A DNA stretch of 33,636 bases from Solirubrobacterales bacterium (GTDB lineage Bacteria > Actinomycetota > Thermoleophilia > Solirubrobacterales > Solirubrobacteraceae): contig JAOPZJ010000170.1 in the NCBI GenBank assembly GCA_025964155.1, positions 1-33,636 of the forward strand. The letters run 5' to 3'. The translations under genes were made by a program, and so were the position numbers. Numbering within the stretch: the stretch's first letter is position 1; each line of letters begins with the position of its first letter. This document shows positions 1-33,636 of this stretch, piece after piece. The notes under the pieces were generated by a model. That model was not told where the DNA came from and did not search any database. It saw only the letters and a list, made by a program, of their open reading frames with translations.

Positions 1-704
1 TCCCGGCCCGCGACGACGACGCCGCGCTCGGCGGCGGCGACGATCGGCGCCAGCGCCTGCGCGGCCGTCTCGGCGCCGCTGGGCGGCGAGGCCCGCGCCA
101 CCCAGGGCCGCCCGTCGGGCCGGCCGCCACCGCCGGCGACCTCCTCGTCGGGCAGTTCCTCGTCGAGGACGAGGGGCTCGCGCAGCGGCAGGTTCAGGTG
201 CACCGGACCCGGGCGCCCGTCCATCGCGGTCCACATCGCCCGGCAGGCGAGCTGGCGCATCCACCGCAGCCGGTCGGGCGTGGCGGGATGGGTTCCGACC
301 TCGACGAACCACTTCACCGCGTCGCCGTACAGCTTCACCTGGTCGATCGTCTGACCGGCGCCGACGGCGCGCAGCTCCGGCGGACGGTCGGCGGTGAGCA
401 CGATGAGCGGCACGCGTGCCTCGCGCGCCTCGATGATCGCCGGCAGGTAGTTGGCGGCCGCGGTGCCGGACGTGCAGGCGATCGCGGCCGGCCGGCCGGT
501 CGCCTTGGCGACGCCGAGCGCGAAGAACGCCGCGCAGCGCTCGTCGACGTGCGACCACGTCGGCACCTCAGGGTGGCGGGCGAGCGCCAGGACCAGCGGG
601 GTGGACCGCGAGCCGGGCGACGTGCAGGCACCGGCCAGGCCACAACGAGCCAGCTCGTCCACGAGGGCGCGCAGCAGCAGGTAGGTGTCGACGGTCTCTG
701 TCAT
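1..704 (-). CDS. menD: MenD, SEPHCHC synthase (partial, N-terminal part)
   Basis: This ThDP-dependent enzyme joins 2-oxoglutarate and isochorismate in classical menaquinone synthesis. The reverse strand reads without a stop from an ATG at 704 to the window edge, about 234 codons of a protein usually near 550 residues, so the C-terminal half lies outside. The translation begins MTETVDTYLLLRALVDEL and contains PGSRSTP, the HVDERCAAFFALG segment and a CTSGTAAAN stretch, all typical of the MenD N-terminal pyrimidine-binding domain. The ORF track misses it because it runs off the end and lists shadow frames instead. It diverges from menH, with 87 bp between the starts. No Shine-Dalgarno sequence is visible. 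The family call is firm; only the C-terminus is unseen. Confidence 0.95.
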   Translation of the reverse strand, partial: MTETVDTYLLLRALVDELARCGLAGACTSPGSRSTPLVLALARHPEVPTWSHVDERCAAFFALGVAKATGRPAAIACTSGTAAANYLPAIIEAREARVPLIVLTADRPPELRAVGAGQTIDQVKLYGDAVKWFVEVGTHPATPDRLRWMRQLACRAMWTAMDGRPGPVHLNLPLREPLVLDEELPDEEVAGGGGRPDGRPWVARASPPSGAETAAQALAPIVAAAERGVVVAGR

Positions 705-715
705 TGGGTAACCCA
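705..715. promoter_or_regulatory. Palindrome abutting the menD start
   Basis: TGGGT-A-ACCCA is a perfect 5+5 inverted repeat around one central base, directly upstream of the menD ATG. It could be an operator or chance; no factor can be named. Confidence 0.25.
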
Positions 716-786
716 TTCGCATCGCTGACCACGGGGACGGAAGATGACCCACGGGGCGAGGTCGTCCGCGCTCACGGTGCGCACGG

Positions 787-792
787 TATAGA
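787..792 (+). promoter_or_regulatory. Candidate -10 element for menH
   Basis: TATAGA lies eight bases before a GTG at 801, the spacing expected for a leaderless or nearly leaderless transcript. It overlaps the alternative ATG at 792, which would lie upstream of the predicted transcript start. This favours the GTG at 801 as the true start. Confidence 0.4.
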
Positions 793-1529
793 TGTGCCCC
801 GTGGCCACGCCCGACCACCCCGATCCGATCGTCCTGCTGCACGGCTTCGCCGGGACGGGGGCGCTGTGGGACGGCGTGCGCGAGGCCCTGGACCCGGGAC
901 GGACCGTCCACACGCCCGACCTGCGGGGCCACGGCACGCGGTCGGCGGTGCGGCCGGCCGGCTTCGCCGGATGCACCGCCGACGTCCTCGCGGGCGCGCC
1001 CGAGCGCTTCGTCCTCGGCGGCTACTCGCTCGGTGGGCGCGTGGCGCTGCAGGTCGCGCTGGGGGCACCGGAGCGGATCAGCGCACTGGTCCTGGTGGCC
1101 ACGACGGCCGGCATCCGGGACGATGCCGAGCGCGCCGCCCGCCGTGACGCGGACGCGGCACTGGCACTGGACCTGCAGCGCGACGGCCTGGCGGCCTTCG
1201 CGGTCCGGTGGACGACGCAGCCGCTGTTCGCACAGGACCCGCCGCAGGCGCGGGCCGCACAGCGCGCCGACATCGCCCGCTGCACCACCGACGGCCTGGC
1301 GGCGGCGCTCCGCGGCCTCGGGACCGGTGAGATGCCGCCGCTGTGGGACCGCCTGGGCGAGCTGACGATGCCCGTGCGGATCGTCGTGGGGGAGCGTGAC
1401 GCGAAGTTCCGCACCCTCGGCGAGCGCCTGGCCGCCGCGCTGCCGGATGCCACGTTGATCATCGTCCCCGGGGCAGGGCACGGCCTGCCGCGCGAAACGC
1501 CCGCCGCCGTCGCCGCGGCGCTGGTGTGA
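792..1529 (+). CDS. menH: MenH-like alpha/beta hydrolase, SHCHC synthase
   Basis: It probably eliminates pyruvate from SEPHCHC to give SHCHC, the step after MenD. The 245-residue product has an alpha/beta hydrolase layout: LLHGFAGTG near residues 15-23, a nucleophile elbow GGYSLGGR with Ser79, and probable triad partners Asp203 (GERDAKF) and His230 (GAGHG). The GYSLGGR elbow is the form found in MenH proteins. The position among menD, menC, menA, menB and menE supports the role. Coordinates use the ATG at 792, but the GTG at 801 is more likely if transcription starts after the TATAGA motif. A generic hydrolase is possible, though the context argues against it. Confidence 0.85.
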   Translation: MCPVATPDHPDPIVLLHGFAGTGALWDGVREALDPGRTVHTPDLRGHGTRSAVRPAGFAGCTADVLAGAPERFVLGGYSLGGRVALQVALGAPERISALVLVATTAGIRDDAERAARRDADAALALDLQRDGLAAFAVRWTTQPLFAQDPPQARAAQRADIARCTTDGLAAALRGLGTGEMPPLWDRLGELTMPVRIVVGERDAKFRTLGERLAAALPDATLIIVPGAGHGLPRETPAAVAAALV

Positions 1530-1561
1530 CGGGGCGCGGTCCCCTCCGCGACCGATCGAGT

Positions 1562-1596
1562 GTCACGTTTCCGTCACCAGGCGACGGATTCGTGAC
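1562..1596. terminator. Bidirectional stem-loop between convergent menH and menC
   Basis: GTCACG-tt-TCCGTC, a 7-nt loop, then GACGGA-tt-CGTGAC form two 6-bp perfect stems split by a symmetric TT/TT internal loop. It lies in the 156-bp gap between the convergent stops of menH and menC, where a shared terminator is expected. There is no T-tract on either strand. Nothing else was recognised in the gap. Confidence 0.6.
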
Positions 1597-1685
1597 GACG
1601 GATTTGCCCAGCGGCGGTTCACAGACCGTCTCAACACCTCGCACGGTCGCCTCAGACCGCGCGCGTACGGGTCCTGAGAGACCGC

Positions 1686-2708
1686 TCAGACGCCGAGCCC
1701 GGGCGCCGTCGGCACGCTGATCGCGCCGTCCCGCACGGCGAGTGCCTCCGGGATGTCGACGTCCAGGTGCTGCAGCGTCGCCAGCCCGCAGGCCGCCGTG
1801 ACCCGCAGCGCGGCGGCGACATGCACCGCGGCGGCGACGCCCAGCGGCCCGTCGAACGTCGATGCGACGTAGACCTCAGCACCGCCGGCCTGCACGAGTG
1901 CCGCCTGCGCGAGCAGGCCCGAGATGCCACCGCAGCGCGAGATCTTCAGGCAGACGGCGTCCGCGCCACCGGCGATCAGGGCCCCGAAGTCCCCGGCCGT
2001 CTCGTCCATCGCGATCCGTACCGCCACGCGCTCACGGACTGCGCGGATGGCGTCGATCCCGTGGACGGGTTCCTCGACGAGCTCCAGACCGGCGGGGGAT
2101 AGCGCGTCGATCATGCGCACCGCCTCGTCCACGTCCCACGCGCCGTTGGCGTCCAGGCGCAAATGCATCTCCGGGCCCGCGGCCGCCCGGACCGCCGCGA
2201 CACGCCCGGCGTCGTCGCCGAGCCCGACCTTGAGCTTCACGCAGCCGTACCCGGCCTCGCGGGCGGCGGCGGCGGCACTCGCCGCACCGGCGCGGTCAGC
2301 GGCCCCGATCGTGGCGTTGACGGGCACGCGATCCAGCGGCGCGTCGGTCAGCAGCGTGGCGACGGGCCGCCCCGAGCGCTTGCCCGCCCGGTCCCACAAC
2401 GCCAGGTCGACGGCCGCCAGTGCGACGGGGATGTCGGCGGCCTCCCGGCACGCCTCGAGCATCAGCGCCCCCGGGGTGTCGTCGTCGAAGGACTGCAGGA
2501 TCCCGGCGTAGACCGCCAGTGCCTCGGCGGCAACCTCGACCGGCACCCCGTCGTAGGGGGTCAGCGGGGCGGACTCGCCACGCCCGGTGACCCCGTCCGG
2601 TCCGGTGAGCTCGAGGATCAGCAGCTCGCGCTCGCGCAGCTCCCCGAACGCGGTGACGAGCGGCGTGCGGAGCCGCAGGACCTCGTGGTGGAGGGCGACG
2701 TCGGGCAC
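1686..2708 (-). CDS. menC: MenC, o-succinylbenzoate synthase
   Basis: This enolase-superfamily enzyme dehydrates SHCHC to o-succinylbenzoate. The 340-residue protein has the muconate-lactonizing layout: an N-terminal capping domain, then the barrel with the KLKVG lysine pair, metal ligands in LRLDANGAW, LVEEPV and AMDETAG, and a C-terminal CLKISRCGG lysine. The track extends the ORF to 2876, but that extension overlaps menA and reads as low-complexity shadow. I chose the GTG at 2708 because it gives VPDVALHHEVLRLRTPLVTAFG, a normal N-terminus. It lies five bases after the menA stop, so translation is probably coupled. It is the last gene of the menB-menA-menC operon. Confidence 0.92.
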   Translation of the reverse strand: MPDVALHHEVLRLRTPLVTAFGELRERELLILELTGPDGVTGRGESAPLTPYDGVPVEVAAEALAVYAGILQSFDDDTPGALMLEACREAADIPVALAAVDLALWDRAGKRSGRPVATLLTDAPLDRVPVNATIGAADRAGAASAAAAAREAGYGCVKLKVGLGDDAGRVAAVRAAAGPEMHLRLDANGAWDVDEAVRMIDALSPAGLELVEEPVHGIDAIRAVRERVAVRIAMDETAGDFGALIAGGADAVCLKISRCGGISGLLAQAALVQAGGAEVYVASTFDGPLGVAAAVHVAAALRVTAACGLATLQHLDVDIPEALAVRDGAISVPTAPGLGV

Positions 2709-2713
2709 GCGGG

Positions 2714-3592
2714 TCAGGAGAGCAGGATGCCGACCGACAGGAGCACGCAGAAGATGAGCTGCAACTGCCCGGTCCCGGCCAGGGCGCCGTTGAGCGTCGG
2801 GCCGTCGGTGTGGGTCCGCACCGTCTGCACGAGCTTCACCGCCAGCGGGACTGCCAGCAGGCAGAGCGCCGTCCACACGCTGAGGGGCCCGAACAGCCAG
2901 GGGATCAGCGCGGTCACGAAGGCGCCGTAGACCATCACGGCGTACATGACGCGCGTGCGGTCGCGCCCCAGGCGGACGGCCAGGGTCCGTTTCCCCACCC
3001 GCCGGTCGGTGTCCATGTCACGGATGTTGTTGACGACGAGGATCGCGCTCGCCAGCAGGCCGACGGGCACGGCGTAGGCAAACGCCTCCCACGGCCAGCG
3101 CTCGATCTGCGCGAACGTCGAGCCCGCGACGGCGACGATGCCGAAGAAGAGGAAGACGAAGATCTCGCCCAGGCCCTCGTAGCCGTACGGCCGTGGGCCG
3201 CCGGTGTAGAGGACGCCCGCGGCGATCGACAGGATGCCGACGATGGCCAGTTCCCAGCCGGCGACCGCGACGAGATAGACGCCGCACAGCACGGCGAGGC
3301 CGAAGGTGATGTACGTCGCGAGCAGGACCTGCTTCGGCGGCACGAGGCCGCCGGCGGTGACCCGCACGGGGCCGAGCCGGTCCTCGGTGTCGGCGCCGCG
3401 GCGGGCGTCGGAGTAGTCGTTGGACAGGTTCGTCCCGACCTGGATGAACAGGGCTCCGAGCAGCGCGGCGAGAAAGCGCAGAACGCTGAACTGATCGTCG
3501 AGCGCCTGGGCCAGCGCCGTGCCGACGAGCACCGGGGCGACGGCCGCGGGCAGCGTGCGCACCCGCGCGGCCATGAGCCAGATCTTGACCAT
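2714..3592 (-). CDS. menA: MenA, 1,4-dihydroxy-2-naphthoate polyprenyltransferase
   Basis: This UbiA-superfamily integral membrane enzyme transfers the prenyl chain to DHNA, giving demethylmenaquinone. The 292-residue product is strongly hydrophobic with about eight or nine membrane segments. The first aspartate-rich motif is [14 protein letters not shown] near residues 56-69, and the second is [16 protein letters not shown] near 187-202; these bind Mg-diphosphate. The start [17 protein letters not shown] is typical of MenA. It sits 11 bp after menB and 5 bp before menC on the same strand, so the three form one operon. Its own methyltransferase partner (MenG/UbiE) is not obvious nearby. Confidence 0.95.
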
Positions 3593-3603
3593 GCTCAGCG
3601 GAC

Positions 3604-4443
3604 CTACGCGCGCCGCGGGAACCGGCTGAAGTCCGGTGCGCGCTTCTCGCGGTAGGCGTTGCGGCCCTCTTGGGCCTCCTCGTTGCCGTAGAACAACAGG
3701 TTCGTGTCGTGGGCGAGCTGCTGGATGCCCGCGTAGCCGTCCTCGTGCGCGTGGAAGCTGGACTTGACCAGGCGCAGGGCGAAGGGGGACAGGGCGAGCA
3801 TCTCACGGCACCACTTCACGGTCTCCGTCTCCAGCTCGGCAAGCGGGACGACGGTGTTGATCAGCCCCATCCGCAGCGCTTCCTGGGCGTCGTACTGCCG
3901 GCACAGCATCCAGATCTCCTTGGCCTTCTTCGTGCCGACGAGATCCGCCAGCAGGGACGCGCCGAAGCCGCCGTCCCACGATCCCACGCGCGGGCCCGTC
4001 TGGCCGAAGCGCGCGTTGTCGGCCGCGATCGTCAGGTCACAGCAGAGGTGCAGCACGTGGCCGCCGCCGACCGCGTACCCGGCGACCATCGCGACCACGG
4101 GCTTCGGCAGGCGCCGCAGTTGGACCTGCAGGTCGGTGACGTGGAAGCGCCCCACGGCGGCACGCCCGGCCGCCCCGGGATCGGTCATGTAGCCCGAGTC
4201 GCCGCGCACGCGCTGGTCGCCGCCGGAGCAGAAGGCGAGCGGTCCCTCGCCGGTGAAGATGATGACGCCGACGTCCGGGTCCTCGCGCGCGGCCTCAAAG
4301 GCGCCCGAGAGCTCGATGATCGTCTGCGGGCGGAAGGCGTTGCGGACCTCCGGCCGGTCGATCGTGATCTTGGCGATGCCGTCATCCGTCGTCTCGTAGC
4401 GGATGTCCTCGTACTCGCCGGCGGGCGTCCAGGTCACTGACAT
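3604..4443 (-). CDS. menB: MenB, 1,4-dihydroxy-2-naphthoyl-CoA synthase
   Basis: This crotonase-fold enzyme closes the ring of o-succinylbenzoyl-CoA. The 279-residue protein carries the MenB hallmark [14 protein letters not shown], the oxyanion segment [36 protein letters not shown] (read in short pieces), and a C-terminal RDAYREKR-like segment ([18 protein letters not shown]). The track runs the frame to 5910, but that extension crosses menE and is low-complexity. The ATG at 4443 gives [17 protein letters not shown], a proper start. There is no Shine-Dalgarno sequence; a TAGCCT hexamer lies seven bases upstream, so the mRNA is probably leaderless. It is the first gene of menB-menA-menC and diverges from menE. 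Confidence 0.97.
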
Positions 4444-4450
4444 GGAGCGC

Positions 4451-4456
4451 AGGCTA
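4451..4456 (-). promoter_or_regulatory. Leaderless-type -10 for the menB-menA-menC operon
   Basis: TAGCCT on the minus strand is separated from the menB ATG by seven bases, putting the predicted transcript start at or next to the ATG. No Shine-Dalgarno sequence is present. Confidence 0.5.
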
Positions 4457-4508
4457 CTTGTCCTTGCTCCGGTGGACGGGCGTCGCCGCACGCTCGTGGC
4501 GCCCGGGG

Positions 4509-4514
4509 TACGTT
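4509..4514 (+). promoter_or_regulatory. Leaderless-type -10 for menE
   Basis: TACGTT is followed by seven bases and then a GTG at 4522. The spacing mirrors the opposing menB promoter and supports GTG 4522 over the TTG at 4513 used by the ORF track, which lies inside the hexamer. Confidence 0.5.
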
Positions 4515-4521
4515 GCCTGCG

Positions 4522-5805
4522 GTGACCGTCGACGCCTGGCTCACGCGTGCCGCCCGCGCGCACCCGGACCGCCCGGCGGTCAACGACCTGACCTACGCGC
4601 AGCTGCACGCGGCCGCACTGCGCACGGCGGCCGGGCTGGACGGCGTCGCCGCGGGTGACCGCGTGGCGATCGCCTTGGCGCCCGGGGAAGACTTCGCGAT
4701 CGCCCTGCACGCGATCTGGCTGCGTGGTGCGGTCGCCGTCCCGCACGATCTGCGCCTGAAGGAGGCCGAGCGCCCCGCTGCCGACCACGTGCTCGCCGGC
4801 ACGCTCCCGTCGGCGGGCCCGGACGCGCGCGGGTGGAGTCCGGTGACCCGCCACGACCTGGCGGCGCCCGCGGCGATCATCCAGACCTCGGGCACGAGCG
4901 GCGTGGCCAAGCCGATCGCGCTGACCTACGGCAACTGGCTGTGGAGCGCGCTGGGGTCGGCGACCGCCCTGCGCTCCGGAGGGCTCGAACGCTGGCTGTG
5001 TGCGCTGCCCCTCAGCCACGTCGGGGGGTTGAGCATCCTCGTGCGGGGCGCCATCGCCGGCGGGACGGCGCTCGTCCACGACCGCTGGGACACCCAACGC
5101 GTGCTGCGTGCCCTCATGGAGGATGGCGTGACGCTCGTCTCGGTCGTCCCGACGACGCTTGCCCGCCTGCTGGACGCCGGCCTGTCGCAGCCGCCGGCGC
5201 TGCGCTGCGCGCTCGTGGGCGGCGGCCCCGTGGCGCCGGAGCTCCTGCGTCGGGCGGCGGCCGCGGGCGTGCCGGTCGCGCAGACCTACGGCCTGACCGA
5301 GGCGTGCTCGCAGGTGACCACCCAGCGACCGGGCCACGGCCAGGCCGACGCGCGGCCGCCGCTCTTCTGCACCCGGGTGCGGGTGGCCGACGACGGCGAG
5401 ATCCACGTGCGTGGCCTCACGGTGGCCGGCAGCGATCCGCAGACCGAACTGGCCACGGGCGACCTCGGGCGCCTGGACGACGAGGGGCGGCTGACCGTCG
5501 TCGGCCGCAAGGCGGACACGATCGTGACCGGTGGGGAGAACGTCGCCCCGACCCAGGTGGAGGCGGTGCTCGCCGAGCACCCCGCCGTGGCCGAGGCGGC
5601 CGTCCTCGGGCGGCCGGACCCGGAATGGGGCGAGGCGGTCCACGCGCGCGTCGTCCTGCGGGCCGGTAGCGAGGTGAGCGAACACGCGCTGCGCGAGCAC
5701 TGCGCCGCGCGCCTGGCGCGCTTCAAGGTGCCCAAGGAGATCCGCGTCGTCGATGCGCTGCCGCGGACCACTTCGGGCAAGCTGCGGCGTCGCGACCTGC
5801 GCTGA
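4522..5805 (+). CDS. menE: MenE, o-succinylbenzoate-CoA ligase
   Basis: This ANL-superfamily adenylating enzyme makes o-succinylbenzoyl-CoA, the MenB substrate. The 427-residue product has the phosphate loop [10 protein letters not shown] near residues 122-131, the [10 protein letters not shown] motif, the hinge region [29 protein letters not shown], and the C-terminal catalytic lysine in [12 protein letters not shown]. It is shorter than generic acyl-CoA ligases, as MenE proteins are. The GTG at 4522 was chosen from promoter spacing and gives [20 protein letters not shown], a normal beginning. It is divergent from menB and transcribed alone; the next gene starts 49 bp later with its own -10 motif. 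Confidence 0.93.
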
Positions 5806-5842
5806 GCCGCGGTACCCGCGACGTCGTGTCGGACGAGGTGAA

Positions 5843-5848
5843 TACGAT
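5843..5848 (+). promoter_or_regulatory. Leaderless-type -10 for the secreted PKD protein
   Basis: TACGAT lies six bases before the ATG at 5855, with no Shine-Dalgarno sequence. Confidence 0.45.
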
Positions 5849-5854
5849 GCGCGC

Positions 5855-7939
5855 ATGCCACGCCGGATTTCCGTCATCCTCGTCACCGCCGCTGTCGGCG
5901 CGGCTGCCACGCCTGCCGTGGGGCAGGCCGCCGAGACCTACACGGTCGACGCCGGGGCTGCCGCCCCGGGCTGCGTCGCCAAGGTCTGCAAGACGGTGAT
6001 CGCTGCCGTGGGCGTCGTCGCGGACGGGGACACGATCATCGTCAAGCCGGGCACCTACAAGGAGACCGGCAAGATCACGTTGACGAAGAAGAACGTGCTC
6101 ATCCAGGGGACCGCCGGCAAGACGACGATCTATCCCGCCGCCAGCGCCGCGACGGGCGACCCGACATTCACCCTCATCCAGGGGAACGTGCTCGACGGCA
6201 TCACCGTCGCGACCGCCGCCAACGCTGGCCCTGCGGTCCTCGTGACCGGACGCGACACCGTCTTCAAGAACGGCGCGATCCTGCGCCTGGTCGCCAGCAC
6301 GGACGACGCCGCCGCCTACGCGGTGGACCCGACCGTCGGCGCCGGCACGAGCACGCTGAAGAGCAGCACGATCATCAACGGGCCGGCCGGCGCGACGACG
6401 CAGACGCAGCCCGCGGTGCTCGGCAACGCGACCTCGACGCTCGCGATCGCCGACTCGCTCGTCATCTCCGGCGCCGGCAACGGCCCGGCGGTCGGACTCG
6501 TCGGCAACGACAAGAACGCCGACAGCAGCCCAATTGCGAACACCGTCACGCGCAGCACGCTCGTCGCGCAGAAGCCGGCCAGCGATGCGCTCACGGTCAC
6601 GAGCCCGGCCACCGACGCGCTGAAGAAAGCCGTCACGCTCGACTCCATCGCTCTGCTGGCGGGCGCCTCGGGCGCGGGCCTGAAGGTCGCCACCCTCGGC
6701 GGGGCCCTCCCGGGGCAGGACACTGCCGGCGACGTGAAGGTCATCGCGACCCACGTCACGGTGGCCGGCGGCGACAAGCCCTTCGCCGTCTCCGCCGCGT
6801 CGTCGGGACAGACCGCGGCCGGCAACGTGGACGTCACGTTCGACCGCTCGATCGTCCACGGCAAGAGCCAGGGGACCGTCACAAGCTTCACCCCGGCGAT
6901 CCCGATTTCGCTCCTGGGTGGTGTCGCGAACACCGCCAGGGTCACGGTATCGACTTCCGATACCACCCAGAACGCGGTGGGCGCGGCGGCGGACAACGCC
7001 ACCGTCACGGTGCCCGGCAAGATGACGACGCCCGACGACCAGCTGTTCGTCAACCTCGCCAAGCTCAACGTCCACCTGCGGGCGACTGCGCCGGTGATCG
7101 ACAAGGGCGGTGCGCCCGTCGGCGGGGAGTCCACGACGGACTTCGAGGGTCAGCCCCGGCTGGCGGGTGCCGCGACCGACCTGGGCGCCGACGAGTTCCT
7201 GAACCTCAAGCCCACGGCGTCGGCGGTGGCGACCCCGGTGGCGGCCAGGCAGGGCGACACGATCACCTTCGACGGCTCCAAGTCGACCGACCCGGAGGGC
7301 GCGTCCGGTGGCGGCATCGCCAAGTACCGCTGGTTCTTCGGCGACGGCAGCACCCAGGAGACCACGACGCCGGCGATCACGCACGTCTACAGCCAGCTCG
7401 GGATCTACAACGCGACGCTGACGGTCGTCGACACCGGCGGCGCCGCCAGCACCGCGGTCGCGATCCCGACGGTGCTGATCACCGACGGCACCCCGCCGGT
7501 CGTGAAGCTCACCTCGCCGGCGAAGAACAAGGCCTTCAAGATCTTCGCCACCAAGAAGGTCAAGCAGGGCAAGAAGACCGTGACGACGACGACGCTCGAC
7601 AAGAAGCTCCTGGCCAAGGTCCTCTTCACGGGCACCGCCACCGACGCGACGCCCGTGAAGTCGGTGGAGCTCTCGATCCGCCGCGTCTCGATCACGAAGA
7701 AGAAGACGACGAGCGCCGCCGCGGCGGCGTGCGTGTACCTCGACGGCAAGACGACCTTCAAGGCTTCCAGCTGCAAGAAGCCCGTGTTCTTCGTCCTCAC
7801 GCAGAAGAACGGCGCCTTCTCGTACAAGCTCAAGAGCACGCTCAAGCCCAAGGCCGGTGTCTACGAGGTGTCCGCCCGCGCGACGGACGCCGGCGGGTCC
7901 GTCTCCAAGCCGGTCACAGTGCGCTTTGTGTTGAAGTAG
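5855..7939 (+). CDS. Secreted beta-helix protein with PKD domain and Ig-like C-terminus
   Basis: This 694-residue protein is probably exported. It begins with a short basic stretch and hydrophobic core ([18 protein letters not shown]), with likely cleavage after VGQAA near residue 26. Residues about 30-450 hold a parallel beta-helix-like region starting with the [15 protein letters not shown] pattern and ending in a LGADEFLN motif, as in right-handed beta-helix/choice-of-anchor proteins. A PKD domain follows near 452-540 ([36 protein letters not shown]). The last 150 residues form a lysine-rich Ig-like module with a cysteine pair (CVYLDG near 626 and SSCKKP near 639). There is no LPXTG motif or anchor, so release or non-covalent wall binding is likely. 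No catalytic motif was recognised. It stands alone between men genes and a methyltransferase. Confidence 0.85.
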
Positions 7940-7960
7940 TGCCACCGGCTGCGGCTGGCC

Positions 7961-7966
7961 TACTGT
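7961..7966 (+). promoter_or_regulatory. Candidate -10 for the methyltransferase gene
   Basis: TACTGT lies ten bases before the ATG at 7977. A GGGGGA stretch also sits in between and could act as a weak ribosome site. Confidence 0.35.
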
Positions 7967-7976
7967 GGGGGACCTG

Positions 7977-8837
7977 ATGGGACTCGAAGAGGACGTAGCG
8001 GCCTTCCGCGTAACCAGCCGCGAGCGGTGGGAGCAGGCCTCCGCGGGCTGGAGCGCCCGCCGCCGGGCCTTCCAGGAGGCCGCCCTACCGGTGTCGGCGT
8101 GGATGGTCGACGCGATCGCCCCCCAGCCGGGGCAGACCGTCCTCGAACTGGCCGCCGGCCCGGGGGACACCGGGCTCATGGCCGCGCAGCTCCTGCGCCC
8201 CGGCGGCAAGCTCATCTCCACCGACGGCGCGGAGGCCATGGTCACCATCGCGCGGGAGCGCGCCGGTGAGCTCGGCCTCATGGACATCGTCGACGCCAAG
8301 GCGATGGAGGCCGAGTGGATCGACCTGGAGACCGCCACCGTCGACGCGGTCCTGTGCCGTTGGGGCTACATGCTGCTCGCCGATCCCGAGACGGCGCTGC
8401 GTGAGACGCGCCGTGTCCTGCGCCCGGGCGGGCGTCTCGCGCTCGCGGTCTGGGACACGCGAGCGGTGAACCCGCTGCTGGCGGCGCCGGGCGAGGTGGC
8501 CGTGGAGCTCGGGCTCGCCCCGGCCCCACCGCCGGGTCAGCCGGGGCCGTTCGCACTGGCAGACCGGGAGGAGCTCATCGACATCGTCGCGACCGCCGGC
8601 TTCCAGGACATCGAGGTCGACACCGTCGACCTGCACTTCGACTTCAAGACCGCTGACGCGGCCTGGGACCACCAGCGCGACCTGTCGCCGACGCTCGCCG
8701 TGGTGGCGGCGGGGCTCTCGCCGGCCGACCACTACCGGCTGCGCGATGCCTTCGACGAGCGCCTGGCGCCGTTCGTCAAGGACGACGGCAGCGTGTCCGT
8801 CCCCGGCCGCACGTTCGTCGCGGCCGCCGTCGCCTGA
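7977..8837 (+). CDS. SAM-dependent class I methyltransferase
   Basis: The 286-residue product has the Rossmann methyltransferase signature: motif I LELAAGPGDTGLMAAQLL near residues 55-72, an acidic strand-2 end (ISTDGAEAM), a motif near VDAVLCRWGYMLL and the RVLRPGGRLALAVWD post-motif typical of UbiE/Methyltransf_11 proteins. The substrate is unknown. Proximity to the menaquinone genes makes a MenG-like role tempting, but it does not look like a canonical UbiE/MenG, has a long C-terminal part, and is separated from menE by another gene. The track begins at GTG 7965; ATG 7977 is preferred because of the -10 spacing. A hairpin downstream separates it from ilvC. Confidence 0.85.
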   Translation: MGLEEDVAAFRVTSRERWEQASAGWSARRRAFQEAALPVSAWMVDAIAPQPGQTVLELAAGPGDTGLMAAQLLRPGGKLISTDGAEAMVTIARERAGELGLMDIVDAKAMEAEWIDLETATVDAVLCRWGYMLLADPETALRETRRVLRPGGRLALAVWDTRAVNPLLAAPGEVAVELGLAPAPPPGQPGPFALADREELIDIVATAGFQDIEVDTVDLHFDFKTADAAWDHQRDLSPTLAVVAAGLSPADHYRLRDAFDERLAPFVKDDGSVSVPGRTFVAAAVA

Positions 8838-8865
8838 GCACCCGCCCGTCGCGCCGGCGCACGAC

Positions 8866-8883
8866 GCCGCCCCGCCGGGCGGC
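8866..8883 (+). terminator. GC hairpin between methyltransferase and ilvC
   Basis: GCCGCCC-cgcc-GGGCGGC is a perfect 7-bp stem with a 4-nt loop, 29 bp after the methyltransferase stop and just ahead of the ilvC -10 motif. It has no T-tract, so it is only a likely terminator. Confidence 0.5.
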
Positions 8884-8890
8884 ACGTCGC

Positions 8891-8896
8891 TATCGT
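8891..8896 (+). promoter_or_regulatory. Candidate -10 for ilvC
   Basis: TATCGT lies ten bases before the ilvC ATG. There is no Shine-Dalgarno sequence, suggesting a very short or absent leader. No attenuator or leader peptide fits in this space. Confidence 0.45.
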
Positions 8897-8906
8897 CCGG
8901 CGACTT

Positions 8907-13006
<4,100 letters not shown>

Positions 13007-13015
13007 AGGTGCGTT

Positions 13016-13043
13016 GCGGCAATGCCCCCAGGGCCGTTGCTGC
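13016..13043 (+). terminator. Hairpin after serA
   Basis: GCGGCAA pairs with TTGCTGC (one G-U), and inside it GCCC pairs with GGGC. The structure begins ten bases after the serA stop. No T-tract follows, so this is a probable intrinsic or Rho-assisted terminator. Confidence 0.45.
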
Positions 13044-13124
13044 GCTTGACCCGTGGCTGCCGCGAGCAGATTTGGCATGTGACACCGTGGACAACCATGC
13101 CCGTCAATGCGCGACAGCCTGTCG

Positions 13125-13153
13125 TTGCCCTCACCGCGGCCCCAACGTAAGGT
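13125..13153 (+). promoter_or_regulatory. Promoter of the permease-usp operon
   Basis: TTGCCC, a 17-bp spacer and TAAGGT form a recognisable promoter, with the start expected near 13160. Upstream lie two inverted repeats that could bind regulators: GGCATG...CATGCC (13074-13101) and CGACA-gcc-TGTCG next to the -35. Confidence 0.5.
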
Positions 13154-13171
13154 CGGCCGTCCAGTCCATTG

Positions 13172-14710
13172 ATGGGATGCGAGGCCAGCGTGGAAGTAAC
13201 GAGCGTGGAAGCACCAACCGGAAGCGGCCAGGGATCGGCGCCGGGGAACAAGGGCCTCAAGGGCGGGGCCATCAGCTTCCTCTCCGGGGTCGTCATCGCG
13301 GTCGCCTCGACCGCGCCCGGCTACAGCCTCGCCGCGACGCTCGGCTTCATCGTCGCCGTCGAGGGCATCGGGGTGCAGGCGCCGGCCGTCATCCTGCTCG
13401 CCTTCATTCCGATGGGATGCATCGCGGCGGCGTACAACTACCTCAACCGCGCGGACCCCGACTGCGGCACGACGTTCGCGTGGGTGTCGACGGCGATGGG
13501 TCCGCGGATCGGCTGGATGGGCGGCTGGGCCGTGCTCGTCGCGGATGTGCTCGTCATGCCGAGCCTCGCCGCGGTGGCGGCGATCTACTCGTGTCAGCTG
13601 TTCGGCGTGGACAGCCCGTCGACCGGCGTCGTGCTGGCCATCGGCGTGGGGTGGATCGTCGTGATGACGTGGATCTGCTACATCGGGATCGAGCTGTCGG
13701 CACGGACGCAGCGGTGGCTGCTGGGCATGGAGTTCATCACCCTGCTCATCTTCGCGGTCGTCGCGCTCATCAAGGTCTACACGGGTAACCCCAAGGGGTC
13801 GATCGACCCGAGCTGGTCGTGGTTCAACCCGCTGGACATCTCCTCGTCGACCGCCATGGCCAGCGGCGTCCTGCTGGCGATCTTCATCTACTGGGGGTGG
13901 GATTCGGCGGTCAGCGTCAACGAGGAGACCGAGAACGGTTCTGAGTCCTCCGGCAAGGCGGCGGTCATCTCGACGTTCATCCTGCTCGGCATCTACGTCG
14001 TGGTGGCGACGGCCGCCCAGGCGTTCGGCGGGACGCAGTCGCTGATCGACAACCAGAGCGACGTGTTCGCCCCGATCGCCAAGGACGTCCTGGGCTCGCC
14101 GCTGGACAAGCTGCTCATCATCGCGGTGCTCACGTCGGCCTCCGCCTCGACGCAGACAACGATCCTGCCCGCCACGCGGTCCGCGCTGTCGATGGCCAGG
14201 CGCAAGGCGCTGCCCGATGGCTTCGGCACGGTGCATCCGCGCCACATGACCCCGTCGACGGCCACGATCTGGATGGGCGCGGTGTCCGGAGCCGTCTTCG
14301 CCTTCTTGGAGCTCACGAGCCAGAACCTCATCGCGGACGCCTTCACGTCGCTGGCCATGACGATCGCCTTCTACTACGGTCTGACCGGCTTCGCGTGCAC
14401 GTGGTTCTACCGCCACCACCTGTTCAAGAGCGCGAGGAACTTCCTGTACCTCGCCGTCCTCCCGCTGACGGGCGCCGCGATCCTCGCCTACGTCTTCTAC
14501 AAGGCGGTCAAGGACTACTCGGTGTCCGACGGTGGCTACGCCAAACCGTTCCTCGGGGTCGGGTCGCCCGTCGTCATCACGGCGGTCATGATCATCACGG
14601 GTCTGGTGTTGATGGCGCTGCAGTGGCGCAACAACCCCGAGTTCTTCCGGGAGAAGCCCCGGCCGATCGACCCGGCGCTGGCCGCCCAGCTGACGAAGGG
14701 CACGGCCTGA
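13172..14710 (+). CDS. APC-superfamily amino acid permease
   Basis: This is a 512-residue polytopic membrane protein with about 12 hydrophobic segments. After a soluble Gly/Ser-rich N-terminus come GAISFLSGVVIAVASTAPGYSLAATLG (first helix with the unwound-substrate region), conserved charged loops, and ILPATRSALSMARRKALPDGFGTVHPRH, a loop typical of the APC family. Substrate cannot be told; amino acids or polyamines are likely. The ATG at 13172 is the first after the predicted transcript start. A GTG at 13190 has a GAGG ribosome site five bases ahead and is a serious alternative. Its stop overlaps the next gene's ATG (TGATG), and permease plus universal stress domain is a common pairing. Confidence 0.9.
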   Translation: MGCEASVEVTSVEAPTGSGQGSAPGNKGLKGGAISFLSGVVIAVASTAPGYSLAATLGFIVAVEGIGVQAPAVILLAFIPMGCIAAAYNYLNRADPDCGTTFAWVSTAMGPRIGWMGGWAVLVADVLVMPSLAAVAAIYSCQLFGVDSPSTGVVLAIGVGWIVVMTWICYIGIELSARTQRWLLGMEFITLLIFAVVALIKVYTGNPKGSIDPSWSWFNPLDISSSTAMASGVLLAIFIYWGWDSAVSVNEETENGSESSGKAAVISTFILLGIYVVVATAAQAFGGTQSLIDNQSDVFAPIAKDVLGSPLDKLLIIAVLTSASASTQTTILPATRSALSMARRKALPDGFGTVHPRHMTPSTATIWMGAVSGAVFAFLELTSQNLIADAFTSLAMTIAFYYGLTGFACTWFYRHHLFKSARNFLYLAVLPLTGAAILAYVFYKAVKDYSVSDGGYAKPFLGVGSPVVITAVMIITGLVLMALQWRNNPEFFREKPRPIDPALAAQLTKGTA

Positions 14711-15129
14711 TGGCCAACACGCTCGTGGTGGGCTACGACGGGACCGACGGCGCCCGCGCCGCGCTGGACGAGGCGCTACGCCTCGCCGCCGACCTGGATG
14801 CCGGCGTGCACCTCGTGTTCGCGTTCGAGGCGCCGCGCACGGGTGGGGAGTTGCACGACCTGGACGACGCGATCGCCCAGCGTGGGAAGACCATGCTGGA
14901 GCACGGCGTGCACCAGGCTGCGGCCGCGGGGGCAAAGGTGACGACGGCCTTGCTGAAGGCCGACCCCGCCGACGGCCTGATCGGGGCGGCAGGCGAGGTC
15001 GACGCCCGCTACATCGTCGTCGGTTCCTATGGCGAACGCCCGCTGAAGAGCGCACTGGTGGGTTCCACGCCCACGCGCCTGCTGCATCTGTCGGACCGCC
15101 CGGTCCTGGTCGTGCGCGCACCCGAGTAG
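14710..15129 (+). CDS. Universal stress protein (UspA family)
   Basis: This 139-residue single-domain USP starts MANTLVVGYDGTDGARAALDEAL, the usual first strand and helix, and ends with the ATP-binding pattern GSYGERPLKSALVGSTPTRLLHLSDRPVLVV, i.e. G-x2-G-x9-G-S. It therefore probably binds ATP. Its ATG overlaps the permease stop by one base, so the two are co-translated. USP domains are often fused to or encoded with transporters, where they are thought to adjust transport; that role is inferred here. The ORF track starts the frame at 14395 within the permease, which is a shadow. Confidence 0.92.
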   Translation: MANTLVVGYDGTDGARAALDEALRLAADLDAGVHLVFAFEAPRTGGELHDLDDAIAQRGKTMLEHGVHQAAAAGAKVTTALLKADPADGLIGAAGEVDARYIVVGSYGERPLKSALVGSTPTRLLHLSDRPVLVVRAPE

Positions 15130-15132
15130 GTT
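15127..15132 (+). promoter_or_regulatory. Leaderless-type -10 overlapping the usp stop codon
   Basis: TAGGTT includes the TAG stop of the stress protein gene and sits six bases before the next ATG at 15139. This suggests separate, leaderless expression of the dehydrogenase. Confidence 0.45.
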
Positions 15133-15138
15133 TGCGCC

Positions 15139-16140
15139 ATGCGCGTCGTCGTCATCACCACCCATGGCACCTACGACGTCCTGCAGGTGCAGGAACGTCC
15201 TGACCCGGTATGCGGGCCCGGTCAGGTGCGGATCGAGGTGAAGGCCGCGGGCGTGAACTTCGCGGACGTCATGGCGCGCATCGGGCTGTACCCCGACGCG
15301 CCGAAGCCACCGTGCGTCGTGGGCTACGAGGTCAGCGGCCTCGTCGCCGAGGTCGGCGACGGGGTGGACCGCTTCGCCGTCGGTGACCGCGTGATGGCGG
15401 GCACGCAGTTCGGCGGCTACGCCGAGCAGGTCGTCGTCCCCACCGGCGACGTCGTCCCGCTGCCGGACGCGCTGAGCTTCGAGCAGGGCGCCGCGATCCC
15501 GGTGAACTACGCGACGGCCTGGGCGGGCCTGGTCGGCTACGGCAGCCTGCGCGCGGGAGAGCGGGTGCTCCTGCACGCCGCGGCCGGTGGCGTCGGCATC
15601 GCCGCCACGCAGATCGCCCGACGGCACGGCGCGGAGGTGTGGGGGACCTCCTCACCGTCCAAGCACGAGGCGATCCGCGGCTTCGGCGTGCAGCACCCGC
15701 TGGACTACACCCGCAAGGGCTGGGAGCGAGGCCTGTCGTCCTTCGACCTCATCATGGACGCGATCGGCGGCGCGAGCCTGCGCCGCAGCTACAAGATGCT
15801 GCGGGCCGGGGGCCGGGTCGTGGCGTTCGGGGCCTCGTCGGTCGTCGCCGGGGAGAAGCGCTCGCTGCTGAAGGCAGCACCCCAGGCGCTGCAGATGGTC
15901 CGCGGCTTCAACCTCATGGACCAGATGGGCGAGTCCAAGACCGTGATCGGACTGAACATGCTCACGCTGTGGAAGGACCGGGGGACCCTCGAGCCGTGGG
16001 TGACCCCGCTGCTTGACCTCATGGCCGACGGCACGATCCAGCCCGTCGTCTCCGACGCCGTGCCGTTCGAGCGGGCCGGCGAGGCACACCGGATCCTCAC
16101 CGAGCGCCGCAACATCGGCAAGGTCGTGCTCGTTCCCTGA
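15139..16140 (+). CDS. NADPH:quinone reductase-like zinc-free MDR dehydrogenase
   Basis: The 333-residue protein belongs to the medium-chain dehydrogenase/reductase superfamily, nearest in feel to quinone reductases and VAT-1-like proteins. It has the substrate-domain segment KAAGVNFADVMARIGLYP, GYEVSGLVAEVGDGVDRFAVGDRV, and the nucleotide motif HAAAGGVGIAATQIA (AxxGxxG, NADPH type). The cysteine cluster for structural zinc is absent, as in quinone reductases. The C-terminal part retains the MDR ending FERAGEAHRILTERRNIGKVVLVP. The physiological substrate is unknown. It lies between the permease pair and the leuA leader, with no clear link to either. Confidence 0.88.
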   Translation: MRVVVITTHGTYDVLQVQERPDPVCGPGQVRIEVKAAGVNFADVMARIGLYPDAPKPPCVVGYEVSGLVAEVGDGVDRFAVGDRVMAGTQFGGYAEQVVVPTGDVVPLPDALSFEQGAAIPVNYATAWAGLVGYGSLRAGERVLLHAAAGGVGIAATQIARRHGAEVWGTSSPSKHEAIRGFGVQHPLDYTRKGWERGLSSFDLIMDAIGGASLRRSYKMLRAGGRVVAFGASSVVAGEKRSLLKAAPQALQMVRGFNLMDQMGESKTVIGLNMLTLWKDRGTLEPWVTPLLDLMADGTIQPVVSDAVPFERAGEAHRILTERRNIGKVVLVP

Positions 16141-16159
16141 AAGGCTGTGAGGGATGCGC

Positions 16160-16165
16160 TACATT
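16160..16165 (+). promoter_or_regulatory. Candidate -10 of the leuA transcript
   Basis: TACATT lies nine bases before the leader-peptide ATG at 16175, so the leader peptide would sit at the very 5' end of the mRNA. An in-frame ATG at 16154 lies before this hexamer and would not be transcribed. Confidence 0.5.
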
Positions 16166-16174
16166 GAGCCACGC

Positions 16175-16222
16175 ATGTCGCCTCGGTCGTCTCTTCGCCT
16201 GCTTCTCCTCCTTCCCCGCTAG
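16175..16222 (+). CDS. leuL: Leucine-rich leader peptide of leuA
   Basis: A 15-codon ORF reads MSPRSSLRLLLLLPR and stops at TAG. Six of 15 residues are leucine, five in a row, encoded by CTT, CTG, CTT, CTC, CTC, CTT. CTT is expected to be rare in a genome this GC-rich, so its use here suggests a sensor for charged tRNA-Leu. The ORF is too short for the track. It lies 89 bp before leuA, right after a promoter-like hexamer. This is the layout of an attenuation leader; leucine leaders before leuA are established in actinobacteria. The peptide itself probably has no other function. Confidence 0.85.
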   Translation: MSPRSSLRLLLLLPR

Positions 16223-16274
16223 GGGAATGCATCAGCGCGTGGCGGCCGCCTGAAGCCGCGAACCATTGGAGAAG
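16202..16274 (+). promoter_or_regulatory. Attenuator-like leader structures before leuA
   Basis: The leucine codons CTTCTCC (16202-16208) are the perfect complement of GGAGAAG (16268-16274). Within the loop lie a perfect hairpin TTCCCC-gcta-GGGGAA (16212-16227), spanning the leader stop codon, and GCGGC...GCCGC (16242-16259). A ribosome paused on the leucine codons would block the long-range pairing, so leader translation and mRNA folding are linked. No T-tract is seen, so the outcome could be Rho-dependent termination or control of leuA translation. The detailed mechanism is inferred. Confidence 0.65.
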
Positions 16275-16310
16275 ACCGAAGGACAAGCCCCAGAAAGGCA
16301 CCGATACGAC

Positions 16311-17942
<1,632 letters not shown>

Positions 17943-17944
17943 AA

Positions 17945-18036
17945 GCGAAAAGCCGCGCCCGGGAGGCGTGCTTCCCGGGCGCGAACTCGCCGACGGAAAA
18001 CGAGCCCCCTGGGGCGAGGCTTTTCGCGGGCTCGTT
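17945..18036 (+). terminator. Complex inverted-repeat region after leuA
   Basis: Three perfect pairings occur in 92 bp. CGCGCCCGGGA/TCCCGGGCGCG (17954-17983, 11 bp) lies inside GCGAAAAGCC/GGCTTTTCGC (17945-17954 with 18018-18027, 10 bp), and AACGAGCCC/GGGCTCGTT (17999-18007 with 18028-18036, 9 bp) crosses the second. The first hairpin starts 12 bp after the leuA stop and looks like a terminator. The crossing pairs must be alternatives or a pseudoknot. The last arm ends 19 bp before the next start. Confidence 0.6.
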
Positions 18037-18054
18037 CGCGCGCATTGGGAGACC

Positions 18055-19302
18055 ATGAAGGCCGTGGACGAGGTCGAGGCCGCCCTCGCCGCTCTGAACG
18101 ACGCCGCGCTCATCGCTGACCTGCGGGCGCTCGTGGCGACCGCGAGCGTCACCGGTGACGAGCGTGAGGTGATGCAGCTGGCGGCCGCGCAGGCCCGGCG
18201 GGCCGGGCTCCACGGGGTGCAGGTCGTCGCCTATGACCTGGACGCGGTCCGCGCGGATGCCGATCACCCGGGCGAGGAGGCGGACCGGACCGAGCTCGTG
18301 AACGTGCGAGCCCGCCTGGAGGGCGCCACCGCCGGCGCGCCGCTCCTCGCCCTCTGCGCGCACCTGGACGTGGTGGGCCCCGGCACGACGCCATGGGCGC
18401 ACGGGTCCCCGTGGTCGGCGGTCGTGGAGGACGGCCGGCTCTACGGGCGCGGCAGCGCCGACATGAAGGCAGGCTTCGCGGCGGCCCTGCACGCGCTGCG
18501 CGCGGTCAGCGCGGCCGGTGTCGTCCCGCGCTGCGCGGTGGAGCTCCTGGGGGTCTCCTCGGAGGAGGACGGCGGCCTCGGGGCGTTCGCGGCCCTGCGC
18601 GAGGATCCCGGTTACGCCGCGTGCGTCGTCCCCGAGCCCACGGGCTTCGACGTCGTCTGCGCCCAGGCGGGCGCGATCACCTTCACCGGCGTCGTGCACG
18701 GCGTGGCCGCCCACGCCGCGCATCGCCTGAAAGGCGCCAGCGCCATCGACCGCTACCTGCCCGTCCACGCGGCGCTGCACGCGCTGGAGGCAGAGCTCAA
18801 CACGAGCGTGGACCACGCGCTGATGGCGGCGCTCGAGCTGCCCTACCCCGTGCTCGTGGGCCGGGTCGCCGCCGGCGACTGGTCCTCCTCGGTCCCCGAC
18901 CGCCTGGAGTTCGAAGGCCGGGCGCCGGTGCGGGTCGGGGAGACGCTGGAGCAGGCACGCCGCGCCGTCGAGGCGGCGATCATCGGGGCCGGCGACGGTC
19001 ACGTGGGGCTGCGCTGGTCCGGCGGGCAGTTCGCGTCCGCCGCGACGGCGGTCGACCATCCGCTCACGCAGCTCGTGCAGCGCGCCGCGAGCACCGTGAC
19101 CGGCGCGACCAGCAGGGTCACGGGCGTGCCGTGGGGCGCCGACATGCGGCTGTTCGCGGAGCGCGGGATCCCGACGGTCATGTGCGGCACGAGCGGGATC
19201 GAGCGCGCACACGCCGTCGACGAGTACGTCGCGACCGACGAAGTGCTCGCGCTCGCCCGGACGCTCGTCCGCGTCATCTGTGGTTTCGAAACCGCCGCCT
19301 GA
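18055..19302 (+). CDS. M20 family metallopeptidase/deacylase (ArgE/DapE-like)
   Basis: This zinc hydrolase family cleaves N-acyl amino acids or dipeptides; examples are acetylornithine deacetylase and succinyl-diaminopimelate desuccinylase. The 415-residue protein keeps all expected residues: His103 and Asp105 in CAHLDVV, Asp136 in GSADMKAG, Glu170 and Glu171 in SSEEDGG, Glu194 in VPEPTG, and His386 in ERAHAVDEY. An inserted dimerisation domain lies near 200-300. The exact substrate cannot be read. I used ATG 18055 because the track's start at 17968 lies inside the inverted-repeat region; a GGGAG stretch is four bases ahead. It sits between leuA and the regulator gene. Confidence 0.9.
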   Translation: MKAVDEVEAALAALNDAALIADLRALVATASVTGDEREVMQLAAAQARRAGLHGVQVVAYDLDAVRADADHPGEEADRTELVNVRARLEGATAGAPLLALCAHLDVVGPGTTPWAHGSPWSAVVEDGRLYGRGSADMKAGFAAALHALRAVSAAGVVPRCAVELLGVSSEEDGGLGAFAALREDPGYAACVVPEPTGFDVVCAQAGAITFTGVVHGVAAHAAHRLKGASAIDRYLPVHAALHALEAELNTSVDHALMAALELPYPVLVGRVAAGDWSSSVPDRLEFEGRAPVRVGETLEQARRAVEAAIIGAGDGHVGLRWSGGQFASAATAVDHPLTQLVQRAASTVTGATSRVTGVPWGADMRLFAERGIPTVMCGTSGIERAHAVDEYVATDEVLALARTLVRVICGFETAA

Positions 19303-19319
19303 GCACCGCGCAATACAGA

Positions 19320-19337
19320 TGTACGTGATAACGTACA
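19320..19337. promoter_or_regulatory. Perfect inverted-repeat operator at the regulator promoter
   Basis: TGTACGT-gata-ACGTACA is a perfect 7+7 inverted repeat. It overlaps the likely -10 hexamer TAACGT (19329-19334), ten bases before the regulator ATG at 19345. Position and symmetry fit autorepression by the dimeric XRE-cupin protein, or by another dimeric repressor. Confidence 0.7.
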
Positions 19338-19344
19338 GACGGCC

Positions 19345-19932
19345 ATGGCGACCATCGACGACTTCGAGGCGGCGATCCACATCGGGCCGCGCGTGCGCGC
19401 CCTGCGCGAGGCGATGGACCTGAGCCTGCGGGACCTCGCCGAGCGCTCCGGCGTGAGCGCCCCGATGCTCAGCCAGGTCGAGCGCGCGGAGACGAGCCCG
19501 ACGCTCGCCGTCGCCGGGCGCATCGCGCACGGGCTGGAGCTCAAGCTCAGCCAGTTGCTGCGCCTCGACGAGTCCGAGACCGTCTCGATCGTCCGGGCAG
19601 GGGAGCGCCGACGCGGCGGGGCGGGCAAGCACACGTTCGAGATCCTCACCGCCCCGCTACCCGGCCAGCGGGCTGAGCTCAGCCGTCACCTGCTGGCGCC
19701 CGGCGCCCAGACCGGCGGCCCCGGCGACCCGCCGATGCACGAGGCCGGCAGCCGCGAGATCACGGTCGTCGAGCGCGGCGAGGCCGTCCTCGTCATCGAC
19801 GCAAGCCGACACCACCTCCACACCGGCGACTGCGTCACCTTCGACGCCGATCTGCCCCACCACTTCGAGAACCCGACCCAAGAGGAGACTGCCCTGCTGA
19901 ACGTCGTGTCAGCCGGGCTGCGCCGCTCATGA
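19345..19932 (+). CDS. XRE-family HTH regulator with C-terminal cupin sensor
   Basis: The 195-residue protein has an N-terminal helix-turn-helix ([38 protein letters not shown] in pieces, residues about 15-50) and a cupin-type ligand-binding barrel ([40 protein letters not shown], residues about 120-185). This architecture is common among regulators of amino-acid, polyamine or sulfur metabolism. It is probably autoregulated through the inverted repeat at its own promoter. It follows the M20 gene by 42 bp and precedes leuC by 52 bp on the same strand, so control of either neighbour is plausible but unproven. The ligand is unknown. Confidence 0.92.
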
Positions 19933-19984
19933 GCACACCCAAGAAGCAATCTCAAGTCCCCGCGCGACACGTTCGGGTCCTGAG

Positions 19985-21334
19985 ATGAGTTCCAAGACGT
20001 TGTTCGACAAGATCTGGGACGCCCACGAGGTGGTTTCCGGCCTCATCTACATCGACCTGCACCTCGTGCACGAGGTCACGTCGCCACAGGCGTTCGACGG
20101 CCTGCGCCTCGCCGGGCGCGGCGTCCGCCGGCCCGACCGCACGCTCGCCACCGCGGATCACAACACGCCGACCGACGGCACGCCGACGGCCAAGCTCATC
20201 AAGGACCAACTGAGCCGCAAGCAGGTGGAGACCCTCGAGGAGAACTGCGCGGAGTTCGGCGTGCCGATCTACTCGCTGGGCTCCGACAAGCAGGGCATCG
20301 TCCACGTCATCGGCCCGGAGCTCGGGGTGACCCAGCCGGGCATGACGATCGTCTGCGGCGACTCGCACACCGCCACGCACGGCGCGTTCGGCGCGCTGGC
20401 CTTCGGCATCGGCACCTCCGAGGTCGAGCACGTGCTGGCGACGCAGACGCTGGGTCAGGTCAAGCCCAGGTCGATGCGCATCTCCTACGAGGGTCAGCTC
20501 GGTCCCGGCGTCACGGCCAAGGACCTCATCCTCGGCACGATCGGCCAGATGGGCGTCGACGGCGCCGGCGGCCACGTCGTGGAGTTCGCGGGCCCCGCGA
20601 TCGAGGCACTCTCGATGGAGGGCCGCATGACCGTCTGCAACATGACGATCGAAGGGGGCGGCCGCGCGGGCATGATCGCCCCGGACGAGAAGACCTACCA
20701 GTGGCTGCGCGATCGCGGGGTGCAGGTGGACGACGCGTGGGCCGACCTCAAGACGGACGAGGGCGCGACCTTCGACCGTGAGATCGTCGTCGACGCGTCC
20801 GCGCTGAGCCCGCAGGTCACGTGGGGCACGACCCCCGAGATGGTCGTCGCCGTCAGCGAGGCGGTCCCCGCGCCGCAGGACGCGGGCGACCAGCGCGCTC
20901 TGGAGTACATGGCGCTGGAGGCGGGCACGCCGATGACGCAGATCAAGCTCGATCGCGTCTTCATCGGCTCGTGCACGAACTCCCGCATCGGGGACCTGCG
21001 CGCCGCGGCGTCGATGATCGGGGGCAAGAAGGTCGCCGACGGCGTCATCGCGATGGTCGTCCCGGGCTCACAGCAGATCAAGGCCCAGGCCGAGGCCGAG
21101 GGTTTGGACGAGGTCTTCAAGGCGGCCGGCTTCGACTGGCGCGTGGCGGGGTGCTCGATGTGCCTCGGGATGAACCCGGACGTCGCGGCGCCGGGCGAGC
21201 GCGTGGCCTCGACCTCCAACCGCAACTTCGAGGGACGTCAGGGCCGCGGCGCCCGCAGTCACCTCGTCTCCCCGCAGATGGCCGCCGCGGCCGCCATCGA
21301 GGGCCACTTCGTCGACATCCGGAACTGGAGCTAG
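19985..21334 (+). CDS. leuC: 3-isopropylmalate dehydratase large subunit
   Basis: LeuC with LeuD isomerises 2-isopropylmalate; the same complex acts on citramalate. The 449-residue product has the three 4Fe-4S cysteines Cys330 (IGSCTNSR), Cys390 and Cys393 (GCSMCLGMN), plus [22 protein letters not shown] and the ending [22 protein letters not shown]. The ATG at 19985 has no good Shine-Dalgarno sequence and no clear -10 in the 52-bp gap after the regulator; an imperfect hairpin (about 19952-19984) lies right before the start. It may be co-transcribed with the regulator. leuD starts four bases after its stop. Confidence 0.97.
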
Positions 21335-21338
21335 AGCC

Positions 21339-21899
21339 ATGGATCCCGTCAGCACCATCGAGGGCGCCATCACGTTCGTCGACCAGGAGGACGTCGACAC
21401 CGACCAGATCATCCCGGCGCGCTACATGAAGCGCGTCGAGCGGACCGGTTTCGGCGAGTACCTCTTCCACGAGTGGCGCGCCAACGGCTATGACCTGCCC
21501 GCCAACCCGATCCTTGTCGCCGGGGAGAACTTCGGCTGCGGATCCAGCCGCGAGCACGCTCCGTGGGCGCTCCTGGACTACGGGTTCGTCGCGCTCATCT
21601 CGCCGCGCTTCGCCGACATCTTCCGCAACAACTGCACGAAGAACGGCATGCTGCCGATCGAGCTGCCCAAGGAGCAGTGCGACGAGATCGTCCGGCGCGG
21701 CAAGGCGAAGATCGACCTCGAGGCGCAGACCGTCGACGAGTTCTCCTTCGCCATCGATCCGCAGATCAAGCATCGCCTGCTCAACGGCCTGGACGACATC
21801 TCGCTGACGCTGGCCCAAGTCGACGCGATCGAGGCCTACGAGTCTGGCCGCGAACGCAGCGGTCCTGACACGACCGCGCTGACCGGGGCCGGCGTATGA
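21339..21899 (+). CDS. leuD: 3-isopropylmalate dehydratase small subunit
   Basis: LeuD is the swivelling small subunit that completes the LeuC active site. The 186-residue protein has the family landmarks DVDTDQIIPARYMKRVERTGFGEYLF, ENFGCGSSREHAPWALLDYGF, and FADIFRNNCTKNGMLPIEL. A GGAG ribosome site lies eight bases before the ATG and overlaps the end of leuC. Its stop overlaps the leuB start by four bases (ATGA). Length is normal and nothing is missing. Confidence 0.97.
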   Translation: MDPVSTIEGAITFVDQEDVDTDQIIPARYMKRVERTGFGEYLFHEWRANGYDLPANPILVAGENFGCGSSREHAPWALLDYGFVALISPRFADIFRNNCTKNGMLPIELPKEQCDEIVRRGKAKIDLEAQTVDEFSFAIDPQIKHRLLNGLDDISLTLAQVDAIEAYESGRERSGPDTTALTGAGV

Positions 21900-22933
21900 C
21901 CCATGTCGTCACGCTGCCGGGCGACGGCATCGGGCCCGAGATCATGGTGCCGGCGGTGCAGCTGCTGCAGCACTTCGTCCCCGACGTCACCGTCGAGGAG
22001 CACGTCTTCGGCGGCGCGTCGATCGACGCGCACGGCACGGCGCTGACCGACGACACCCTCGCGGCCTGCCGGCAGGCCGACGCCGTCCTGCTGGCTGCTG
22101 TCGGCGGTCCCAAGTGGGACACGACGAACCCGGACGACCCACGTCCCGAGCAGGGCCTGCTCGGCCTGCGCAAGGCGCTCGGGCTCTTCGCCAACCTCCG
22201 TCCGGTGCGCCCGCTGCCGGCGCTCTATGACTCAAGCCCGCTCAAGCGCGAGCGGATCGAGGGCACCGACCTCCTCGTCGTGCGCGAGCTCACCGGCGGC
22301 ATCTACTTCGGCGACAAGACGCGCACGGACACCGACGCGTCGGACCTGTGCCACTACACGGTGGATGAGGTGGACCGCATCGCCCGCGTCGCGTTCGAGG
22401 CCGCCAGGCGGCGGCGAGGGAGCGTGGCATCGGTCGACAAGGCCAACGTCATGGAGACCTCGCGCCAGTGGCGCCAGGTCGTCCACGCGGTCCACGCCGC
22501 CGACTACGCCGACGTGCTGCTCACCGACGTACTCGTCGACAACGCCGCGATGCAGCTCGTCTCGCGCCCGGCGGACTTCGACGTGATCGTCACCGAGAAC
22601 CTCTTCGGCGACATCCTGAGCGACGAGGCCGCGATGATCACCGGGTCGATCGGGATGCTGCCGTCCGCGTCGCTGGGCAACGGCGCCGGCCCCGGGCTGT
22701 TCGAGCCCGTCCACGGATCGGCGCCGGACATCGCGGGCACCGGGGCCGCCAACCCCCTGGCCATGTTCCTGTCGCTCGCCATGCTGCTGCGGCACGGGCT
22801 GTCGCTCGACGCCGAGGCGCTCGCCCTGGAGGCGGCCGTCGACCGCGCGCTGGACGACGGGCTGCGCACCCGCGACCTCGGCGGGAACGCCGGTACGGAG
22901 GAGGCGACCGCTGCGGTGCTCGCCCACCTGTAG
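21896..22933 (+). CDS. leuB: 3-isopropylmalate dehydrogenase
   Basis: LeuB oxidatively decarboxylates 3-isopropylmalate, and 3-methylmalate in the citramalate route. The 345-residue protein begins THVVTLPGDGIGPEIMVPAV, has the substrate-arginine region (ELTGGIYFGDKTRTDTDASD), the SVDKANVMETSRQWR lysine segment, the metal-binding aspartates in LVDNAAMQLV and DILSDEAAMI, and the NAD-binding HGSAPDIAGTGAANPLA. Its ATG overlaps the leuD stop by four bases. It is the last gene of leuCDB; decayed DNA follows. Confidence 0.97.
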   Translation: MTHVVTLPGDGIGPEIMVPAVQLLQHFVPDVTVEEHVFGGASIDAHGTALTDDTLAACRQADAVLLAAVGGPKWDTTNPDDPRPEQGLLGLRKALGLFANLRPVRPLPALYDSSPLKRERIEGTDLLVVRELTGGIYFGDKTRTDTDASDLCHYTVDEVDRIARVAFEAARRRRGSVASVDKANVMETSRQWRQVVHAVHAADYADVLLTDVLVDNAAMQLVSRPADFDVIVTENLFGDILSDEAAMITGSIGMLPSASLGNGAGPGLFEPVHGSAPDIAGTGAANPLAMFLSLAMLLRHGLSLDAEALALEAAVDRALDDGLRTRDLGGNAGTEEATAAVLAHL

Positions 22934-22935
22934 CA

Positions 22936-23339
22936 CCGACGCGGGCCGTCCGTCCGTGTCGACGCGCTGCAGGTGGAGGACCTCGTGCACGGTGATCCCG
23001 TCGCGACTGTGGACGCGTCCCTTGGTCGACACGTGGACGTCCGCGCCGGCCTCCTCCTGGCGCATCCTGTGCACGCGGCCGCGGTCGTGTGCGAGAGCAC
23101 CGCCTCGGGCCCGGCCGCCCAGAGCGCGGCCAGCCAGCGCCCTCGTCGCGCAGCGCCGTGTGTCCGAAGGCGTAGACCCGTTCGTGTACCCGGGTGAGCC
23201 GGCGGCTGTCCACGCGGCGGCCGATGGCGCTGCGCGTGAGCCCCTCCCCGATGAAATCGGAGTGGCGCAGCACGCCGAACTGCTGATTCGCCCGCTCGAA
23301 CAGCCGCTGTTCCCAACCCGTCCGCTCTCGTGCTCGCAT
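22936..23339 (-). pseudogene. Decayed AbiEi-like (DUF559-type) regulator/antitoxin gene
   Basis: On the minus strand an ATG at 23339 begins WEQRLFERANQQFGVLRHSDF and GLTRSAIGRRVDSRRLTRVHERVYAFGH, the winged N-terminal domain of AbiEi/DUF559 proteins that are abundant in such actinobacteria. After RDEGAG the expected continuation LAALWAAGPEAVLSHTTAAA is in a second frame, and VHRMRQEEAGADVHVSTKGRVHSRDGITVHEV in a third. Two frameshifts are therefore needed, and the C-terminal nuclease-like half is absent before the leuB stop. It explains most of the 498-bp gap between leuB and ilvE. The frames were matched by eye, so the exact breakpoints (near 23140 and 23085) are approximate. Confidence 0.75.
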
Positions 23340-23382
23340 CGGGTACCAGGGCGGACAGACCCGGGACTCGCCCCCCTCGCGC

Positions 23383-23388
23383 TAAAGT
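23383..23388 (+). promoter_or_regulatory. Candidate -10 for ilvE
   Basis: TAAAGT would start transcription near 23395, leaving a leader of about 37 nt with a TAGGAG ribosome site nine bases before the ilvE GTG. This contrasts with the leaderless pattern at many neighbours. Confidence 0.45.
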
Positions 23389-23431
23389 TCGGGCCCGGCC
23401 TCGCCCTCACCCCCCTTAGGAGCCTCACGAC

Positions 23432-24403
23432 GTGGAACAAGCGGATCTCATCTGGCTGAACGGCGAGTTCGTCGCCTGGGAGGACGCCAAGATCCATGTC
23501 CTGACCCACGGGCTGCACTACGGCACCGGCGTCTTCGAAGGCATCCGCTGCTACGACACCGAGTCCCACGGCCCGGCGGTCTTCCGCCACCAGGATCACA
23601 TCGCGCGGTTGTTCAAGTCCGCGTCGCTGTACTACATGGATATCCCGTACCCGGCGCAGGAGCTGCGGCAGGCGACGCTCGAGCTTGTCGCCCGCAACGG
23701 CTTCAGGGATTGCTACGTCCGGCCGCTGGTCTACCGCGGCTACGGCACGATGGGCCTCGTCCCGCTGGACGCGCCCGTCGAGGTGACGCTTGCCTGCTGG
23801 AAGTGGGGGGCCTACCTCGGTGAGGAGGGCAAGCGCAACGGCGTGCGAGCGAAGGTCAGCTCGTGGCGGCGCATCAGCCCGGACTCGCTCATCCCGCAGG
23901 CCAAGGCGTCAGGGCAGTACCTCAACTCGATCCTCGCCAAGATCGAGACGCACAAGGCCGGCTACGAGGAGGCGATCGTCCTCGACGACAAGGGCCACGT
24001 CTGCGAGGGCTCCGGCGAGAACATCTTCGTCGTCAGCGAGGGCGTGATCCACACACCGCCGCCGACCGCCTCGATCCTGGACGGCATCAACCGCAAGTCG
24101 GCGATCCAGATCGCCCGTGACCTGGGGCTGACCGTCGTCGAGCGCGACATCGCACGCGCGGAGCTGTACCTCGCCGACGAGATCTACCTCACCGGCACCG
24201 CCGCCGAGCTCGTGCCCGTGCGCGAGGTCGACGATCACGCGGTGGGTACCGGCAAGCCCGGTGAGGTCACCATCGCGGTGCAGAAGGCGTTCGACGACGC
24301 CCTGCACGGGCGCTCCGCGCGCTACGCCGAATGGCTGGACCCGGTTCCGGCGCACCTGTACCCGTCCGCGACCGACGCCTCGGCCTCGAGCACGGTGGCC
24401 TGA
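23432..24403 (+). CDS. ilvE: Branched-chain amino acid aminotransferase
   Basis: This PLP fold-type IV enzyme performs the last step of leucine, isoleucine and valine synthesis. The 323-residue product has the family start IWLNGEFVAWEDAKIHVLTHGLHYGTGVFEGIRCY, the PLP lysine Lys158 in IPQAKASGQYLNS, EAIVLDDKGHVCEGSGENIF, and the ending IYLTGTAAELVPVREVD. The GTG start is supported by AGGAG upstream. It comes after the pseudogene and before cimA, so the branched-chain genes of the region converge on it. The last 20 residues are low complexity. Confidence 0.96.
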   Translation: MEQADLIWLNGEFVAWEDAKIHVLTHGLHYGTGVFEGIRCYDTESHGPAVFRHQDHIARLFKSASLYYMDIPYPAQELRQATLELVARNGFRDCYVRPLVYRGYGTMGLVPLDAPVEVTLACWKWGAYLGEEGKRNGVRAKVSSWRRISPDSLIPQAKASGQYLNSILAKIETHKAGYEEAIVLDDKGHVCEGSGENIFVVSEGVIHTPPPTASILDGINRKSAIQIARDLGLTVVERDIARAELYLADEIYLTGTAAELVPVREVDDHAVGTGKPGEVTIAVQKAFDDALHGRSARYAEWLDPVPAHLYPSATDASASSTVA

Positions 24404-24438
24404 AGGGCATCTGACGTGGTTCGGCAGCAGCGAATTCG

Positions 24439-24479
24439 GCGGCGGTGCACGACCTGACATCCGTCAGGCCGTTCGCCGC
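24439..24479 (+). repeat. Stem-loop in the cimA leader
   Basis: GCGGCG/CGCCGC (6 bp) encloses a perfect CCTGAC-atcc-GTCAGG hairpin (6 bp, 24453-24468). It lies in the 118-bp gap between ilvE and cimA and may be an ilvE terminator or a cimA leader element. No leader peptide rich in leucine or isoleucine was found here. Confidence 0.45.
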
Positions 24480-24521
24480 TGCACGCGCTGCCCGCCACCA
24501 CTTCGAGAGGACCCAAGCACC

Positions 24522-26150
24522 ATGACGCAGCCCACCATCCAGCTCTACGACGCCACCCTGCGCGACGGCATGCAGGGGGAGGGGATGTCGCTCACCGCCG
24601 AGGAGAAGGTCCGCGTCGCGCACGAGCTCGACGCCCTTGGCATCGACCTCATCGAGGCGGGCTTTCCGTCGTCGAACCCCAAGGAGCTCGAGCTCTTCGA
24701 CCGCCTCGCGCGCGAGCGCTTTTCGCACGCCCAGATCGTGGCCTTCGGCATGACGAGCCGCCGGGGCGTGCAGGCCGACCAGGATGAGGGCCTACGCACG
24801 CTCGCGGAGTGCTTCACGCCGCTGATCACGATCGTCGGCAAGACCTGGGACCTGCACCTGGAGAAGGTCGTGAAGGTGGATCGCGAGGAGAACCTCGTCA
24901 TGATCGCCCAGTCGATCGAGTTCCTGGTGCGCCAGGGCAAGCGGGTGATCTACGACGCCGAGCATTTCTTCGACGCCTACCGGTCGGACGCGTCCTACGC
25001 GATGCGCTGCCTGCGCGCCGCCGCGAGCGCCGGCGCCGAGCGGATCGTCCTGTGCGACACCAACGGCTCCTCGCTGCCGCACCAGGTCGGCTCCGCGACG
25101 GCGGAGGTCGTCGCCGGGCTCGGCGGTGCCGTCCCGGTCGGCATCCACTGTCACAACGACCTGGAGTGCGGTGTCGCGAACAGCCTCGCCGCGGTCCTCA
25201 ACGGCGCCACCCAGGTCCAGGGCACGATGAACGGGATCGGCGAACGGACCGGCAACGCCAACCTCGTCTCCGTGATCGGCAACCTGCAGACGAAGCTCGG
25301 CTACCCGGTCCTCACCGACGAGCAGCTCATGCGGCTCACGCCGACCGCGCACATCATCGACGAGCTGCTGAACGTCGCACCGGACCCCAATCAGCCGTTC
25401 GTCGGCCGCAACGCCTTCGCGCACAAGGGCGGGTTGCACGTCGCCGGGATCCGCGCGGACGCCACGACCTTCGAGCACATGGTCCCGGAGACCGTCGGCA
25501 ATGCGCGAGCGCTGCTGGTCTCTGAGCTCGCCGGCCGTCAGACGATTGTCGAGAAGGCCCAGGACGCCGGCCTCGACCTGGACGAGGACGCGTGCGCGCG
25601 GCTCATCGACCAGGTCAAGGCGCTCGAGCACCAGGGCTTTCAGTTCGAGGCCGCCGACGCGTCCCTGACGTTGTTGCTGCGCCGGGAGGCCGGGGAGTAC
25701 GAGCAGCTCTTCACGCTGGAGTCCTGGCGCACGATCGTCGAGCAGGACGCTAAGGGCCAGGTCTCCTGCGAGGCCACGATCAAGATCGACATCGACGGCG
25801 AGCGCTTCGTGCGCACCGCCGAAGGCAACGGCCCGGTGAACGCACTGGACGCCGCGCTGCGCGCGGCGATCGGCGAGGTCCATCCGCACCTGAACGAGGT
25901 CGAGCTCGTCAACTACAAGGTGCGGATCCTCGACGAGCACCACGGCACCACCGCGACCACGCGCGTCCTCATCGACTCGACCGACGGGCACCGCAGCTGG
26001 GGCACGATCGGCGTGGCGCCGAACGTCATCGCCGCGTCCTGGCAGGCGCTGGTGGACTCGCTGGAATACGCGGAGCAGGCGAAACCCTCACCCGGCGGCT
26101 CGGATTCGGTCCGGGAGCTCGCCCAAGTTCCCGCGCCGGGAACTCGATGA
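24522..26150 (+). CDS. cimA: Citramalate synthase
   Basis: CimA condenses acetyl-CoA and pyruvate to citramalate, a threonine-independent entry to isoleucine. The 542-residue product shows the CimA form of the DRE-TIM motif, LYDATLRDGMQGEGMSLTAEEK (Arg14, Asp15), YDAEHFFDAYRSD, IHCHNDLECGVANSLAAV, NGIGERTGNANL and FAHKGGLHVAGI, the CimA counterpart of the LeuA subdomain. The C-terminal domain is the allosteric one. The ATG at 24522 has GAGAGGA about ten bases upstream; the track's start at 24261 is a shadow inside ilvE. The ATG of the next gene overlaps its stop. Homocitrate or isopropylmalate synthase is less likely given EHFFD. Confidence 0.93.
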   Translation: MTQPTIQLYDATLRDGMQGEGMSLTAEEKVRVAHELDALGIDLIEAGFPSSNPKELELFDRLARERFSHAQIVAFGMTSRRGVQADQDEGLRTLAECFTPLITIVGKTWDLHLEKVVKVDREENLVMIAQSIEFLVRQGKRVIYDAEHFFDAYRSDASYAMRCLRAAASAGAERIVLCDTNGSSLPHQVGSATAEVVAGLGGAVPVGIHCHNDLECGVANSLAAVLNGATQVQGTMNGIGERTGNANLVSVIGNLQTKLGYPVLTDEQLMRLTPTAHIIDELLNVAPDPNQPFVGRNAFAHKGGLHVAGIRADATTFEHMVPETVGNARALLVSELAGRQTIVEKAQDAGLDLDEDACARLIDQVKALEHQGFQFEAADASLTLLLRREAGEYEQLFTLESWRTIVEQDAKGQVSCEATIKIDIDGERFVRTAEGNGPVNALDAALRAAIGEVHPHLNEVELVNYKVRILDEHHGTTATTRVLIDSTDGHRSWGTIGVAPNVIAASWQALVDSLEYAEQAKPSPGGSDSVRELAQVPAPGTR

Positions 26151-27292
26151 ACAACACGCCGAAGACCACCGCCCCCGTCGACGAGATCCCCCTCGCGCAA
26201 CCCGTGCTGGGCGCCGAGGAGGAGGAGCTCGTCCTCGAGGTCCTGCGGTCGGGGCACCTGTCGCTCGGCCCCCGCATCCCCGCCTTCGAGGAGGACTTCG
26301 CCGCCTTCATCGGCGCGCCGCACGCCAGCGCGGTGTCCTCCGGGACCGCGGGCCTGCACCTTGCGCTGCGGGCTGCGGGCGTGACCGACGGCGACGAGGT
26401 CATCACCTCACCGTTCTCGTTCGTGGCCAGCGCGAACGTCATGGTCTACGAGCGCGCTACGCCGGTCTTCGCCGACATCGACCCGGTGACGCTCAACGTC
26501 GACCCGGACGCCGTCGCCGCCGCCATCACCGACCGCACGACCGCGCTGCTGCCGGTGCACATCTTCGGCTATCCCGCCGACCTGCCGGCCCTCGAGCGCC
26601 ACGGCCTGCCGATCGTCGAGGACGCGTGCGAGGCGCTCGGCGCCCGCCACCGCGACGGGCCGGCGGTCGGCGCCCGTGGCCACGCCGCCGTCTTCGGCTT
26701 CTACGCCAACAAGCAGCTCACCACCGGTGAGGGCGGCATGATCACGCTCGGCGACGCCGCCACGAAGCAGCGGATCGACTGCGAGCGCAACCAGGGCCGC
26801 GCTCCGGACATGGGCTGGCTGGACCATGACCGCCTCGGCTTCAACTACCGCATGACGGATCTGCAGGCGGCGATCGGCATCGCGCAGATCCACCGCCTGG
26901 CCGGCATGCTCGCCGACCGCGCACGGGTCGCCCGCTGGTACCGCGAGGCCCTCGCGCCGCTGGTCGCCGAGGCGGGGCTGACGCTGCCGTGCGAGGACCG
27001 GGGCGGCGACGAGCGGGGCTGGTTCGTGTTCGTCGTGCAGCTCCCGCGCGACCAGGACCGCGACGCCGTCATCCGGGCGCTGCGGGCGCTGGGGGTGCAG
27101 TCCAAGCCATACCTGCCCGCGATCCACCTCATGAGCTTCTACCGCGAGCGCTTCGGGATGCGCGAGGGGATGTTCCCGGTCTGTGAGGACGTGGCAGCGC
27201 GCTCGATCGCGCTGCCGTTCTTCCCGGCGATGACCCAGTCCCAGGTGGAACGCGTCAGCGTGGCGCTTGCGCAGGTGTTGCCGGGGGCATAA
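26147..27292 (+). CDS. DegT/DnrJ/EryC1/StrS-family PLP aminotransferase
   Basis: The family makes amino sugars such as perosamine or other nucleotide-linked 4-amino sugars. The 381-residue protein has EIPLAQPVLGAEEEELVLEVLRSGHLSLGP, ASAVSSGTAGLHLALRA, VEDACEALGARHRDG and the PLP lysine Lys189 in FYANKQLTTGEGG, with the usual C-terminal RVSVALAQVL end. Lysine is present, so an active enzyme rather than a dehydratase is expected. It overlaps cimA by four bases (ATGA), an unusual partner, and no nucleotide-sugar genes are in the window. The sugar substrate cannot be predicted. Confidence 0.9.
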   Translation: MNNTPKTTAPVDEIPLAQPVLGAEEEELVLEVLRSGHLSLGPRIPAFEEDFAAFIGAPHASAVSSGTAGLHLALRAAGVTDGDEVITSPFSFVASANVMVYERATPVFADIDPVTLNVDPDAVAAAITDRTTALLPVHIFGYPADLPALERHGLPIVEDACEALGARHRDGPAVGARGHAAVFGFYANKQLTTGEGGMITLGDAATKQRIDCERNQGRAPDMGWLDHDRLGFNYRMTDLQAAIGIAQIHRLAGMLADRARVARWYREALAPLVAEAGLTLPCEDRGGDERGWFVFVVQLPRDQDRDAVIRALRALGVQSKPYLPAIHLMSFYRERFGMREGMFPVCEDVAARSIALPFFPAMTQSQVERVSVALAQVLPGA

Positions 27293-27299
27293 GCCCGGC

Positions 27300-27662
27300 G
27301 TGGTGCGCAGAGGCCCAGGATGGGACGAGCGAGCGCGCCGACGCTCCGAACGCGTCGGCGCCGTCGGCATCCTGGGCGCGGTCGCGCTGCCGATTGTCCT
27401 CTGGCACGACGTGATCGCCGACGTCGCGCGCGCCACGGCCGACCAGCGGGTGAGCTTCATGATCGCGGGCTGGGTGCCCTGGGTCCTCATGGTCCTCGGG
27501 GTCATGTGTGCCGTCCCGGTCGCCGTCGAGCGCCGGCGCTCGCGCTCGGGGCGCTTCCACACGGCCGGCTCCGGCGCCTGGCAGGGGTGGGGCGTGACGC
27601 TGTACCTGCTCGGCTTCGGCCTGGCGACGCAGGTCGCGCAGATCCACGGCATCAGCGGCTGA
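27300..27662 (+). CDS. Small predicted membrane protein, unknown function
   Basis: I do not recognise this 120-residue protein. A basic N-terminus is followed by three hydrophobic segments (VGAVGILGAVALPIVLW; FMIAGWVPWVLMVLGVMCAVPVAV; WGVTLYLLGFGLATQVAQI), with a basic RRRSRSGR loop between the second and third. The track starts at 27267 inside the aminotransferase; GTG 27300 (or 27303) is the likelier start, seven bases after that gene's stop. It could be co-transcribed with cimA and the aminotransferase. Coding is supported by the coherent hydrophobic pattern, not by homology. Confidence 0.6.
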   Translation: MVRRGPGWDERARRRSERVGAVGILGAVALPIVLWHDVIADVARATADQRVSFMIAGWVPWVLMVLGVMCAVPVAVERRRSRSGRFHTAGSGAWQGWGVTLYLLGFGLATQVAQIHGISG

Positions 27663-27723
27663 TCGCCCGCGACACGCACCGACCCATGGATCAGCACCCA
27701 CCCGCCCAGGCCCATCGGCGGCA

Positions 27724-27729
27724 TAGACT
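27724..27729 (+). promoter_or_regulatory. Candidate -10 for argH
   Basis: TAGACT lies nine bases before the argH ATG, with no Shine-Dalgarno sequence, in keeping with the leaderless pattern. Confidence 0.45.
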
Positions 27730-27738
27730 CCCTCGCCG

Positions 27739-29076
27739 ATGTCACGCTTCTCACTGCCCCAGGACGCCGCCTTCCAGGCGCTCAACACCTCCCTCGGCTT
27801 CGATCAGCGCCTCTGGCCCCACGACGTCGCCCAGTCCCGCGCGCACGTCCGGATGCTTGCCGCGCAGGGGATCATCTCCGACGCGGATCGCGACGAGATC
27901 CTCGGCGGGCTAGACACCGCGGCGGCCGAGCTGGAGGCGGGCAGCTTCCCGTTCCGGGCGGATGACGAGGACATCCACATGGCGGTGGAGCGGCGCGTGA
28001 GCGAGCTCACCGGCCCGGCCGGCGGCAAGCTGCACACCGCCCGCTCGCGCAACGACCAGGTCATCACCGACCTGGCCATGTTCACCCGGGCAGCGGCGCA
28101 GGGCGCGATCGCGGACCTGGAGCAGTTGCGCCTCGTGCTCCTGGAGGTCGCCGAACGCCACCTGGACTGGCCGGTGCCCGGCTACACGCACCTGCAGCGC
28201 GCGCAGCCCGTCTACCTCTCCCACCACCTGCTGGCCTATTTCTGGATGGCCACGCGCGACATCGGGCGCTTCGAGGCGGTGCTGCGGGCCACCAGCGAAC
28301 TGCCCCTGGGCGCCGGCGCGCTGGCCGGCGTGAACTTCGACACCGACCGCCGCATGGTCGCGGCCGAGCTCGGGTTCGACGGCGTCGTACGCAACTCCGT
28401 GGACGCGGTCTCCAACCGGGACTTCGCGCTGGACCTCCTGCACGCGCTCTCGGTCTGCGCGACGCATCTCAGCCGCCTCGGTCAGGAGATCGTCCTCTGG
28501 ACGAGCTCGGAGTTCGGCTTCATGACGCTGTCCGACGCATGGTCGTCGGGCTCGTCGATCATGCCGCAGAAGAAGAACCCGGACGCGGCCGAGCTGCTGC
28601 GCGGCAAGGCACCCCGGGTGTGGGGGCACCAGGCCGCGCTGCACGGCGTCATCCACGGGCTGCCCTTGACCTACAACAAGGACCTGCAGGAGGACAAGGA
28701 GCACCTCTTCGACGCCGCCGACACGGTCGCGCTGTGCATCGCGGCCGCCGGCGGCATGCTCGAGACAGCCACCTTCCATCGCGCGACGATGGCCGCGGCC
28801 GCGTCCGACCAGATGATCGCGGCCGTCGACCTCGCCGACCTGCTCGTCAAGCGCGGCACGCCGTTCCGGGAGGCCCACGGCGTCGTCGCCGGCCTCGTGC
28901 GTGAGGCCGTGGACTCCGGTCGGTCGCTCGCCGACGTCGCGATCCCGGCGCTGGGGGACGACGCGGCCGCGATCCTCGAGCAGTCCTCGTGGCTGGAGTC
29001 GAAGGTCTCCGAGGGCGGCACGGCGCTCGTCCGCGTCCGCGAGCAGCTGCAGCAGGCGCGGGCACTCGTCGGCTGA
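27739..29076 (+). CDS. argH: Argininosuccinate lyase
   Basis: ArgH splits argininosuccinate into arginine and fumarate. The 445-residue product carries KLHTARSRNDQVITD, PGYTHLQRAQPV (catalytic histidine near 153) and the fumarase/lyase signature GSSIMPQKKNPD near 272-283 with the mobile-loop serine. Length is normal. No other arg gene is in the window, so it stands away from a classic arginine operon. A DNA glycosylase gene follows five bases later and is probably co-transcribed. Confidence 0.97.
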   Translation: MSRFSLPQDAAFQALNTSLGFDQRLWPHDVAQSRAHVRMLAAQGIISDADRDEILGGLDTAAAELEAGSFPFRADDEDIHMAVERRVSELTGPAGGKLHTARSRNDQVITDLAMFTRAAAQGAIADLEQLRLVLLEVAERHLDWPVPGYTHLQRAQPVYLSHHLLAYFWMATRDIGRFEAVLRATSELPLGAGALAGVNFDTDRRMVAAELGFDGVVRNSVDAVSNRDFALDLLHALSVCATHLSRLGQEIVLWTSSEFGFMTLSDAWSSGSSIMPQKKNPDAAELLRGKAPRVWGHQAALHGVIHGLPLTYNKDLQEDKEHLFDAADTVALCIAAAGGMLETATFHRATMAAAASDQMIAAVDLADLLVKRGTPFREAHGVVAGLVREAVDSGRSLADVAIPALGDDAAAILEQSSWLESKVSEGGTALVRVREQLQQARALVG

Positions 29077-29081
29077 ACGCC

Positions 29082-29696
29082 ATGGCGGCCCACCCGTCAT
29101 CGCCATCAGCCACCGTGCTGCCGGTCGCGTTCTACGAGCGGCCCGTCGTGCAGGTCGCCCAGGACCTGGTCGGCTGCGTGGTCCACCACGGGGCGGCCTC
29201 GGGCGTGATCCTCGAGACCGAGGCCTACCACGACAGCGAGGCCGCCTGCCACGCGTATGTCGGTCTGACGGCCCGCACCTCGGTGCTGCTCGGGCCGCCT
29301 GCCCGGGCCTACGTCTATCGCTCGTACGGCATCCATGCGCTGCTGAACGCCGTCTGCGAGGCCGACGGGGTCGGCGCCGCCGTCCTCATCCGCGCGCTGG
29401 CGCCGCTCGGCGATCTCGCCGGCATGCGCGCGCGGCGCGGCTTCGTGCCGGATGCGCGCCTCTGCGACGGGCCCGGCAAGCTGACCCAGGCGCTCGGCCT
29501 GGACCTGGAGGTCCATGACACCTCGCTCGTCGACGGGCCGGTGAGGATCACGCCCCGTGCGTCCGGATTCCAGGACGTGCGCCTCGTCGCCGGCGTCCGG
29601 ATCGGGATCACGAAGGCGGCGGACCTGCCGTGGCGCTTCTGCGCCGCCGGCCATCGCGGTGTGTCGCGGCCCTGGCCCGCGGGACTGCTGACTTGA
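29082..29696 (+). CDS. 3-methyladenine DNA glycosylase (AAG/MPG family)
   Basis: This base-excision repair enzyme removes alkylated purines. The 204-residue protein shows LETEAYHDSEAACHAYVG, with the likely catalytic Glu47 in E-A-Y, then TARTSVLLGPPARAYVYRSYGIHALLN, which is the AAG-family signature, and LCDGPGKLTQALGL. ATG 29082 is the first start after argH, five bases from its stop; the track's start at 28989 lies inside argH. Fold and motifs are distinct from AlkA and Tag. The pairing with argH appears to be an operon of convenience. Confidence 0.94.
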   Translation: MAAHPSSPSATVLPVAFYERPVVQVAQDLVGCVVHHGAASGVILETEAYHDSEAACHAYVGLTARTSVLLGPPARAYVYRSYGIHALLNAVCEADGVGAAVLIRALAPLGDLAGMRARRGFVPDARLCDGPGKLTQALGLDLEVHDTSLVDGPVRITPRASGFQDVRLVAGVRIGITKAADLPWRFCAAGHRGVSRPWPAGLLT

Positions 29697-29717
29697 CCAC
29701 GACGCGCCGGGTGCCGG

Positions 29718-32060
29718 TCACGGCGCGGGGGGCGCCGCGCCGCCGCTGGGTGCCGCGCCACCGGTACCGCCCTCGTTCGTCGGCGCGGGGGTCGGTGTGG
29801 ACGTGGGCGTGGGCGTGGGCGTCGGCGTGGGCGCCGGGTTCGGCGTCGGTGCCGGTGTCGCCAGAGCCTTCGGTGTGGTTTGCGTGGCGGACGTCTGCGG
29901 GGCGCCGGTGCCCCCGGCCGGTGCGCCGGTGGCACCCTCCGGCGGCACCGTGCCGGTGGTCCCCGGCGGTACGGTCGCCGTGCCGGTGGCGCCGGCGGGG
30001 TCGGTCCCGGTGGTGGGCCCCACGGGGGCCAGGCCCTTGTCCGCGCGCTCCTTCGCCGACCGCTGTGCCAGGAGGGCCACGGACGGTGCCATGAAGTCGT
30101 GCCAGATGAGCGCCGGGAAGGTGCCACCCTCGACGGGGCCACCCTCGAAGTTCGTCTTCATCGAGACGAGCTTGTCCGGGTAGCCGACCCACACCGCGAC
30201 GGTGAGCTTGTCGGTGAAGCCCACGAACCAGGCATCGCCGTAGTTCTCGGTCGTGCCGGTCTTGCCTGCCGCGAACTGCCCGATCTGCGCGCGCTTGGCG
30301 GTGCCCTGCGAGACCACTGTGGACATGACCTGGGAGGCGGTCTGGGCGACGGCCTTGGACAGCACCCGGCGGCGGAGGCGCTCGTTGGTCGTCTTCTTGC
30401 CCTTGCTGTCGACGATCCAGCGGATGCCGACGGGTCCCTGGTCGGCGGCGCCGAGGGAGCCGTGCATCCGCAGGCCGCCGGTAGCGAAGGTCTCGTACGC
30501 GTGGGCCATGTCCAGCGGCGTGACGCCCTCCTTGAGTCCGCCGAGCGTCATCGCGAGGTTGTGCGACACCGGCGTGCGGATGCCCATCTGGCGCGCCAGC
30601 GTCGCCACCTTCCTCGTGCCGACGTGGATGCCGACGGTCGCAAAGACGCTGTTGTCGGAGTACGTCAGGGCGTTGGCGAGCGTGCGCTGCCCGGTGTACG
30701 TGTCCTGGAAGTTGTTGACGGGGAACGGCTCCTTGCAGCCCTTCTTCGTCCTGACGACACAGAACGTCTGCTTCTTGGAGGCCCAGACGGATCCGGGGCC
30801 GATGCCTTCCCGCAGCGCCTGGGCGAGGATGAACGGCTTGAAGGACGAGCCCGGCTGGCGCTGACCCTGGGTGGCGAGGTTGAAGGGACGCGTGCCGTAG
30901 TCCTGGGACCCCGACACCATCGCGCGGACCTCGCCGGTGTCGTTGTCGATCGCCACGAGCGCGGCGGTCGGGCCGTTAGGGTCGTTGCCCATCCAGCGAT
31001 CGACCGCGTTCTGCGCGTACTTCTGCATGTCCAGGTCCAGCGTCGTGCGGACCTTCAGGCCTCCCTCGAACGCCTTGCGTGCACCGTATTGCTCGACGAG
31101 CTGGTTGCGGACCCAGGTCGTGAAGTAGGGCGCCTTGGAGTCCAGCTGCGGCGGGCGCACGGCCTCCGGCGGGGGCAGCGGCTCGGCGAGCGCCTTGGCG
31201 TACTGGCCCGGCGTGATGGCCTTCTGGTCGCGCATCTTCTGCAGGACGAGGTTGCGGCGGGCCAGGGCGGCACGGGGATGGGCCACGGGGTCATAGCCGG
31301 CTGGGGAGGCGACGATCGCGGCCAGCAGCGCGGCCTCGTGGACCTGCAGCTCCTTCGCGCATGGTCGCTTCTCCGTGCCGCAGCCGGGGCTGTCGCCGTT
31401 GGGCGCATGGTTGATGTCCTGGCCGAAGTAGGTCTCGGCGGCCGCCTCGATGCCGTAGGCGCCGTTGCCGAAGTAGATCGAGTTGAGGTACTCGGTGAGG
31501 ATCTTCTGCTTGGACCACTTGCGCGTCAGGTGGTAGGCGAGCGCCGACTCGCGCAGCTTCTGGAAGACGGTGCGCTTGTCCTGGGCCTGCAGGGCGTTCT
31601 TGACGAACTGCTGGGTGATCGTCGACCCGCCCTGCACCGCGCCGCCCTTGAGGATGTCCTCCGTGAACGCGCGCGCGATGCCGCGCAGGTCCACGCCGGA
31701 GTTCGTCAGGAAGCGCTCGTCCTCCACCGCGATGATCGCCGAGCGCATGTAGCCGGAGATCTCCGGGTACTGCACGAAGATGCGGTTGGTGTCCGACGCC
31801 AGGCGCCCGATCGGGCGGCCACGGCTGTCGTAGAGGGTCGAGTTCTTGCCGCCCTGGCCGCGGTATTGCGGCTCGTTCTCGAGGGCCGGCAGGTCGCTGG
31901 CGACGGCCATCATCATCCCGAAGACCGTGGAGACGACGGCCAGGCCGCCGAGCGGCACGAGCAGCGCGAGCAGGCGCAGGCGCTTCAGGCGTGGCTTGAC
32001 GCGGACGGCGTTCGGCGCGTCGGGCACGGGGCTGAGAGTGGGGCGGTCGGCGTCGCTCAT
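29718..32060 (-). CDS. Class A penicillin-binding protein (transglycosylase/transpeptidase)
   Basis: This bifunctional enzyme polymerises and cross-links peptidoglycan at the outer membrane face. The 780-residue protein has a cytoplasmic N-terminus, one transmembrane helix near 28-53, a GT51 transglycosylase domain with Glu113 in AIIAVEDERF and GGSTITQQFVKN, and a transpeptidase domain with the SxxK serine Ser405 (GSSFKP), YSDNS near 467, and KTGTT near 600. The last 110 residues or so are Thr/Pro/Ala/Gly-rich, including a PT-dipeptide run. The track starts at a TTG (32129); ATG 32060 is chosen because it gives MSDADRPTLSPV before the basic stretch. It diverges from tyrS. Confidence 0.95.
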   Translation of the reverse strand: MSDADRPTLSPVPDAPNAVRVKPRLKRLRLLALLVPLGGLAVVSTVFGMMMAVASDLPALENEPQYRGQGGKNSTLYDSRGRPIGRLASDTNRIFVQYPEISGYMRSAIIAVEDERFLTNSGVDLRGIARAFTEDILKGGAVQGGSTITQQFVKNALQAQDKRTVFQKLRESALAYHLTRKWSKQKILTEYLNSIYFGNGAYGIEAAAETYFGQDINHAPNGDSPGCGTEKRPCAKELQVHEAALLAAIVASPAGYDPVAHPRAALARRNLVLQKMRDQKAITPGQYAKALAEPLPPPEAVRPPQLDSKAPYFTTWVRNQLVEQYGARKAFEGGLKVRTTLDLDMQKYAQNAVDRWMGNDPNGPTAALVAIDNDTGEVRAMVSGSQDYGTRPFNLATQGQRQPGSSFKPFILAQALREGIGPGSVWASKKQTFCVVRTKKGCKEPFPVNNFQDTYTGQRTLANALTYSDNSVFATVGIHVGTRKVATLARQMGIRTPVSHNLAMTLGGLKEGVTPLDMAHAYETFATGGLRMHGSLGAADQGPVGIRWIVDSKGKKTTNERLRRRVLSKAVAQTASQVMSTVVSQGTAKRAQIGQFAAGKTGTTENYGDAWFVGFTDKLTVAVWVGYPDKLVSMKTNFEGGPVEGGTFPALIWHDFMAPSVALLAQRSAKERADKGLAPVGPTTGTDPAGATGTATVPPGTTGTVPPEGATGAPAGGTGAPQTSATQTTPKALATPAPTPNPAPTPTPTPTPTSTPTPAPTNEGGTGGAAPSGGAAPPAP
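29797..29835. repeat. Hexamer tandem repeat coding a PT-rich tail
   Basis: Near-perfect GTGGGC units (with GTGGAC, GTCGGC variants) run in tandem and encode the Pro-Thr repeats of the penicillin-binding protein tail on the minus strand. It is a likely site of length variation between strains. Confidence 0.7.
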
Positions 32061-32147
32061 CGCGGGTCGGGTCGTCGCCCGGCTCGGGCAGGAGCGCGCA
32101 CGGCGCGCACGCGGGAGACCAGGCTGCAACGGGTCCCTCGGGGCCTG

Positions 32148-32157
32148 AGACTAGCAT
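32148..32157. promoter_or_regulatory. Overlapping divergent -10 elements for tyrS and the PBP gene
   Basis: TAGCAT (32152-32157, plus strand) is nine bases before the tyrS ATG. On the minus strand TAGTCT (32153-32148) points toward the penicillin-binding protein gene and shares the central TA. A single symmetric site may fire both ways; the minus transcript would have a leader of about 80 nt. Confidence 0.45.
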
Positions 32158-32166
32158 TGGGCGCCG

Positions 32167-33363
32167 ATGCCCGATCCCGCTGAGCAGGCCGCGTTCCTGA
32201 CGCGCAACACCGTCGAGGACCTGCCCAAGGGGGCGCTGGAGGCCCGGCTGAAGGCGGCGGCGGGCGAGCGGCGCCCCCTTCGCGTCAAGCTCGGCCTGGA
32301 CCCAACCGCGCCCGATCTGCACCTCGGCCACACCGTCGTCCTGCAGAAGTTGCGGGAGTTCCAGGACTTCGGCCACCGCGTGGTCCTCATCGTCGGCGAC
32401 TACACCGCGCGCGTGGGCGATCCTTCGGGTCGTTCACAGTCGCGGCCGCCGTTGACCGGCGAGCAGATCGACGCCAACGCCGCGACGTACCAGGACCAGG
32501 CCTTCCGGGTCCTCCGCGACGACCCCGAGCTGCTGGAGGTCCGGCGCAACAGCGAATGGCTGGACATGGGGATGGAGGAGCTCTTCCGGCTCGCGCGCAC
32601 GACCACGGTCGCGCAGCTTTTGGAGCGCAACGACTTCGCCAACCGCTTCGCGGCGCGCACGCCCATCAGCATCCTGGAGTTGCTGTACCCCTTGATGCAG
32701 GGCTACGACTCGGTCGCCATCCGGGCCGACGTCGAGCTCGGTGGCACCGACCAGACCTTCAACCTCATGCTCGGGCGCGACGTGCAACGCGCGTACGGCA
32801 TGGCCGAGCAGTGCGTGCTCACCGTGCCGATCCTGCCGGGGCTGGATGGCGTGGAGAAGATGTCCAAGTCGTTGGGCAACCAGATCGGCGTGACCGATGC
32901 GCCTGAGGAGATGTACGGCCGGACCTTGAGCCTTCCGGACGCGGCGATGCCAGACTGGGTGGCGCTCCTCGCCCTGGACGGCGTCCCGGCGCAAGCCGGC
33001 CCGCGTGACACCAAGCGGGCGATAGCCCGCGCGATCGTGCGGCGCTTCCACGGCGACGCCGCCGCGCTGGCCGCCGAGGAGGCGTTCGACCGGGTGTTCA
33101 TCACGCATGAGCTGCCCGACGTCGTCCCCGACATCACCGTCGACGCGGGGGACGATGGCATGGTCCACCTCCCGGCCGTGATCGCGACCGCATTCGGGCG
33201 CTCGCGCTCGGAGGCGCGCCGATTGCTGGCCGAGGGCGCCGTGAAACTCGATGGCGCCCCCACCGGTGAGGCAGATCTCGCCTCCGGCGCGGTGGCTGGC
33301 AAGGTCCTGCAGGTGGGCAAGCGGTCGTACGTCCGCGTGCACCTGGGGTCAACCGAGCGCTGA
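32167..33363 (+). CDS. tyrS: Tyrosyl-tRNA synthetase
   Basis: TyrS charges tRNA-Tyr. The 398-residue class I synthetase has the HIGH-type motif HLGH at 52-55, the KMSKS motif at 231-235, and tyrosine-site segments GGTDQTFNLMLGRD and IVGDYTARVGDPSGR. A C-terminal S4-like RNA-binding domain occupies about 330-398 (SRSEARRLLAEGAVKLDG). It has no visible T-box leader, consistent with the promoter only nine bases away. An rRNA-type promoter follows it. Confidence 0.97.
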   Translation: MPDPAEQAAFLTRNTVEDLPKGALEARLKAAAGERRPLRVKLGLDPTAPDLHLGHTVVLQKLREFQDFGHRVVLIVGDYTARVGDPSGRSQSRPPLTGEQIDANAATYQDQAFRVLRDDPELLEVRRNSEWLDMGMEELFRLARTTTVAQLLERNDFANRFAARTPISILELLYPLMQGYDSVAIRADVELGGTDQTFNLMLGRDVQRAYGMAEQCVLTVPILPGLDGVEKMSKSLGNQIGVTDAPEEMYGRTLSLPDAAMPDWVALLALDGVPAQAGPRDTKRAIARAIVRRFHGDAAALAAEEAFDRVFITHELPDVVPDITVDAGDDGMVHLPAVIATAFGRSRSEARRLLAEGAVKLDGAPTGEADLASGAVAGKVLQVGKRSYVRVHLGSTER

Positions 33364-33365
33364 TA

Positions 33366-33384
33366 CAGGGCGTTTCGTGCCCTG
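33366..33384 (+). terminator. Hairpin after tyrS
   Basis: CAGGGC-gtttcgt-GCCCTG is a perfect 6-bp stem starting three bases after the tyrS stop. No T-tract follows. Confidence 0.5.
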
Positions 33385-33493
33385 GAATCTGGGGGGCAAA
33401 ACCCGCCGGCCGGAGGTCACGACGCGGGCCGCGAAGGAATGTGTACACTGCCGCGGCTGGGTTGGACGACGGGCACCGGAGCAGGCGGCAGAC

Positions 33494-33522
33494 TTCACGC
33501 CGCCACGCAAACGTGCTACAGT
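33494..33522 (+). promoter_or_regulatory. Extended -10 promoter of a likely rRNA operon
   Basis: TTCACG, a 17-bp spacer and TACAGT, with the TGC extended -10 just ahead of TACAGT, make the clearest promoter in the window. Transcription would start near 33529, about 100 bases from the window end. A weaker TACACT at 33444-33449 inside the palindrome GTGTACAC may be a second upstream promoter. Confidence 0.6.
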
Positions 33523-33607
33523 ACCTACCCGGTCCGCGGACAGCAGTTGGAGTCGGCGGGCTGCACCTCTTCAGAAGGCATCACCTTCCCGAGTCGGGTG
33601 CGACGGT

Positions 33608-33626
33608 CTTTGAAAACTCAACAGCA
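33608..33626 (+). promoter_or_regulatory. boxA-like antitermination element in the pre-16S leader
   Basis: CTTTGAAAACTCAACAGC closely resembles the leader element found just before 16S rRNA in actinobacteria and other Gram-positives. It implies that an rRNA operon begins shortly past the right end. The 16S gene itself is not in the window. Confidence 0.7.
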
Positions 33627-33636
33627 TGCGCACCAT

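What the first reader, a model, noticed from the sequence alone, without database searches (positions are those of the whole stretch)
16160..16310. Leucine-sensing leader peptide and attenuator before leuA
A 15-codon ORF has six leucines, five in a row, with CTT codons expected to be rare at this GC content. Its leucine codons are perfectly complementary to GGAGAAG downstream, and a hairpin spans its stop. The peptide is likely translated from a nearly leaderless 5' end. The missing T-tract hints at a non-classical output.
Basis: partly seen in the sequence, partly recalled or inferred. Interest (0 to 1): 0.8.

Follow-up and report, generated by a model that had tools for sequence, protein, structure and literature searches.

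The report
Leucine-sensing leader before a leucine gene
Just before the first leucine-biosynthesis gene, the mRNA encodes a tiny leucine-rich peptide inside a foldable leader, conserved across much of a class of soil bacteria, that most likely lets leucine shortage switch on translation of the enzyme; it is an apparently undescribed variant of a switch already known in Streptomyces and Mycobacterium.

Summary
ORF 16175-16222 (MSPRSSLRLLLLLPR, six Leu, five in a row) precedes leuA (ATG 16311). A -10-like TACATT lies 9 nt upstream of its start, so it is probably near-leaderless. Its Leu codons are complementary to GGAGAAG (16268-16274), and a hairpin spans its stop. No T-tract terminator follows.

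The same leader occurs at 58 of 60 Solirubrobacterales leuA loci and, with other hairpin sequences, in four further Thermoleophilia families. In one relative it heads a leuS-leuA operon. Its arms co-evolve. Each species' Leu run pairs best with its own downstream tract, and the leader start region pairs best with its own leuA start region (0 of 2000 permutations; off-register controls null). In several families the Leu codons pair with the leuA Shine-Dalgarno itself.

Best reading: a leaderless, leucine-responsive attenuator acting on leuA translation. It resembles the published actinobacterial LEU element. It differs by two tandem hairpins instead of the pseudoknot and, in this family, by start-to-start pairing. 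Leucine sensing is well supported; the translational output and switching step are inferred, and folding models support them only partly.

The parts
16160..16165 (+). -10-like hexamer TACATT, 9 nt before the leader start codon
   Evidence: Sequence; TAnnnT at 8-13 nt in about 50 of 54 homologues, chance 6/272
16175..16222 (+). Leader peptide ORF MSPRSSLRLLLLLPR*
   Evidence: conserved leader at 58 of 60 Solirubrobacterales leuA loci
16174..16180 (+). CAUGUCG at the leader start, partner of the leuA start region
   Evidence: MFE fold; own-versus-swapped test z -5.9, p 0.003 to 1e-4 against nearest relatives
16200..16213 (+). Leu codon run; CUUCUCC 16202-16208 is the partner of GGAGAAG
   Evidence: own-versus-swapped z -4.5
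16212..16227 (+). Hairpin P1 UUCCCC-GCUA-GGGGAA; the leader stop codon lies in its loop and 3' arm
   Evidence: RNAalifold; 98.6% of P1+P2 cells paired, U-A/C-G swap in 6 sequences
16242..16259 (+). Hairpin P2 GCGGC ... GCCGC
   Evidence: other families keep a hairpin here with different sequence
16268..16274 (+). GGAGAAG, anti-Leu-codon tract
   Evidence: the equivalent tract is the leuA SD in families f3 and f6
16292..16298 (+). Probable leuA Shine-Dalgarno AGAAAGG
   Evidence: Sequence, 12 nt before the ATG
16307..16313 (+). CGACAUG at the leuA start, partner of CAUGUCG
16311..17942 (+). leuA, 2-isopropylmalate synthase, the controlled gene
   Evidence: NCBIfam NF002086 713.5 bits and TIGR00973 654 bits, both above cut-off

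Best explanation
The stretch 16160-16313 is a leucine-responsive attenuator that most likely acts on translation of leuA. Transcription starts a few nucleotides before the leader AUG and a ribosome loads on the near-leaderless 5' end (inferred from -10 spacing). With leucyl-tRNA plentiful the ribosome runs through the Leu codons, terminates on hairpin P1 and leaves. The leader then folds back on itself: the leader start pairs with the leuA start, the Leu codons pair with GGAGAAG, P1 and P2 sit inside, and leuA initiation is hindered. Shown: these pairings are possible and co-evolve. Inferred: that they repress. When leucyl-tRNA is short, ribosomes stall on the Leu codons, with a further ribosome queued at the 5' end, hold the 5' arm, and leave the leuA start free (inferred). 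The pyrimidine-rich CUU/CUC codons serve both as the sensor and as one strand of the switch.
For: Leader at 58 of 60 distinct Solirubrobacterales leuA loci, and in families f5, f6, f7 and f35 of Thermoleophilia. Co-evolution of arms in 36 leaders of the window's family: start x start z -5.9, Leu run x tract z -4.5, whole arms z -9.7, none of 2000 permutations; off-register controls z -0.6 and 0.0. Whole arms and start x start also hold against nearest relatives (p 7e-4 to 3e-6 and 0.003 to 1e-4). In f3+f5+f6+f7 the Leu run pairs with the leuA ribosome-binding region, z -5.5, control -0.3; in f6 GCUUCUCCU pairs with the SD AGGAGAAGC. Natural variant L113 has AUU CUG AUC CUU and its tract has become GGGAUCAGA, keeping the helix. 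The element heads a leuS-leuA operon in G024. No terminator. The own genome has one copy (E 1.8e-14; next 0.37).
Against: No expression, ribosome or leucine data. In folding models one ribosome stalled on the Leu codons does not free the window's leuA AUG (0.01 unpaired with or without); average opening is small (AUG 0.24 to 0.28), and the whole site rises from 0.41 to 0.58 only if a queued ribosome also holds the 5' end. The free leader's leuA site is hardly more closed than in swapped chimaeras (0.41 versus 0.44). Leu run x tract is weak against the single nearest relative (p 0.19). GGAGAAG is not the SD in this family. For S. coelicolor leuA, PMC1262725 reports that leader mutations did not behave as classical attenuation predicts.
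Confidence: 0.62

Rival explanations
1. Transcription attenuation without an intrinsic terminator: stalling or release on the leader decides whether Rho or a pause stops RNA polymerase before leuA.
For: Leader peptide with a stop inside a hairpin and no U-tract. PMC1262725 suggests Rho for similar actinobacterial leaders; locus L136 in the same phylum has what reads as an intrinsic terminator.
Against: The 3' arm whose pairing co-evolves is the leuA start or SD, which a purely transcriptional switch would not need.
Confidence: 0.2
2. The folded leader is mainly the binding site of a regulatory protein, as PMC1262725 proposed for the LEU element (ML1624-type helicase); the peptide is incidental.
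For: P1 and P2 are nearly invariant in Solirubrobacterales.
Against: The Leu run itself is conserved and placed 8-9 codons after the start in 46 of 54 leaders; P2 sequence differs between families; leaderless-type promoters are kept.
Confidence: 0.08
3. A specific nascent peptide (LLLLLPPRGE type) arrests the ribosome, rather than codon-level shortage of leucyl-tRNA.
For: The end of the peptide is conserved in many relatives.
Against: The tail changes (LPR, LPPRGE, LPSGS, LPGRGV) while hairpin P1 persists, so RNA rather than peptide is conserved; L113 replaces part of the Leu run with Ile codons.
Confidence: 0.05
4. Complementarity and leucine run are chance products of a pyrimidine-rich stretch.
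For: CU-rich and GA-rich tracts pair easily; the Leu run x tract signal is weak against the single nearest relative.
Against: Conservation across a class, 0 of 2000 shuffles, own-versus-swapped tests with null off-register controls.
Confidence: 0.02

Closest known systems
LEU element of Actinobacteria (Seliverstov et al. 2005, PMC1262725), e.g. Streptomyces leuL1 MRFGLLLLSCRGEGL (PMC8079986)
   Same: Upstream of leuA; leaderless short ORF with a leucine run; structured RNA beginning right after the run; no typical terminator; Leu run can pair with the leuA SD (here seen in families f3 and f6).
   Different: Thermoleophilia have two tandem hairpins (P1 with a 4-nt loop over the stop, then P2) and not the pseudoknot readable in Streptomyces- and Mycobacterium-type loci; in the window's family the leader start pairs with the leuA start and the anti-Leu tract lies upstream of the SD.
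Polycysteine leaderless uORF attenuators of mycobacteria (Canestrari et al. 2020; seen only as cited in PMC9031893 and PMC13236596)
   Same: Leaderless short ORF with a run of one amino acid's codons controlling the next genes.
   Different: Cysteine rather than leucine; the original paper was not available, so structures could not be compared.
Proteobacterial leu operon leader (Rfam Leu leader, from own knowledge)
   Same: Leucine-rich leader peptide before leu genes.
   Different: That is classical transcription attenuation with an intrinsic terminator; here there is no terminator and no Rfam match.

Membership tests
[quoted passage not shown]
LEU element (PMC1262725) | Base stem formed by the Leu codon run and the leuA Shine-Dalgarno | tested here: not met
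   In the window the partner GGAGAAG is 36 nt before the ATG and not the SD; the feature is met in relatives of families f3 and f6
LEU element (PMC1262725) | Conserved pseudoknot after the Leu run | tested here: not met
   P1 has a 4-nt loop and P2 is a separate hairpin; pseudoknot-type stems are readable by eye in Streptomyces/Mycobacterium-type loci
LEU element (PMC1262725) | Co-occurrence with ML1624-type helicase | not tested
   Not searched
Leaderless amino-acid leader-peptide attenuators | Promoter placed so that the transcript begins at or a few nt before the leader start codon | tested here: met
   -10-like site at 8-13 nt in about 50 of 54, chance 6/272; no transcription start mapped
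Leaderless amino-acid leader-peptide attenuators | Expression of the next gene responds to the amino acid through leader translation | not testable with these tools
   Needs reporter or ribosome profiling
Classical transcription attenuator (trp/leu type) | Terminator hairpin with U-tract alternative to an antiterminator | tested here: not met
   No sense-strand terminator-like site in 15900-16500
Any of 4227 Rfam 15 families | Match to a curated covariance model | tested here: not met
   No meaningful match at the leader

The most novel reading that the evidence does not exclude
In Solirubrobacteraceae the start codon of a leaderless sensor ORF is base-paired with the start codon of the enzyme gene, so that loading and queueing of ribosomes at the mRNA 5' end, not just one stalled ribosome, sets leuA translation. 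This would be a translational attenuator read by ribosome occupancy of the leaderless start.
Probability: 0.3. Interest if true: 0.65.

Novelty: new variant of a known kind. Interest (0 to 1): 0.52.

Why it matters
How the actinobacterial leuA leader works was left open in 2005: a leucine leader peptide without a terminator and without a settled mechanism. Thermoleophilia, with diverged leaders, give the comparative signal. The conserved partner of the leader ORF is the leuA ribosome-binding region, which points to control of translation. The pseudoknot is replaceable by two simple hairpins and is therefore probably not the core of the device. The element also follows leucine function, appearing before leuS in one genome and before a different leuA subtype in others. 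Together these give specific helices to mutate.

Tried and rejected
Rfam search for a known family: none. Intrinsic terminator: none on the sense strand. P1/P2 covariance model in the phylum: strong only in Solirubrobacterales, weak at other Thermoleophilia loci; the three weak hits outside the class that I read (L243, L246, L247) showed no leader. Own-versus-swapped tests in Streptomyces- and Mycobacterium-type loci gave no signal; those leaders are very similar and several leuA starts were mis-assigned, so this says little. Single-ribosome folding model as proof of switching: not convincing. Suspected T-box in Rubrobacter leuA leaders: no Rfam match. Upstream in-frame ATG 16154 as leader start: rejected because it precedes the -10-like site. 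TTG 16266 as leuA start: rejected because relatives start at the ATG equivalent to 16311. No paper in the open library mentions Thermoleophilia together with leader peptides.

Full report
What was checked. The ORF, its coordinates, the six leucines, the complementarity and the hairpin over the stop are all in the sequence. Short ORFs with five consecutive leucines are absent from 2000 shuffles of the region and occur nowhere else in the window. The gene that follows is leuA, and the window lies in a Solirubrobacterales genome (named relatives, for example Conexibacter arvalis and Solirubrobacter).

Conservation. I compared the leaders of leuA genes of relatives. Of 60 distinct Solirubrobacterales loci, 58 carry the same layout: a TAnnnT box 8-13 nt before the leader start, a short ORF whose leucine run begins after 8 or 9 codons (46 of 54), a C-rich/G-rich hairpin placed over or just before the stop, a second hairpin, a purine tract, and leuA 67-145 nt beyond the first hairpin. 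L069 lacks it and L114 is degenerate. Outside the order, families f5, f6 and f7 (21 loci) have the leader with other P2 sequences, for example GUUUGCC/GGCAAAC in f6. Family f35 has it before the other (yeast-type) leuA subtype.

RNA rather than peptide. The peptide tail changes (LPR, LPPRGE, LPSGS, LPGRGV) while P1 persists. P1 and P2 form in 98.6% of cells, with a few double changes. P1/P2 covariation within the order is limited because they hardly vary; the cross-family changes in P2 are the better evidence.

Long-range helices. The question was whether each leader's arms fit each other better than they fit those of relatives. In 36 leaders of the window's family they do, for leader start x leuA start (z -5.9), Leu run x tract (z -4.5) and whole arms (z -9.7), with 0 of 2000 permutations as good and null off-register controls. 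Against nearest relatives, whole arms and start x start remain significant; Leu run x tract becomes marginal. In f3+f5+f6+f7 the Leu run fits the own leuA ribosome-binding region (z -5.5; control -0.3), though family structure contributes there, and within f3 or f5 alone there is no signal. Locus L113 is a natural double variant: its run reads AUU CUG AUC CUU and its tract GGGAUCAGA.

Leucine link. In G024 the element stands before leucyl-tRNA synthetase, followed 76 nt later by a leuA gene. Together with the leucine run this makes leucine sensing very likely.

Output. There is no sense-strand terminator, and the co-evolving 3' arm is the leuA start or SD, so control of translation initiation is the most economical output. 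Folding models give only partial support: the window's leuA AUG is paired in the free leader (unpaired 0.01), but one ribosome on the Leu codons does not release it; adding a queued ribosome at the 5' end raises mean accessibility of the whole site from 0.41 to 0.58, in 39 of 44 leaders, and swapped chimaeras are nearly as closed (0.44). The switching step therefore stays an inference.

Comparison. PMC1262725 described a LEU element before leuA in most Actinobacteria then studied: a leucine-run ORF, a base stem between the run and the leuA SD, and a pseudoknot. PMC8079986 reports the Streptomyces lividans leader as leaderless and without a typical terminator. The same peptide appears in L135, whose pseudoknot-type stems can be read by eye, as in L132. 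The window's element shares the first feature, lacks the pseudoknot, and does not pair its run with the SD, so it works like a LEU element but is not filed as a member. Common descent is plausible and unproven. I found no published description for this class, within an open-access library only.

Noticed in passing
window 10124-10213 (+): ZMP/ZTP riboswitch (Rfam RF01750, 55.9 bits) just upstream of serC, followed by serA.
   Followed up: partly
L260 (G024:C85), L231: The same leader element stands before leuS and a yeast-type leuA. Its fold-back partner is an ATG of a 15-codon ORF that overlaps the leuS start (ATGA), perhaps a remnant and translationally coupled.
   Followed up: partly
L136 (G091): A leuA leader with a leucine run followed by what reads as a classical intrinsic terminator (GC-rich stem, then CUUCUUCAUUUUU), in a group outside Thermoleophilia.
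   Followed up: no
L045, L046 upstream of leuA: Rubrobacter leuA has no leucine leader but a different, partly conserved-looking structured leader (CAUCCUACGACUAGC...GGUGGCC); no Rfam match.
   Followed up: partly
L113 (G030), leader and tract: Leader with mixed Ile/Leu codons and a compensating tract; may sense isoleucine as well.
   Followed up: partly
window 8907-26147: Branched-chain and serine genes cluster: ilvC, serC, serA, leuA, leuC, leuD, leuB and citramalate synthase.
   Followed up: no
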